This document shows, one piece after another, positions 1 through 64,000 of a stretch of DNA of 64,000 bases; position 1 is the stretch's first letter; each line of letters begins with the position of its first letter. The notes below the pieces were generated by a model that had not been told where the DNA came from, did not search any database, and saw only the letters and a program-made list of their open reading frames with translations. Both the position numbers and the translations under genes were made by a program. The DNA is from an uncultured bacterium (GTDB lineage Bacteria > Desulfobacterota > GWC2-55-46). The DNA lies in the NCBI GenBank assembly GCA_905339405.1, contig CAJPGC010000014.1, forward strand, positions 1-64,000. The letters run 5' to 3'.

Positions 1-1005
<1,005 letters not shown>

Positions 1006-1084
1006 ATATACTTGTACGCCTTGGTTATTGATTCTTTGCGTTTTGTTCGTTACCCTATTTGATTGGAAAGCTCGAATGACGCTT

Positions 1085-1201
1085 TCCCGTGGCCATACCG
1101 AGGAGGTCACACCCGTTCCCATCCCGAACACGGTAGTTAAGCTCCTCAGGGCCGATGGTACTACGTGGGTGACTGCGTGGGAGAGTAGGACGCCGCGGGA
1201 T
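1085..1201 (+). rRNA. rrf: 5S ribosomal RNA
   Basis: tcccgtggccataccgaggaggtcacacccgttcccatcccgaacacggtagttaagctcctcagggccgatggtactacgtgggtgactgcgtgggagagtaggacgccgcggga; terminal stem tcccgtgg/ccgcggga. Confidence 0.96.
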
Positions 1202-1209
1202 TTAAAATA

Positions 1210-1248
1210 AAAGCCCCCAACACGAAAGTGTCGGGGGCTTTTTTTTGC
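1210..1248 (+). terminator. Intrinsic terminator of the rRNA operon
   Basis: aagcccccaacac-gaaa-gtgtcgggggctt followed by a T-run. Confidence 0.9.
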
Positions 1249-1263
1249 CTTGAAACGAAACTA

Positions 1264-1303
1264 AAAAAGCCCCGTCCTATTTTGAGGGCGGGGCTTTTTT
1301 CCT
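1264..1303. terminator. Bidirectional terminator between the rrn operon and the convergent small ORF
   Basis: aaaaaagccccgtcctattttgagggcggggctttttt. Confidence 0.75.
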
Positions 1304-1310
1304 TCTGAGG

Positions 1311-1574
1311 TCAGTGCATCGACTTTATCTGGTCGGGCGTAAACTGGTGCAACTCAACGACCTTTGCCTTGTCCCTCGTGAAATCGGGCACCAGGTTCCT
1401 GGCCTCGTTGACGTCCCTGGCATCCACAATGGCGTAGCCGGTGTGGTCGCCCTGGCCGCAGCCCCAGTAAAACTGTCCAAGGGCCTTCTGGCCTTTCGCG
1501 GAGATCTCGTCAAGTTCCCTCAGACATTCCTGTTTGGTGTGGGGGGATTCGATCAGGTACTTCATACTGTTCAC
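1311..1574 (-). CDS. Small conserved hypothetical protein (87 aa; DUF3303/YCII-like ferredoxin fold suspected)
   Basis: ORF with ggaggtg RBS-like sequence upstream; terminator follows the stop. Confidence 0.6.
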   Translation of the reverse strand: MNSMKYLIESPHTKQECLRELDEISAKGQKALGQFYWGCGQGDHTGYAIVDARDVNEARNLVPDFTRDKAKVVELHQFTPDQIKSMH

Positions 1575-1775
1575 CTCCTTGAGACGAACAATGTTCCGTT
1601 GGGCAACATACTCCTCAAGCCCATCGGAAATCTAATCTGGAAAAACTTCTCTTTAACTTCCATAAATGATTTTTCCCCCGAAAATCGTAAAAGTCAATTC
1701 AGCAAAAAAAGGAAATTCCCGCCTTGTGACTTGCGGCGTTGACTTTGCCCACCGTGTAAAGCTAAAATCCCACGC

Positions 1776-3410
1776 ATGAGAAACCCTTCCAAAGGCACAT
1801 ATTTAGCGCATTTCATAGTCCTCGCGGCAGTCACAGCCGCAGTCCTCCTGCCATTTATCGATAAGGCTTTCCACATGGATGATACACTGTTCCTGTGGAC
1901 CGCGCGCCAGATACTCGAGCGCCCCTGGGATTTCTACGGCTTCCAGGGCAACTGGGACGGCGCTCTCGCGGCTGCCCCGGCGATAATCAAAAACCCGCCG
2001 GTTGCGGCCTATTACCTGGCCCTGGCGGGCTGGTTCGCCGGTTTCAGCGAAAAGGCCTTGCACCTTGCGTTCATCTTCCCGGCGTTTCTCGCCGTCTGGG
2101 GTTCATACGCGCTGGCAAGGCGCATCTGCTTGATGCCGCTACTGGCGGCGCTTCTGGCCCTTGCCACGCCTGCCTTCCTCGTCTCTTCCACGACGCTCAT
2201 GTGCGACGTCGTCATGCTCGCCTTCTGGGTCTGGGCCGTTTTTTTCTGGGTAAAAGGCGTCGAGGACCAGAGCCGCTTTTCCCTGCTTTTCTCAGGCATC
2301 TTGATAGCTCTTGCCAGCCTGACGAAGTACTTCGGGGTAAGCCTTATCCCACTTCTGGCCGTGTACTCCATCCTTAACGGCGGGAAGGGCATAAAAGCGC
2401 TGCCTTTCCTCCTTATCCCGGTCGGCGCGCTCGGCGGCTATCACTTCTACACGCAAATCCTGTACGGCAAGAGTCTTCTGCTTGACGCGTCAGGCTACTC
2501 GGCAGAGATTGCCGGAGGCTCGCAGAGGCTTGACAGGGCTATCGTGTCAGTCATTTTCGCGGGCGGCTGCGTCATAACAGCGCTCTTTTTTATGCCGTCG
2601 GCCCTTGGGATAATGGCCATAATACCAGGGCTTGCGCTGATAGCGGCGGCTGCAGTCTACTTCGTCTCACGCGACTTGTTAGGTGTGGTAGAGCTGTGGA
2701 CGGGCTCTTATGGCTGGGGCTACGTGGCCCAGCTCGCGGTATATGGCGCGGCGGGCATCGGCATACTCGTACTTGCGCTGGTTGATTTCATAAAAAGGCG
2801 GGACTCCTATTCGGTCCTCCTGGGCCTTTGGGTCTTCGGCACGCTCGCGTTCACGATTTTTTTCAACTGGACAGTGAACGGCAGGTCGATTCTGCCCATG
2901 GCCCCGGCGGTTGCCATCCTGCTGGCCAGGGCCGCTGAAGAGACGAGGCCGGGGAAGCTCCGTCTATGGGTACCTGTCGCGCTGGCGCTGGCGGTCTCCC
3001 TCCTGGTCACATGGGCAGACTACAGGCTCGCGAACAGTTCGAGGGACGCCGCCCGTGCGATTACGGCTAAATACTCGAGCGGCCCGGGCAGGCTCTGGTT
3101 CCAGGGGCATTGGGGCTTCCAGTATTACCTTGAGGAGCGGGGCGCGAAAGCTCTCGAATGGAAAGACCTGCGCATTGCTCCGGAAGATACGATAGCCTTC
3201 CCGTTCAACAACTCAGGCTTGAGGCTCATGCCTGCCGACAAGTTCGCCGTCGTCGAAGAGCTCAGGTACACGCCCTCGAACCTGCTTTCGACGATGACGC
3301 TCGGGCCGGGCGCGGGTTTTTACGCGAGCGAATGGGGGCCGCTGCCGTTCATGCTCTTCCCGCAGAATGATGAAAAATACCAGGTCCTCTTCCCGAGGTT
3401 CGCGGAATAA
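1776..3410 (+). CDS. GT39/PMT-type (ArnT-like) integral membrane glycosyltransferase
   Basis: Multi-TM 544-aa protein with early acidic motif in the first loop (AFHMDDTLFLWTARQI), typical of GT-C enzymes. Confidence 0.75.
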   Translation: MRNPSKGTYLAHFIVLAAVTAAVLLPFIDKAFHMDDTLFLWTARQILERPWDFYGFQGNWDGALAAAPAIIKNPPVAAYYLALAGWFAGFSEKALHLAFIFPAFLAVWGSYALARRICLMPLLAALLALATPAFLVSSTTLMCDVVMLAFWVWAVFFWVKGVEDQSRFSLLFSGILIALASLTKYFGVSLIPLLAVYSILNGGKGIKALPFLLIPVGALGGYHFYTQILYGKSLLLDASGYSAEIAGGSQRLDRAIVSVIFAGGCVITALFFMPSALGIMAIIPGLALIAAAAVYFVSRDLLGVVELWTGSYGWGYVAQLAVYGAAGIGILVLALVDFIKRRDSYSVLLGLWVFGTLAFTIFFNWTVNGRSILPMAPAVAILLARAAEETRPGKLRLWVPVALALAVSLLVTWADYRLANSSRDAARAITAKYSSGPGRLWFQGHWGFQYYLEERGAKALEWKDLRIAPEDTIAFPFNNSGLRLMPADKFAVVEELRYTPSNLLSTMTLGPGAGFYASEWGPLPFMLFPQNDEKYQVLFPRFAE

Positions 3411-3411
3411 A

Positions 3412-3440
3412 AAAAGCCCTTCCTGAAAAGTAAGGGCTTT
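3412..3440. terminator. Bidirectional terminator between convergent genes
   Basis: aaagccctt cctgaaaagt aagggcttt. Confidence 0.7.
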
Positions 3441-3469
3441 AGTTTTGCTGGAGAGCAGGTTTCAGCCGG

Positions 3470-3910
3470 TCAGTCTATCTTGTAATGGAGGTAGCATTCG
3501 CCGACCGGGCCGGGCTTTTCGCTGCCGGTTAGCTCGACGCTTTTCTTGAGCCCCTTGCCCATGGCGGATTTCACGAGCTGGCTTATCGGGCAATAGCCCC
3601 TGCCGCCGCTGTTCCTCAAAATCTCGTTTCCCTGGCAGATGTCGCAGCCCTTCACGTATAGCGTCGCCCCGCCGTCCTTGAACGTCAGCTCTGATATGTC
3701 TGCGTATTTGAACGGCCCGGACATCCACTCCTCCAGGGCTTTCTTGAACTCTTCCGTCCCCGAAGGCAGCGCCGACAGCCTCTTTATCCACGCGTTGGCG
3801 AGAAGCGAGCCTATCTTCGCGTTCATCTTCTGGGCGTCTTCGCCCAAAGCGCTGAACACGGCCGCGTGGTAGGCGGCGAAGAACTCCTTTGAGAAATCAT
3901 GGTCGGACAT
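3470..3910 (-). CDS. V4R/4-vinyl-reductase-like small domain protein with Cys motif
   Basis: 146 aa; VKGCDICQG...GRGYCPISQLV...GECYLHYKID resembles V4R-type hydrocarbon-binding proteins. Confidence 0.5.
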   Translation of the reverse strand: MSDHDFSKEFFAAYHAAVFSALGEDAQKMNAKIGSLLANAWIKRLSALPSGTEEFKKALEEWMSGPFKYADISELTFKDGGATLYVKGCDICQGNEILRNSGGRGYCPISQLVKSAMGKGLKKSVELTGSEKPGPVGECYLHYKID

Positions 3911-4093
3911 ACGGTTCCTCCGTATATTGTTAAATAGTTGCGCAATTTCTAAATTATCATTTCTTGTGCCCTCTTGTCAAGGACGGCGGTTGTCTGTCAT
4001 TCTGAGCGGAGCGAAGGATCTCATGTTTTGATAGAGTCTATTAAGGAGAAGGGCAAAGGCTGGGGCTGTGCCCGCCAGCTTGCTTTTAAAAAC

Positions 4094-4258
4094 GGGCATT
4101 GATAATCCCCCTCGGTCCCCCTTTAGAAAAGGGGGAGGAAAATAAAAAAATCTTGTGGGTCTAAAGGAAAGGGTAGTAATTCTTCTCTCCCTCAGGATGT
4201 TGTCCCCCTCTTTTCTAAAGAGGGGCAGGGGAGATTATTTTGAGAGGCGAAAATGCCC
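4094..4258. repeat. MITE-like imperfect inverted repeat (about 165 bp), each arm containing its own small palindrome
   Basis: Left arm gggcatt..gataatccccctcggtccccctttagaaaagggggaggaa; right arm ttgtccccctcttttctaaagaggggcaggggagattatttt..aatgccc is its approximate reverse complement. Confidence 0.7.
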
Positions 4259-4314
4259 TTAATACAGATGGGCTCTGCCGCCATTTTGGGAATCGAAGTC
4301 AAAAGGGATAGCCA

Positions 4315-4665
4315 ATGCGTGTCTGGGACCTGGACCAAAAACTCCTCTGCGACCGCCATCTCCTCGGAGAGCACAACGAGATACATACGATTTGGAGCAT
4401 TATCACAAATAACCTCAAGGGCTTCTCAAACCATCCGGAGACAAACCGATGGAGAGGCAAGCTCAAGGCGCTTTATCTCCGCCATGAGGCAACAGCAAGG
4501 GAGATGGAGAGGCGGGGCTTCAAACACAAGAGCGCTCTCGATGAAAACCTTGTCACAGGCAAGGCCGTCCAGGACGAGTTCAAAGATTCGATAGAAGCGC
4601 AGGAGCGGCTCTTGTCGGATAAAGACCCTGACTGTGCGGAGCGGATAAGAAGAAAAGTTCCATGA
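4315..4665 (+). CDS. Pyrimidine dimer DNA glycosylase / T4 endonuclease V-like protein
   Basis: MRVWDLDQKLLCDRHLLGEHNEIHTIWSIITNNLKGFSNHPETNRWRGKLKALYLRHEATAREMERRGFKHKSALD fits the bacterial endonuclease V/PDG family pattern. Confidence 0.8.
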   Translation: MRVWDLDQKLLCDRHLLGEHNEIHTIWSIITNNLKGFSNHPETNRWRGKLKALYLRHEATAREMERRGFKHKSALDENLVTGKAVQDEFKDSIEAQERLLSDKDPDCAERIRRKVP

Positions 4666-4792
4666 AGAGATTTGTTACGCCCTTCCTTTTAATCCGTTCT
4701 TCTCCTCAAGTGGTTAAGACTCTCTCTGGTTTATCTTTCATTTCAGGATATTTCATGCTAAAAGGTGCTGAATAATCCTGAAAGGCACGACA

Positions 4793-5314
4793 ATGAGGAA
4801 GCTCATCCTGGTAGCCGTTTTAACTCTGTTCGCCCTTGCTGGAAGCGTGTCGGCGCAGGAGCTGGAACAGCAACAGAAACAAAGCGAGGTCCCGCTTCCT
4901 GCGGCATTTGAACCTCGGATCACATTCGGCATCGGCGTTGGTGTGCCTTTCGGCGGCATTGGTGGCAATGTCGAGGCAATGCTCAACAGGTATTTTTCCG
5001 TCTCTCTCGGCATGGGAATAGCGGCTGGCAACCTGGGCTGGGCAGGCGGCATAAAGGCTTACCCCATAGGCAGCGACCAGAAGGTCAGCCCCAGGTTGTC
5101 GGCATATTACGGCACGGTTGCTGTGCTGGATTTTGGAGATCACGAGGAGGTAGACGAGGGCGCGGCATACGGGGTTGGCCTTTCATGGCGAAACCATCCA
5201 AAGACCCGCGTCGAGTTTGACCTGCTTTACATAGATTATGACCCGCCAGCCGGCTTCGTAATGGAAGACGGCAGCGACATCAATTTAATGCTCGGCTACA
5301 GATGGGAGTATTGA
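4793..5314 (+). CDS. Exported outer-membrane beta-barrel-like protein
   Basis: Signal peptide MRKLILVAVLTLFALAGSVSAQ, Gly/aromatic alternation, C-terminal LMLGYRWEY. Confidence 0.65.
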   Translation: MRKLILVAVLTLFALAGSVSAQELEQQQKQSEVPLPAAFEPRITFGIGVGVPFGGIGGNVEAMLNRYFSVSLGMGIAAGNLGWAGGIKAYPIGSDQKVSPRLSAYYGTVAVLDFGDHEEVDEGAAYGVGLSWRNHPKTRVEFDLLYIDYDPPAGFVMEDGSDINLMLGYRWEY

Positions 5315-5353
5315 TCGTAAACGGATTTTGTTGCTACGCTCAAGGGAGTAGAG

Positions 5354-6262
5354 TCAAAACAGCTCCCCCTCCTTCTTCTTCTCCCCTTCAAACCCGAGCC
5401 CCTTCCATTCAGGGTTGAAGCCTTTTAAGAATCTCTTCGCTTTCTCCTTGTCGCTGTTGGCATAGCAGTAGAGGCACCCGTGGGCGCAGGTGTCGTAAGC
5501 GCCAATGTCTATTGCTCGGGCGCAGCCGCAGCCTTCCCTCGTGGGCGCGCTTTTGGCCGACAAGTCCATGTCATTGAAAAGTGCGGCGAGCCTTCCGGCG
5601 TCTATGCATTTGGCCTTTTCGATTTCACCGTCCACAAGGTACTCGTTGCAGCAGGCGATGAGCTTCATGCCGTTTTTTTTCGCTATGGCCGAAAGCCGTC
5701 TTGCGTACTCTTTCTTTTTCTCGATTGTAAGCTCGATGAGCTTGTGGTCGGTATACTTCTCGAAGTTCCGCAGTACCTTCTTATAGGGTTCCATGAAGCT
5801 GAAATAACATTCCGTCGTCTGCCCCTTTAACATCCCTGCCAGCCGGGCGAAGCTCTCCTCATAGGCTTCAAAGGGCAGCCTGTCGGTCACTACGACCGGG
5901 TCGAACCGCCAGACGATATGGTTTGGAGAGTACCTTTTCGATAAGAATCTGAAGTCACGGACGGCGTCGGTCGCCTCGGGGGTGTGCTGTTCGAGGGTTT
6001 TAGGAACCCCGGTTATGGTGAAATGGAAAAAGAGGCCTCGCGCGTGCCTTTCCACCTCTTCTATCCTCCTGAGGAGAGGGCGGAAGTCCTTTGACCACAG
6101 GACAACCGAATGGACGGCCTCCGGCCTGAGGGATACCTCTGAGACCTTCCCTGAGTACGGGTTTTTGACGAGGACAGACCCTTCCTCAAGCCTTTTTATG
6201 AACCAATCGGTAAAAAAGGCGGGTATGTCTGTCCTGCGGCTCGCTGAGATGATCTGTTTCAT
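5354..6262 (-). CDS. DUF1848 family protein (radical-SAM-related)
   Basis: MKQIISASRRTDIPAFFTDWFIKRLEEG...VHSVVLWSKD...; C-terminal Cys cluster GCGCARAIDIGAYDTCAHGCLYCYAN. Confidence 0.85.
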   Translation of the reverse strand: MKQIISASRRTDIPAFFTDWFIKRLEEGSVLVKNPYSGKVSEVSLRPEAVHSVVLWSKDFRPLLRRIEEVERHARGLFFHFTITGVPKTLEQHTPEATDAVRDFRFLSKRYSPNHIVWRFDPVVVTDRLPFEAYEESFARLAGMLKGQTTECYFSFMEPYKKVLRNFEKYTDHKLIELTIEKKKEYARRLSAIAKKNGMKLIACCNEYLVDGEIEKAKCIDAGRLAALFNDMDLSAKSAPTREGCGCARAIDIGAYDTCAHGCLYCYANSDKEKAKRFLKGFNPEWKGLGFEGEKKKEGELF

Positions 6263-6441
6263 GGGTGAAATACTATTTAAGTATTTTACCAGAAGGCCCG
6301 AAAAGTTAGAAGGATATCGGCATTTCCGGTGTGACTTTGCTCACACGCCAAACGCTGTAAATCCCATATTTACCTTGACTTTTCAGGTGATAAGGGATAA
6401 ATTTCAGGTGGAAAAACCTTTTAACTGAAGGGGGCCTTGTA

Positions 6442-7929
6442 ATGGCAAAAAGGATTCTTCTGGCAGACGATTCAATAACCATCCAGAAGGTCATCTCGAT
6501 AACCTTCGCCTCTGAGGACTACGACCTTACGGTCGTGGGCGACGGAGAGGCGGCCATACAGAAGGCCAGGGAATTGAAACCCGACCTTGTCATGGCTGAC
6601 GTGGCAATGCCCGGCAAGACAGGGTACGAGGTCTGCTCTTTCGTCAAGAACGACCCCGGCCTCAAAGGGACCCCGGTCCTTCTTCTTGCCGGGACTTTCG
6701 AGCCGCTCAACAAGGACGAAGCCATAAAGGCCGGAGCCGACGACAGCATAGTAAAGCCATTTGAATCGCAGGAGCTCCTCGACAAGGTGCGCGAGCTCCT
6801 TTCCAGGGCGGCCGGGCCGGAGATGGCCTCGGCGTCCACCAGGGCCGCTTCCGCTCCCGCAGAAGTACAGGCCAGCGACATGTGGGAGGCCGGTGACTTC
6901 CTCACCCTTCCGGACGAATTCGAGGAGAAAAAAGACGACGGTGGCGCTGACCTTGATTTCCTTTCCTCAGGCGCGCTCTTCGAGGCCGACGACCACAAGG
7001 AACTGTCTCTTCCGCACGAGGCCCAGGATTTCACGGACCTCGTCATACAAGATGAGGAATTGAAGCCCATATCGGCGGAACCCGAAGGGCACAAGTTCGA
7101 GCCTCTTTCGACCGAGCACACCTTTGACGCCGGTTTCGACGGCTTCAAGGAAGAGCCCGAGCGGCCCGCCTTTGACTTGAGCGCGTTCGAGCTCAAGGAA
7201 GAGCCCAAAAAAACAGAAGCCTTCGAGGTCGAGTCTTTCGACCTCGAGCCTTTCAGGCCCGAAAAGAAAGATGAGCGCGTAATACAGCCGTGGGAGCTGC
7301 CGGTTGGTGAGGCAAAAATAGAGGAAAAAGAGTTCGCCGAGCCGGACCTCCTCGAGATACCCGAAGAGGTCGTTGACGCGACCCCGAACCCTTTCGCCAG
7401 AGGCGATGAGGCCAGGCAGGCGTTCGACAGGCCGTTCGAAGCTCCGAGGCCGATAAGGGAAGTGATGCAGCCCGAAGCCCCCAAGACCGCCCAGTTCTCC
7501 GAGGAAGAGGTCGCCAAAGCGCTGCAGAGGGCCGCTGACAAGGTCGAGGAGAGGCTAATAGAGGACCTGAACCTCAAGCTCGGCAAGGCCGAATCGAAGG
7601 TCGCCGAGGCGATAGAGCGGGCTGCTGCGCGTGTCGAGGAGAAGCTCAGGGCCGACCTCGGTCAGAAGCTCGAGAAGGTCGACTCGCAGGTGGCGAGGGC
7701 CATCGAGAACACGGTTGCCCGTCTCGAGGAGAGGCTCAAGAGCGAGCTCAGCATAAAGCTGGAGAAATCGCTGGCGATGCCAAAGGAACAGATCGAGGCG
7801 ATCGTGGCCAGGACCTCGAAGCAGGTCGTGGAGCACGTGGCATGGGAGGTGCTCCCGGAGCTTGCAGAGCGTCTCATAAAAACAGAGATAAACAAGGTAA
7901 AGGACGCCTTCATAAGGTCCCGCTCATAA
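6442..7929 (+). CDS. Response regulator with N-terminal receiver domain, long acidic linker and C-terminal amphipathic-helix repeats
   Basis: Receiver hallmarks ILLADDSITIQ, PDLVMADVAMPGKTGYEV, DSIVKPF; C-terminal three-copy 30-aa repeat. Confidence 0.9.
   Translation: MAKRILLADDSITIQKVISITFASEDYDLTVVGDGEAAIQKARELKPDLVMADVAMPGKTGYEVCSFVKNDPGLKGTPVLLLAGTFEPLNKDEAIKAGADDSIVKPFESQELLDKVRELLSRAAGPEMASASTRAASAPAEVQASDMWEAGDFLTLPDEFEEKKDDGGADLDFLSSGALFEADDHKELSLPHEAQDFTDLVIQDEELKPISAEPEGHKFEPLSTEHTFDAGFDGFKEEPERPAFDLSAFELKEEPKKTEAFEVESFDLEPFRPEKKDERVIQPWELPVGEAKIEEKEFAEPDLLEIPEEVVDATPNPFARGDEARQAFDRPFEAPRPIREVMQPEAPKTAQFSEEEVAKALQRAADKVEERLIEDLNLKLGKAESKVAEAIERAAARVEEKLRADLGQKLEKVDSQVARAIENTVARLEERLKSELSIKLEKSLAMPKEQIEAIVARTSKQVVEHVAWEVLPELAERLIKTEINKVKDAFIRSRS
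7510..7779 (+). repeat. Three tandem 90-bp/30-aa coding repeats
   Basis: VAKALQRAADKVEERLIEDLNLKLGKAESK / VAEAIERAAARVEEKLRADLGQKLEKVDSQ / VARAIENTVARLEERLKSELSIKLEKSLAM at 7510-7599, 7600-7689, 7690-7779. Confidence 0.9.
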
Positions 7930-7947
7930 AGATAAAGGTCCGCTCAT

Positions 7948-7984
7948 AATTCTCTGCCTCTTCAAGGGGGCAGAGAATTTTTTT
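7948..7984 (+). terminator. Intrinsic terminator downstream of the response regulator gene
   Basis: aattctctgcc tcttcaagg gggcagagaatttttttg. Confidence 0.85.
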
Positions 7985-8017
7985 GTTTTTTTTGGCTCAA
8001 AACCAACATATAATCAA

Positions 8018-8136
8018 ATGATTATCCGCTGAAAAATACCTGGCGTATGCCCGGACAGCCCGGTTCCCGGGCGGATAGTATTACTTTTACGCGTTACGCC
8101 TGCTACCCTGGACATTCAATCCAGGGTAGTCTTTTT
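8018..8136 (+). ncRNA. Putative structured leader RNA or small RNA upstream of valS, ending in a terminator-like hairpin
   Basis: TATAAT at 8009-8014; outer stem tatccgc...gcggata; final hairpin ctaccctgga-cattcaa-tccagggtag followed by tcttttta (8103-8136). Confidence 0.4.
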
Positions 8137-8170
8137 ACACCCAATAAAAAAACAGGTCTGGAAAGCCGAC

Positions 8171-10840
8171 ATGAGCGACAAGACACTTGAAAAGACTTAC
8201 GAGCCCGCAACCGTTGAGCAGAGGTGGGCGAAGTTCTGGATAGATGAAAAGGCCGCCACCCCCGATCTTTCCTCGAAGAAGCCCTGCTTCTCGATGGTCA
8301 TTCCTCCCCCCAACATCACAGGCGCGCTGCACCTCGGGCACGCGTTGAACTCAACGCTTCAGGACATACTCGCCCGCTACAAGCGCATGAAGGGCTTCAA
8401 CGTCCTGTGGCTGCCCGGCATCGACCACGCAGGCATCGCCACGCAGAACGTCGTTGAAAAGCAGCTCGCTGCAGAGGGCAAGAGCCGACACGACGTCGGA
8501 AGGGAAGAGTTCATCGAGCGGGTATGGAAGTGGAAGGGCGAGTCCGGCGGGACGATAATAAACCAGCTGAAGAGGCTCGGGGCTTCCTGCGACTGGACGC
8601 GCCAGAGGTTCACGATGGACGAGGGCCTCTCTAAAGCCGTCCGCGAAGTCTTCACGAAGCTCTACGAAGAGGGGCTAATATACCAGGGCGACTATATAAT
8701 CAACTGGTGCCCGAGGTGCCACACCGCGCTTTCCGACCTCGAGGTCGAGTTCAACGAATCAGAGGGCAGCCTGTGGCACATGGTCTATCCGCTGGCCGAG
8801 CCGGTGGGCGATATAACGTCCCTTACGGTGGCAACGACCAGGCCTGAGACCATGCTGGGGGACACAGCCGTCGCGGTAAACCCCGAAGACGAGCGGTACA
8901 AATCCATAATAGGCAAGAAGATAAGGCTCCCCTTCACCGGCAGGGAGATCCCAATAATAGCCGACGATTCGGTCTCTATCGAGTTCGGCACTGGCGCGGT
9001 GAAGATAACTCCGGCGCACGACTTCAATGACTTCGAGGTGGGCAGACGCCACAACCTGCCTACGCTCAAGGTAATGGACATAAACGCCCGCATGAACGAG
9101 AACGCCGGGCAGTTCAAGGGGCTCGACAGGTACGAGGCGAGAAAGAAGATAGTCGAAGGGCTCGAGGAGCAGGGCCTTCTGGAGAAGGTCGACAAGCACA
9201 AACTCATGCTCGGCGGCTGCTACAGGTGCTCTACTACGGTCGAGCCGACCCTCTCGAAGCAGTGGTTCGTGAAGGTCGCCCCGCTCGCCGAACCGGCCAT
9301 TAAGGCCGTTGAGGAAGGGCAGACGAGGTTCGTACCGAAGAACTGGGAGAACCTCTACTTCGACTGGATGAGGAACATCCGCGACTGGTGCATATCCCGC
9401 CAGATATGGTGGGGCCACAGGATACCGGCGTGGCACTGCAAAGACTGCGGCGGCGTCACGGTAGCATCCGTCGACCCCACGAGCTGCTCGAAGTGCGGCA
9501 AGGGAAATATCGAGCAGGACCCCGACGTGCTCGACACCTGGTTTTCGTCCGCGCTCTGGCCTTTTTCCACCCTCGGCTGGCCTGACAAGACAAAAGAACT
9601 GGAACTTTTCTACCCGACCGCGGTCCTTTCAACGAGCTTCGACATCATCTTCTTCTGGGTCGCCAGGATGATGATGATGGGCTTGAAGTTCATGGACGAC
9701 GTGCCCTTCAAAGACGTCTACATACACGCGCTCATAAGGGACTCCAAGGGCCAGAAGATGAGCAAGTCAAAGGGGAACGTCATCGACCCGCTCGTGATGA
9801 TGGAAAAGTACGGCACCGACGCCTTCAGGTTCACACTGGCAGTGCTGGCCGCACAGGGGCGCGACATAAGGCTTGCCGAGGAGAGGATCTCCGGGTACAG
9901 GAACTTCTGCAACAAGATATGGAACGTGGCGAGGTTCACCCTCATGAACCTCGAAGATTATAAAGACGGCCTTGACGAGCAGAAGTTCAACATGGCTGAC
10001 AAGTGGATATGGGACAGGCGGGGAGCCTGCATCAGGGAGGTCTCCGAAGCCATTGAGGGCTACAGGTTCGACGAGGCCGGGAGGGTGCTCTACAGGTTCG
10101 TCTGGCACGAGCTCTGCGACTGGTACGTCGAGCTCGTAAAGCTCGACCTCAGGGGAGAGCACGGCCCCGAAAGGAAATTGTGCGCCCAGCAGGTGCTCGT
10201 GACCGTCATGAGGGACGTGATGAAGCTTTTGCATCCTTTCATGCCGTTCATCACCGAAGAGATAGCCGAAAAGCTTCCGGGCTATGAGGGGAGCGTCATG
10301 CTCTCGGAGTTCCCGAAGGAGGGAGCGGCATTCCCGTTGGAGGCCTCGCGGATGGAAGACGCCATGGACGTAATCCGGGCGGTGAGGAACATCCGCACCG
10401 ACATGAACGTCGCGCCGTCGGCCATGACCGGCTGCGTCTGCCACGTGAAGGACGCCTCGTTGAGGAAGACCCTCGAGGACAGCGCCGAGTACATAAGGCA
10501 GTTGGGCCGCATTAAAGACCTCGTCATATCCGAAGGCGGGGAGAAGCCCAGGGACGCGGTCTCCGCGCTGGCCGGCGGCGGTGAGAGTAAATCGATTGAG
10601 GTATTCGTGCCGCTCGGCGGCCTCGTCGATTTCGACGTCGAGGAGAAGAGGCTCGTAAAAGAGCTCGAAAAGACCGAAGCCGAGCACGCGGGAGTGGCGA
10701 AGAAGCTGTCCAACCCCGAGTTCACCGACAAGGCCCCCGCAGAGATAGTGGAGAAGGACAGGGCGAGGCTCGAGGCCTTGACCGAGAAGAAGGCGAAACT
10801 TTCAACCGGCCTCGAACGGATAAGGAGCATAAGGGCTTGA
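8171..10840 (+). CDS. valS: Valyl-tRNA synthetase
   Basis: 889 aa; PPPNITGALHLGHALN (HIGH), GQKMSKSKGNVIDP (KMSKS), C-terminal coiled coil. Confidence 0.98.
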   Translation: MSDKTLEKTYEPATVEQRWAKFWIDEKAATPDLSSKKPCFSMVIPPPNITGALHLGHALNSTLQDILARYKRMKGFNVLWLPGIDHAGIATQNVVEKQLAAEGKSRHDVGREEFIERVWKWKGESGGTIINQLKRLGASCDWTRQRFTMDEGLSKAVREVFTKLYEEGLIYQGDYIINWCPRCHTALSDLEVEFNESEGSLWHMVYPLAEPVGDITSLTVATTRPETMLGDTAVAVNPEDERYKSIIGKKIRLPFTGREIPIIADDSVSIEFGTGAVKITPAHDFNDFEVGRRHNLPTLKVMDINARMNENAGQFKGLDRYEARKKIVEGLEEQGLLEKVDKHKLMLGGCYRCSTTVEPTLSKQWFVKVAPLAEPAIKAVEEGQTRFVPKNWENLYFDWMRNIRDWCISRQIWWGHRIPAWHCKDCGGVTVASVDPTSCSKCGKGNIEQDPDVLDTWFSSALWPFSTLGWPDKTKELELFYPTAVLSTSFDIIFFWVARMMMMGLKFMDDVPFKDVYIHALIRDSKGQKMSKSKGNVIDPLVMMEKYGTDAFRFTLAVLAAQGRDIRLAEERISGYRNFCNKIWNVARFTLMNLEDYKDGLDEQKFNMADKWIWDRRGACIREVSEAIEGYRFDEAGRVLYRFVWHELCDWYVELVKLDLRGEHGPERKLCAQQVLVTVMRDVMKLLHPFMPFITEEIAEKLPGYEGSVMLSEFPKEGAAFPLEASRMEDAMDVIRAVRNIRTDMNVAPSAMTGCVCHVKDASLRKTLEDSAEYIRQLGRIKDLVISEGGEKPRDAVSALAGGGESKSIEVFVPLGGLVDFDVEEKRLVKELEKTEAEHAGVAKKLSNPEFTDKAPAEIVEKDRARLEALTEKKAKLSTGLERIRSIRA

Positions 10841-11724
10841 TCAAACCGATAAAGAACGACATACCGGGCCTTCTGGAGTACTCCGGCATACTTGTAGACG
10901 CCGCGCTAGCCGAGGACATCGGCGAAGGCGACGTTACTACCCGCGCCATTGTAAAGAAGGGGCAGGAGGGCAAGGCCGAGTTCATCGCGAAAGAGGAGAT
11001 GGTCGTCTCCGGGCTCTTCATCGCCGAGATGGCTTTCACGCGCCTGGACAGGAAGGCCGTCTTCAAGACGAAGTTCAAAGACGGCAGCCGCGTTAGAAAA
11101 GGCGAGGTGATTGCCACGGTCACTGGCGGCCTCGGCGCGCTCCTCACGGGCGAGCGCGTGGCCCTCAACTTCCTCCAGAGGCTCTCGGGCATAGCTACCA
11201 AAACGAACGGCTTCGTGAAGGCGATGAAGTCCTCTAAGACAAGGCTCCTGGACACGAGGAAGACCACGCCGTGCCTGCGCCCCCTGGAGAAGTACGCGGT
11301 CGTCTCCGGCGGCGGGACGAACCACAGGCTGGGCCTCTATGACAGCGTCCTCATAAAGGACAACCACATAATGGCTGCGGGGTCTGTCACGGCCGCCGTC
11401 GCGGCGGTCAGGAAAAAGCACGGGGACGAACTCGCCATCGAGGTCGAAGTCACCAATATGGCCGAGGTGAAAGAAGCGCTCGCGTCGTCGGCAGACATAA
11501 TAATGCTCGACAACATGAAAGTGCCTGCCATGAAAAAGGCGTTGGCCCTCATAGGAGACAAGGCGCTCGTCGAGGCCTCCGGAAACGTCGATATCGCCAA
11601 CATAGGCATGGTTGCCTCCACCGGGGTCGATTTCATCTCCGCAGGGGCTCTCACCCATTCGGCAAGGGCCATTGACATAAGCATGGAAGTCGTCTCCATA
11701 TGGGCGAAAAAGAACAGGAAGTAG
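10837..11724 (+). CDS. nadC: Nicotinate-nucleotide pyrophosphorylase (carboxylating)
   Basis: ALAEDIGEGDVTTRAIV, LLDTRKTTPCLRPLEKYAVVSGGGTNHRLGLYDSVLIKDNH, FISAGALTHSARAIDISMEV. Confidence 0.97.
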   Translation: MIKPIKNDIPGLLEYSGILVDAALAEDIGEGDVTTRAIVKKGQEGKAEFIAKEEMVVSGLFIAEMAFTRLDRKAVFKTKFKDGSRVRKGEVIATVTGGLGALLTGERVALNFLQRLSGIATKTNGFVKAMKSSKTRLLDTRKTTPCLRPLEKYAVVSGGGTNHRLGLYDSVLIKDNHIMAAGSVTAAVAAVRKKHGDELAIEVEVTNMAEVKEALASSADIIMLDNMKVPAMKKALALIGDKALVEASGNVDIANIGMVASTGVDFISAGALTHSARAIDISMEVVSIWAKKNRK

Positions 11725-12671
11725 AGATAATAAGGCTCCTCAAGGCCGGGGCCGGGTACACCTCCGGCCAGTCCTTGAGCGCGTCCCTGGGCGTCTCCAG
11801 GACGGCCGTATGGAAGCATATCGAGGCCTTGAGGAAGATGGGCTACGCCATAGAGGCGAGCCCGTCGAAGGGGTACAGGCTCCTTGAAGCAAGGCCGTTC
11901 AACGGGGTGGAGCTGCAAACGCTCCTTTCTGGAAAGCTGTTCGGAAGAGAGGTCCACTTCTTCGACAGCATCGATTCGACGAACGCGAAGGCCTTCGAGC
12001 TCGCCAGAGAAGGCGCTCCCGAGGGCACAATCGTCGTAGCCGAGACCCAGACAAGGGGCAAGGGAAGGATAGGCAGAAAATGGGAATCTCCCGCAGGGAT
12101 GAACCTTTATCTTTCGGTCATTCTGAGGCCGAAAGTCGCGCCACAGGGTGCTCAGGGGCTCACCTTCGTCGCGGCAGTGGCCGCGGCAGAAGCTGTCAGT
12201 GCCAGCGGGGTAAAGCCAGCAGTGAAGTGGCCCAACGATATTTTGATAGGTGGACGAAAGACGGCCGGAATACTCCTTGAGATGGACTCCGAGCCCGACA
12301 GGGTGCATTTCGTGGTCGCGGGCATAGGCGTCAACCTGAATGCCAGAAGGGACATGTTCCCGGAATATATAAAAGATACTGCGACTTCCCTCTTCGAGGA
12401 GACGGGTTCCTCGATAGACAGGGGCCTTTTCACGGCAAGGCTGCTTTCGAGCATGGAAAGATGGTATGGGGTATACTTGAGTGAAGGGTTTGTACCTGTC
12501 CTCGAGGCATGGAAGGGCAGCTTCAGGACGGTCGGAAAGCCCGTGAAGGTGACTTTTTTCGACAGGACCATCGAAGGGATATGCGCGGGGGTAGACTCTG
12601 ACGGCGCGCTCCTCCTTGAGCGAGAAGGCCGCCTCGAGAGGATAATCTCCGGGGACGTGGAGGCTCTGTAG
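11700..12671 (+). CDS. birA: Bifunctional BirA: biotin-[acetyl-CoA-carboxylase] ligase with N-terminal HTH
   Basis: N-terminal wHTH; STNAKAFELA, TQTRGKGRIGRKWESPAGMNLYLSVILRP, VKWPNDILIGGRKTAGIL. Confidence 0.96.
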   Translation: MGEKEQEVEIIRLLKAGAGYTSGQSLSASLGVSRTAVWKHIEALRKMGYAIEASPSKGYRLLEARPFNGVELQTLLSGKLFGREVHFFDSIDSTNAKAFELAREGAPEGTIVVAETQTRGKGRIGRKWESPAGMNLYLSVILRPKVAPQGAQGLTFVAAVAAAEAVSASGVKPAVKWPNDILIGGRKTAGILLEMDSEPDRVHFVVAGIGVNLNARRDMFPEYIKDTATSLFEETGSSIDRGLFTARLLSSMERWYGVYLSEGFVPVLEAWKGSFRTVGKPVKVTFFDRTIEGICAGVDSDGALLLEREGRLERIISGDVEAL

Positions 12672-13429
12672 TGCTCCTCGCCATAGACATAGGCAACACG
12701 AACATCGTCATAGGCGTCTTCGACGGCGGCCTGAAGGGCCACTGGCGCGTCTCCACGGACGCCGGGAAAACCTCTGACGAGTACGGGCTTACTCTCCTGG
12801 GCCTGCTTGCGGCCTCAGGCATGGATAAAAAGGCTGTCCACGGCGCGATAGCGGCTTCCGTCGTGCCGAGGCTCACGCCGACGATAACGGCGGCAATCTT
12901 CGAGTACCTGGGGCTGACCTGCCGCGTTGTGACGCACCAGAACTGCCTCATGCCGGTCTTGACCGACAACCCGGAAGAGGTCGGGGCCGACAGGCTTGTG
13001 AACGCGGTGGCCGCGTTCCATGAGCACAGGCGCTCTCTCATAGCCGTTGATTTCGGCACGGCCGTGACCTTCGATTACGTGACTGAAAGAGGCGAGTACG
13101 CGGGAGGGATAATAGCCCCCGGCATCTCGATTTCATCCGAAGCCCTTTTCAGCAGGACCGCCAGGCTCCCGATGGTCGAGGCTGGAAGGCCATCGGTCCT
13201 CATAGGCAAGAACACGGTGGACTCCATGCGCTCCGGGATATTCTACGGATTCCTGGGCCTCGTGGACGGGATTTTAGAGCGTATGATGAAAGAGACGGGC
13301 GCCAGCCCGGTAATAGTATCAACCGGCGGGCTCGCCCCGCTGGTCGTCGGAGAATCGAAGTATATAACCGGAACTGATGAATTCCTGACGCTCAAGGGTT
13401 TGAAGATAATCTACGAAGGGAAGATGTAA
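12671..13429 (+). CDS. coaX: Type III pantothenate kinase
   Basis: MLLAIDIGNTNIVIGVFDG, GADRLVNAVAAF, VDFGTAVTFDYV, YAGGIIAPGISIS. Confidence 0.97.
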   Translation: MLLAIDIGNTNIVIGVFDGGLKGHWRVSTDAGKTSDEYGLTLLGLLAASGMDKKAVHGAIAASVVPRLTPTITAAIFEYLGLTCRVVTHQNCLMPVLTDNPEEVGADRLVNAVAAFHEHRRSLIAVDFGTAVTFDYVTERGEYAGGIIAPGISISSEALFSRTARLPMVEAGRPSVLIGKNTVDSMRSGIFYGFLGLVDGILERMMKETGASPVIVSTGGLAPLVVGESKYITGTDEFLTLKGLKIIYEGKM

Positions 13430-13433
13430 GCGG

Positions 13434-13901
13434 ATGTCCGAAGCACGGGAGCAGTTTGTCGCTGGAAAGAGGTTTCTTCGCGAAGATAATGTCGACAAGG
13501 CCTTGAGGCACTTCGAGAAGGCATGGAAGGAAGACAAGGAAAACGCCGAGTATATGTCCTACTACGGCCTGTGTAAGGCGCTCCGTGGAGGAGAGATAGG
13601 CCTGGGGCTCGAACTGTGCACGAGGGCCATAAAAAAAGAGTTCTTCAAGGCCGAGTTCTATCTGAACCTGGGCAGGGTCTACATGGCCGCCGGGAACAAG
13701 AAGGGCGCGATAAAGGTATTTAAAAAAGGGCTCAGGTACGACCAGGGCAACGAGGAGCTATACAAGGCTTTGACCGGCCTGGGCTTCAGGACAAGGCCGG
13801 TGATACCTCTACTGGACAGGGCCAACCCGATGAACAAGTTCCTGGGCATCCTCATTCGCAGGACCATCCCGAACATGTTCAGCCGGAGGAAAAAGGAATA
13901 G
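13434..13901 (+). CDS. TPR-repeat protein
   Basis: 155 aa with TPR-like helices (AEFYLNLGRVYMAAGNKKGAIKVFKKGLRYD). Confidence 0.75.
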   Translation: MSEAREQFVAGKRFLREDNVDKALRHFEKAWKEDKENAEYMSYYGLCKALRGGEIGLGLELCTRAIKKEFFKAEFYLNLGRVYMAAGNKKGAIKVFKKGLRYDQGNEELYKALTGLGFRTRPVIPLLDRANPMNKFLGILIRRTIPNMFSRRKKE

Positions 13902-13935
13902 CTATCGAACTTTCTCACCATAAGGAGGTGTTTTT

Positions 13936-16035
13936 GTGGAAGTCTCCATGGACAAAAAGAGGAACGTCTCGATAATCGCCCACGGCGGGGCCGGAAAGAC
14001 CTCCCTCGCCGAGGCCATGCTCTTCAACGCGAAGGCCATCGACAGGCTCGGAAAGGTGGACGACGGCACCTCTCACCTTGACTTCGAGCCCGAGGAGCAG
14101 AAAAGAAAGATAACCATCTCGGCGGCCGTCCATCACTACGACTGGGACGGCTGCCGGGTGAACGTCATCGACACGCCGGGCTATTCAAACTTCCTCACCG
14201 AAACGCGCGACTCATTGAGGGTCGTGGGCGGAGCGGTAGTCATCATCAGCGCCATATCCGGCGTAAAGGTCCAGACGGAAAAAATATGGGAGTTCGGCGA
14301 CGAGTTCGAGGTCTGCAGGGTCGCGTTCGTCAACAAGATGGACCGCGAGAGGGCTTCTTTTCTTCGAGCCGTCGACGACATGGAAAAGGTCCTCAAGGTC
14401 AAGGGCGTGCCCATGCAGATACCGATGGGCGAGGGCCCGGAGTTCACCGGCCTCATCGACCTCATGGAGATGAAGGCCCATACCTGCTCCCTTGACGGCT
14501 CCGGCGCGTTCGAGACGTCGGAGATACCAGCACAATACACGAAAGAGGCCGCCGCGATGAGGGAGAACATGGTCGCGGCCATCGTCGAGTCAGACGACGC
14601 GCTCACTGAGAAGTACCTGGACGGGCAGAAGATAGCCGCAGAAGAGCTAAAGAAGGCCCTCCGCGAGGGCGTCTTGACCCGCAGGTTCATACCGGTTTAC
14701 CTGGGCTCGGCAGTGAAGAACATGGGCGTCAACTTCCTGATGGACGCCGTCAACCTCACGCTGCCGTCCCCGCTCGACAAGGGCATGATAAGGGGGCACA
14801 TAAAGGGCATCGACCCGAGGAGCGGCCAGGAGATAGAGCAGGAGCCCGACCCGTCGGCCCCGTTCTCGGCCTTCGTCTTCAAGAGCCTCATCGACCCGTA
14901 TACAGGTAAGCTTTCCATCTTCAGGATATTCTCGGGGACCCTCCATGCCGACGCGACCGTCCTCAATTCGACGCGCGATTCGAAAGAGAAGCTTTCGCAC
15001 CTGTATCTCATGGAGGGCAAGAAATTGAAGGAGGTCGCGAGGGCAGAGGCGGGCGACATAGTGGCCGTCTCCAAGCTCAAGGACACCCACATAGGTGACA
15101 CCCTCACTGACGTCGCCTCGCCGGTTAAGTTCGCGCCGTTCCCGCCGGTGGCGGCTTCGCTTTCATACGCGCTCCACCCCAGGACGAAGTCCGACGAGGA
15201 CAAGGCCCCCTCGGCCATAGAGAAGCTCATGGAGGAGGACCCTTCGATAGACTTCCACATGGATGAGCAGACAAAGGAGTTCCTCCTCTCAGGCGTTGGG
15301 CAGGTCCATCTCGAGGTGGCCGTCGAAAAGCTCAAACGCAAGTTCGGCTGCGACGTCGAGCTCAAGACGCCCAGGGTGCCCTACAAGGAGACGATAAGGT
15401 CGCACGTGAAGGTGCAGGGCAAGTATAAGAAGCAGTCCGGCGGAAGGGGCCAGTACGGGGACACCTGGCTCGACATCTCGCCTCTGCCGAGGGGCAGGGG
15501 CTTTGAGTTTGTCGACCAGATAACCGGCGGGGCCATCCCCAGGCAGTTCATACCGGCTGTCGAAAAAGGCGTGCGCGAGGCGATGCTCTCGGGCATCCTC
15601 GCAGGCTTCCCCGTCGTGGACGTCAGGGTCGCCCTTTACGACGGCACGTACCACACCGTCGACTCTTCGGAGATGGCTTTCAAGATAGCCGCGTCGATGG
15701 GCTTCAAGAAAGGCATGGAGCAGGCAAGCCCGGTGCTCCTGGAGCCCGTCATGAAGATGGAGATAAACGTGCCGGACGACAAGCTCGGCGACATAATAGG
15801 CGACGTGAACTCGCGCCGCGGCAAGATACTCGGGGCAGAGCCCAAGGCCGGCAGCCAGACCATAAAGGCCCTCGTGCCGATGGCCGAGGTCATAACCTAT
15901 GCCACCGACCTGCGCGGCATGACCGCCGACAGGGGCATATTCACGATGGAGTTCTCCCATTACGAGGAGGTGCCGACCTATTTGAGCCAGAAGATAATAA
16001 CGGCCGCGAAGCCTGAAAAAGAGAGGGCGCAATAA
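13936..16035 (+). CDS. fusA: Translation elongation factor G paralog (EF-G2-like)
   Basis: 699 aa; IIAHGGAGKTSLAEAML, VIDTPGYSNF, FVNKMDRERA; G1 is AHGGAGKT rather than the canonical AHIDAGKTT. Confidence 0.9.
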   Translation: MEVSMDKKRNVSIIAHGGAGKTSLAEAMLFNAKAIDRLGKVDDGTSHLDFEPEEQKRKITISAAVHHYDWDGCRVNVIDTPGYSNFLTETRDSLRVVGGAVVIISAISGVKVQTEKIWEFGDEFEVCRVAFVNKMDRERASFLRAVDDMEKVLKVKGVPMQIPMGEGPEFTGLIDLMEMKAHTCSLDGSGAFETSEIPAQYTKEAAAMRENMVAAIVESDDALTEKYLDGQKIAAEELKKALREGVLTRRFIPVYLGSAVKNMGVNFLMDAVNLTLPSPLDKGMIRGHIKGIDPRSGQEIEQEPDPSAPFSAFVFKSLIDPYTGKLSIFRIFSGTLHADATVLNSTRDSKEKLSHLYLMEGKKLKEVARAEAGDIVAVSKLKDTHIGDTLTDVASPVKFAPFPPVAASLSYALHPRTKSDEDKAPSAIEKLMEEDPSIDFHMDEQTKEFLLSGVGQVHLEVAVEKLKRKFGCDVELKTPRVPYKETIRSHVKVQGKYKKQSGGRGQYGDTWLDISPLPRGRGFEFVDQITGGAIPRQFIPAVEKGVREAMLSGILAGFPVVDVRVALYDGTYHTVDSSEMAFKIAASMGFKKGMEQASPVLLEPVMKMEINVPDDKLGDIIGDVNSRRGKILGAEPKAGSQTIKALVPMAEVITYATDLRGMTADRGIFTMEFSHYEEVPTYLSQKIITAAKPEKERAQ

Positions 16036-16040
16036 TATAG

Positions 16041-17015
16041 ATGAAGCTCAAGGGCTCGCTTTTAAGGTTCGTATCTCCCTCGTCCGCGAGCGAAGTGCGC
16101 CTTCGCGCGGCGCAAAGGGCGGCGAGCGAGGAGTTCGCCCCCGAAGACGAGGTGACAGTCCTGTTCGTGCTCGGCTTCGACAAGAACGCCGAGGTGGCGG
16201 AAGCCGCGAAAAAGAGCCTTCAGGAGTTCCCGCTCCAGCGCCTGCTGGAGGCTTTGGACGCCACTCTCGACGCGTTGGTGATAAAAAAGCTCCTTGAGCT
16301 GCGCGAGGACGAGGCGGTGCAGATAATGGCCGCCTTAAACCCCGGCATAGACGACGCCACGCTTACGAACCTCGCCTCCAACGGCCCTGAAGAGGTCATC
16401 ACGGCCCTATCGGAAGACGGCGGGCTCCTTTCGGCCAAGCCTTTCATAAAAGAGGCCCTAGCCAAAAACCCCCGCACGTCCGGCGCGGTGCGCACCATGC
16501 TCGAGGGGCTCAAGCCAGTGCCCGCCGGTAGCGCGGCGAAACCGGCGGAGCGCGAAAAACTCCAAGCCGACCTTACCGACGAGAAACGGGTCAAGGCCGA
16601 CGAGCAGAACATCTACAAGCTCGTCGTCCAACTGAACGCCGGACAGAAGCTCAAGCTCGCCTTGAGCGGCAACAAGTCCGCAAGGGACCTCCTGATAAAG
16701 GACTCTAACAAGGTCATATCGATGGCGGTCCTCAAGAACCCGAGGATAACCGAGGAGGAAGTCCAGAAGATAACGCTGACGAAGGGCACGAACGACGACA
16801 TGCTCCGCCATATCGCGAGGAACAAGGAATGGGTCAAGAGCTACGGGATAAGGGTCGGGATGCTCACGAACCCCAAGACGCCGCTCACCGTCTCCTTGAA
16901 GCTCCTCGACACGGTATATGAGAAGGACCTTCAGTCAATAGCCAAGAGCAAGAACGTGCCGAGCACTCTCGCGTCCGCCGCGAGGAGGAAGCTCGACGCG
17001 AAAGGCAAGAAGTAG
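16041..17015 (+). CDS. Conserved hypothetical alpha-helical (HEAT/DUF2336-like) protein
   Basis: 324 aa; repeated ALNPGIDDATLTNLASN / LKNPRITEEEVQKI / LTNPKTPLTVSLKLL helical pairs. Confidence 0.65.
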   Translation: MKLKGSLLRFVSPSSASEVRLRAAQRAASEEFAPEDEVTVLFVLGFDKNAEVAEAAKKSLQEFPLQRLLEALDATLDALVIKKLLELREDEAVQIMAALNPGIDDATLTNLASNGPEEVITALSEDGGLLSAKPFIKEALAKNPRTSGAVRTMLEGLKPVPAGSAAKPAEREKLQADLTDEKRVKADEQNIYKLVVQLNAGQKLKLALSGNKSARDLLIKDSNKVISMAVLKNPRITEEEVQKITLTKGTNDDMLRHIARNKEWVKSYGIRVGMLTNPKTPLTVSLKLLDTVYEKDLQSIAKSKNVPSTLASAARRKLDAKGKK

Positions 17016-17019
17016 GAAT

Positions 17020-17868
17020 ATGCCACTTGGAGTGCATACGTCCATCGCCGGAGGGCTCTTCAGGTCGGCCGAAAGGGCGGCCGCGCTCGGGTGCGACTGC
17101 ATGCAGATATTCGGCAGGAACCCGAGGAGCTGGATATACAAGCCGCTTGCGCCTGACGAGGCCGCCCTCTTCAAGGCCAAAAGGGCCGAAGCCGGGCTCA
17201 TGAAGGTCGCCGTCCATACGAACTACCTCATAAACCTCTGCTCGCCGGATGACGGCATCTACCATAAATCAATCGACATATTCGAAAAGGAGCTCGCCAT
17301 AGCCGAGGCAATAGGCGCGGACTATCTTGTCACGCACCTGGGGAGCCCGCAGGATATGGGCAGTGAGTTCGCTATAAAAAGGGTCGGCCTTGCCTTGAGG
17401 GAGGCTTCCCGGAGCGGTCTGGGCAAAAAGACGATGATGCTCCTCGAGAACACCTCCGGGGCTGGCTACGGTTTCGGGGCGGACCTTGAACACATAGGCG
17501 AGATAATCTCGAACTCGGCGAAAGACGGAATAGAGGCGGGCCTCTGCCTCGACACCTGCCACTCATTTACTGCCGGGTATTCCTTTTCGACGCCGGGGGA
17601 GGTAGCGGGTTTCCTCTCGAAGATAGACGGGACCGCTGGACTCGGGAATCTCAAGGTCATACACCTTAACGACTCCAAGGGGGCGTTCGGCTCCAACCTC
17701 GACCGCCATGAGCACATCGGCAAAGGGAAAATCGGCCTGGAGGCGTTCAGGCTTCTCCTGAACCACCCGGCCATAAGGGAAGTCCCGATGATACTGGAGA
17801 CTCCGAAGAAGACAGATGAGGACGACCCCATGAACCTTGCAACCGTAAGAAGACTCCTGGCTGGATAA
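17020..17868 (+). CDS. nfo: Endonuclease IV (AP endonuclease)
   Basis: LGVHTSIAGGLFRSAERAAALGCDCMQIFGRNPRSW, LCLDTCHSFTAGY, HLNDSKGAFGSNLDRHEHIGKGKIG. Confidence 0.97.
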   Translation: MPLGVHTSIAGGLFRSAERAAALGCDCMQIFGRNPRSWIYKPLAPDEAALFKAKRAEAGLMKVAVHTNYLINLCSPDDGIYHKSIDIFEKELAIAEAIGADYLVTHLGSPQDMGSEFAIKRVGLALREASRSGLGKKTMMLLENTSGAGYGFGADLEHIGEIISNSAKDGIEAGLCLDTCHSFTAGYSFSTPGEVAGFLSKIDGTAGLGNLKVIHLNDSKGAFGSNLDRHEHIGKGKIGLEAFRLLLNHPAIREVPMILETPKKTDEDDPMNLATVRRLLAG

Positions 17869-17984
17869 TGACTAGGGCCTGGGTTGCCCGCCCTTTATAA
17901 CGACTTGCGACAGAGTTAATTTAGGCTTGAGTTGGCCGCTCCTATGGTTTACGATGAAACAATATTCCCCGGAGGTTTTGCGAG

Positions 17985-18911
17985 ATGTTCGACCTTGTGA
18001 TAATCGGCGGAGGCCCTGCCGGGCTTACAGCCGGAATATACGCCCAGAGGGCCAGGCTCAAGACAGTGCTTCTTGAAAAGCAGATGGTCGGCGGCCAGAT
18101 AGCGATAAGCGACGTCATCGAGAACTACCCCGGCTTCCCGTCCATAAGCGGCGCGGGCCTCATGGAGAAGTTCGAGGAGCACGCCCGGGGCTTAGGCCTC
18201 GAGATACGCTTCGCGGACGTGGCCGACATAACCGTCGAGGACGAGGTCAAGGTCATAAAGACCTCCGAGGGAGAGATAAGGGCGAAGGCCGTCATCATAG
18301 CAACCGGCGCGAAACCCAAGAGACTCGGAGTGCCTGGAGAGAAGGAGCTTACCGGCAAGGGTGTATCCTATTGCGCCACCTGTGACGGCCCTTTTTTCAG
18401 GAACCTCAAGGTCATGGTCGTGGGCGGAGGTGACACCGCCGTAAAAGAGGCCGTCTATCTCTCGAGGATAGCCTCGAAGGTCTACATCGTGCACAGGCGC
18501 GACAAGTTCAGGGCCGAGAAGATGCACCAGGAGAAGCTGGAGTCCACCCCCAACATCGAGCGCATCACCTGCCATATCCTGAAAGAGATAAAATCCGAGA
18601 ACAACCTCGTCAAATCGGTCGTGCTCGAAGACATGAAGACCTGCGAGAAGAAGGAGATAGAAGCCGAAGGGGTCTTCATATTCGTCGGCATCAACCCGAC
18701 GACGGACTTCGTTGACGTCGACAAGGACTCCGGCGGCTTCATCAAGACCAGCGCCCGCATGGAGACTTCCACACCCGGCATATTCGCCGCAGGCGACTGC
18801 CGCACCACGCCGCTTCTACAGGTGGCGACCGCCGTAGGCGACGGGGCCATCGCGGCTGCTTCCGCGATAGAGTACGTTGAGGAGTTCGAGACCAGGGCCA
18901 AGAACGTGTGA
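17985..18911 (+). CDS. trxB: Thioredoxin-disulfide reductase
   Basis: GGGPAGLTAGIYAQRA, CATCDGPFF active site, VVGGGDTAVKEA, FAAGDCRT. Confidence 0.95.
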   Translation: MFDLVIIGGGPAGLTAGIYAQRARLKTVLLEKQMVGGQIAISDVIENYPGFPSISGAGLMEKFEEHARGLGLEIRFADVADITVEDEVKVIKTSEGEIRAKAVIIATGAKPKRLGVPGEKELTGKGVSYCATCDGPFFRNLKVMVVGGGDTAVKEAVYLSRIASKVYIVHRRDKFRAEKMHQEKLESTPNIERITCHILKEIKSENNLVKSVVLEDMKTCEKKEIEAEGVFIFVGINPTTDFVDVDKDSGGFIKTSARMETSTPGIFAAGDCRTTPLLQVATAVGDGAIAAASAIEYVEEFETRAKNV

Positions 18912-18977
18912 GCTCCTTTTGAAAGGCTTTCATAAGGAACGCCTTTTTTCATGTTATCCGGCAAGGACTAGGACAAT

Positions 18978-20225
18978 ATGGCCGAACAGACGATAAAATG
19001 CCCTTCATGCGGCTTTGACATCCCGCTGACCGAGGCCCTTTCAGGCAAGATAGAAGAGGGGCTGAAATCAAAGTATGAGCTCAAGGCCCGTCAGCAGGAG
19101 CTCGAGATCAAAAAGCGCGAAGAGGAAGTCAAAAAACGCGCTGCCGAGCTCGAAGAGTCGAAGAAGTCCGTAGACGAGATGGTGGCGAGGAAACTCGCTG
19201 CGGAGCGGTCGAGGTTTGAAGAGGCGGCCCGCAAGAAGGCGATTGAGCAGGTAGACACCGAGCTCCGCGATCTTCGTGAGGAGAAGGCCAGCAAGGACAG
19301 GCTCCTCGACGAGTCGCGGAAAAAGGAATTGGAGCTCCTCCGCAGGAACAGGCAGATAGAGGAAGAGAAGAAGGCCGTCGAGCTCGAGGCCGCGAGGAAG
19401 TTAGATGCCGAGAGGGACAAGATAAGGCAGGCTGCCGTCGATATGTTCTCCGAGGAGCACAGGCTCCGCGACCTCGAGAAGGACAAGCAGATGGCAGACC
19501 TCCGCAGGACGATAGACGACCTCAAGCGCAAATCCGAGCAATCCTCCCAGCAGGCCCAGGGAGAGGTGCTGGAGCTGGACCTCGAGGCGATGCTCAAGGC
19601 CAGGTTCCCGATGGACTCCATCGAGCCTGTAGCCAAGGGCGTGCGCGGGGCAGACATCATCCAGAGGGTGCACGCCAGGGCGGGCCAGCAATGCGGCTCG
19701 ATAGCGTGGGAGTCCAAGCGCACGAAGGCCTGGAACGACGAGTGGGTCGTAAAGCTCAAGGACGACCAGCGCGAGATGAAGGCCGACTGCGCGGTCATCG
19801 TCACCGAGGTGCTGCCCAAGGGCTTGACCGCCTTCGGCCAGGTCGACGGCGTATGGGTGGTGGCCGTCCCTCTTGCGGGCTGCCTAGCCGACGCGCTGAG
19901 AGCCTCTCTTGCCGAGGTGTCCCTTGCCAGGCTTTCGGCAGTCGGCAAGAACGAGAAGATGGAGGCGATCTACAACTACCTTTCAGGCCCCGAGTTCAGG
20001 CAGAGGGTTGAAGGCATCGTCGAGGCGTTCAGGGCCTTGAAAGAAGACCTCGAGTCCGAGAAAAGGGCAATGATGAGGATATGGGCCAAGAGGGAGAAGC
20101 TCATAGAGCGCGTCACGAACAACACGACCGGCATGTACGGCGACATGCAGGGCATAATAGGCTCCCTGCCTGAGATAAAACTCCTGGAACTCGGCCCTGG
20201 AGATGACGGGGAGTTAACGGACTGA
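18978..20225 (+). CDS. DUF2130 domain protein with long coiled coil
   Basis: N-terminal CPSCGF, Glu/Lys/Arg-rich coiled coil, C-terminal GADIIQRVHARAGQQCGSIAWESKRTKAWNDEWVVKLKDDQR. Confidence 0.88.
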   Translation: MAEQTIKCPSCGFDIPLTEALSGKIEEGLKSKYELKARQQELEIKKREEEVKKRAAELEESKKSVDEMVARKLAAERSRFEEAARKKAIEQVDTELRDLREEKASKDRLLDESRKKELELLRRNRQIEEEKKAVELEAARKLDAERDKIRQAAVDMFSEEHRLRDLEKDKQMADLRRTIDDLKRKSEQSSQQAQGEVLELDLEAMLKARFPMDSIEPVAKGVRGADIIQRVHARAGQQCGSIAWESKRTKAWNDEWVVKLKDDQREMKADCAVIVTEVLPKGLTAFGQVDGVWVVAVPLAGCLADALRASLAEVSLARLSAVGKNEKMEAIYNYLSGPEFRQRVEGIVEAFRALKEDLESEKRAMMRIWAKREKLIERVTNNTTGMYGDMQGIIGSLPEIKLLELGPGDDGELTD

Positions 20226-20250
20226 AGTCCGTGGAAAAGGATAATAATAG

Positions 20251-20508
20251 ATGGGAACGATAATAACGATAGCCATAATCTCTTTCGGCCTGGGGCTCCT
20301 TCCGGCGTTCATGGCCTCGCAGAAGGGGCGCGGGTTCGTCAAGTGGTGGGTCTACGGCGCGCTGCTTTTCCCCGTGGCCCTCGTCCATGCCCTCCTTATC
20401 GGGACGAGCTTCCAGAGGGGCACGAAGAACTGCGGATATTGCAGGATGGTTGTGAGCGTGAACGCGACGCACTGCCCCAAGTGCGGCTATGAATTCATAG
20501 GGAACTGA
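20251..20508 (+). CDS. Small TM protein with zinc ribbon
   Basis: N-terminal hydrophobic helices, C-terminal CGYC...CPKCGYEF. Confidence 0.65.
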   Translation: MGTIITIAIISFGLGLLPAFMASQKGRGFVKWWVYGALLFPVALVHALLIGTSFQRGTKNCGYCRMVVSVNATHCPKCGYEFIGN

Positions 20509-21344
20509 TGGCCGAGCAGAACCCCGCCCTCGAAAAAAGCGTGCTCACCGGATGGAGGGCGCGCCTCCATGAGATAATCTACGAGACTGACACGCCAGCG
20601 GGCAGGTTCTTCGACGCCTCCCTCATAGCCGCTATAGTCCTCAGCGTAATACTCGTCATGCTCGACAGCGTCTCATGGATAAGCGAGGACTACGGCAGGG
20701 CGCTGTACGCGGCAGAGTGGTTCTTCACAGCCTTTTTTACAATCGAGTACGCCCTGAGGCTCGCGTGCGTTGTCCGGCCCGCCAGGTACGCAACCAGCTT
20801 TTTCGGCATCGTCGACCTTCTGGCCATAATCCCGACGTACCTGGACCTCCTCGTCCCGGGCGGCCGCTACCTCCTCGTCATAAGGGTACTGAGGGTGCTG
20901 CGAATATTCCGCACCTTCGGACTTTTCGAGTACATGAACGAGGGCATGTACATCGTGCAGGCGATGAAGGCGTCCAGGAAGAAGATATCGGTCTTCCTCC
21001 TTACAGTTCTAACTCTCGTCGTGATACTCGGCTCGCTCATGTACCTCATAGAAGGGGCCGAAAACGGCTTCACCAGCATCCCCAGAAGCATCTACTGGGC
21101 AATAGTCACCATGACCACCGTCGGCTACGGCGACGTCGCCCCGAAGACGGCCCTGGGCATGGGGCTCGCCTCTTTCGTGATGATACTCGGCTACGCCATA
21201 CTCGCCGTCCCGACCGGCATCGTCACGGTCGAGATGGTCCACGCCTCTTCCCAGAAGTCGTCCCAGTCCTGCCCGTCCTGCTGCTCCGAAGGCCATGACA
21301 AAGACGCGGTATTCTGCAAATGCTGCGGCGGAAGGCTCAATTAG
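20508..21344 (+). CDS. Voltage-gated potassium channel family protein with C-terminal zinc ribbon
   Basis: S4-like RVLRVLRIFRTF, selectivity filter TMTTVGYGDVAP, C-terminal CPSCCSEGHDKDAVFCKCCGG. Confidence 0.92.
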   Translation: MAEQNPALEKSVLTGWRARLHEIIYETDTPAGRFFDASLIAAIVLSVILVMLDSVSWISEDYGRALYAAEWFFTAFFTIEYALRLACVVRPARYATSFFGIVDLLAIIPTYLDLLVPGGRYLLVIRVLRVLRIFRTFGLFEYMNEGMYIVQAMKASRKKISVFLLTVLTLVVILGSLMYLIEGAENGFTSIPRSIYWAIVTMTTVGYGDVAPKTALGMGLASFVMILGYAILAVPTGIVTVEMVHASSQKSSQSCPSCCSEGHDKDAVFCKCCGGRLN

Positions 21345-21445
21345 GCCGTTCTTCCGTCATCTTACCTTTATCCGGGTTATACTCTTAAAAGGCATATGAA
21401 CGGGAACGCGGGCATTTGTCCGCGAAACGGGAAAGGAGCGTTGTC

Positions 21446-21805
21446 ATGGCAAGAACGACAGCCGAAACCTTCGAAGAGACGGCCATTTCCGCTAAAAAAA
21501 TAGCCGCCCTGGTCTACGGCCTGCAGGCCATAGGCCTGTTCATAGGCATCACCTACGTAGTGGCCGTCGTAATCGACTACATAAAGGCCTCGGAAGTGAA
21601 AGGCACGTGGATAGAGTCCCACATCAGGTGGCAGATAAGGACTTTCTGGTTCTCCCTGCTATGGGCCGCAATCGGGGTCCTGACGTACCTTCTCGTAATC
21701 GGCTATTTCATACTCCTGGCCGACGGGGTCTGGGTCATATACAGGATAGCCAAGGGCGCGCTCAACCTGAAGGACAACAAGGCCATGTACGGCCTTGAAG
21801 CATAA
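21446..21805 (+). CDS. Small integral membrane protein (DUF4870-like)
   Basis: ATG preceded by aaaggag RBS; TM helices and SHIRWQIRTFW motif. Confidence 0.75.
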   Translation: MARTTAETFEETAISAKKIAALVYGLQAIGLFIGITYVVAVVIDYIKASEVKGTWIESHIRWQIRTFWFSLLWAAIGVLTYLLVIGYFILLADGVWVIYRIAKGALNLKDNKAMYGLEA

Positions 21806-21817
21806 GGAGGCTCGACG

Positions 21818-22933
21818 ATGAAGGCCATAACTTTTGACCCGGGCCGCAAGGACCTGAAGATAGCGGAGAGGCCCGAGCCCAGGATAACAAGGCCGGACGA
21901 AGTGAAGCTGCGTATGCTGAAAGTAGGGGTCTGCGGGACCGACAGGGAACGGATAGCCGAGGGGAAAGCCAAGCCTCCGAAGGGGTTCAAAGACATCGTC
22001 ATAGGCCACGAGAACATGGGCGTGGTCGTAGAGGCCGGGGGAGGCGTCACCAGCGTCAAGGCGGGCGACCTGGCGGCCTTCACCATAAGGCGGGGCTGCG
22101 GTGAGTGTACGCCGTGCAACGTCGGGCGCCCCGACATGTGCCGTACAGGCAATTACATGGACAGGGGTCTTTCCGGAATAGACGGCTTTAACGCGGAGTA
22201 CGCCGTGGACCGTGAGGAGTACGTCGTAAAGGTCCCTGAAGGGCTCGGCCCCATTGGAGTGCTCCTTGAGCCGATGTCCGTGGTGGAGAAGGCTATAGGG
22301 GAGTCGATGAGGCTCCAGTTCGCGAGGCTCCCGGACGCCCTTTCAAGCCCCGACTGGCTATACGGCAAAAAGGCTCTTGTAGCGGGAATAGGCAACATAG
22401 GGCTTCTCGCCGCGCTCGCCTTGAGGCTCCGCGGGGCAGAGGTCTACGGCCTGGACATAGTAGAAAGCGCCAGCGTGCGCGTGAGGTGGCTTCTGGGCAT
22501 AGGCGGCTATTATATCGACGGCAGGTCAGTGAAGCCCGAGAAGGTCGACGAGGTAATAGGACCTATAGACATGGTAGTGGAGGCGGCAGGCGTGCCGGGC
22601 CTGGAGTTCGGTTTATTCGACACGCTCGCGAGGGACGGCATTTACGTCGTGGCCGGGATACCCTCAGAGGAGGTGCACGGGGGCAAGGTCGCGGTCAACG
22701 GCGCTGAGCTCATGAGCAGGCTCGTGAGGATGAACCTTCTCGTCTTCGGTTCGGTAAGCTCGGCCCCGGGGCATTTCAGGGCGGCCATAGACGACTTTAT
22801 CAGGGCCGAGTACAGGTGGAAAGGCCACCTCGGGAAGATGATAACCGCGGAGTTCGATTATACGGACTTCAAGGGCGTCCTTACCCGGAAGGACGAAAAA
22901 GAGATAAAGTCGGTCATCAAATGGGCGGCCTGA
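21818..22933 (+). CDS. Zinc-type glucose/alcohol dehydrogenase (MDR family, glucose 1-dehydrogenase-like)
   Basis: GVCGTDRERIAEG, GHENMGVVVEAG, structural-zinc Cys cluster CGECTPCNVGRPDMC, VAGIGNIGLLAAL. Confidence 0.85.
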   Translation: MKAITFDPGRKDLKIAERPEPRITRPDEVKLRMLKVGVCGTDRERIAEGKAKPPKGFKDIVIGHENMGVVVEAGGGVTSVKAGDLAAFTIRRGCGECTPCNVGRPDMCRTGNYMDRGLSGIDGFNAEYAVDREEYVVKVPEGLGPIGVLLEPMSVVEKAIGESMRLQFARLPDALSSPDWLYGKKALVAGIGNIGLLAALALRLRGAEVYGLDIVESASVRVRWLLGIGGYYIDGRSVKPEKVDEVIGPIDMVVEAAGVPGLEFGLFDTLARDGIYVVAGIPSEEVHGGKVAVNGAELMSRLVRMNLLVFGSVSSAPGHFRAAIDDFIRAEYRWKGHLGKMITAEFDYTDFKGVLTRKDEKEIKSVIKWAA

Positions 22934-22934
22934 G

Positions 22935-23696
22935 CTAAAGCTCTATTGTCATGCTGTCGTAGGCGAGCTCGAAACCCTCTGGCAGGGCAGGGTTGTCCCT
23001 CGTGTAATCGAGGTTGTGCCCGAGATGCGTGAATATGGTCCTTTTTGGGCCGATGGCTTTTGAGGCCTCGATGGCCTCTCCAATCGAAAAGTGCGTCGGG
23101 TGCGGCTTCTGCCGGAGGGCCCCGAGGATGAGTACTTCAAGGCCGCGGAGCTTTTCCATTGACCCCGGCGGTATCGCGCTGCAGTCGGTCAGGTAAGCTA
23201 CCGAGCCTATCCTGTAGCCGAATATCACCGCGTCCCCGTGCATTATCTCAATGGGCAAGACAGTTGCCCCGAAAAGGCCGAACGGCGCTGAGACTTCCGT
23301 CGTCGTGAGGTTCGGCTTCCATCCGTCCCTGCCGTCAAGCCTGAAGATATACTCGAAGATGCTTCTTATCCTGCCTATGGTCTCCGCGTTACCGTAGCAA
23401 GGGATTGCCTTCCCGCCAGCGGCGAGGTTGAACGCGCGCAGGTCGTCTATGCCGTGTATGTGGTCGGCGTGCGCGTGCGTGTAAAGTACGGCGTCGACGC
23501 GCTCGAGTCCGTACGAGAGTGACTGTGCCCTCAGGTCGGTCGTCGTGTCTATCAGTATGTTGGCGCCTTCGGATTGTATGAGAAGGGAAGAGCGCGTGCG
23601 CTTGTTCCTGGGTTCCGGCGACGAGCAGACTTCGCAATGGCAGCCGATGACCGGCACGCCCGTGGAGGTGCCGCAGCCGAGTATTACAAGTCTCAT
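22935..23696 (-). CDS. MBL-fold metallohydrolase (PhnP-like)
   Basis: LGCGTSTGVPVIGCHCEVCSS, YTHAHADHIHGIDDLR, FTHLGHNLDY. Confidence 0.88.
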   Translation of the reverse strand: MRLVILGCGTSTGVPVIGCHCEVCSSPEPRNKRTRSSLLIQSEGANILIDTTTDLRAQSLSYGLERVDAVLYTHAHADHIHGIDDLRAFNLAAGGKAIPCYGNAETIGRIRSIFEYIFRLDGRDGWKPNLTTTEVSAPFGLFGATVLPIEIMHGDAVIFGYRIGSVAYLTDCSAIPPGSMEKLRGLEVLILGALRQKPHPTHFSIGEAIEASKAIGPKRTIFTHLGHNLDYTRDNPALPEGFELAYDSMTIEL

Positions 23697-23754
23697 AAGA
23701 GGGTTCCGTGAAAGCCGTGTGGAAGGCTGTATTGAGCGGAAGAGGAGCGGGCTG

Positions 23755-23994
23755 TTACTTCTTGAACTCGCCCACGACCGGCAGCTCGGCGAGGACTTCG
23801 TCCCCGTGGGGCGCGTCGGCCATGAAGTCGCTGAGGTCGGTCCCGGCGTAATGCTCGAAGTGCATGCCGTCCATGAAAAGCGGGCTGTTCGTGGCGTCGT
23901 AGACCTTGCCCTGGTACGCGAAATATATGGGCTGCCCGGGGGTCGACCCGTCGAATTTCTTCAGTTCCGCTTCGTTAAATTCCTTCATGGTCAT
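23755..23994 (-). CDS. Cytochrome b5/steroid-binding-like domain protein
   Basis: MTMKEFNEAELKKFDGSTPGQPIYFAYQGKVYDATNSPLFMDGMHFEHYAGTDLSDFMADAPHGDEVL. Confidence 0.85.
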   Translation of the reverse strand: MTMKEFNEAELKKFDGSTPGQPIYFAYQGKVYDATNSPLFMDGMHFEHYAGTDLSDFMADAPHGDEVLAELPVVGEFKK

Positions 23995-24872
23995 ACAATA
24001 TAAAACGGGGTCGGGATGAAAGTCAATACAAATACCGCCAGCGCGCTTACCGCTACGAGCCTTCTTTTGGGGTCCATCGGCCTGTGCTGGTCTTCGACCG
24101 GCGGGTGCCATATCCCTATGAAAGTTATGAGCGCGGCCCATACGAACCAGCCCGGCCACGCGAGGATGCCGAGGACCACGAGCAGGCCTATCATCACCAT
24201 AGAGAAGAGCCTGTGACGCCGCCCGAGGAGCGAATAGACGAGGTGCCCGCCGTCGAGCTGGCCGATGGGCAGTAGGTTCATCGCGGTGACGAAAAAGCCT
24301 ATCCACCCGGCGAAGGCCACGGGGTGCAAAAGTACGTCGTGGGTCGCCGGTACAGGGCCGACTGTCACATAGGAAAGCGCGTAAAAGATGAGAGAGGAGC
24401 CGAGCCCGAGAGAGCCGGCTGCCATCGTCCTGGGCACTACGGCTGAATGCTCAAGCCCCCACAGAGTGACGAACAGGGCTATCACGAAGCCCGCGAGCGG
24501 CCCGGACGCGCCTATCTCGACCAGGGCGGCTTTTGTGGTAATGGGCGATTTTATCCTTATGACGGCCCCGAAGGTGCCTATCATCGGGGGGAACGGCGGC
24601 CCCGGGATGAAGGTCGGCAGCGTCGTCACAACGCCGTGCCGCCTGGAGGCCAGGAAATGGCCGAGCTCGTGCGTGCCTAGTATCAAAAGCAGCGAGAGGG
24701 AAAAGGGAACCCCCCGCGTGAGGCTCATGGGGTCTGCGAATATGTCCGCGCCCTGGTACAGGGCGCCGGAGATGACGGTCGTCACCACGGTCGCCAGGAA
24801 GAGCACGGCGGGCAGCAGGACTTTCGGTTTTTCAACCGGAGGGTAGTCGAAAGAGTGTCCGTTTTCTCTCAT
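23991..24872 (-). CDS. Site-2 protease-like M50 metallopeptidase
   Basis: ILGTHELGHFLASRRHGV (HExxH-type HELGH), NLLPIGQLDGGHLVYSLLG. Confidence 0.92.
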   Translation of the reverse strand: MRENGHSFDYPPVEKPKVLLPAVLFLATVVTTVISGALYQGADIFADPMSLTRGVPFSLSLLLILGTHELGHFLASRRHGVVTTLPTFIPGPPFPPMIGTFGAVIRIKSPITTKAALVEIGASGPLAGFVIALFVTLWGLEHSAVVPRTMAAGSLGLGSSLIFYALSYVTVGPVPATHDVLLHPVAFAGWIGFFVTAMNLLPIGQLDGGHLVYSLLGRRHRLFSMVMIGLLVVLGILAWPGWFVWAALITFIGIWHPPVEDQHRPMDPKRRLVAVSALAVFVLTFIPTPFYIV

Positions 24873-25930
24873 CAGCCGGCCCAGGTGTTCTTTGCTTTAA
24901 CGTACTCGTGGTAGAACTCTATCATGGCCTGTCCTATCGACAGGATGAGCGGGCCAGCGATGATGCCTATGAGGCCGAAGACGTTGACGGCCCCGAAGAT
25001 GCTGAAGAAAAGGAGCAGGGGGTGGAGGTTGGTCTTGCCGCCTATTATGTACGGCCTCATGAAGTTGTCGACCAGGCCGATGACGAAGACGCCCCATATC
25101 ACGAGGCCGACGCCCCCGGCTATATGGCCGGTCAGAAGGAGGTATACGGCGATGGGGCCCCATATAAGAGAGCTTCCCACGCTCGGCAGGAAGGTCATGA
25201 AGAACATGACGAAGCTCAGTAGAAGCGCCGCCGGTATGCCCAGAAACCAGAACGCCAGCCCGCCGAGGGCCGCCTGCATCGCTCCTACCAGGACACCTCC
25301 GTACATGGTCGCGGATATGACGGCCCTGTTTTTCTCGATGATGTCGTCCTTGTGATGCTCGGTAATGGGTATGAGGTCCCTGACGATCCTGAAGAGCTTG
25401 TCCCCGTCCTTGAAAAGGAAGTACATGGTGAAGAAGGCGAGAAAGAGGTTGAGGAAGAACTCGGCAAGGCCTTTGAAGAACCCCTGGAGGCCTTCTCCGG
25501 CGTAGGCAGCGACGTTCCGGATTATCTCGGCGAAGATGCCCTTGAGGTTGAGCGTGGATACGTCCATGAACCCGCCGAGGTACTTCTCAATCAGAGGGTA
25601 TATGAAAAGGGGCGACTGGTGCGCCTTAGTCGACATCCCCTTGAGGTAGCCTTCGGCCCAGTTGTAAAGGTGCAAAAACTCACCGGCCAGCATCGAGCCG
25701 AGCACCGCGAGCGGCACTATGAGGAAGACGGCTATCGTGAGGCACGCTATGAGAGAAGCCAGAGCGGGCCTTCGGGTCACTTTCTTTAAAATCCACTGGT
25801 AAAAAGGGTAGAAAAGGATGACGAGCACTATCGCCCAGAATATCGGGATGAAAAAGGGCGCCATCACGGAGTACATGAGGTACCCGACGAGGAAGGCCAG
25901 CAGCAGCGTCAGTATGTGTTCCCACTTCAT
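24872..25930 (-). CDS. AI-2E/PerM family transporter
   Basis: 352-aa multi-TM; PSVGSSLIWGPIAVYLLLTGHIAGGVGLVIWGVFVIGLVDNFMRPYIIGGKTNLHPLLLFFSIFGAVNVFGLIGIIAGPLI. Confidence 0.92.
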   Translation of the reverse strand: MKWEHILTLLLAFLVGYLMYSVMAPFFIPIFWAIVLVILFYPFYQWILKKVTRRPALASLIACLTIAVFLIVPLAVLGSMLAGEFLHLYNWAEGYLKGMSTKAHQSPLFIYPLIEKYLGGFMDVSTLNLKGIFAEIIRNVAAYAGEGLQGFFKGLAEFFLNLFLAFFTMYFLFKDGDKLFRIVRDLIPITEHHKDDIIEKNRAVISATMYGGVLVGAMQAALGGLAFWFLGIPAALLLSFVMFFMTFLPSVGSSLIWGPIAVYLLLTGHIAGGVGLVIWGVFVIGLVDNFMRPYIIGGKTNLHPLLLFFSIFGAVNVFGLIGIIAGPLILSIGQAMIEFYHEYVKAKNTWAG

Positions 25931-25958
25931 AGGAGGGGGCCCGGGGGGCAGAATCTTT

Positions 25959-25987
25959 TTGATTTCACCATTCCTTCCCAGTATAAT
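25959..25987 (+). promoter_or_regulatory. Sigma-70-like promoter for the PP-loop gene
   Basis: TTGATT (25959-25964) - 17 nt - TATAAT (25982-25987), pointing at the GTG start at 26062. Confidence 0.6.
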
Positions 25988-26061
25988 TATATTTCGATAA
26001 ATTACAAGGGGTTTCGCACCCTGTACCGGTTTATAACTGTCCGATTAAAGAGGAGTTTTCT

Positions 26062-27075
26062 GTGGGAACAAAAGCTGTTGCGCTGCTTTCCGGCGGCCTG
26101 GACTCAACGCTTGCCGTAAAACTGATGATAGACCAGGGCATAGAGGTGCACGCCCTCAACTTTACCTCCGGCTTCTGCACGTGCAACCACGGCGGCAAGG
26201 ACGGGGGCGGGTGCAGGAGCGAGTCGAAGAGGGTCGCCGAGGAGTTCGGCATACCCCTTAAGGTCATAATGAAGGGCATGGATTACATAGAGCTCGTCAG
26301 GAACCCGAAGCACGGCTACGGCAAGGGCATGAACCCGTGCGTGGACTGCCGCGTCTTCATGTTCATACAGGCCAAGAAGTACATGCAGGAGATAGGCGCG
26401 TCCTTCATCATAACCGGCGAGGTCCTCGGACAGAGGCCCATGAGCCAGAGGAAGGACGCTTTCCGTGTCATAGAAAGGGAGAGCGGCCTCGAAGGGCTCA
26501 TTCTCCGGCCCCTTAGCGCCAAGCAGCTCGAGCCGACTATACCCGAGAAGGAAGGGCTCGTCGACAGGGAAAGGCTCCTCGACGTGCTCGGAAGGAGCCG
26601 CAGGCAGCAGATCGACCTCGCGGAGGAGCTCGACATCAACAACTACCCATGCCCCTCGGGCGGCTGCCTTCTCACGGACAAGATATTCTCTAAAAAAGTC
26701 AGGGACCTCCTCACGAACAAAAAGGACGTCACGAAAAAAGACCTGGCCCTTTTGAAGTCCGGCCGCCATTTCAGGCACAAGGGCGCGAAAGTCATCCTCG
26801 GCAGGGACGAAGCCGACAACGCCGTCCTTAAAAAGATGCTCCAGGAAGGGGACGTTCTCATTGAGCCCGTGGGCTTCCCCGGGCCGGCCGCGATACTCTC
26901 CGGAGGCGGCGGCCAGGAGTTCAGGGAGTACGCAGGCAGCCTCATAGTGAAGTACGCACTCGAGAAGGCCGGAGCGATGAGGACGCTTCGCGCCGTGTGC
27001 GGGGATGAGTCAATAGATTACGAGGTCGCCGGGCCCGCCACTGACGAGCTCATCGAGGAGACGAGGGTATGCTGA
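26062..27075 (+). CDS. PP-loop ATP pyrophosphatase, MnmA/ThiI-like putative tRNA sulfurtransferase
   Basis: ALLSGGLDSTLAVKLM, MNPCVDCRVFMFIQAKKYM, YPCPSGGCLLTDKIFSKKVRDL; GTG start. Confidence 0.8.
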   Translation: MGTKAVALLSGGLDSTLAVKLMIDQGIEVHALNFTSGFCTCNHGGKDGGGCRSESKRVAEEFGIPLKVIMKGMDYIELVRNPKHGYGKGMNPCVDCRVFMFIQAKKYMQEIGASFIITGEVLGQRPMSQRKDAFRVIERESGLEGLILRPLSAKQLEPTIPEKEGLVDRERLLDVLGRSRRQQIDLAEELDINNYPCPSGGCLLTDKIFSKKVRDLLTNKKDVTKKDLALLKSGRHFRHKGAKVILGRDEADNAVLKKMLQEGDVLIEPVGFPGPAAILSGGGGQEFREYAGSLIVKYALEKAGAMRTLRAVCGDESIDYEVAGPATDELIEETRVC

Positions 27076-27917
27076 CCGCCGCACCCGCATCTGACCCTGA
27101 AGGCAACGCGGGAGCGCTCGCAAAACTCGAGAAGCTCAGGGCGATATTGCGGGAGATGGGCTCGGTCCTCATAGCTTTCTCCGGCGGGGCAGACTCGACC
27201 TTTCTGTTGAAGGCCGCCGTGGACACTCTCGGCGGGAGGGCGGCTGCCTTGACGGCGACTTCCCCGACCTACCCTCAGAGGGAGCTCGAAGAGGCAAAGA
27301 GGCTCGCCTCCCTTTTGAAGGCCACGCACATAATAGTCGACTCAAACGAGCTCGAGATACCCAACTTCGCGGAGAACACCGAAAAGAGGTGCTATTACTG
27401 CAAGAGCGAGCTCTTCAGCGTCTCTCTTGCAGAAGCCAGGAACATGGGCTTCGAGCACGTGGCTGACGGCTCGAACGCCGACGACCTCGCCGACTACAGG
27501 CCCGGCAGGACTGCCGCCGCCGAGCTCGGCGTCAGGAGCCCTCTTCAGGAAGCAGGGCTTACGAAAGAGGAGATACGATTCCTCAGCCGCCGGATGGGGC
27601 TTCCGACCTGGGACAAGCCCGCGTTCGCCTGCCTGTCTTCGAGGTTCCCGTACGGCACGAGGATAACCGAGGAGAGGATAGGCAAGGTCGCCCGGGGCGA
27701 GGAGCTCTTGAGGGGCCTGGGCTTCAGGCAGTTCAGGGTGCGCTTTCACGGGGAGACGGTAAGGATAGAGGTCGAGGAGAGCTCCCTGAAGCTCTTTTTG
27801 GACGAAGCAATAAGGAAAAAGACGGTCGATGGGATGAAGGAGATAGGTTTCGTGTACGTGACGCTCGACCTGCAGGGCTACAGGCCCGGCAGCATGAACG
27901 AGGTCCTGAAAGGCTGA
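27069..27917 (+). CDS. larE: ATP-dependent sacrificial sulfur transferase LarE-like
   Basis: LIAFSGGADSTFLLKAA, NTEKRCYYCKSELF, DGSNADDLADYRPGRTAAAELGVRSPLQEAGLTKEEIR, PAFACLSSRFPYG. Confidence 0.93.
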   Translation: MLTAAPASDPEGNAGALAKLEKLRAILREMGSVLIAFSGGADSTFLLKAAVDTLGGRAAALTATSPTYPQRELEEAKRLASLLKATHIIVDSNELEIPNFAENTEKRCYYCKSELFSVSLAEARNMGFEHVADGSNADDLADYRPGRTAAAELGVRSPLQEAGLTKEEIRFLSRRMGLPTWDKPAFACLSSRFPYGTRITEERIGKVARGEELLRGLGFRQFRVRFHGETVRIEVEESSLKLFLDEAIRKKTVDGMKEIGFVYVTLDLQGYRPGSMNEVLKG

Positions 27918-27942
27918 ACGAGATAAGCTGTTACTAATAGGG

Positions 27943-27966
27943 CGGGCCTTTGGGCCCGTTTTTTTA
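27943..27966 (+). terminator. Intrinsic terminator after larE
   Basis: cgggcc ttt gggcccg ttttttt. Confidence 0.75.
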
Positions 27967-27968
27967 TT

Positions 27969-30674
27969 TCAGACCGTCTCTTCGACGCGTGATTCTTCGA
28001 GCCATTTGTGGAAGTGGTGCTTGACTATGGATTTGAAAAACTCGCCTTCGGTGTTGACGAGCTCGAATATTATCATGGGCGTGCTGGCCTCGAAGCCCTT
28101 GAAGATGACCTCTCCGCTCCTGTAGAAGAGCTCTATCTTGTCGGCCCCTCTTACGGTCTCGTGGCTGAACCAGAACTCGAGTGTCTCCGAAGGGAAGAAG
28201 AACTGCTCCCTGAGCTCTTGGTTGAGTTCGCTCGTCTCGGCCTTCTTGTTGAAGAACCACTTGGAGCCCCTGTTCTCCCTCATGTAAGCTTCGAGCGCGC
28301 CCAGGTTCAGCGCCTCGCCCTTGTTGTAGATGTCCTTTGTCGAGGATATGACCCGGAGCGACGAGAATGGCTCTCCCGAGATTATCCTGTTGAGGTCGCC
28401 GTAGAACTCGTTAGCCATGACCTGGCTCATGGCCTTGGCGCTGGAGTCCTTGCGGCTGGACATGAGCTTCTCGAATGCCGAATCGAGCTCGGGCGGCAGC
28501 TTCACCGATATGACCCTGTCGATGTAGATGTCGAACGGGTACCTTATCTGCTTGTCGCCCCTCCTGGCCCTCTCCGCCTCCAGCGTCATCTCCAGCTTGG
28601 CCCGCACCAGCGGGTTCCTGAAGGTGCCCCTTGCCGCCTCGTTTATCTTCTCCCCGATCGACACGCTCGCAGGCCCGGAAAAGTCCGCCCTTGATTCGAC
28701 CAGGACCGTCTCGGCCTTCGCGCCGTAGGATATGTAAAGGCCCGCTTCGAGTTCGCCCTTTATGGCCGTCTCTATCTCCTCGCGGTAGGTGTTCTCCAGC
28801 CTGTGCTCCTCCTCGCCTATGGCGACGAGCCTCGTCTCCACGCCCGGTTCGTTGCTGGAAAGCGCGGCGTTGAGCTCGGCCCTCTTGAGGCGCAAAGACT
28901 CTTTCCTTGCCTTGAACCTGTTATGGACCTCTTCGAGTATCTCCTGGTCCTGCCTCGGCGGGAGCCTCTTGGTGAGCTCGTCCCTGTACCGTCTTATTAT
29001 CTGTTGTATGTCCTTGGCCAGGGCCACGAGATATGTGACGCCTCCGGAGAAGATAGCGGCGTCTCCGGGCAGGTTCGTGAGCCTTATGCCTTTTTCGTCC
29101 GCGCCCATGCCGGTACCCATGCCGTACTTGCTTGCGGCGTTGAGGATGGGCTTGTAGAAGTACTCCCTCATGAAGTCGGCCATGGCTATTTCCTTGACCT
29201 TGAGGGTCTTCCTCGTGAAATCTTTCATGTCGACGAAGAGCTGGCCCTCCTCCTCGAGCGCGAGGGTCTTGAGGACCGCCCTGTCGTCCGAGGAGAAGCG
29301 GTAGAGCCTGCCCCTGTTGTACTCCTCGACGAGCATATTGGGCTTGAACTCCTCGCGCCTGTCGACAAGGTAGCCGCGCATGAGCCCGGAGTAGGTCTCC
29401 GCGTGCTCGTCGAGGCGCAAGGCGTAATACCCCTCTATGACCGGCGCGGTCTCCTCGGCCTTTTTCGGGCCCTTGAGGAAGCTCGAGAACATCGATTTTT
29501 TGAACCCTGAGAGGAACTTGAGGAACGACTCTATCGTTTCCGCCCTGCGCTGGTCGCGGGCGAATCTTGCCTTCACTTCTTCGAGCCCTTCCGAGAGGCC
29601 GCTTATTGCCCGCTGGTCGGAGAGGAAGTTTTTTATCAGCCTGTCTTCGTTATGGAGCTCGAAGAGCATCGATTGTATTTCGGTACCCGGCTGCTCGAAC
29701 TCCGAGAAGTACTCGAGAGAGGCTTCCCTGAACCTGTTTATGTCCGCCTGCGCCTGCACGGCTTCGAGGGCCGCGCTGTTTTTGATTATTTTCAAGGACG
29801 AGAGCCTGATGAAATCTTCGGAGCCGTCGAATTCGTCAAGGGGCGGGGCAACGGCGGAGAGCGCTTCCAGCGTGTCGCTGTTCACGCCGTAGGGGGTGAG
29901 CGTCCCGGCAGAAAGGTTCGACGCGATGGAGATGAACGACCTGGGCGTCACCGCTGAAAGAAGCAGGAGCTCGGCCGTCTGGCTGTAGTAGGTCGCTCCT
30001 GAGGAGCGCAGTTTGCCGAATATGTTGAGGATGGCCGTCCTGACGGCATGGAACATGACGAGCCCTATCGCTAGTTCGGCCTTTTCATAGGAGAGCCCTT
30101 TTATCCTGAAGCCCTTTACCTTCTCTTTTTTCTTCCTTATTACCGCGGCGAGGGCCAGCAGGGCCACGTACGAAGTGCGCTCTTCTCCTCCTGCCCGGGC
30201 CTCTTCCTTGAGCATCTTCTCCATGTACTCGGAAAACCACCTGAGGAATTTGCGGCCGTGCCCCTCGGAGCCGAGCCAGTTTGAAAGGACCGCGCTGTCG
30301 ACGTAGGGCGTGCTTGAAAGGACTTCCTGGGCTATCTGCTTTTCAAGGGAGTCTGAGATGAAAAGGTCGGTCCTGAAGGTCTTGTCCTTGAGGGGGCCGG
30401 TGGTGATTATGAGGGGGGCCCCCTCCTTGGCCGATTCCATCTTCGGCTCGTAACGCCTCATCAAAAGCGAGGCGAGGCCCAGGACCGCCTGCTCTATGCA
30501 GGTCTCGTCTTCGCCGCCCATGTGGAAGGGGACCTTGAGCTCTGCGATCGTCTCGCCGTGTTTAAACCGGAGCTCCTTCGGGTCAAGCGTCCAGGGCCTC
30601 CCGGCCCTAATGTCATATTTTTTCTTGAGGAGGGCGTTGAAAAGCTCAAGCCTCTCCCTGCAATATGATGCCAT
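27969..30674 (-). CDS. Large hypothetical protein (901 aa) with class III cyclase-like signature
   Basis: Contiguous ORF; LFVDMKDFTRKTL and LPGDAAIFSGGVTYLVAL resemble the two metal-site motifs of class III nucleotide cyclases. Confidence 0.7.
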   Translation of the reverse strand: MASYCRERLELFNALLKKKYDIRAGRPWTLDPKELRFKHGETIAELKVPFHMGGEDETCIEQAVLGLASLLMRRYEPKMESAKEGAPLIITTGPLKDKTFRTDLFISDSLEKQIAQEVLSSTPYVDSAVLSNWLGSEGHGRKFLRWFSEYMEKMLKEEARAGGEERTSYVALLALAAVIRKKKEKVKGFRIKGLSYEKAELAIGLVMFHAVRTAILNIFGKLRSSGATYYSQTAELLLLSAVTPRSFISIASNLSAGTLTPYGVNSDTLEALSAVAPPLDEFDGSEDFIRLSSLKIIKNSAALEAVQAQADINRFREASLEYFSEFEQPGTEIQSMLFELHNEDRLIKNFLSDQRAISGLSEGLEEVKARFARDQRRAETIESFLKFLSGFKKSMFSSFLKGPKKAEETAPVIEGYYALRLDEHAETYSGLMRGYLVDRREEFKPNMLVEEYNRGRLYRFSSDDRAVLKTLALEEEGQLFVDMKDFTRKTLKVKEIAMADFMREYFYKPILNAASKYGMGTGMGADEKGIRLTNLPGDAAIFSGGVTYLVALAKDIQQIIRRYRDELTKRLPPRQDQEILEEVHNRFKARKESLRLKRAELNAALSSNEPGVETRLVAIGEEEHRLENTYREEIETAIKGELEAGLYISYGAKAETVLVESRADFSGPASVSIGEKINEAARGTFRNPLVRAKLEMTLEAERARRGDKQIRYPFDIYIDRVISVKLPPELDSAFEKLMSSRKDSSAKAMSQVMANEFYGDLNRIISGEPFSSLRVISSTKDIYNKGEALNLGALEAYMRENRGSKWFFNKKAETSELNQELREQFFFPSETLEFWFSHETVRGADKIELFYRSGEVIFKGFEASTPMIIFELVNTEGEFFKSIVKHHFHKWLEESRVEETV

Positions 30675-30951
30675 GTAAACCGCCTCTTAAAACACGCAGA
30701 TAGCCAGTATAAAAACAAGCTTACCAGTAAACAGGAACCTAAATCAAGGCCCCAGGTCACAAATCTTGCCCTTGTGCACCGGCTGTGAAATGGGTTAAAA
30801 TAACTCAATTTTTACGCAGGTTTGAAGTTCCCGGCAGCAGGCGTCCGGCAGCTCTCGAAACCTGGGATTGAAGGTCTTCTCCCCGGCCTCTTTACCCGCT
30901 TGAGGGCCGCGGGAATACTCAGGACACGGGTTTTTCAATGGAACTCCACAG

Positions 30952-32795
30952 ATGACGGCCCCTCGGCGGCCCCTTTCCGTTAACTGGCTCGCGCCGGCGG
31001 CTGTCTTTGCGCCGCTGGCGGCAGCCGTTTATTCAAATACTTTCACGGCCTCTTTCCAGTTCGACGACTACCTTTACGTAATCGATTACTGCCGCGCCCA
31101 CGGCCTTGAGAGTTTCTGGCCTCCGCACGGAACGAGATACCTGACCTATCTTACATTTGCGCTGAACTATGCCTCCGGCGGGCTCGACCCGGCCGTCTAC
31201 CACGTCACGAACCTTCTCATACATATCGTAAACGGCGTGCTGGTTTACGCCGTCGCGTTCTCCCTTGCCAGCTCTCCGAGGCTTGCCGGAAAGGGCCTCC
31301 CTGCCGTTCACGTCGCCTTCCTGGCGAGCCTCTTATTCATAGCCCACCCGGTGCAGACGGAGGCGGTGACGTACATTACTCAGAGGTTCGCTTCCCTGGC
31401 AACTCTTTTCTATTTGCTCGCTCTGGCGGCGTATATGAAGTACAGGGGGTCCTTCTCTTTCAAGGCGAAGGCGGCCTTTTACTCAGCTGCGCTATTTTCG
31501 GCCTACGCCGCCCAGGTCACAAAAGAGATAACACTCTCCCGTTTGTCATGCTCTGCGTCGAGTTCGCTTTCTTCAAGGGCGCTTTCGTGCCGAGGCTTTT
31601 GCGGCTCGCGCCGTTCCTCCTGGCCATGGCCGTCATCCCGTGGATGCTGTTCGGCCCGGGGGCTGGCATGACGGTTGGCGGCGAGGTCATGGCCCTGCAG
31701 CTCAAAGACATGGCTGGCATATCGACGCACGATTACCTCGTCACGCAGTTCAGGGTGATGGCGACCTACTTGAGGCTCCTTGTCCTGCCCGTCGGCCAGA
31801 ACATCGATTACGACTACCCGATGTTCAGCTCCCTCTTCATCCCCGAGGTACTGGCCTCCTTTGCCCTTGTTTCGGCCCTGTTTTTTGGGGCAATATGGCT
31901 GTTCGTCCGTTTCCTCAGGGGCGGGAGCGGCCACCTTGCTTTAATATCGGCAGGCACGCTCTGGTTTTTCACTACTATTTCGGTCGAATCTTCGATAGTG
32001 CCCATAAAAGACCTCATCTTCGAGCACCGGCTATATCTGCCTTCCGCCGGGGCCGCCATTGCGGCCAGCGCCGGCGTCTTTTTCCTTGCGGACAGGTTCA
32101 CTGGAATGAGCGCGCTGAGGGCCCTTGCGGCCGCGTGTGTCGTTCTGGTGCTCCCGTTGTCGGTTTCCGCGTACATGAGGAACGGCGTCTGGGAAAACGA
32201 GGTCACGCTCTTTGAGGACGCGGTCAGTAAAAGCCCCGCCAAGGAGCGGCCGAGGTACAACCTGGCGTGGGCCTATCACAGGAAGGGAGAGCTTGACAAG
32301 GCGATAGAGCATTATTCCGGGACGCTCAGGCTGGCCCCTGAAAAGGAGAAGGCCCATTACAACCTGGGCCTCATATACCAGGGCAGGGGGGAGACGGAGA
32401 AGGCGGAGCGCCATCTCCTCGAGGCCCTTAGGATAAAGCCGGAGCCTGCCGCTTATTATAACCTGGCGATGCTCTATCATTCGTCGGGCGGCCTGGAGCG
32501 GGCCATAAGCTCGTACAGGGATGCCATCGCAGCGAAGCCAGGGTACGAGGACGCCCACTACAACCTGGGCGCGGCCCTCATGGAAACGGGCGACCTCGAA
32601 GGGGCCGCTCTCCATTTCAGCGCGGTAATAAGGCTCAATGCTGCCAGCGCAGACGCCTTTTATAACCTCGGCAAAGTCTACGCGAAAAAAGGCGACAGGA
32701 AAAAAGCGGCGCTCGCGTTCAGCGAAACCTTGCGGTTGAAGCCCGGCTTCTCCGAGGCCCGCGCCGAGCTCAACAGGACAGGGGCAGGTCAGTGA
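30952..32795 (+). pseudogene. TMTC-like GT-C + TPR membrane protein, interrupted by an apparent single-base frameshift near 31530-31540
   Basis: ORF 30952..31671 is family-like up to ...AAQVTKEIT, then turns into Ser/Arg-rich nonsense; the continuation is in another frame (...LPFVMLCVEFAFFKG, ORF 31548..32795) with TM helices and TPRs. Confidence 0.8.
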
Positions 32796-34252
32796 AGGCA
32801 AAGGCCGTTGCCATAGCCTTGACGGCGGCGATAGTCCTCGGCGTCTGGTCGTCCGCGTTGAATAACGGCTTTGTCTATGACGACCACAAATACCTTCTCG
32901 GGAACCCATGGATAAAGGACGCGGTCTTCATCTCCGATATCTTCTCGTCTTCCGCTTCAGGGTTTTCCCCGGTGGACGCCACCTCGAACACCTACAGGCC
33001 GATGCTGTACATGCTCTACCTGGCCGAGTACCTGTTCTTCGGGTTGAAGCCTTATTACTTCCACCTCGTAAATATACTTGCGCACGCGCTTAACGCCGCG
33101 CTTGTCTTTTTATTGGCTTCCAAATTGCTTGAAAAGGAGGGGGGCGGGCGAGTCTACCCGGCCCTTTTCGCGGGCCTCGCGTTCGGCCTGCACACGATAA
33201 ACTCCGAGGCAGTGAACTGGGTTTCGGCCTCAACCGAGCTTTTTTTCGCGCTCTTCGTGCTCGCGGCGTTGAACCTTTATCTCAAGCGGTCTTCTGGCCT
33301 TTTAAGCGCGCCTTTTTTCTTTGTTGCGCTCCTTTTCAAGGAGACTGCCGCGGCCCTGCCGGTTATCATATACCTTTACGATTTTTCCAGGGGCAGGGAA
33401 ATATTCGAAAGGTGGAAGGCTTACGCCCTGTTCGCGGCGGCCGGAGGGCTCTATTGGCTGATGAGGTTTAACGCCATCGGCGGGTTCATGCACCATAAGC
33501 AATCAGACCTGTCTTTTCTTGAGGCCGGCCTCAACGTCTTCCCGCTCGTGGCGGCCTACTTCGGAAAGCTCGTCCTGCCGGTGGGCCTGAGCGCGATTTA
33601 CGAGTTCCGTCCGGCCGTCTCGCTGTTCGATGTACGGGTCATGGCGGGGGCGGCCGTGGTCGCAGGCTTTCTTGCGGCCATGTTCCTTGCGCGCAGGAGT
33701 CCTGCGATTTTCACCGGCCTTGCCATGATGGCGGCCCCGCTCCTGCCGGTCCTTTACGTTCCGGCCCTTTCGAGTTCGGCGATGGCCGACAGGTACCTCT
33801 ACCTGCCTTCCGCCGGGCTTGCTATAGTGCTGGCCGCGCTCGTCTCGAGGCTCGAGGGAAAAGCGGCAGCTGTCTCGGCCGTCTTCGCTTCGGCGCTCCT
33901 TGCCGCGTGGGCCGCCGGTTCTCTCGACAGGGGCCACGCGTGGCAAAGCGACAAGGCCCTCTGGGCTGACGCTGTTCAAAAAGCTCCCAACGCGCCTAAC
34001 GCTCAGTACAACTATGCGTGGGCGAGCCACAGGGCCGGGGACCTCGCCGCGGCGGTCGAGCACTACCGCCGGGCAGCGGTACTCAGCCCGAGCGCGGACG
34101 CGCATTACAACCTCGGGGTGATTTTCATGGAACAATCTCTCATTGACGAGGCCGACGCCGAGTTCAGGGCCGCGCTCAGGATAGACCCGGCTTTCAACGA
34201 GGCAAGGGCAATGCTCATGGAGATACAACGCATCAGGGAGGCAGGGGCATGA
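32792..34252 (+). CDS. TMTC-like GT-C + TPR membrane glycosyltransferase, paralog 2
   Basis: NNGFVYDDHKYLLGNPWI, TYRPMLYMLYLAEYLFFGLKPYYFHLVNILAHALNAALVFLL, C-terminal TPRs. Confidence 0.85.
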   Translation: MKAKAVAIALTAAIVLGVWSSALNNGFVYDDHKYLLGNPWIKDAVFISDIFSSSASGFSPVDATSNTYRPMLYMLYLAEYLFFGLKPYYFHLVNILAHALNAALVFLLASKLLEKEGGGRVYPALFAGLAFGLHTINSEAVNWVSASTELFFALFVLAALNLYLKRSSGLLSAPFFFVALLFKETAAALPVIIYLYDFSRGREIFERWKAYALFAAAGGLYWLMRFNAIGGFMHHKQSDLSFLEAGLNVFPLVAAYFGKLVLPVGLSAIYEFRPAVSLFDVRVMAGAAVVAGFLAAMFLARRSPAIFTGLAMMAAPLLPVLYVPALSSSAMADRYLYLPSAGLAIVLAALVSRLEGKAAAVSAVFASALLAAWAAGSLDRGHAWQSDKALWADAVQKAPNAPNAQYNYAWASHRAGDLAAAVEHYRRAAVLSPSADAHYNLGVIFMEQSLIDEADAEFRAALRIDPAFNEARAMLMEIQRIREAGA

Positions 34253-34962
34253 CAGGTTTTTCGCTCATAATACCGGTGCACAACGAGGCGCCCATACTCG
34301 AGGCCAACGCGAAAGCGCTCGACAGGTACCTGGCATCGGTCAAAGGGCTCGATTACGAGATAATACTCGCGTGCAACGGCTGCGTGGACTCATCAGTTGA
34401 CATAGCTGCCAGGCTCGAATCCGAAAACCCGGGGATAAGGCGGCTCGTCATAGAGGGCCGGGGCCTCGGCACGGCCATAAAGGCGGCCTCGAAGGCGGCG
34501 AAACACGAGATGCTCATGTTCTACGCCATCGATCTGCCCTTCGGGCTCGAGGTCATAGGCGAGTCCATAAGGGCATCCATGGCAAAGGGCAGGGCGGTCG
34601 TAATCGGCTCGAAGGGGCACAAGGACTCGAAGGTGGAAAGGGCGCTCGCCAGGACGCTCTTTTCAGGCGCAATCTCCTTTCTCAACAACCTGCTCTTCGG
34701 ACTCGGGGTAAAGGACACCCAGGGCTCAATACTTTTCTTCAAAGAGCCGATAACCAGGTACGGGAAGTACATGGACAACCCCGGGGCTTTTTTCCAGGCG
34801 CAGATATTGATATACAGCAGGAAATGCGGCTTTGAGCTCGTCGAGATACCCGTGAAGCTCAAAGAGGAGATGAGAAAGACAAGGTTCAGCCTCGCGGGGG
34901 ACGGCTGGCGTTACATGAAGGCTCTTTTCAGGGAGCGGATGAAGCTTCTGGGTGTCAAATGA
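34249..34962 (+). CDS. Family 2 glycosyltransferase (dolichyl-phosphate mannose synthase-like)
   Basis: FSLIIPVHNEAPILEANAKALDRYL...IILACNGCVDSSVDIA; KDTQGSILFFK. Confidence 0.88.
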   Translation: MTGFSLIIPVHNEAPILEANAKALDRYLASVKGLDYEIILACNGCVDSSVDIAARLESENPGIRRLVIEGRGLGTAIKAASKAAKHEMLMFYAIDLPFGLEVIGESIRASMAKGRAVVIGSKGHKDSKVERALARTLFSGAISFLNNLLFGLGVKDTQGSILFFKEPITRYGKYMDNPGAFFQAQILIYSRKCGFELVEIPVKLKEEMRKTRFSLAGDGWRYMKALFRERMKLLGVK

Positions 34963-36752
34963 AAAGGTGTTCCGGGAAATACCGGGCGGCTCTGGCGCCG
35001 CTCCTCCTTGTCCTTGCGGTCTTTGCCGTCTATTATACGGCTCTCGGGTACGGCTTTGTCTACGACGACAGCGAGCTCATACTCTCCAACAGGTGGATTA
35101 CAAGCTTCTCCAACATACCGGAGGCCTTCAGCACCCATACGTTCGGCTTCAAGGATGAAGGCTACCAGGCCATATCGTACCGGCCGATGCTCTTCGTCAT
35201 TTACATGGCTGAATACGCACTTTTCGGCTTTTCGGCCTGGGGCTGGCACCTCGTCAATGTCCTTATGCACTCGGTCAATTCGGTCCTCGTTTTCCTTATC
35301 CTGAAGCACCTGGCCGGCTCCGAAGGCAAGGGTTATGCTTCGACTATGCCCGCCTTCGCGGGCGCTCTTATCTTCGCAGTCCACCCGACGAACGCCGAGT
35401 CTGTCTCCTGGCTCGCGACCATGGCCGAGCTGACATTCACGTTCCTCTGTCTCGCGGCCTTCTATCTCGAGGCCCGGTCAGTCGACGGAAAGACCCGCTC
35501 ATCCGCGGAAAGGGGGGCATCGAGGATAGTCCCGGCCCTGTTCTTTCTGTCGGCCCTTCTTTTAAAGGAGACCGCGATAGTGCTGCCATTGATAGTCCTG
35601 GCGTATGACGCGGCAAGGAAGGGCTCCTCGGGGCTCTTCTCAAGGGGGAGGCTTCCGCGCTACCTGCCGTACGCTGGCGCGGCCGTCCTCTACGGCTTCA
35701 TGCGGGTATTGGCTTTAAAGGGCGAGCTGACGCCGGGGAGGACGCTCCATGAGTTCCTCTCCCCGTACGAGTTCGGCCTGAACGCGGTATGGCTTCTCGC
35801 GAGATATCTGAAGGCGCTCGTCTTCCCTGTTGGGGAACCGCCTTTGCAGCTCATGGATCCGGTGCTGTCGCTCGTAGACCCGAGGGCCTTCATATCAATT
35901 ATAGCTGTGGCTGCCGTTTTCCTGGCGTTTGCCCTTGTCTTTCGCAGGATAACGAGGCTCTGGCTATTGATACTTGTCGTCATGGTGCTTCCCATACTGC
36001 CAACGCTCTATTCCCCGGCCATAAGCAGGTTCCCGTACGCCGACAGGTACCTTTATTTTTCGACTGCGGGCCTGGCGATGCTTGCAGCGCTCGTCCTGGC
36101 CTGGTCGTTGAGGCAATCCAGGGGCTGGGGCAACCTGGCGCTGGCCGCGGTCCTTGTCGCCGCGCTGCCGTTTGCCGCCCTCGCCAGGGAAAAGAGCTCC
36201 GCCTGGGTAAGCGACCTCACGCTCTGGGAGGCCGCTCTGGCGTCCCAGCCGGGCAACTACGTGGCAATCCACTCCATAGCCGCCGAGCGCTTGAAAGAGG
36301 GTCGGCTGGCTGAGTCAATAAGCTCGCTCGAGAGAGCGCTCAATATGAACCTCGCGAACGCCCACCCCGACGAATCGATGGTCATCCTCACCAGGCAGGC
36401 GCTCACCAAGGCGTATTTAAAGGCCGGGCTGACCGGCAAGGCTGAGGCCGCCATAGAGGCATATCTCGAGATCATGCCGGAGGACGCCCCCTACCTGTAC
36501 AACCTGGCGTTGATAAAGCAGGGAAAGGGGCTTTGCGGGGACGCTCTCGAGTTGTATGGAAGGGCGGCCCTCTTTTCAAGGGAAGGCGAACTGAGCAGGA
36601 TGGTCTACTTCAACATGGGCGAATGCTACCAGGCGCTCGGCAAGATGGAAGAGGCCCTCGGGAGCTACCGTGAGGCGTTGAAGTACGCCCCAGGGGACGC
36701 CCTTGTGCTTGGCAGGATGGGGGCCGTCCCGGGGCAGGGGGCCCCGGAGTGA
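34959..36752 (+). CDS. TMTC-like GT-C + TPR membrane glycosyltransferase, paralog 3
   Basis: GYGFVYDDSELILSNRWI, SYRPMLFVIYMAEYALFGFSAWGWHLVNVLMHSVNSVLVFLIL, C-terminal TPRs. Confidence 0.87.
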   Translation: MKRCSGKYRAALAPLLLVLAVFAVYYTALGYGFVYDDSELILSNRWITSFSNIPEAFSTHTFGFKDEGYQAISYRPMLFVIYMAEYALFGFSAWGWHLVNVLMHSVNSVLVFLILKHLAGSEGKGYASTMPAFAGALIFAVHPTNAESVSWLATMAELTFTFLCLAAFYLEARSVDGKTRSSAERGASRIVPALFFLSALLLKETAIVLPLIVLAYDAARKGSSGLFSRGRLPRYLPYAGAAVLYGFMRVLALKGELTPGRTLHEFLSPYEFGLNAVWLLARYLKALVFPVGEPPLQLMDPVLSLVDPRAFISIIAVAAVFLAFALVFRRITRLWLLILVVMVLPILPTLYSPAISRFPYADRYLYFSTAGLAMLAALVLAWSLRQSRGWGNLALAAVLVAALPFAALAREKSSAWVSDLTLWEAALASQPGNYVAIHSIAAERLKEGRLAESISSLERALNMNLANAHPDESMVILTRQALTKAYLKAGLTGKAEAAIEAYLEIMPEDAPYLYNLALIKQGKGLCGDALELYGRAALFSREGELSRMVYFNMGECYQALGKMEEALGSYREALKYAPGDALVLGRMGAVPGQGAPE

Positions 36753-36821
36753 CGGGGCTTTATTGTGGCCCTGGCTTTATGGTATAATCACGCCGGATTC
36801 AGAGGCGTCAAGGAGGCTTGA

Positions 36822-37424
36822 GTGGGCACCGGAAGACAAGGCGTTTTTATCCATGAGACGGCTGAGGTCTCGCCTGAAGCTGTCATAGGAAGCGGCACCA
36901 AGATATGGCACCAGGCGCAGGTGATGCGCGGGGCCAGCATAGGCGAGAACTGCAACATAGGGAAAGGCGTCTACATAGATATAGGCGTCAAGATAGGGAA
37001 CAACGTCAAGATACAGAACTATGTCTCGGTCTACAGGGGCGTGACTGTCGAAGACGAGGTTCTTCTCGGCCCGCATATGACCTTCACCAACGACCTGTAC
37101 CCGAGGGCGGTAAACAGCGACTTCGTCATATACGAGACCATCATCAAGAAGGGGGCCGCCATCGGCGCCAACGCCACGATAGTATGCGGCACCACTCTTA
37201 ACGAGTACTGCATGATAGCGGCCGGCGCGGTCGTGCTTTCCGACGTGCCTGCCTTCGCGCTCGTCGTCGGCAACCCGGGCAGGGTCACCGGCTACGTGTG
37301 CAAGTGCGGCACGAAGCTGGAGATAGAAAAGCTCCCCAGGCAGGGAGTGAGCGTGAGGACCACCGTGTGCTCCAAGTGCGCCAAGACCTACGAGTTCCAG
37401 CTCGGGCTCATACCCGTGCTGTAA
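36822..37424 (+). CDS. Left-handed beta-helix acyltransferase (hexapeptide; WlbB/WbpD-like N-acetyltransferase)
   Basis: IHETAEVSPEAVIGSGTKIWHQAQVMRGASIGENCNIGKGVYIDIGVKIGNNVKIQNYVSVYRGVTVEDEVLLGPHMTFTND; GTG start with aaggagg RBS. Confidence 0.92.
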   Translation: MGTGRQGVFIHETAEVSPEAVIGSGTKIWHQAQVMRGASIGENCNIGKGVYIDIGVKIGNNVKIQNYVSVYRGVTVEDEVLLGPHMTFTNDLYPRAVNSDFVIYETIIKKGAAIGANATIVCGTTLNEYCMIAAGAVVLSDVPAFALVVGNPGRVTGYVCKCGTKLEIEKLPRQGVSVRTTVCSKCAKTYEFQLGLIPVL

Positions 37425-37460
37425 GCGGTAAAAAAAGCAGAAAGGAACGCTTGAGGGCCG

Positions 37461-38249
37461 ATGAGCATTAAAGAAAAACTTACGAACATGTTCTCAAAGG
37501 TTATGGCGGGCACAGTGACCAGGGAGGAGGGTACGATGCTCCTCAACCACCTGGCAAAGGAAGACCCGGCAGGCACCGTCAGCGAACTCTCGGCGCTTAT
37601 AGAGACCCCTCCGCCGGGCGTGTTCCAGAAGACGATACTGCACACTGTGGCCCTGGCGAGGAACAAGGCTTTTCTGGGGATAATGGTCTCGTGCCTGGAG
37701 GACAAGGACGAGGAGGTCTCCTCGCTCGCCGCGCAGGAGCTCGCGAGGTTCAAGTCGGCCGACGCCAGGGAGGTCCTGACAGAGCACCTGGACAGCGAGG
37801 CCTATCACGTTCGCAAGGTTTCCGCCGCGGCCATAGTCGAGGGCTTTCCGGACGGAGCCGATGCGGTCAAGGACCACGTGCTCAGGCACTCCGAGCCGTT
37901 ATACAGGCTCACTTCGGCCCAGGCGCTCGCGGGTTCCGGCAAAAAAGGGCTCGAGGCGCTCCTGTCGGTGATGTCCTCCGGCAACCAGGAGGCGATGATG
38001 ACCGCGGCCGAGGCCCTAATAGACGGCAGCGGCGGGCTGGAGCAGGCAGATGTGCAGAAGATAATAGACGCCCTTATGAACGCGGGCGACAGGAAAGACA
38101 GCGGTTCGATAGTTGAGATACTGAAGGTGGTCGCGGCCTTGAAAGGCAAGGCAAGCGGCTTTGAGGGCTTTGTCCTGGCTTTTGCGGACTACCCCTCGGA
38201 ACCCGTAAGGCAGGAGGCCCAGAACACGCTCAGGATGATACGGGCCTGA
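37461..38249 (+). CDS. HEAT-repeat protein
   Basis: 262 aa; LEDKDEEVSSLAAQELARFKSADAREVLTEHLDSEAYHVRKVSAAAIVEGF. Confidence 0.75.
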   Translation: MSIKEKLTNMFSKVMAGTVTREEGTMLLNHLAKEDPAGTVSELSALIETPPPGVFQKTILHTVALARNKAFLGIMVSCLEDKDEEVSSLAAQELARFKSADAREVLTEHLDSEAYHVRKVSAAAIVEGFPDGADAVKDHVLRHSEPLYRLTSAQALAGSGKKGLEALLSVMSSGNQEAMMTAAEALIDGSGGLEQADVQKIIDALMNAGDRKDSGSIVEILKVVAALKGKASGFEGFVLAFADYPSEPVRQEAQNTLRMIRA

Positions 38250-38322
38250 AACATCTCTCGGGCAGGTTGGAAGACCGCTTGTAAAAGAACTTGTTCCGAA
38301 TGACGGGTCCGCGGCTGCCCCG

Positions 38323-39141
38323 TCAGAAGGCCCTGGCTTTGGCGAGCCCCTCGGCTGCCGTATCGCTTCGAGGATCGATGGACAATGCATTCTCGAACGC
38401 AGTTGCCGCTTCCCTTTTCATCCCCAGACCCAGAAGCGCGTCCCCAAGCCCTGTGTGCGCTTCAACAAGCCCCGGGTCCAGCTCCAGCGCTGCCTGGAAC
38501 TCTCCGGCCGCTTCCCTTAGCATTCCCTTCATTACAAGGGCATGTCCCATGTGCTGGCGCGCGGAGGCGTAATCAGGCCTTAAGGAAAGCGCCTTCCTGT
38601 ATTCGTTTATCGCTTCGTCCACCATGCCCCTGTCCCTCATGACATGTCCCCTGTTCAGGTATGCCTTCGCGTGCATGGGTTTTATCCTGAGCGTCAGATC
38701 GTATTGCTCTAGCGCCTCGTCGTACATGCCTTTTGAGTAATAGGCGTAGCCGAGGTTGTTCCTGGCCTCCGCTATGTCGGGCTTAAGGGCGAGGGCGAGC
38801 TTGTACTTTTCAATGGCCTCGTCCACCCTTCCCCATGAATGCAGTATCGCGCCGATATTGAAGTGCGCTTTGCCGTAATCCGGGTTCAGGCTTATTGTCT
38901 TGAGGTTCTCCTCCATTGCTTCTTCCAGCTTGCCTGTCATTGAAAGGCTGGTGGCGTAGTTATAATGGACCCTGGCTTTCATTGGGGATTTGCCGGCGAT
39001 GTCCGACCACAGCGACACCGGGGTAGACCAGACGGCGTTGCGGGCGTAGGCAGCCGCTGCGAATGCCAGGACTGCCGCAAGTATCAGCGCGGTGGATGCT
39101 AAAGCCGCCGTGTCCTTTGCCGGAGAGCCTACAGGAACCAT
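38323..39141 (-). CDS. TPR protein resembling the C-terminal part of a TMTC-like protein (N-terminal GT-C domain missing)
   Basis: YARNAVWSTPVSLWSDIAGKSPMKARVHYNYA parallels YMRNGVWENEVTLFEDAVSKSPAKERPRYNLA of the gene at 30952-32795; six or so TPRs follow. Confidence 0.8.
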   Translation of the reverse strand: MVPVGSPAKDTAALASTALILAAVLAFAAAAYARNAVWSTPVSLWSDIAGKSPMKARVHYNYATSLSMTGKLEEAMEENLKTISLNPDYGKAHFNIGAILHSWGRVDEAIEKYKLALALKPDIAEARNNLGYAYYSKGMYDEALEQYDLTLRIKPMHAKAYLNRGHVMRDRGMVDEAINEYRKALSLRPDYASARQHMGHALVMKGMLREAAGEFQAALELDPGLVEAHTGLGDALLGLGMKREAATAFENALSIDPRSDTAAEGLAKARAF

Positions 39142-41069
39142 AGGAACTGCCTTACGGCCCTGAAAAGGTAAGTGTTTTCGGAGAAGTCGCGGTTCTGGTT
39201 TTGCGAGCTTATGTACTTCTGCTCGAGAGACACCAGCCAGGCCCTCAGCGGGTAGGTAAAAGCGTTCTCAAAGGTGGTTATGTTCCTGAAAGAATTGTCC
39301 TCGCCTGACCCCCTGCTGATGGAGGCTCCGGTGCGCCAATCCAGGTTCCTTATGAGCTGCTTGTTGTACCTGGCGAACGCGCCGATCGAACTGAACTTGT
39401 CAGAGCCTCCCGAGAAGGTGCTGCTGACGAGGCTGTAGTCGAACCCGACGTCCAGCATGCCGTTGGCAAGGTACCTGTTATGCGTGACGACCAGGCTGTT
39501 TGTGAGCGTCGAGATGTCGCCTGTCACCGTGTCGAAGGTCTTGTTGTACTCGGTCTTTGCGTCCAGCCTGGTGTTCCTGAAGTAGGAGGAAGCGGCGGTG
39601 AGCGACCAGTTCTCGCTGCTCGATTCGGAGGCGGCCACCCATGAAGACTGGGACGTCTGGCTGAAATTGGCCGCGAGCTGCACGTACCTCCTCCAGAGCT
39701 TGTTGAGCGCGCTGAGATGAAAGCTGTTGCTGTCGCTCCAGACGTCTCCGGTGAGGTTTATGACCTTGTTCCAATCCGCCGCCATGTTGAATACGAAGTA
39801 CCTGTTGACGTCGATGTTGGTGAGGGACGCTGAGACGCCCTGCTCGATGCCGGAACCGGAAAGCTCTTCAGTGGTCTTCTCCCTGTTGTACCCGACCCTC
39901 ACGCTGGACGAAAGCTGCGCCCATGGCAACTGGTCGTTGTAGTTCAGGTGGGTCAATACCCTTAAGGTTTCCCTGTCGAGGTCTGTAGGCGTGTCGGAGG
40001 TGGTCTCGGCCTTGCTGTAGCTTACGGACTCGGAGAGCGAGAGTTTTTTCGAGATACGGTAATTGAGGCCGAACCCGGTGCCCAATGACGTGGACTCCTG
40101 GGTCTTGTCTTCGGCTTCGCTGGTTGATTCAGCCGCCGTGAGGGTCAAGTTGGAATCAAGGCGGTCAGTGAAGCGGTAGCCCATGCTGCCGGAATACGTG
40201 TTGTTTTCCGAAACAGAGCCGTCGTTGCTGATATCGTAATGTGTGAACCTGTGGTTCTGGTTGAACTCCAGGCTCGTCCTCGATTGGAGGCCCATGGTGA
40301 GGGCGTTTACGGTAGTGCCGCTGGAAGTGGCGCTGTCGGTCGAGCTGTCCCCGCGCGTCAATCCGACGTCGAATATCGTGCTCCTCGACAGCGCCGTCCT
40401 GTTCGTGGCGTTGATGGTCATGCTCTCCGAGCCATTTGCGCCGCTGAGGTTGTCTTCCGCAGTGCTCATGTTGAAGGCGAAATAGTTCTCGGACGGGCCG
40501 AGCGTCTTCGTCATGGTCACGTCATATACGGTGGACGATGTATCGCTTGCCGAGCTTACGTTGTTCTGGCGTTGTATGAAGATGCGGGTATCCGGGAGGG
40601 TCTTGAACCTCATCTCCCAGTTCAGTCCGTATATGTCCCTGGTGCGCTCCTGCTCGCTCGCTGCTGTCGTGAGCGTATCGGTCATCCTGCTGGCGTTAAG
40701 GGACAGGGGTATGTTCGATTTAGGCAGCAGGGCCGTTCTGAGATAGTAATTGACCTGCTCGGAGTCTATTGTCGAGCTGTCATGCTCCTGGTTTTCGAAG
40801 GTGAAGCCCACGCCGGCGTCATACGTAATAAGCCTTCTCGAAAGGATATTGCCCAGGGTGTCAAGGTTGTAGGACTGCTGGAAACGCTGGCTTTCCTTCG
40901 TTTTGCCGTTGTCATCGGACGAAGCTGTCTCGTACTCGAAATAGACCCTGGCGAACAGGAGCCTGTAGATGTACAGGTCCTCCTCGACGCAAAAACCCGC
41001 CGCCGGAGTAAGGACGACCGCCGCCGCAGCCAGCGCGGCAGCCCACAGTGCCCTCTTGCTGAAAAACAT
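39129..41069 (-). CDS. Outer-membrane beta-barrel protein (646 aa)
   Basis: Signal peptide MFFSKRALWAAALAAAAVVLTPAAGFC, long alternating polar/hydrophobic strands, C-terminal aromatic ...FRAVRQFLWFL. Confidence 0.8.
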   Translation of the reverse strand: MFFSKRALWAAALAAAAVVLTPAAGFCVEEDLYIYRLLFARVYFEYETASSDDNGKTKESQRFQQSYNLDTLGNILSRRLITYDAGVGFTFENQEHDSSTIDSEQVNYYLRTALLPKSNIPLSLNASRMTDTLTTAASEQERTRDIYGLNWEMRFKTLPDTRIFIQRQNNVSSASDTSSTVYDVTMTKTLGPSENYFAFNMSTAEDNLSGANGSESMTINATNRTALSRSTIFDVGLTRGDSSTDSATSSGTTVNALTMGLQSRTSLEFNQNHRFTHYDISNDGSVSENNTYSGSMGYRFTDRLDSNLTLTAAESTSEAEDKTQESTSLGTGFGLNYRISKKLSLSESVSYSKAETTSDTPTDLDRETLRVLTHLNYNDQLPWAQLSSSVRVGYNREKTTEELSGSGIEQGVSASLTNIDVNRYFVFNMAADWNKVINLTGDVWSDSNSFHLSALNKLWRRYVQLAANFSQTSQSSWVAASESSSENWSLTAASSYFRNTRLDAKTEYNKTFDTVTGDISTLTNSLVVTHNRYLANGMLDVGFDYSLVSSTFSGGSDKFSSIGAFARYNKQLIRNLDWRTGASISRGSGEDNSFRNITTFENAFTYPLRAWLVSLEQKYISSQNQNRDFSENTYLFRAVRQFLWFL

Positions 41070-41139
41070 CAGTTGCAGATCCTTTCAGAATCTTTCGCTC
41101 CGCCCTCGACGCCTTGCCCGGGAAAAGAGCGCCGGCCCC

Positions 41140-41934
41140 TCAGGGCCAGACGCATCTGAATCCGACATCATCGTAGCGTGCCTGGGGGCTCGCCGTGTTC
41201 CTGAACGACGTCCTTACATAGACGGAAAGGCTGTAGTGGCCCATGCCTCCCCAGCCGCCGCCCCTTACGACCTTGGACTGCTCTCCGTATTCCTTGTCAT
41301 TGAAATCGTTGCCGGGATAAGGCTGGTACCAGTCGGCTGTCCATTCCTGCGCGTTGCCGGCCATGTCCAGGGCGCCGTAAGGGCTCACGCCTTCCTTGAG
41401 CGTGCCTACAGGCACAGTGCCGCCGTATTCTCCCAGCGTGTTGACTTTCTTGGTGTCGAAGTCGCCGCCCCAGGGGAACTTCCTGCCGTCCGTGCCGCGG
41501 GCCGCCTTCTCCCATTCAGCCTCGGTAGGGAGCCTTTTGCCTTTCCATTTGCAATAGCTGTCCGCCTCATTCCACGTTACGAGCACGATCGGGTGCTCGT
41601 CCAGGCCCTGCGGGTACGCTCCGCCGGCCCAGTGAGGCGGGGGGGCGGTCCCGGTGGCCTTGACGAACTCCTGGAATTGGCGGTTCGTGACCTCCGTGAC
41701 GTCTATATGGAAAGCCTTCAGGTCGACCTTCCTTTCAGGACGCTCGTTCGCGTACCATGGACGCCTGTCGCCGTATTGCACGGCTTTGGCCTCCTTGTCG
41801 ACTTCGTTGCTGCCCATGATGAACTCCCCCTTGGGGACCTTCACCATGCCCTCCGGCGGTTTCTCACATCCGGCGAGCAGCGCAACCGCTGCGATCGCCG
41901 CAAGCCCTCCGAGGGCCTTGCCACGGCTGAACAT
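41140..41934 (-). CDS. SUMF1/FGE-like lipoprotein
   Basis: Lipobox LLAGC; MVKVPKGEFIMGSNEVDKEAKAVQ, EVTNRQFQEFVKATG, LPTEAEWEKAARGTDGRKFPWGGDFD, VVRGGGW...DVGFRCVWP. Confidence 0.92.
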   Translation of the reverse strand: MFSRGKALGGLAAIAAVALLAGCEKPPEGMVKVPKGEFIMGSNEVDKEAKAVQYGDRRPWYANERPERKVDLKAFHIDVTEVTNRQFQEFVKATGTAPPPHWAGGAYPQGLDEHPIVLVTWNEADSYCKWKGKRLPTEAEWEKAARGTDGRKFPWGGDFDTKKVNTLGEYGGTVPVGTLKEGVSPYGALDMAGNAQEWTADWYQPYPGNDFNDKEYGEQSKVVRGGGWGGMGHYSLSVYVRTSFRNTASPQARYDDVGFRCVWP

Positions 41935-42015
41935 CGAAAACCTCCTTCTTCTATAAAACGAAACGCGGAATTTTATCTTTTTTGCCCCTGGATATACAAT
42001 TAAAATCTACGCCCG

Positions 42016-43575
42016 TCAGTCGGTGATTATCTCGCTGTCGGTGCTTGAGATGATGTGCGACCTGAACCGCTCGCGCGCGGAGCTGTCATAGAAATCTATA
42101 GGGTTGTAGTCGTCGGTGAAGACGAAAGGGCCAGGGGCGAATTCGACCTTCCTCGAGTAGAGCCCCTTGAGGTCATCAAGGAACTGCGGGTAGGCGTCAG
42201 CCGGGACGAAGCCCGCCTCGACCGGCCCGCGCCCGTCGTGGCCGACGAATATCATGTTAACTACCCTGGGCTCAGGGGAGAAGTATTCGCTGCCCACGTA
42301 GACGTCGACGCCGTTGAAGACCTTCTTCAGGGTGCCGTACAGCGAGGACGGCACGACTTTGTCTTCGGGCTGGTTCCCGCTTATGAAGTTTATTATGACG
42401 ACCCCGCCCTCTGAGAGCTTGCCTTTGGCCAGCTCGAAGGATTCAACGCTTACCAGGTGGCTCGGGGGCGTGTCGCCTGAGAACGCGTCGAGGAAGACGA
42501 CGTCGTAGGGCCCGGCGCCTGATTTCAGGAAGTTCCTGCCGTCTTCCACGAAAGTGGGGCTCTTTTTATCATCGAAAGAGAAGTACTTTTTGGCGGCATC
42601 GACGACGCCGGGGTTTATCTCCACTACGTCTGTCCTGATGCCGTAGCGTGAGAACCGCTCAGGGATTATGCCGCTCCCGAGCCCGATGACCAGCGCTTCT
42701 TTCGCGTCCGGACGGTAGGTGCGGGCGAGCTGCTCGACGTAGTAGGTGTACCTCGATATGGGCAGGCCTGAATTCACGTCAACGGCCCCCTGGATCATGT
42801 TCTCGAGAAGGAACTCGCGAAGGCGCTGGTCCCCGTAGACGTAGTCCACGACCTTTATCTGTCCGTATGCGCTGTCGTCGTTGACGAGCATCGTGACCTT
42901 CGTCCCGTCCGGCCTCGTTATCGAGGGCAGCTCCTGGGGGATGAGAAGAAGGGCCACGGGAACGGCGGTGAGGGCCGCCGCGAGCGCTTTTTTCCTGTAC
43001 AGGAGCCAGTACCCGGCCGAAAGCGAGATGAGAGTCAATGCCGAAAGGTACGTGATGTTGTTGACGCCGAGACCCGGTATGAGGACGAATCCGGCGAGCA
43101 CTGTCCCCAAAAAGCTGCCGCAGGTCGACACCGCGTACAGCCAGCCCACGGTCCTGCCGACTTCCCTGGAGGCTTCGCTCATGTAGAGCTTAACGGTATA
43201 CGGGCTTACCATGCCGAGGAGGAAAAGAGGGGGGCCGAAGAGCGCCGTTGAGCAGGCCAGTGAGCCTGCCCTGAGGCCCAGGACGAGAGTATGCTCGATG
43301 ACGAAGCCCTTGACGAGCGGTATGAACGCGACCCAGAGGCCGGCCAGCATTATTACGGCGAAAAGGGACGAGTGGCTGTTCTTGCTGTCGGCGAGCCTGC
43401 CCCCGAGCCAGTAGCCGAGGGCCAGGGATACGAGCGTGACCGTAATGAGGGAAGTCCAGACGAAAAGGCTCACCCCGAAAGGCGGGCCGATTATCCTCGA
43501 GCCCAGGAGCTCGACGACCATTATGACGCCGCCGCATACGAACGCGTTGAAGACGAGATATCTGTTCAGGGCCAA
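42016..43575 (-). CDS. Fused MFS-like membrane domain / spermidine synthase-like methyltransferase-fold protein
   Basis: N-terminal TM region (ELLGSRIIGPPFGVSLFVWTSLITVTLVSLALGYWLGGRLAD); ALVIGLGSGIIPERFSRYGIRTDVVEINPGVV, YDVVFLDAFSGD. Confidence 0.88.
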   Translation of the reverse strand: MALNRYLVFNAFVCGGVIMVVELLGSRIIGPPFGVSLFVWTSLITVTLVSLALGYWLGGRLADSKNSHSSLFAVIMLAGLWVAFIPLVKGFVIEHTLVLGLRAGSLACSTALFGPPLFLLGMVSPYTVKLYMSEASREVGRTVGWLYAVSTCGSFLGTVLAGFVLIPGLGVNNITYLSALTLISLSAGYWLLYRKKALAAALTAVPVALLLIPQELPSITRPDGTKVTMLVNDDSAYGQIKVVDYVYGDQRLREFLLENMIQGAVDVNSGLPISRYTYYVEQLARTYRPDAKEALVIGLGSGIIPERFSRYGIRTDVVEINPGVVDAAKKYFSFDDKKSPTFVEDGRNFLKSGAGPYDVVFLDAFSGDTPPSHLVSVESFELAKGKLSEGGVVIINFISGNQPEDKVVPSSLYGTLKKVFNGVDVYVGSEYFSPEPRVVNMIFVGHDGRGPVEAGFVPADAYPQFLDDLKGLYSRKVEFAPGPFVFTDDYNPIDFYDSSARERFRSHIISSTDSEIITD

Positions 43576-43609
43576 CGGTCTTCCTCCATGCGAAACTCGA
43601 CCCTGTGCG

Positions 43610-44644
43610 TCATTTCGCGTCTTTTGCGCATCTGAAGCCGAAGTTGTTGTTCTTGGTCATGGGGTGGAAGAAGATCCTGTTGAAAGCTGGGGCGCTTATG
43701 CCGCACTTGTAGTAGGTGCAGTCGTACCATGAGCCGCCCTTGAGGACCTTGTACTTCTCTCCGTAGTTCTCGTCGGGGTGGCTGTTCCCCGGATATGGCT
43801 TGAACCAGTTGCCGGTCCACTCGAACGCGTTGCCCGCCATGTCGTATATGCCGTAGTAGCTCTTGCCGTTCTCGAAACTGCCGACCGGCATGGTGTCCTC
43901 GTTGCCGTACTGGGGGGTGTTGCCCTTGTTCTTGTCGAACTTGTCGCCCCATGGGAAGGTGCTGCCTTCGGGGCCCCTGGCGGCCTTTTCCCATTCGATC
44001 TCCGTGGGGAGCCTCTTGCCTTCCCATTTGCAGAACGCGTCGGCGTCCTGCCACGTCACGTAGACTACAGGGTGGTTCTCCTTGCCCTGGGGTATCTTGC
44101 CGCCGGCCCAGTGGGTCGGGGCCGGGCGTCCGGTGGCGTCGACGAAGGATTTGTATCTCGTGTTTGTGACTTCGTATTTGTCGAGGAAGAAATCTTCCAG
44201 GCGCTCGGTGTGCCTCGGCTGGCTCTTGGGCCACCAGTCGTCGGCCCCCATGATGAACTCACCGGCGGGGATGAGGACCATGCCCTTGGGGGCTGGCTGG
44301 GCTTTTTTGGAGGAGGACTTTTTCGGCCCTGGTTTTGAAACCTGGGCCACCTGGAGCTCTTCTCCGGAGTACTTGCGCATCTCAGTCGTCGGCGCGGCGT
44401 GCGGGGCGCCGTAGCGCGAGTTCATGTCTAGGTATTTGTCACTTAGCCCGGGGCCGTGGCATTCCACGCAGGTCTCGTCCCGCGTATAGTCTATCGAGTA
44501 GCGCCTGTCCTGGGTATGGCACTTCGTGCAGTCCGGCTCTCCTGTCACCGGGTCGTACTCGGAGCTCTGATTTGAGGCCGCGAGCGCCGGGACCAAAGCC
44601 AGGAAGCATATCGCTCCGATGCCTTTGAGCATACTGCGTTTCAT
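43610..44644 (-). CDS. Exported dihaem cytochrome c-SUMF1/FGE-like fusion protein
   Basis: Signal peptide, two CxxCH motifs (CTKCH, CVECH), then SUMF1 domain (MVLIPAGEFIMGADDW... LKGGSWYDCTYYKCG...FGFRCAKDAK). Confidence 0.9.
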   Translation of the reverse strand: MKRSMLKGIGAICFLALVPALAASNQSSEYDPVTGEPDCTKCHTQDRRYSIDYTRDETCVECHGPGLSDKYLDMNSRYGAPHAAPTTEMRKYSGEELQVAQVSKPGPKKSSSKKAQPAPKGMVLIPAGEFIMGADDWWPKSQPRHTERLEDFFLDKYEVTNTRYKSFVDATGRPAPTHWAGGKIPQGKENHPVVYVTWQDADAFCKWEGKRLPTEIEWEKAARGPEGSTFPWGDKFDKNKGNTPQYGNEDTMPVGSFENGKSYYGIYDMAGNAFEWTGNWFKPYPGNSHPDENYGEKYKVLKGGSWYDCTYYKCGISAPAFNRIFFHPMTKNNNFGFRCAKDAK

Positions 44645-44765
44645 CTGTTACCTCTGAGGGAAGAAGCGGCCGCCGGGAAAAGAAGGGGCGCTTCGAATTT
44701 GTGATAATGTAAAAAACCGGCGGCCCGTTTACCGGGCAGCCGAGGGATGACGTCCTTCTGCGCCG

Positions 44766-45251
44766 TCAGGGCTTTTGCCCGGCCGCCTTTTTGCCTTCCT
44801 TTTCGAGGTGCCTTATGTACCAGAGCACGTTCCAGCGCTCGTGGTCGGTAAGCACCTCCTGCCACCTGGGCATCGACATGGCCTCGCCGCCGATGTCCCT
44901 GTGTATGCCTTCCGTTATGGACTTGAAGAGTTCCTCGTCGGTTTTGCCCATCCGTTTGGCGTCTTCCACGAAATTGGCAGGATGCGGCGAGAGCGCTATG
45001 CCTACCGGCCCGTCTCCGTAACCCTTGTAGCCGTGGCAGAAGTGGCAGTACTGCTCGTATATTTCCTTGCCCTTCACGAGGTCAGCCTCGGCCGGCTTGC
45101 CTGCGCCCTGGACGCCCTCGGATGCGGATGATCCTTTCGGGGACTCCTGCCCCTTGTCGCCGGTGCATCCGTAGAGCGCGCCTGACAATAGAAAGACTGC
45201 GGCAAGCGCGGCCCGGCCCATGGAAACAAACCCACTCATTGGATCCCTCAT
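44766..45251 (-). CDS. Monohaem cytochrome c lipoprotein
   Basis: Lipobox LYGC; GKEIYEQYCHFCHGYKGYGDGPVG (CHFCH); later MPRWQEVLTDHERWNVLWYIRHLE. Confidence 0.92.
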   Translation of the reverse strand: MRDPMSGFVSMGRAALAAVFLLSGALYGCTGDKGQESPKGSSASEGVQGAGKPAEADLVKGKEIYEQYCHFCHGYKGYGDGPVGIALSPHPANFVEDAKRMGKTDEELFKSITEGIHRDIGGEAMSMPRWQEVLTDHERWNVLWYIRHLEKEGKKAAGQKP

Positions 45252-45276
45252 GCCTCCTGATATCTTTAACGTCTGA

Positions 45277-46308
45277 TTAATCGAACTTCTTGAGGTATTC
45301 TATCTTCGAGGCCTTCCTGATGCCGTCCAGCCAGCCGTTCCAGAGGCTCTTGAACTCTTTTTCCTCAAGCTCGTGTTCGAGGTTTTTCTGGTTCAGTTCC
45401 TCGAATTTTTTCTGCACTGAAGGCTTCCTGCCTTCAATTTTGAGGACGTGGTATCCGTATATGGTCATCACCGGGCCGGAGATCTCGCCGGCCTTGAGTT
45501 TCCCTGCCGCTTCCTCTATCTCCGGGAAAAGGCTGCCCTTGTGGGCCCAGCCCATGTCGCCGCCTTTCTTGGCGAAGGGGTCCTCGGAGCGCTCAGACGC
45601 CAGCTTGGCGAAATCCGTGCCTTCTTTCGCCAGCTTGCTTATCTCTTCGGCCTTTTTCCTCGATTCGTTCCAGACCCTTTGTCCGCCGGACGGGTCGGCC
45701 TTGATGAGGATGGACCTCAGGTGCACCTGCTCGGGTTCCTTGAACTTATCCATGTTTTTCTTGTAATAATCACGAAGGAAGGCCTCGTTTACGCTCTCGG
45801 CGGCCTTTTTCTTGAATTCTTCTGTCTTGAGCTTGGAGACCCTTACCACGACGATGTCCTGCTTGAAGTCGTTCTTCAGGTCATCGATGGTCAGGTTGCT
45901 CCTCTTCAGCACCTTGTCGAGCGAGTCACCCTTGGGGAGTTTTTTCTTCAGGTCCTTGACCTGCTGGTCTATTTCCTTTTTCTCGACCTTGTCGAGCTTG
46001 TTCTCCTTGGCGTACTTGTATATGAGTTCGCTGTTGATGATGTTCTCCAGCGCCTTTTTCTGTATCCCCTTCAAGCGTTCTTCGGAAACAGCGTTATGGT
46101 ACGTCACCAGCGGCATCAGGTTGTTAGTGGCGGTGTCCAGGTCGTTCTGGGTTATTTTCTTTCCGTTAACCGTCACGACGACCTGAGCGCCGGGGTTCTG
46201 CTGGACCTGCGCGCTTTGAGGGGTCGCAGCTATGGCCGGCAGGGCCGGGAATAGGAGCGCCGCCGCGAACAGCGAGGCGATAACGGTTCTCTTGGAGAAG
46301 CTCATCAT
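45277..46308 (-). CDS. Exported parvulin-type peptidyl-prolyl isomerase (SurA/PpiC-like)
   Basis: Signal peptide MMSFSKRTVIASLFAAALLFPALPAIAA; parvulin core VHLRSILIKADP...DPFAKKGGDMGWAHKGSLFPEIEEAAGKLKAGEISGPVMTIYGYHVLKIEGRKPS. Confidence 0.93.
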   Translation of the reverse strand: MMSFSKRTVIASLFAAALLFPALPAIAATPQSAQVQQNPGAQVVVTVNGKKITQNDLDTATNNLMPLVTYHNAVSEERLKGIQKKALENIINSELIYKYAKENKLDKVEKKEIDQQVKDLKKKLPKGDSLDKVLKRSNLTIDDLKNDFKQDIVVVRVSKLKTEEFKKKAAESVNEAFLRDYYKKNMDKFKEPEQVHLRSILIKADPSGGQRVWNESRKKAEEISKLAKEGTDFAKLASERSEDPFAKKGGDMGWAHKGSLFPEIEEAAGKLKAGEISGPVMTIYGYHVLKIEGRKPSVQKKFEELNQKNLEHELEEKEFKSLWNGWLDGIRKASKIEYLKKFD

Positions 46309-46536
46309 GCTAAAAACCTCCGGATTTATTGGTCGTATTATAATACAAAGGGCTGAAAGAATAAACACTTAAAAACTCGGAACTTAACGCCGGAACCAGC
46401 CGGGCAACCCCTTGTTTTTACGCAAACGGCAAGCCTTCGGAAGCAGGTCAGGTCATTCTATTCTTTTTGCCTGAAAAGACCATTATGGCCGGATTAAAAA
46501 TTTTTAATAAGCTTTTTTGCGGGCGTTTGGGAGGAT

Positions 46537-46573
46537 AAAAAAAAGGGGCCGGCTGATGCCGGCCCCTTTTTTT
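46537..46573. terminator. Symmetrical intrinsic terminator downstream of the tetrahaem cytochrome
   Basis: aaaaaaaggggccggc-tgat-gccggcccctttttt. Confidence 0.9.
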
Positions 46574-46603
46574 GAACCCTCGGCCCTGAGGCCGGGAGCT
46601 TTA

Positions 46604-47506
46604 TTACTTGTTGTGGCAGGTTCTGCAGAGGCCGGAACCGGAGTTTCCGCCGACCCTTCTGAGGAACAGACCGTTGTTCTCGGGCTCCTGCAGGTCGGTC
46701 GTCGACCAGTAGGTTCCGTCGATCTCGTTCCAGGACTTGTTGTTGAAGTGGGGATCGTGGCAGCTCGAGCACTCTACCTTGTCGTCCCTGAGGAGATCCT
46801 GGATGGTCGCGCCGGCATCGATGTAGCCCTTCACGGCCCAGAGGTTCTTGGTCAGGTTGCCGCCATCAAAGGTCGCGGCGGAAGCAGCCAGTTCAGCGGC
46901 CACGTCGATGGCGAAGATGGTCGTGGTCTTGTCCCTGAGGCCGGCGACGCCCTCGGTGTAGGTTACGGACACCGGGTGGTCGTTGGAGAGGTTAAGGCCG
47001 ATGTTCAACCTGCCGGAGGTCATGAAGTCGGAGACGGTGGTGTTGACGGCCGGGTCCCAGAACGACCACTGCCTGTCGGAGCCGGTGGCGGTCACGCCGG
47101 ACTTACCGGGGGTGTTGAGGAGGTTGTCGAAGGTGGTCACACCATCGTGGCAGCTCAAGCAGGCCAGCGAGGTGGATCCTACGTCACCAGAGACTATCGT
47201 GCTGCCGCCAAGGGTGGTGCCATAGGCGGTGAAGGAAGTGGGAGCAGAGGTGCCCCTGTTCCACAACGGCTTCAGGTTGTTCGTGGTGTTGGTGTGGTGA
47301 GGCGTGTGACAGAATACGCATATCTCGGTGGTGCCGGTGCTGCCGGTGGTGGTGATGTGCTCACCGAGGGAACCCAGGTTATGCCTCGAGTTACCGATGC
47401 CAGCGGCGGCGTCGCCGTCGTTGTAAGTGTCAACAGCGGAGGCGGTGCCTACCGCGATAAAGCCTACTGAAGCTACTGCGAGCGCGAGTGTAAGGAACCT
47501 TTTCAT
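46604..47506 (-). CDS. Exported tetrahaem c-type cytochrome
   Basis: Signal peptide MKRFLTLALAVASVGFIAVGTASA; four CxxCH motifs (CVFCH, CLSCH, CSSCH, CRTCH), ending LCRTCHNK. ATG chosen over the upstream TTG of the supplied ORF. Confidence 0.95.
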   Translation of the reverse strand: MKRFLTLALAVASVGFIAVGTASAVDTYNDGDAAAGIGNSRHNLGSLGEHITTTGSTGTTEICVFCHTPHHTNTTNNLKPLWNRGTSAPTSFTAYGTTLGGSTIVSGDVGSTSLACLSCHDGVTTFDNLLNTPGKSGVTATGSDRQWSFWDPAVNTTVSDFMTSGRLNIGLNLSNDHPVSVTYTEGVAGLRDKTTTIFAIDVAAELAASAATFDGGNLTKNLWAVKGYIDAGATIQDLLRDDKVECSSCHDPHFNNKSWNEIDGTYWSTTDLQEPENNGLFLRRVGGNSGSGLCRTCHNK

Positions 47507-47693
47507 TATAGTGACTCCTTGGTGGTTTTTTAGTGTTGCCGTTTGTTTCGCTGTTCCCTTTGACAGGCATTTTTTATTTTGGGCAATAAAAAATGCCGTC
47601 AATCCCCGCCAAACATCGGCAGAATCGCGGCATCATCACCAGCATATCATCCGGAGGCCCACCATGAACCTCCAGAGTTCCTTAGCTAGCCAC

Positions 47694-47721
47694 ATTATAC
47701 TCCCGGGTTAAAAAATGTCAA
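47694..47721 (-). promoter_or_regulatory. Consensus sigma-70 promoter for the tetrahaem cytochrome gene
   Basis: Minus strand TTGACA (47721-47716) - 16 nt - TATAAT (47699-47694). Confidence 0.8.
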
Positions 47722-47767
47722 TAGGAAAAATTAACGGATTTTAATGGATGGGGGAAAAAGGTGGAAT

Positions 47768-47802
47768 AAAAAAAAGGCCGCCCCGGCGGGGCGGCCTTTT
47801 TG
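47768..47802. terminator. Intrinsic terminator downstream of the NHL-repeat gene
   Basis: aaaaaaaggccgccccggcggggcggccttttt. Confidence 0.88.
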
Positions 47803-47814
47803 AGAGCTGTCACT

Positions 47815-48852
47815 TTACTTTTTTACCTGGGACGACCTGGCTTTCGATTTTTCGCCGAGGTACTCGAAAACGTTTATCCTGCGGTTCCAGGAATCCACGA
47901 CGTAGATGTAGTCTTCATGGTCGACCACCATGCCCGCGGGCAGTATCATCTGCGACCTGTCGCTGCCGTAAGAGGAGAAAGCGAGGAGCACCTGCCCCTC
48001 GTCATTGAATATCTGCACGTTGTTGAAAGCGGCGTCCACAACGTAGATGTGCCCTTCGCTGTCCACGCCTACGCCCTTGGGACGGGCGAACATGCCGGGG
48101 GCGTCGCCGAACTGGCCGAAGGCCCTGATGAGCTTTCCGTCCTTGTCGAAGATCTGTATCCTTCCGTTCATGGTGTCGACGACGTAGAGGTTGCCCTTGT
48201 TGTCGATGCCGAGGTGGGACGGGAAGTTGAACTCGCCTTCTTCCTTGCCCCTCTTGCCTATGGTGCCGGTGTGCTTTAGCGTGTCGAGGTCGAAGACCTT
48301 GATGTTATGTGTATGCGTGTCCGTCACGTACAGCTTCCTGTTGACGCTGTCAGCTATGATGCCGCTCGGCTGCTTGAACGGTTCATCCGGCTGCAGGTAG
48401 CCGAGTATCTTCGCGGTCGCGTCCAGGACCGTCACCTTGTCCACCTGTGAGTCGGTCACGAACACCCTGCCGTCGGTGTCGGCCGTCACTCCTATCGGCT
48501 TGTAGAAGATCTTCGCGCCCAGGCCGCCCAGGGTCGCCATCTTTGATTTCTTGGGGTCGAAGATGAACACGTCCGAGTTGGCCGTATCGGTGACGTAGAT
48601 CTTGCCGTCGTTGCCGACGAAGACGCCCATCGGCTTTTTCAGGAGCATGCCCGCCTCTCCGCCGAGGAGCAGGTTGGTCGCCATGCCGCTGCCGCTGAAG
48701 TCCACGCTTCCCTTGTAAGCTCTCAGGTATTTTATTTTAGGCTCGTCAGGCGGCTCCGGCCAGACCAGGTCGGGCAGCGGGGGCGCCGCGCATCCGTATA
48801 TGGCCGCGCTGACGGTTATCATCACAAAAAGCTTTTTAAGGATTTTTTTCAT
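47815..48852 (-). CDS. NHL-repeat (six-bladed beta-propeller) lipoprotein
   Basis: Signal/lipobox MKKILKKLFVMITVSAAIYGC; repeated GVFVGNDGKIYVTDTANSDVFIFD / GVTADTDGRVFVTDSQVDKVTVLD / GIIADSVNRKLYVTDTHTHNIKVFD / GVGVDSEGHIYVVDAAFNNVQIFN. Confidence 0.94.
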   Translation of the reverse strand: MKKILKKLFVMITVSAAIYGCAAPPLPDLVWPEPPDEPKIKYLRAYKGSVDFSGSGMATNLLLGGEAGMLLKKPMGVFVGNDGKIYVTDTANSDVFIFDPKKSKMATLGGLGAKIFYKPIGVTADTDGRVFVTDSQVDKVTVLDATAKILGYLQPDEPFKQPSGIIADSVNRKLYVTDTHTHNIKVFDLDTLKHTGTIGKRGKEEGEFNFPSHLGIDNKGNLYVVDTMNGRIQIFDKDGKLIRAFGQFGDAPGMFARPKGVGVDSEGHIYVVDAAFNNVQIFNDEGQVLLAFSSYGSDRSQMILPAGMVVDHEDYIYVVDSWNRRINVFEYLGEKSKARSSQVKK

Positions 48853-48944
48853 CTTCTTCCCTCTGTTTTTCAAGGTGTGAAGCAGCGGCAAAAGCCTGGT
48901 CTTATTATTACAGTCCAAAGTCAAATCTTACAATGCACGCCGAG

Positions 48945-48979
48945 CCCAAGTCAAGAGCAACTTGGGTAAGTGCCCAAGT
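48945..48979. promoter_or_regulatory. Overlapping operator-like palindromes built of three cccaagt/acttggg half-sites
   Basis: cccaagt (48945-48951), acttggg (48960-48966), cccaagt (48973-48979). Confidence 0.45.
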
Positions 48980-49017
48980 ATTAAAAAGATTTAACGTTCT
49001 TTTAAGCGTCCTGTTTT

Positions 49018-49644
49018 TTATTTCCAGCGCTCTTTTTCAAGCGACTGGCCCTTTAGAACTATATGGCACCTGATGCAGTTCTCTCTCGGCCAGAAGGTGA
49101 AGGCGACCTTGCCGTGGCACCTGCCGCACCACTGGCCCTTGAATATCTCGTCCATGGTAATGGGGTTCGCGCCGGCTTCAGGAATGAATATCTTCGGGTG
49201 GCAGTTGTTGCAGCTAAGCCAGTAAGTGTGTATGGAGTGTGGGAACATGACGTTGGCCATCAGCGGGACCTTGGCCTCTATGAATATGTTGAGGTGCAGC
49301 GGCGGCTCGTCTTCCACTCCGGCCTCCAGAGAGCCCTTCGGGTTGATATAACCGTTCACGACGGCTGCCGTCCAGTTGACGTTCCCGGCCGGGTCCTTGG
49401 GCAGCGAATCGAGGGCGCGGATCTCGGTCGTGCCCCTTTTAATGACGGCCCTGTTGGCCATCTCCTTGTAGAATTTTTCGTAATAATCGTCGGCCTGGCC
49501 GAAGTCGTCGACCTTTCTATGGGGGCGGTCCGCGTTTATTATTTCGTCAAATGATTCGCCGCATCCGGCAAGCGAGATGAGAAAAAACAGCAGGATGAAC
49601 AGGGGCATAGCCCCGCGGGTTTTCTTTCTTGGAGAGGTCTTCAA
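49018..49644 (-). CDS. Trihaem c-type cytochrome (c7/c3-like), possibly membrane-anchored
   Basis: MPLFILLFFLISLAGCGES lipobox; CNNCH, CGRCH, CIRCH motifs; FPHSIHTYWLSC. Confidence 0.93.
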   Translation of the reverse strand: MKTSPRKKTRGAMPLFILLFFLISLAGCGESFDEIINADRPHRKVDDFGQADDYYEKFYKEMANRAVIKRGTTEIRALDSLPKDPAGNVNWTAAVVNGYINPKGSLEAGVEDEPPLHLNIFIEAKVPLMANVMFPHSIHTYWLSCNNCHPKIFIPEAGANPITMDEIFKGQWCGRCHGKVAFTFWPRENCIRCHIVLKGQSLEKERWK

Positions 49645-49802
49645 ATCTGCACCTGAAAAACGGGAGGGCGGTTGCGGTTTTTATATTTTTACAGCCCTAA
49701 CCTAAGTTGTACTATAGCGGAGGAGAGTTTGTCAAGCGTTTAACAGTCCATATTCCTTCAATAATATTGACAATTCTTCTTAAAAAGATAATCATAGGGC
49801 TC

Positions 49803-51017
49803 ATGTCCCGGAACAAGACGATATGGTCGATAGGCGGCGGAAAAGGCGGCATCGGCAAAAGCGTAGTGACCGCCAACCTGGGCTCAGCGCTTGCCCAGGC
49901 AGGCAAAAAAGTCATAATGGTCGACGCCGACCTGGGCGGGGCCAACCTGCATACCTATTTCGGGATCAAGTTTCCGTCGAAGGGGCTCGATGATTTCCTC
50001 AAGGGCAGGGTGGCCGACCTGGCCGACGCTGCCATCGACACCCCCTTGCCCGGTCTCCGTCTCATAAGCGGGGCAGGCGAGTTCCTCGGCATAGCCAACC
50101 CGGTCTACGCCCAGAAGATGAAGCTCATATCGAGCATCAAGAAGCTCGAGGCCGACTTCATACTGGTGGACCTCGGGGCCGGCTCCTCCTACAACGTGCT
50201 CGATTTTTTCGCCATCTCCAATGAAGGCATAGTCGTCATAGTGCCTGAGCCGGCTGCCATACAGAACGCCTACATCTTCCTGAAGAGCTTCGTTTACAGG
50301 CGGCTCCAGAGGCTTTTTTCCGACAACCCTTTCATGAGCGAGCTCATACGGGACGCAACCGACGTAAGGAGCCCCAGGGCTGTAAAGTCCTTCTCCGACC
50401 TGTGCGGCAGGATAGCCTCCGAGGACAGGGCTTCGGCAACAAGGGCGCTCTCCGAGGTGAAGGCCTTCAGGCCGAGGCTGGTCCTCAACATGGCCGCTTC
50501 TAAAGACGACCTCAAGGCCGTGGAGGCCTTCAAGGCCGCTGCCATGACCTTCCTCGGCATGGAGACCGAGTTCGTGGGCACCCTTTATTCGAGGCCATCT
50601 GTGAAGGCGGCGGCAAGGAAGATGCGCCCGTTCATGCTGGAGAGCGAGGCATGGGAAGCACACAGGGACATGGCCGAGATAACCTCGAACCTCCTTCCGA
50701 AGGACCCGGAACCCCAGGCCCAGGTGCCCGTGCCGTCCGTGCAGGCCCCAGCTGAAGCCGTCGAGCACGAGACTTTCGGCTTCAACGAGAACGTCACCCA
50801 CAACGGCATGGTCTTCCACGTCCAGACGGAAGCGCAGGGCGGCGGCGAGCCGTTCATAGAGACGGTAGTCTACAACGGCGGAAGGATATTTTTCTCCAAA
50901 AGGACCCTTTGGAAGGAAGCTGCTGAAGGGGAGACGAGCATGAAGGACTTCGCTGCCAGGCAGCACCGGGCGGCGTTGGCGGCCGTCAAACTCGACAGGA
51001 TAAGGATACAGGGATAG
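49803..51017 (+). CDS. MinD/ParA/FlhG-like P-loop ATPase
   Basis: IWSIGGGKGGIGKSVVTANLGSALAQAGKKVIMVDADLGGANLHTYFG (deviant Walker A); FILVDLGAGSS. Confidence 0.92.
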   Translation: MSRNKTIWSIGGGKGGIGKSVVTANLGSALAQAGKKVIMVDADLGGANLHTYFGIKFPSKGLDDFLKGRVADLADAAIDTPLPGLRLISGAGEFLGIANPVYAQKMKLISSIKKLEADFILVDLGAGSSYNVLDFFAISNEGIVVIVPEPAAIQNAYIFLKSFVYRRLQRLFSDNPFMSELIRDATDVRSPRAVKSFSDLCGRIASEDRASATRALSEVKAFRPRLVLNMAASKDDLKAVEAFKAAAMTFLGMETEFVGTLYSRPSVKAAARKMRPFMLESEAWEAHRDMAEITSNLLPKDPEPQAQVPVPSVQAPAEAVEHETFGFNENVTHNGMVFHVQTEAQGGGEPFIETVVYNGGRIFFSKRTLWKEAAEGETSMKDFAARQHRAALAAVKLDRIRIQG

Positions 51018-51020
51018 CCT

Positions 51021-51722
51021 ATGTCATACACAGCCGTTCTGTCCGGCCATACGGCCCTTTTTACCGAGTCGTTCAGGGACATCGTCGCTGAATGCGGGTT
51101 TGAACTAGCAGAGGGCGTCGATGGCTCGTTCGTGGTCTCGGCCGATGAAGGCAGCCTGACCATAATAGCCGTCAGGAGCGCGGAAGACCTGGCGTCTGTC
51201 AAGACCGCCGGGGTAAGGCCGTTCCTTGTCTTCTCCGTGGAGCAAATATCGCAGGAGGCGCTCTCCGGGCTCAAGGAAAACGGGCTCCTGGGGGTAATCA
51301 CCCCTGATATCTCCCCGGAGGACGCGGCCTTTCTCCTCAACAGGGCCCTTTTCTATGACAAGATGGTCAAGCGCAACCCGAGGGTGCCGGTTAACCTGCC
51401 GGTCATATTGACCTCCGGCCACAAGGTCATCAATTCGTTCGCCTCTCTACTCAGCAGGGACGGGATGTTCATAGTGACCTTGAACCCGCTCGAAGTGAAC
51501 GCCATCTGCTCGTTGAAGTTTGCACTGCCTGAGGGCAGGGATTTTTCGACAGAGGCGAGGGTGCTCTACAGGGTGGCCATAAACAAGGAACTCAACATAA
51601 TCGCAAACCCCAGGGACCCGTTCAAGCGCATGGTCTCCCATCCGGGCATGGCGGTCTTTTTTACTGATATGTCCCGGGCGGACAGGGACGAGATAGACGG
51701 GTACATAGAAAAGCTGCTTTAA
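51021..51722 (+). CDS. PilZ-like domain protein with N-terminal receiver-like region
   Basis: KRNPRVPVNLPVILTSGHKVINSFASLLSRDGMFIVTLNPLEVNAICSLKFALPEGRDFSTEARVLYRVA resembles PilZ. Confidence 0.6.
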   Translation: MSYTAVLSGHTALFTESFRDIVAECGFELAEGVDGSFVVSADEGSLTIIAVRSAEDLASVKTAGVRPFLVFSVEQISQEALSGLKENGLLGVITPDISPEDAAFLLNRALFYDKMVKRNPRVPVNLPVILTSGHKVINSFASLLSRDGMFIVTLNPLEVNAICSLKFALPEGRDFSTEARVLYRVAINKELNIIANPRDPFKRMVSHPGMAVFFTDMSRADRDEIDGYIEKLL

Positions 51723-52393
51723 GCCCTCTTCCTTCCGTTCTCCTGAAACTCCCGCAGTATCGCTACGACCTCGTCGTCCTCGACCTGGCTGAAATCAATG
51801 TAGAGCTGGCTTACCGCGAAAAAAAGGTCGGGCACAAGCGGGCATATCGCCTCTGTCACCTCGTCCATGTTCCCGATGCGCTCGAGCGTGTCGGCTGGGC
51901 CGCCTGGCACGGCCACTATTATCTTTTTCGCCCCGGAGGCGTGGGCCGCCTGTATAGCAGATATCATGGTGGAGCCTGTGGCCAGCCCGTCGTCGACTAT
52001 TATGACTGTCCTGCCCTTCAAGGGGACCTTCTTCCTTACTCCCCTGTAGAGGTTGAGCTTTTCTTTCATGGCCGCAAGGCGCGCCCTTTTTTCCTCCTCG
52101 ATGTAGCTCTCCTTTATGTGGAGGCTCCTTATCGAAAGGCTGTTAAGGTACATCTGCCCCTCTTCGGTGATGGCGCCTATCGCGAGCTCCGGGTTGCCCG
52201 GCGCGCGCAGCTTCCCAGCCACTATCACGTCGAGGTCGGCGTTAAGGGCCCTGGCTATCTCAGCCGCGACCGTAACGCCGCCTCTGGGGAGGCCGACGAT
52301 GACGGGCCTGTCCCCCGAATACTTCGCCAGGCGGCGGGCAAGCGCCATGCCCGCGGCAGACCTGTCCTCATACGGAGCCTGTCTGGAATCCAT
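51719..52393 (-). CDS. Phosphoribosyltransferase family protein
   Basis: VIVGLPRGGVTVAAEIARALNADLDVIVAGKL...RTVIIVDDGLATGSTMISAIQAA. Confidence 0.92.
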   Translation of the reverse strand: MDSRQAPYEDRSAAGMALARRLAKYSGDRPVIVGLPRGGVTVAAEIARALNADLDVIVAGKLRAPGNPELAIGAITEEGQMYLNSLSIRSLHIKESYIEEEKRARLAAMKEKLNLYRGVRKKVPLKGRTVIIVDDGLATGSTMISAIQAAHASGAKKIIVAVPGGPADTLERIGNMDEVTEAICPLVPDLFFAVSQLYIDFSQVEDDEVVAILREFQENGRKRA

Positions 52394-52449
52394 ACCAGTA
52401 GCTTATCCGTTAAAAAACCTTTGTCAAGAAAGGGTGAAAGGGAGCGCTG

Positions 52450-54363
52450 CTATTCCTCGGGCTCTGGAGCGGGGACGGCCTCCCCTGCGGAGATGGACCA
52501 CCACTTGGCACTGGAATCGGCCACGGCAACTATGGCAAGCCCGGCCATGACTGCCACTAATACGGAGTCGAGCCTGAAGGTGAAGGCCTGCGTGGGGTCG
52601 ACGGCAGCGGCGGCCTTCGATGTGAAAAGCCAGAAGAGCTTCCACGCCGCAACCAGGGTCATGACTACCATGAAGACCATCGGCACGAGAGTGACCCAGA
52701 CGTACTTCGCCTTGCCCATCTTAAGGAGTATCGTCGTGCCGACGCAAAGGGCAAGGGCCGCGAGCAGCTGGTTTGCCACGCCGAACATCGGCCATATGGT
52801 AGATACGCTCCCGGAGCTTATGAGGAAGCCCCAGGCAATGACGACGAGGGCGCTCGTTATGACCACCCCCGGCATCCAGTCGGTCCTGCCGAGCGGCTTG
52901 TAGACGTGCGCACCGAACTCCTGGAGTATGAAGCGGGCAACCCTCGTCCCGGCGTCGACGGTCGTGAGGATGAAGAGCGCCTCGAACATGAGCGCGAAGT
53001 TGTACCAGTAGGGCATCAATCCCTTCATGCCGGGGAGGGCCGTGAAGATTGACGCCATGCCAACCGCAAGCGATACGGCTCCGCCGGGCCTTCCGGCAAC
53101 ATTCACGCCGACCGTGGCCGAAAGCTCGGCAATCTTTTCCGGGGCGAAGCCTATTGCCGCCAGCGCGTCCGCAGAAAGGTTTGTGTTGATGGCGAAGTAG
53201 TCGCCCGGTATCAGGACCGTCGCCGCGATTATCGCGATAACGGCAACGAACCCTTCGCAGAGCATCGCGCCGAAGCCTATTGGCATTATGTCGCTTTCGC
53301 GCTCTATCATCTTGGGGGTCGTGCCAGAGGATATGAGCGAGTGGAAGCCGGAGATCGCCCCGCAGGCGATCGTAATGAACATGAAGGGGAAGAGCGTGCC
53401 GGGTATTATCGGGCCGCCGCCGCCGGTGAACTTGGTCATGGCGGGCATCTTTATTTCGGGGGCGAGGAAAATGACCCCTCCGGCGAGTATCAATACCGTG
53501 CCGATTTTCATGTAGGTGGAAAGGTAGTCGCGCGGGGCGAGCAGAAGCCATACGGGAAGCACCGAGGCGAGAAAGCCGTAAATGGCGAGCGCCCATATGA
53601 GAAAATTCCTGTCATGGTTGAAAAGCGGCTCGAGGAAGCTCCCCTGTACGTACCTTCCGCCGAGGACTGCCGCGATGAGGAGGGCGACGCCGATAACGGA
53701 AACTTCCGCCACCTTGCCCGGCCTGAATTTGTAGAGGTACAGGCCCATGAGGAGGGCAATGGGTATAGTCGAGAAGATGGTGAACGCGCCCCAGGGGCTC
53801 TTGTACAGGGCGTTTACCACGGCGAGCCCCAAGCCCGCCAGCGCGACGATTATTATGAAGAGTATGGCGAGGGCCGCCGAAATTCCAGCCACCGGGCCGA
53901 CCTCGTTCCTCGCCATCTGAGCGAGAGAGCAGCCGTTCCGGCGCACCGAGGCCGCCAGGATTATCATGTCGTGGACAGCCCCGCCGAAGGCCGCGCCGAT
54001 TAATATCCAGAGGAAGCCGGGCAGGTAGCCGAACTGCGCCGCCAGCACCGGGCCGATGAGCGGGCCCGCCCCGGCTATGGCGGCGAAGTGGTGGCCGAAG
54101 AGCACGAGCGTGTGCGTGGGGTGGTAGTCCTTGCCGTCGTTGAGCCTTATGGCAGGCGTTTTACGCCTGTCGTCGAGGGCAAGAATCTTTGCCGCGATGA
54201 ACGAGCCGTAGAGCCTGTAGACGATAGTAAAAAAACAGGCGGCCGCCACTACGAGCCAGAGAGCGTTGACCGACTCCGACGGGTTGAAGACGCGCGTGAC
54301 CACCCCGAAGGAGACGGCAAAGAGGACGGCGAGAACCGCTATGACGATGCTTGAGAGTTTCAT
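52450..54363 (-). CDS. cstA: Carbon starvation protein CstA family (peptide/pyruvate transporter-like)
   Basis: 637-aa multi-TM; GHHFAAIAGAGPLIGPVLAAQFGYLPGFLWILIGAAFGGAVHDMIIL. Confidence 0.95.
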   Translation of the reverse strand: MKLSSIVIAVLAVLFAVSFGVVTRVFNPSESVNALWLVVAAACFFTIVYRLYGSFIAAKILALDDRRKTPAIRLNDGKDYHPTHTLVLFGHHFAAIAGAGPLIGPVLAAQFGYLPGFLWILIGAAFGGAVHDMIILAASVRRNGCSLAQMARNEVGPVAGISAALAILFIIIVALAGLGLAVVNALYKSPWGAFTIFSTIPIALLMGLYLYKFRPGKVAEVSVIGVALLIAAVLGGRYVQGSFLEPLFNHDRNFLIWALAIYGFLASVLPVWLLLAPRDYLSTYMKIGTVLILAGGVIFLAPEIKMPAMTKFTGGGGPIIPGTLFPFMFITIACGAISGFHSLISSGTTPKMIERESDIMPIGFGAMLCEGFVAVIAIIAATVLIPGDYFAINTNLSADALAAIGFAPEKIAELSATVGVNVAGRPGGAVSLAVGMASIFTALPGMKGLMPYWYNFALMFEALFILTTVDAGTRVARFILQEFGAHVYKPLGRTDWMPGVVITSALVVIAWGFLISSGSVSTIWPMFGVANQLLAALALCVGTTILLKMGKAKYVWVTLVPMVFMVVMTLVAAWKLFWLFTSKAAAAVDPTQAFTFRLDSVLVAVMAGLAIVAVADSSAKWWSISAGEAVPAPEPEE

Positions 54364-54387
54364 GGTTTTCAGGAAAAATTATCAACT

Positions 54388-54447
54388 GTCATTGCGGGCT
54401 GTCAGAGCATCTGGAGATTGCGTCGTCGCTCCGCTCCTCGCAATGAC
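54388..54447. repeat. Dispersed palindromic element, copy 1
   Basis: Terminal inverted repeats gtcattgcg ... cgcaatgac. Confidence 0.7.
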
Positions 54448-54556
54448 GGCAGAAGCAAAAAAAAAGAGCCTTCAGGCGAAAAGCCTGAAAAACATTTTAA
54501 GGTATGTTGCCGTGGGGTGTCAAGGAAGGGGAGTTGAGGAAATCTAACCTGCAGAG

Positions 54557-55267
54557 TTATGGGTATACATATTTAGGCAATTTAACATAAGCCTTTGGTA
54601 TATTCATTTCCTTAGATATTGTTTTGTAATATCTTAATAGTTCTTTTTTTTCCTGCTCACTCAAAATGCCAGCCAGTTCAGACCAGAAGTTTTTGAAATT
54701 ATTATGAAAGATCATGATTGATATCACATCCAGTGGCGAAGTTCCTTCCTGAGATAACTTGAATATGTTCGAATCCCACAAAGTTTGCGATTTCTTTTTA
54801 AGCTCGTGTATCTTCTTTTCTCTTTTAGTAGTTGTGCTTAAAAATAATGATATTTTACAAAATATTTCTTTAAGAGTACTTTCTTTAATTTTTAGGGGCA
54901 GTTCTGTAGGATATAACTTAACTAAGGAGATTAATGCAGTCATAAGTCCAGTTTCGGCTGCAGAAGTACTTTCATTACAAAAGTCATTGACATACCATTT
55001 GTAGAGAGTAAGTGCGACATTCTTATCGCATTGGTGTGAAACTCTCTCGAAAAATATCATAAAAGTCTTTTTTGATGATAACTTATTTATTTCGGAACTA
55101 CCTTCCATTTGAAGTTTTAAAAAAGTTTCTTTTGCGATTTTATTGATCTGATGTTTTTCTGATAAATTTTGGCTTAAACCAATATCTCTCCAAAAGGGAA
55201 TTAAACAATCTAAACTGAAAGTCCGTATGAAGGTAGGCCAGTAATTATTCCTATTTAAGTATTTCAT
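54557..55267 (-). CDS. AT-rich hypothetical protein (likely horizontally acquired orphan)
   Basis: ORF with base composition strikingly lower in GC than surroundings; ATG at 55267 preferred because the upstream TTG extension lies in a palindromic repeat. Confidence 0.65.
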   Translation of the reverse strand: MKYLNRNNYWPTFIRTFSLDCLIPFWRDIGLSQNLSEKHQINKIAKETFLKLQMEGSSEINKLSSKKTFMIFFERVSHQCDKNVALTLYKWYVNDFCNESTSAAETGLMTALISLVKLYPTELPLKIKESTLKEIFCKISLFLSTTTKREKKIHELKKKSQTLWDSNIFKLSQEGTSPLDVISIMIFHNNFKNFWSELAGILSEQEKKELLRYYKTISKEMNIPKAYVKLPKYVYP

Positions 55268-55287
55268 ATTAATTTCGTAGCTTCGTG

Positions 55288-55313
55288 GTTGGGTTAGTGT
55301 AGCGTAACCCAAC
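55288..55313. repeat. Palindrome gttgggtta-gtgtagcg-taacccaac
   Basis: Perfect 9-bp arms. Confidence 0.75.
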
Positions 55314-55334
55314 AAAATAGAGTGTACTTCATAG

Positions 55335-55351
55335 GGTGGGCTGTGCCCACC
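55335..55351. repeat. Palindrome ggtgggc-tgt-gcccacc
   Basis: Perfect 7-bp arms. Confidence 0.7.
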
Positions 55352-55367
55352 GGTTCAGGTGAATACT

Positions 55368-55390
55368 CCCTCTCCCCTTGTGGGAGAGGG
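55368..55390. repeat. Palindrome ccctctccc-cttgt-gggagaggg
   Basis: Perfect 9-bp arms, followed by tgggggagagggg. Confidence 0.7.
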
Positions 55391-55413
55391 TGGGGGAGAG
55401 GGGTCGAAAAAGT

Positions 55414-56805
55414 TTACTTCGCTTCTCCGCCGACAGTTATCTCCGGTATGCGCAAGGTCGGCTGGGCATCCGATACGGGCACGCCCTGGCTGTCCTTTCC
55501 GCAGGTGCCTATGGAAAAGCCCAGGTCGTCGCCGACCATGTCTATCTTCATCAGTATGTCCGGGCCGTTGCCCGTAAGCGTCGCACCGCGGACGGGCTCG
55601 CCAATTTTGCCCTTCTCGATAAGGTAGCCCTCTGTTACCTCGAAGACGAAATCTCCGTTGACGGTGTTGACCTGGCCGCCGCCCATCTTCTTGACGAACA
55701 GGCCCATTTCAAGTGATTTTACGATTGCGTCGGGGCTGTCCTTGCCCGGGGCTATGATGGTGTTGGTCATCCTCGGTATCGGCCTGTGGTGGTATGATTC
55801 GCGCCTGCCGTTGCCGGTTGACCTTGCCCCGGATTTCATGGAGTTCAACCTGTCGCACATGTAGCTTTTCAAAATGCCGTTCTCGACCAGAACGGTCTTC
55901 TCTCCGGGAGTACCCTCGTCATCGAAGAAGAACGAGCCCCTCTTGTGCGGGATTGTAGCGTCGTCGATTACCGTAACGAGAGGGGAGGCTACCTGCTGGC
56001 CCATCTTGCCGGAGTAGACCGAGAGGTTCTGAAAGGCGAGGTCTGCCTCGAGCCCGTGGCCCACGGCCTCGTGTATCATCGTGCCTCCGGCGTCGCTCGA
56101 AAGGACGACCGGCATCCTGCCGCCCGGGGCCCTTTTGGCCGACAACATCATTATCGCCCTTCTTGCGGCTGTCTCGGCAATCGCTTCCGGCGGGCTGTCC
56201 TTGAAGGCCTCGAGGCCCATGATGCCGCCCACCGGCTCGTAGCCGGTCTGGATGTTGTCGCCTTCGGCGGAGACGGCGTTGCAGACGAGGAGAAGGGCGC
56301 ACCTGTCCTCTTCCACGAAGTCACCGAGGGAGTTCACCAGGGCGAGCTTCCTGAAGGCGTCGCCGTACATGACCCTTACCTGGCGAATCCTTTTGTCAAA
56401 GGCCCATGCCGTCGAGTTGGCCCGGTTGACTAGCTTTACTTTGTCCTTGAGGTCGGCCTTGTGGGGGAGCTCTTTTATGTCGAAGCCGGGCGCTTTTTCC
56501 TTTTTGAGGAGGCCGATGGAGCCGCCTGCCTTGCCGCCCCTTACGCCTTTTGAGACTATCCCGGCTGCTTCGAGGAGCCCTTTTTCAGTGAGGTCGTTGG
56601 TGTAGGCGTAATAGGTCTTGAGGTTCGCGATGACCCTTATTCCCGCGCCCCTGTCGCGCCCCGTTATAACTTTCTCTATCCGGTTCTCTTCGGCCACTAT
56701 CGAGGTGTTGGCCGTGTCCTCGAAGTATATGTCAGCGTACTCGCCGCCGCCCTTGAGCGCGGCCTTCAGTATCTCGAAAGGGTCAAAGCCATGAATGAGG
56801 CCCAT
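55414..56805 (-). CDS. tldD: TldD/PmbA family metalloprotease (TldD)
   Basis: YADIYFEDTANTSIVAEENRIEKV, VVLSSDAGGTMIHEAVGHGLEADLAFQNLSVYSGKMGQQVASPLVTVIDDATIPHKRGSFFFDDEGTPGEKTVLVENGIL. Confidence 0.96.
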   Translation of the reverse strand: MGLIHGFDPFEILKAALKGGGEYADIYFEDTANTSIVAEENRIEKVITGRDRGAGIRVIANLKTYYAYTNDLTEKGLLEAAGIVSKGVRGGKAGGSIGLLKKEKAPGFDIKELPHKADLKDKVKLVNRANSTAWAFDKRIRQVRVMYGDAFRKLALVNSLGDFVEEDRCALLLVCNAVSAEGDNIQTGYEPVGGIMGLEAFKDSPPEAIAETAARRAIMMLSAKRAPGGRMPVVLSSDAGGTMIHEAVGHGLEADLAFQNLSVYSGKMGQQVASPLVTVIDDATIPHKRGSFFFDDEGTPGEKTVLVENGILKSYMCDRLNSMKSGARSTGNGRRESYHHRPIPRMTNTIIAPGKDSPDAIVKSLEMGLFVKKMGGGQVNTVNGDFVFEVTEGYLIEKGKIGEPVRGATLTGNGPDILMKIDMVGDDLGFSIGTCGKDSQGVPVSDAQPTLRIPEITVGGEAK

Positions 56806-56833
56806 TGTTTGTCACCTGTCTCTTTTTTTTGTG

Positions 56834-56885
56834 CCATTGCGAGGAGTGTAACGGGACGAGATTGCCGCGCCGCGCTCGCAATGAC
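56834..56885. repeat. Dispersed palindromic element, copy 2
   Basis: ccattgcgaggag ... cgctcgcaatgac; same termini as 54388-54447. Confidence 0.65.
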
Positions 56886-56940
56886 GGATTCAGAAATAAT
56901 GAAAAATGACCGGCAGTATGTCAACGGCAAAGCGGGCCGG

Positions 56941-57141
56941 TCAAGCCCCGCCCCGGCCCCTGCGGTCTTTCTTCTTCTCGAACATCTGGCAGGCCATGCC
57001 AGAAGACCTGAAGACCACGGCAGAGGGGGCTTCTTTGCTCTTGAAGCCCAGCGCCTTGCACCCCCTCGGGTTCCGTTCGTCCCACGTGATGTAGAAGTGG
57101 GCGCAGTGAAGGCAGTCTATCCTGTCTTTGTCTTCGGCCAT
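56941..57141 (-). CDS. Small conserved Cys-containing hypothetical protein (66 aa)
   Basis: DRIDCLHCAHFYITWDERNPRGCKALGFKSKEAPSAVVFRSSGMACQMF. Confidence 0.7.
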   Translation of the reverse strand: MAEDKDRIDCLHCAHFYITWDERNPRGCKALGFKSKEAPSAVVFRSSGMACQMFEKKKDRRGRGGA

Positions 57142-57142
57142 G

Positions 57143-57961
57143 TCAGCTGATGTCGTAGCGTATCAACCTGTAGAGCTCTTCTCTCGTCATCATCTTTTTG
57201 ACGAGCCCCTTCTGGGTCCCCGCCGCCTTGAGTTCCGCGAGGGCCTCTTCCATTGCCTTCATCGCGGTCCTGAAAGCGGTCATCGGGAAGAGGACTAAAG
57301 AATAACCCAGTTCGGTGAATTCATCCAGAGTAATGAGCGGCGTCCTGCCGAACTCGGTCATGTTCGCAACCAGGGGGGCCTTGACCTGCTTCGCGAACTC
57401 CCTGAACTCCTCTTTTGTCTCGAGCGCCTCGGGGAATATCATGTCAGCTCCGGCTGCGGCGTATAGGAGGCCCCGTTTTATCGCCTCGTCGAGCCCTCCG
57501 GTTGCCCTCGCGTCCGTCCGGGCGATTATGCGAAAATCAGCCTTTGTCCGGCCCGCCTTGGCAGCCTTGATCTTCTCCACGAACTCTTCGGCCGGGACGA
57601 CCGTCTTGCCCGGAAGGTGGCCGCACCTTTTCGGGAACTCCTGGTCTTCTATCTGGACGGCGGACGCCCCGGCGGCTTCGAAAAGACGGACTGTCTTTTC
57701 CACCTCCTGGGGGCCGCCGAAGCCGGTGTCGACGTCGACTATCGCGGGTATCTTCACCGCCTTGATTATGGCGGAGGAGAGTCCCACGACCTCTTCCCTT
57801 GAAAGTACTCCGGCATCAGGCAAGCCGTTCGAGTTGGAAAGTCCCGCGCCGGATATGTAGACCGCCTCGAAGCCCGCCTTCTCGACGAGGAGGGCCGCTG
57901 CCGCGTTGAAGGCCCCGGGGGCTGCGACCGCTTTCTTGCCTGTGAGCTTGAGAGGGCTCAT
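57143..57961 (-). CDS. prpB: Methylisocitrate lyase / ICL-PEP mutase family
   Basis: APGAFNAAAALLVEKAGFEAVYISGAGLSNSNGLPDAGVLSREEV, PAIVDVDTGFGGPQEVEKTVRLFEAAGASAVQIEDQEFPKRCGHLPGKTVV. Confidence 0.9.
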   Translation of the reverse strand: MSPLKLTGKKAVAAPGAFNAAAALLVEKAGFEAVYISGAGLSNSNGLPDAGVLSREEVVGLSSAIIKAVKIPAIVDVDTGFGGPQEVEKTVRLFEAAGASAVQIEDQEFPKRCGHLPGKTVVPAEEFVEKIKAAKAGRTKADFRIIARTDARATGGLDEAIKRGLLYAAAGADMIFPEALETKEEFREFAKQVKAPLVANMTEFGRTPLITLDEFTELGYSLVLFPMTAFRTAMKAMEEALAELKAAGTQKGLVKKMMTREELYRLIRYDIS

Positions 57962-59328
57962 ATTATGAAAAGCCTCGTCAGTTCTTTCATGTCGGACAAC
58001 TTCTCAAGCTCCCATATTCTCGCGAGTATCTCGTCGGCTTTTTTTCCGGTCAGCGCCCACTCGCTCAAGGCCCTGAACTTCTCCTCGACCTCGCGGTCGG
58101 TCATAGGGTTCATTGGGTGGCCCTTCGGGTATATCATCTCCCCTGTAATTAGCTTGCCGGACTTGAGGGTCACTTCGACCCTGTTCGGTATCGCCGCCGG
58201 GTACATCCTGTCCATGTCAGGGTCTACCTCGACCTTGACCCGCTGCGTGAACCCGATGAGGTCCTCGTCCTCCATTCTCTCGGAGAAGGTCGAGAGGCTG
58301 ACGTTCCCGTCGAGTATGGCCGCGGCCACGAGGAACGGCAGGCTGTGGTCTGCCGTCTCCCTTGTTTTGGGCCGCCACCTCTCGGCCCCTTTGCCGATTA
58401 TCTCGTAGGCGGCCTTGAAGGTCTTAACGACTACCGTGTCGACTTCAATGAGCGCGTCTTCTATCTCGGCTCTCAGGTCTATGGCCGCGCCGATGGCGCT
58501 CTGAGAGTGATATTCGGCGGGGTAGAACTTTATATATGTCTCGTCTATCTTGAAGCCTTCGTTTTGCTCACCGCCGAAATTGGCGGAAAGCCCGATCGGG
58601 CCCGAGACGACCCTTTCGAAGCCGAACTCCCCTTCGAAAACCGGGGACGGCCCGGTCATACCGCCTTTGGCGAGCAGTGCAGAAAAGAGCGCGTCCTTCG
58701 ACGTGTTGGCGAAGGCGCAGCCCTTCCACATCGAAAGCTCTCCCGCCCTCGACTGCCTCAAGGCAGGAGAGATGGTAGCGGCTATGTTAACTGCGTTTAT
58801 TGCCTCTTCCCTCGAAAGCCCGAGCAGCATGGAAGCGGCAGCGGTTGAAGAGAACGCCCCGTAGGCAACGTGGTCCCAGCCCTTTGCCCGCAGGCTCGTA
58901 GAGTCGCAGAGCCTGCACTGTATTTCGTAGGCGGCGATCATCGCGGTCAGAAAATCCTCCCCGCTCCTGCCAGCTGTTTCCGCCGCCGCAAGGCAGGCCG
59001 CGATGTTGTCCGAGGGGTGGGCAGGCTCTTTCGAGAGGTATGTGTCGTTGAAGTCGAGCGCCCTTATCAATGTGCCGTTGGCAAAGGCCGCCGCCTCGAG
59101 AGTCGTCTGCTCTGCCGAGCCGAGTATCGTAGCGCGTAGCCCTGCCGCGACCTGGGGGGCGGCCTCTCTTGCTATCCTCGCCGGGGGCTCCTTGAAAGCC
59201 CCGAGCATGCAGGCGAAGGCGTCTATGAGCCTTTTTTTGGCCTCACGGGCAGTCTGTCCGGGGATTGAGGCATATTTGAGCCCCAGCGCGTAATCTACGA
59301 GCCTTTCCGCTTTCAAACCCTGAGCCAT
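57958..59328 (-). CDS. prpD: MmgE/PrpD family protein (2-methylcitrate dehydratase-like)
   Basis: ALDFNDTYLSKEPAHPSDNIAACLAAAE, KGCAFANTSKDALFSALLAKGGMTGPSPVFEGEFGF. Start moved to ATG 59328. Confidence 0.88.
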   Translation of the reverse strand: MAQGLKAERLVDYALGLKYASIPGQTAREAKKRLIDAFACMLGAFKEPPARIAREAAPQVAAGLRATILGSAEQTTLEAAAFANGTLIRALDFNDTYLSKEPAHPSDNIAACLAAAETAGRSGEDFLTAMIAAYEIQCRLCDSTSLRAKGWDHVAYGAFSSTAAASMLLGLSREEAINAVNIAATISPALRQSRAGELSMWKGCAFANTSKDALFSALLAKGGMTGPSPVFEGEFGFERVVSGPIGLSANFGGEQNEGFKIDETYIKFYPAEYHSQSAIGAAIDLRAEIEDALIEVDTVVVKTFKAAYEIIGKGAERWRPKTRETADHSLPFLVAAAILDGNVSLSTFSERMEDEDLIGFTQRVKVEVDPDMDRMYPAAIPNRVEVTLKSGKLITGEMIYPKGHPMNPMTDREVEEKFRALSEWALTGKKADEILARIWELEKLSDMKELTRLFII

Positions 59329-59428
59329 CAGCCATTCCCCGCAGCTTTTTTCAAAACTATAGCTTATAAGAAGGCTCCCGGCAAGCCGCCGGCGTTGCAA
59401 ACCCTGCTTTCGGGTGTATATTTGACGG

Positions 59429-59833
59429 ATGCTTTTGAAAGCTCTCATAGCGGCCCTGCTCTTCGCGCTGCCCTCTTACGCCTCTGGAAGCCTCCATCCT
59501 GAAAGGGAGTACCAGAGGAGGTGGTGCGAAGCTGCCGGAGGGGTTGCAGAGGTCGTCCTCCAGGACAGGGCGAGGGTCGACTGCTTGACGGGCACTCACG
59601 CCGTCGAGGTCGACTTCGCGCCCAAGTGGGCCGAGGCCGTCGGGCAGGCGCTCTATTATTCAATCTCTACAGGGAAGAGCCCTGGCATACTGCTCATAAT
59701 GGAAGGCGTGGACGACGTGAGGTTCCTGAGGAGGCTCATGGACGTTACCGAAAGGAGCGGGATAACGGTATGGGTCACGACGCAGGACGACCTGCCGGGT
59801 AAGAGGGCTGTCTCTAATGGGGAGCGGGAATAG
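59429..59833 (+). CDS. Small exported hypothetical protein (134 aa)
   Basis: Signal peptide MLLKALIAALLFALPSYASG; YQRRWCEAAGGVAEVVLQDRARVDCLTGTHAVEVDFAPKWAEAVGQALYYSISTGKSPGILLIMEG. Confidence 0.8.
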   Translation: MLLKALIAALLFALPSYASGSLHPEREYQRRWCEAAGGVAEVVLQDRARVDCLTGTHAVEVDFAPKWAEAVGQALYYSISTGKSPGILLIMEGVDDVRFLRRLMDVTERSGITVWVTTQDDLPGKRAVSNGERE

Positions 59834-59956
59834 TACAGGTATACGTGTGAAAATAATATGAGAGAACCGAGAAAAAACAAAGGCGGGTGAGACAGCCCTC
59901 TTCCTTGTTGGCCCGGGCGCGAAAGGCTCCCGGGCCACGGCAGGTCTGGTAAAACC

Positions 59957-60421
59957 TTATGATATGTCGACGGTTATCTTCCTGGGCTGCTCCTCTACTA
60001 CTTTAGGCAGCTGGACCGAGAGCACGCCGTCCTTGAGCGTGGCTTTTATGCCGTCCTGCTTTATCTTGAACGGTATGTTGAGCGACCTTGCGTAATACCG
60101 GTAGTTCCTCTCGGAGTAGGTGTAGTTGCCTTCCTTCTGACCGGCCTCTTCCTTTACCTCTCCCTTTATGGTGAGCGTCCCGTCCTGAAGCGAGATGTCG
60201 ATGTCGTCTTTCGCTACGCCGGGCATCTCCGCCCTGACGACTATCTCGGCGGCCCTGTCGATGATGTCGATGGCAGGGGAGACCGTCGCTTCCTGCGCGC
60301 CTGTCTGCCTCTTCCAGGGCGCTTCCGCCTTCCTTGAAGGGAAGAGGTCCTCCCATATCCTGTCCATCTCTTTTCTCATGGACTCCAGTTCTTTCAGCGG
60401 GTTCCATTTGTCGAGCGGCAT
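59957..60421 (-). CDS. Hsp20/alpha-crystallin small heat shock protein
   Basis: VRAEMPGVAKDDIDISLQDGTLTIKGEVKEE, SLNIPFKIKQDGIKATLKDGVLSVQLPK. Confidence 0.96.
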   Translation of the reverse strand: MPLDKWNPLKELESMRKEMDRIWEDLFPSRKAEAPWKRQTGAQEATVSPAIDIIDRAAEIVVRAEMPGVAKDDIDISLQDGTLTIKGEVKEEAGQKEGNYTYSERNYRYYARSLNIPFKIKQDGIKATLKDGVLSVQLPKVVEEQPRKITVDIS

Positions 60422-60508
60422 TGGACGGTTCCTCCTTTAAGGGCGTGTGTGATGTTACTTAAATGATAGGGACGGGCTTGCCGGGTGTCAAGTAAGGGGG
60501 AGGTGTTT

Positions 60509-61417
60509 TCAGGCTGCGAATAAAAGCGAGACTGTCTGGAGTATGCCGGTTGAGAGGTGGCCGAGGATGATGGATTTTATGGCAGGGACGTAAGATGGGC
60601 CGCCTTCGGGGTTTTTTATAATGTAGAGCGCGCCGGATAAGGCCGGGAGTACCCCAAGCAGCGCGATGAGCGAGAGGGCTGGCATGAAGCCCGCCGAAAC
60701 GGCGGCGATAACGCCCACGAAGGCGCAAAGGACTACGGCAAGAAGGAGGTAGCTTCCGTTTTTTCTGCCGAGGCGCACGATAAGGTTCCGTTTCCCGGCC
60801 CGGGTGTCAGATTCAAAATCCGGGAATTCGTTTACGATGAGGATGGCGGCTATGAGGAAAGAGAGCGGCATCGAGGCGACGGCCGCTTCCATGCTCACTC
60901 CTTTTGTCTGGACCATGCACGCCCCGACGACGGTGAGAAGGCCGAAGCTTACTCCGACTGTAGCCTCCCCGAGCCCCCTTCCCGCGAGAAAGAGCGGCGG
61001 GGCCGAGTAGAAGTAGCCTGAAAGGAACCCCAGGAGGCCGATGGCGAGTATCAGGGGGGTGGCGGCCCAGGCGAGGTAGAGGCCCGCGAGAGTGCCAGCC
61101 GAGACGAGCGCAGCCCCGAGAAAGAAGGTCTCTTCAGGCGTAAGGAGCCCCTTCTGGATGAACCTGCTCCCTCCGGCAAAAGGCGTCAGCGGGGCCTTGT
61201 TGAAGTCGTCGGCACCGTTTTTGGAGTCGTAGTAATCGTTGAGGACGTTCATCCCGGCGTGGTAGCAAAGGGCCGCGAAAAGAGAGAGGGCGAAAAAGAG
61301 CGGGTCGAAAAGGCCGTAAAAGCGCCACGCGACAGCGGCCCCGAGCCCCACCGGCGCAGCTATCGCCGGGAGGAACTGGGGCCTGGTGGCCTTGAAAAAG
61401 GTTGTAAGCCTAGCCAT
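60509..61417 (-). CDS. menA: UbiA prenyltransferase, MenA-like
   Basis: ATRPQFLPAIAAPVGLGAAVAW, NVLNDYYDSKNGADDFN, IVNEFPDFESDTRAGKRNLIVRLGRK. Confidence 0.88.
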   Translation of the reverse strand: MARLTTFFKATRPQFLPAIAAPVGLGAAVAWRFYGLFDPLFFALSLFAALCYHAGMNVLNDYYDSKNGADDFNKAPLTPFAGGSRFIQKGLLTPEETFFLGAALVSAGTLAGLYLAWAATPLILAIGLLGFLSGYFYSAPPLFLAGRGLGEATVGVSFGLLTVVGACMVQTKGVSMEAAVASMPLSFLIAAILIVNEFPDFESDTRAGKRNLIVRLGRKNGSYLLLAVVLCAFVGVIAAVSAGFMPALSLIALLGVLPALSGALYIIKNPEGGPSYVPAIKSIILGHLSTGILQTVSLLFAA

Positions 61418-62441
61418 TGCCTCCCATTATCATGAAAATGGCTATGAAGACGAAGATGGAGTAGAGGACCCCGTTCACCAGGAATGGCAACGGCGTAATC
61501 TTTTTGACCCTCATGGCGAGGAAGTAGAGCCACAGGCCCGCCAGGATGGTGATGACGCTGCTCGCGAGCACCGTCATGTTGAGGGTCCAGGGCGTAAGGA
61601 ATATGCCTATGGCGGGCAGGAGGCTGCCCTGGAAGACCATCGCGCCCGTGATGTTGCCGACGGCCATAGTGTCCTTGCCTTTTCTTATCCAGAGGATGCT
61701 GTTGATCTTCTCCGGGAGCTCGGTCGCTATGGGAACGATGAGGAGCGAAAGAGCTATGACCGGTATGCGGAGTATCTCCGCGAGGTGCTCGACCCCGCCA
61801 ACGAACCCCTTCGCGCCGAGGATGATGAGGCCGAGACCTATGAGGAGCTGGAGGACGACTATTCCCATGTGGTCCTGCAATATCTTCCCGAGGTAAAGCC
61901 CCTTGCTCTCTTCAGTTGCGTGCCCGTCCTTCACGAGGGCCGCGCTCGCCTTTACCGTCTCCAGGACGTAGTAGAAGTAGGTGAGGACCAGGACGAGGGC
62001 AACGAAGACCCTTACAAGCCTGTACTCCTGCGGGGTGAAGGCCACGAGGAAGGCGAGGGTGAAGGCGAAGAGGAAGAACTCGATATCGCGCCGGAGGCCC
62101 CCTCTTTCGGCCGCCAGAGTGTCGCGTTTCCTCGAGCCCTTGAACTTCCACATCGAAAGGCCGACGAGGAACATCGCCAGAGTCGAGAGCATGAAAGGCG
62201 CGCCCAATATCGCCCCGACGCCGACCTCCTCGCTCACGTGCTCCGAGCTGCCGCCGAATATGGCCACCAGAGGCACCATAGTCTCCGGTAAGGCCGTGCC
62301 CACGGCCGCGAATATGCTGCCTGTGACGCCCTCGGAGAACTTGAGCTTCGACCCGAGCGATTCGATGGCGTTCGTGAATATCTCCGCGGCCGCGATGATG
62401 ACGACAAGCCAGAACAGGAGAATGATTATTTCGTAAGTCAC
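61410..62441 (-). CDS. Sodium/calcium exchanger (CaCA) family protein
   Basis: EGVTGSIFAAVGTALPETMVPLVAIFGG; VIALSLLIVPIATELPEKINSILWIRKGKDTMAVGNITGAMVFQGSLLP. GTG start at 62441. Confidence 0.92.
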   Translation of the reverse strand: MTYEIIILLFWLVVIIAAAEIFTNAIESLGSKLKFSEGVTGSIFAAVGTALPETMVPLVAIFGGSSEHVSEEVGVGAILGAPFMLSTLAMFLVGLSMWKFKGSRKRDTLAAERGGLRRDIEFFLFAFTLAFLVAFTPQEYRLVRVFVALVLVLTYFYYVLETVKASAALVKDGHATEESKGLYLGKILQDHMGIVVLQLLIGLGLIILGAKGFVGGVEHLAEILRIPVIALSLLIVPIATELPEKINSILWIRKGKDTMAVGNITGAMVFQGSLLPAIGIFLTPWTLNMTVLASSVITILAGLWLYFLAMRVKKITPLPFLVNGVLYSIFVFIAIFMIMGGNG

Positions 62442-62454
62442 TATTGAGCCTCCT

Positions 62455-63492
62455 CTATTCCCTGGCGGCTTTTCTGACGAGCTCCGCCCGCTCTCCCCTG
62501 AAGAAAAGGAGGAGTACCATGCCAACGACCAGCACTATCGAGCCGGCTATTATGAAGCCTATTCCAGGGTCCTTGTTGATTATGAACATGACGTACGGCG
62601 TGAAGACGTAATCTGCGAGCCTTATCTCGTGGCTTCCGGCGGCAACCGCGTCTCCCGGAGACGAGATGGGGAGGAAGGAGCTGCCGTGGACGCCCGTTAT
62701 CTCGACGTGCGGGTTTGAGAAATTATTCGAGCGATTGTACGGCCTGCCCTCCGGGTCTATTCCGAAATCAGGGTAGATCGCGCCGAGCTTCAGTTCCTCG
62801 CCGTCCGGGGCCGTGAAAGCGCCGTCGAACTCGACGCTTCCGGCCTTGCCGTCGACCTCGAGAACGAGCCCCGAGGGGCTCTGCCCCTGGTCGAAATGGT
62901 AGAAGGCTATGCCCTTGTGTATGAGCGGGGCGTTCATGCCGATGTCACCCCTGGCGACCTGAGCGCCCTTGCCGTCAAGGAGGGTGACGGAAGTCTTGAG
63001 GGAGTCGAGTTCGCCGGTGGGCAGCACGTTCATCTCCGATTTGTCGAGCCTCAGGAAGAGTCCTGCGGCGTTTGGCACAGGGATGGAAGAGCCCTCGAAG
63101 ACGACGTTCCCGTAGCTCCTGAAGCCCCAGACGCTCCCCACGAGATGGCCGAGGAGCGCGATGAGGAAACCGACGTGCACTATGTGTGGGAAGAGGGCTG
63201 CCCAGGGTTTTCTGTTGCGTATGACGGCGTAGACCTTGTCGGCTGTGCAGACAAAGGCGTTGACGCCGAAAAGGGCCGAAAGGACGATCAACGCCCAGAC
63301 CCATGCGGTAAGACGCAGGTACTCCACGCCGAACGAGGACAGGAAAGGCAGAAGGACTTCCTGGTCAAAGGCCCTGAAGAACTGCGGGTAGCGCATGGAG
63401 AGGATGGAGCCCCACGCTGACACCGCGCAGATTAGCGCGGCGAGGATGACTGTAAGATATACGGAAGAGAAAAAACGCCAGACCCTTGTCAT
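62455..63492 (-). CDS. ResB-like cytochrome c biogenesis protein
   Basis: FFSSVYLTVILAALICAVSAWGSIL; AALFPHIVHVGFLIALLGHLVGSVWGFRSYGNVVFEGSSIPVP. Confidence 0.85.
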   Translation of the reverse strand: MTRVWRFFSSVYLTVILAALICAVSAWGSILSMRYPQFFRAFDQEVLLPFLSSFGVEYLRLTAWVWALIVLSALFGVNAFVCTADKVYAVIRNRKPWAALFPHIVHVGFLIALLGHLVGSVWGFRSYGNVVFEGSSIPVPNAAGLFLRLDKSEMNVLPTGELDSLKTSVTLLDGKGAQVARGDIGMNAPLIHKGIAFYHFDQGQSPSGLVLEVDGKAGSVEFDGAFTAPDGEELKLGAIYPDFGIDPEGRPYNRSNNFSNPHVEITGVHGSSFLPISSPGDAVAAGSHEIRLADYVFTPYVMFIINKDPGIGFIIAGSIVLVVGMVLLLFFRGERAELVRKAARE

Positions 63493-63495
63493 CCT

Positions 63496-64000
63496 CTATT
63501 GCCTGAACCACCTGATGATGTTCTCGGCGAGCCGTCTGTTGTCGGACTCCCCGATGAACTTGTTCGCGAACGGGGCGTCGTCCGCCACCACTACGACCTT
63601 GCCCTTGCCGTACTCGGAAACCGCCACTATGCCGAACTCCTGCTGCGGCTCGCCCTTGTCGAACTTCCTGTTCCTGTCCATGTCGGCCCAGGCCTTGGAG
63701 GTCGTGGCGGCCACCGTCATGGCCGGGTCGTTCGCCATGAGCCCCCAGGTGCCGTACACCGACATCTTCTTGACGCCTGAGGTGACAGGGTGAGGGCCGA
63801 AGCTGGTGACGTGGAAGTCCTGGGATTTGTTGTCGATGAGGCCGGAGTTCTCTCCTATCGTGAAGTTGGAGACTATTATGCCGAACGAGTTGGTGAGCTG
63901 CGCGACCGCCGGGGAAATGTGGAGGAGCACCAGCAGGTTGCCGCCTTTTTCGACGAACGTCTCGAGGGCAGATATCTCTTCGCCGGAAAAGGGCTGCACC
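63496..64000 (-). CDS. DUF4350/GldG-like hypothetical protein (N-terminus beyond window)
   Basis: LETFVEKGGNLLVLLHISPAVAQLTNSFGI...EYGKGKVVVVADDAPFANKFIGESDNRRLAENIIRWFRQ. Confidence 0.6.
   Translation of the reverse strand, partial: VQPFSGEEISALETFVEKGGNLLVLLHISPAVAQLTNSFGIIVSNFTIGENSGLIDNKSQDFHVTSFGPHPVTSGVKKMSVYGTWGLMANDPAMTVAATTSKAWADMDRNRKFDKGEPQQEFGIVAVSEYGKGKVVVVADDAPFANKFIGESDNRRLAENIIRWFRQ

Follow-up and report, generated by a model that had tools for sequence, protein, structure and literature searches.

Leader-peptide attenuators of the ilv, leu and pheST type act in Proteobacteria, and the valS locus described here resembles them in that the leader of an amino-acid-related operon carries a terminator; however, the valS leader contains neither a valine-codon leader peptide nor a shared antiterminator. 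The T-box leaders of aminoacyl-tRNA synthetase genes (RF00230) also attenuate transcription before a synthetase gene, but no T-box was found at valS, in the source genome or in 58 relatives. By analogy, the closest described case would be the rimP-leader, a bare premature terminator before rimP-nusA-infB that shows no antiterminator; Naville and Gautheret proposed that a protein factor acts there (2010, PMC2965389). Like the rimP-leader, the valS leader places a terminator with a U-tract between the promoter and the first gene of a translation-related operon, and it too lacks a larger conserved element or visible antiterminator. It differs in having no GGGc...gCCC stem motif, in belonging to a different operon and in being confined to one genus, and with the stem CUACCCUGGA/UCCAGGGUAG and valS as its gene it falls outside the rimP-leader family. 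The hairpin energies also agree with the reported distinction between 5′ and 3′ terminators, which average -16.5 and -20.2, respectively (PMC2965389): the valS leader hairpin folds at -18.2 kcal/mol and the 3′ terminator of the upstream response-regulator gene at -20.5 kcal/mol, although valS is absent from the main text of that study. A valS attenuator of the same type was not found in the literature searched. The valS element nevertheless belongs to an already known kind of control, early termination, with a hairpin and U-tract lying between the promoter and the first start codon.

We compared 59 genomes (the source genome and 58 relatives), most of which gave a full-strength match to the valS N-terminus. 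Within the genus valS was readable in three members: the source genome (G000), its nearest relative (G001) and the more distant G002. The features of the locus in the window, which is the whole 64,000-nucleotide stretch analysed and in which positions 7400–8700 were inspected as sequence, are as follows.

7948–7989, + strand: rho-independent terminator of the upstream response-regulator gene, with a 14-bp stem and one G interrupting the T-run
8009–8014, + strand: -10 box TATAAT, assigned to the valS promoter, kept in three genus members and five sister-genus genomes
8015–8035, + strand: conserved block CAAATGATTATCCGCTGAAAA just past the -10 box, identical in G001 and matching at 14 of 21 positions in G002, containing ATG ATT ATC CGC TGA
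8036–8101, + strand: variable middle of the leader, with a GC hairpin at 8058–8072; neither sequence nor pairing is conserved
8102–8136, + strand: predicted premature intrinsic terminator, with stem 8102–8112/8120–8130, loop CATTCAA and U-tract 8130–8135
8137–8170, + strand: post-terminator leader with the conserved TGGAAAGC, the ribosome-binding region
8171–10840, + strand: valS, valine–tRNA ligase, first gene of the run (TIGR00422, 1143.9 bits against a cut-off of 612.1)
10837–16035, + strand: nadC, birA, a coaX-type pantothenate kinase gene, a TPR protein gene and an EF-G-like fusA, in line after valS

The response-regulator gene (6442–7929) upstream of valS ends in a strong terminator, a hairpin at 7948–7979 followed by a long T-run with a single G break. 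The same T-run also forms the -35 region or upstream part of the valS promoter. Its distance to the TATAAT box is nearly fixed at 15–16 nt in the genomes read of two genera (g1 and g6), and five genomes of the sister genus g6 carry the same arrangement of terminator, long T-run, 15–16 nt and TATAAT. In two of them (G023 and G029) the promoter enters valS after only 68 and 36 nt, without a second terminator. Because a promoter with the same spacing and the same upstream terminator leads into valS in the sister genus, the TATAAT box at 8009–8014, which the first-pass annotation had already marked and which is retained in both genera, is on sequence evidence the promoter that serves valS, and the hairpin at 8102–8136 would consequently lie inside the valS 5′ leader. 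Transcription is expected to start at ~8020–8022. This assignment bears directly on whether the locus is instead an independent sRNA gene of ~115 nt that has a promoter and terminator of its own and a function elsewhere, while valS is transcribed from another promoter. A promoter, a structured body and a terminator are all present, as such a gene would need, but the promoter serves valS directly in the sister genomes, no convincing second promoter lies in the 35 nt from the U-tract to valS, and the RNA was found upstream of valS only, with a body that is not conserved even within the genus. No conserved RNA separable from the downstream gene was thus recovered, and we regard the sRNA reading as very unlikely. 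A leader sequence search of 30 family genomes returned G001 as the only true match; a match in G026 lay outside any valS leader, and one in G003 (contig C142) was due to chance. The original proposal of an attenuator or an sRNA therefore survives as a terminator in a valS leader without a T-box, while its sRNA option is disfavoured and its mini-uORF is not supported.

The terminator itself is as first described, a perfect 10-bp hairpin formed by CTACCCTGGA (8103–8112) and TCCAGGGTAG (8120–8129) and followed by TCTTTTTAC, and an outer G-U pair extends the stem to 11 bp. An equally good hairpin with a U-tract appeared in 1 of 200 dinucleotide shuffles of the source-genome leader, and the G001 hairpin and U-tract were likewise equalled by 1 of 200. 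The whole 120-nt segment folded with z = -3.6, a value that is due to the terminator, since the upstream domain without the terminator gave z = -0.74 (46 of 200 shuffles as stable). As a base rate, we scanned 79 upstream intergenic regions of 60–600 nt in 217 kb of the same genome, using rough ORF calling. In 5 of these 79 regions a terminator-like hairpin lay no more than 100 nt from the gene start, and valS was the only gene preceded by two terminators in the same direction. In the same genome, the upstream regions of ileS- and leuS-like genes showed no terminator near where the gene begins; pheS and class II synthetase genes were also located there.

The promoter and the terminator are kept in all three genus members with readable valS. 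In G001 the promoter is retained together with the 21 nt that follow it, and the terminator stem is identical to that of the source genome. The G002 leader is longer and more divergent, and a hairpin GGCTGCCTGG/CCA-c-GGCAGCC followed by TTTTTGCC lies at the corresponding position, 30 nt upstream of the start codon. Proceeding outward from the shared TGG/CCA, its outer stem differs from that of the source genome by C-G to G-C, A-U to U-A, U-A to C-G and C-G to G-C; these four successive pair differences were read by hand from the sequences and the fold was computed separately. With both sides of four successive pairs changed, the G002 hairpin still folds at -17.4 kcal/mol. When the G002 leader was scanned, the terminal hairpin did not score highest, and it was identified by position, U-tract and folding. 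These pair changes would show that the hairpin has been maintained, short of a full covariation test, as they come from three species and replacement of the whole stem is possible. A comparison of valS leaders, as the first-pass annotation had suggested, bears out the terminator hairpin, kept in three species and still pairing in G002, but not the stem that was said to enclose the upstream domain.

Sister genera with the same promoter yielded no convincing counterpart of the terminator in the valS leader. Three g6 genomes (G008, G027 and G025) have valS leaders of ~150 nt whose best terminator-like hairpins were matched by 38–51 of 200 shuffles. The terminator is therefore best described, from these comparisons, as a genus-level feature inside the valS leader. 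Other leaders also drew our attention: that of G017 (L038) contains additional sequence whose ends resemble inverted repeats (TGTTGAAAAAGTCC ... TTTTTCAACA) between promoter and valS, probably a small mobile or repeat element, and the ~150-nt g6 leaders (L037, L040 and L043) have in common a conserved start TTGGCGGTCCGAGAA as well as a CGGCTTGCAAGCCG hairpin, so that valS may have a structured leader of another type there. That the sister genera do without the hairpin, and that it lies ~120 nt after the terminator of the response-regulator gene, would also suit a back-up terminator of that gene, or a hairpin that stabilises RNA, in either case hardly affecting valS. A back-up terminator here would, however, act on valS transcripts as well, as the conserved valS promoter lies between both terminators, and we consider this explanation unlikely.

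The upstream part of the leader offered no recognisable sensor. The middle (8036–8101) is 45% identical to G001 and 28% identical to G002. The enclosing structure proposed earlier paired tatccgc (8023–8029) with gcggata (8071–8077) around GCCCGG (8058–8063) and CCGGGC (8067–8072), so that two bases (8071–8072) were shared by both stems. The predicted fold closes instead with AUUAUCC (8021–8027) and GGAUAGU (8073–8079), and the proposed closing stem is unsupported because its 3′ arm is gone in G001 despite an intact 5′ arm. As the z-score above indicates, the structured upstream fold is no better than that of shuffled sequence. An Rfam search (Rfam 15), proposed as a check on the leader, found only rRNA in the window at the gathering score and no family matching the leader, and relaxing the threshold to E values up to 10 gave only sub-threshold matches to the leader, none relevant. 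ARAGORN detected no tRNA-like structure. The T-box covariance model (RF00230) had no match in any of the 59 genomes, that of the locus included, while control genomes such as B. subtilis were matched, in agreement with the initial impression that no T-box is present. GC-rich hairpins do occur between promoter and terminator in both the source genome and G001, as they would if the middle domain were a ligand- or tRNA-sensing, riboswitch-like element controlling the terminator. Against this stand the lack of Rfam and T-box matches, the divergence of the middle domain with loss of the closing stem in G001, and the absence of a competing fold in the source genome, making a riboswitch-like element highly improbable. 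Folding transcripts cut before the 3′ arm revealed no antiterminator common to the three species: the terminator 5′ arm is unpaired in the source genome before the 3′ arm is made, with no competing pairing, and part of it pairs in G001 and G002, differently in each. Competing terminator and antiterminator folds were accordingly not detected.

The mini-ORF ATG ATT ATC CGC TGA is present at 8018–8032 as annotated and identical in G001, which could speak for ribosome-mediated attenuation through this or another leader ORF. Its ATG, however, lies 3 nt past the -10 box, and because transcription normally starts 6–8 nt downstream of a -10 box, it would either precede the RNA or form its extreme 5′ end. 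The ATG would then lie no later than the likely start site, leaving no room for a ribosome-binding site. Moreover, G002 has no start codon there, and valine codons are absent from both ATG ORFs of the source-genome leader, the mini-ORF and a 47-codon ORF starting at 8047. Attenuation by a translating ribosome is therefore barely credible.

Given these findings, we favour a lineage-restricted premature terminator, that is, an attenuator, of the valS leader with partial or protein-factor-controlled readthrough, to which we assign a probability of roughly 0.6. The promoter, the terminator, their order and their retention within the genus are established by sequence and comparison. RNA polymerase would start at ~8020–8022 at the valS promoter, make a leader of ~150 nt and meet the intrinsic terminator at 8102–8136; a share of transcripts would end as a ~115-nt RNA, and the remainder would read through into valS-nadC-birA-coaX-TPR-fusA. 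In this run nadC and birA were identified by model and coaX, TPR and fusA by reading translations; the genes are tightly spaced and their order is identical in G001, and from the spacing we infer that they form one operon. The birA after valS has a repressor-like N-terminal domain. Other valS matches in the source genome are 32–34% identical, in the ileS/leuS range, and valS appears to be single-copy. Because it is apparently single-copy and presumably essential, the polymerase must pass the terminator, suggesting that termination would be partial and that valS would depend on readthrough. Since the searches gave no aptamer, T-box or leader peptide and no antiterminator fold shared by the species, readthrough may be constitutive, as a fixed throttle, or set by a NusA/NusG-like factor or an RNA-binding protein acting on RNA polymerase or the hairpin. 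A terminator without a visible sensor could also just work inefficiently, or act by stabilising the RNA.

G001 matches the source genome at all 21 bases that follow the -10 box, though the next 66 nt are only 45% identical. This conserved start may be promoter-related or a binding site. Elsewhere in the genus the 18-nt start block had one 2-mismatch match, inside a coding gene, and one 3-mismatch match, and no regulon emerged; the leader start pairs with the ribosome-binding region in the predicted fold of G001 only. A more specific version is decidedly unlikely; here a protein acting in trans, perhaps ValRS or an elongation factor, would bind the conserved first 15–20 nt of the transcript or the terminator stem and thereby set operon expression. 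If true, such a protein would govern an operon that joins translation, NAD, biotin and CoA functions, with no T-box, leader peptide or riboswitch involved.

Premature terminators that show no recognisable sensor form a known class, although one that is poorly explained. The valS terminator is a clear example ahead of an operon that begins with a synthetase gene; its lineage yielded no T-box, and the terminator was either gained by or kept in a single genus. Because it was seen in only three species, and no convincing equivalent accompanies the same promoter in sister genera, the control has apparently not been widely selected. In a small group of uncultured deltaproteobacteria, early termination thus probably limits valS expression, and the main value of the locus is as one more data point on how synthetase supply is controlled in lineages without T-boxes.
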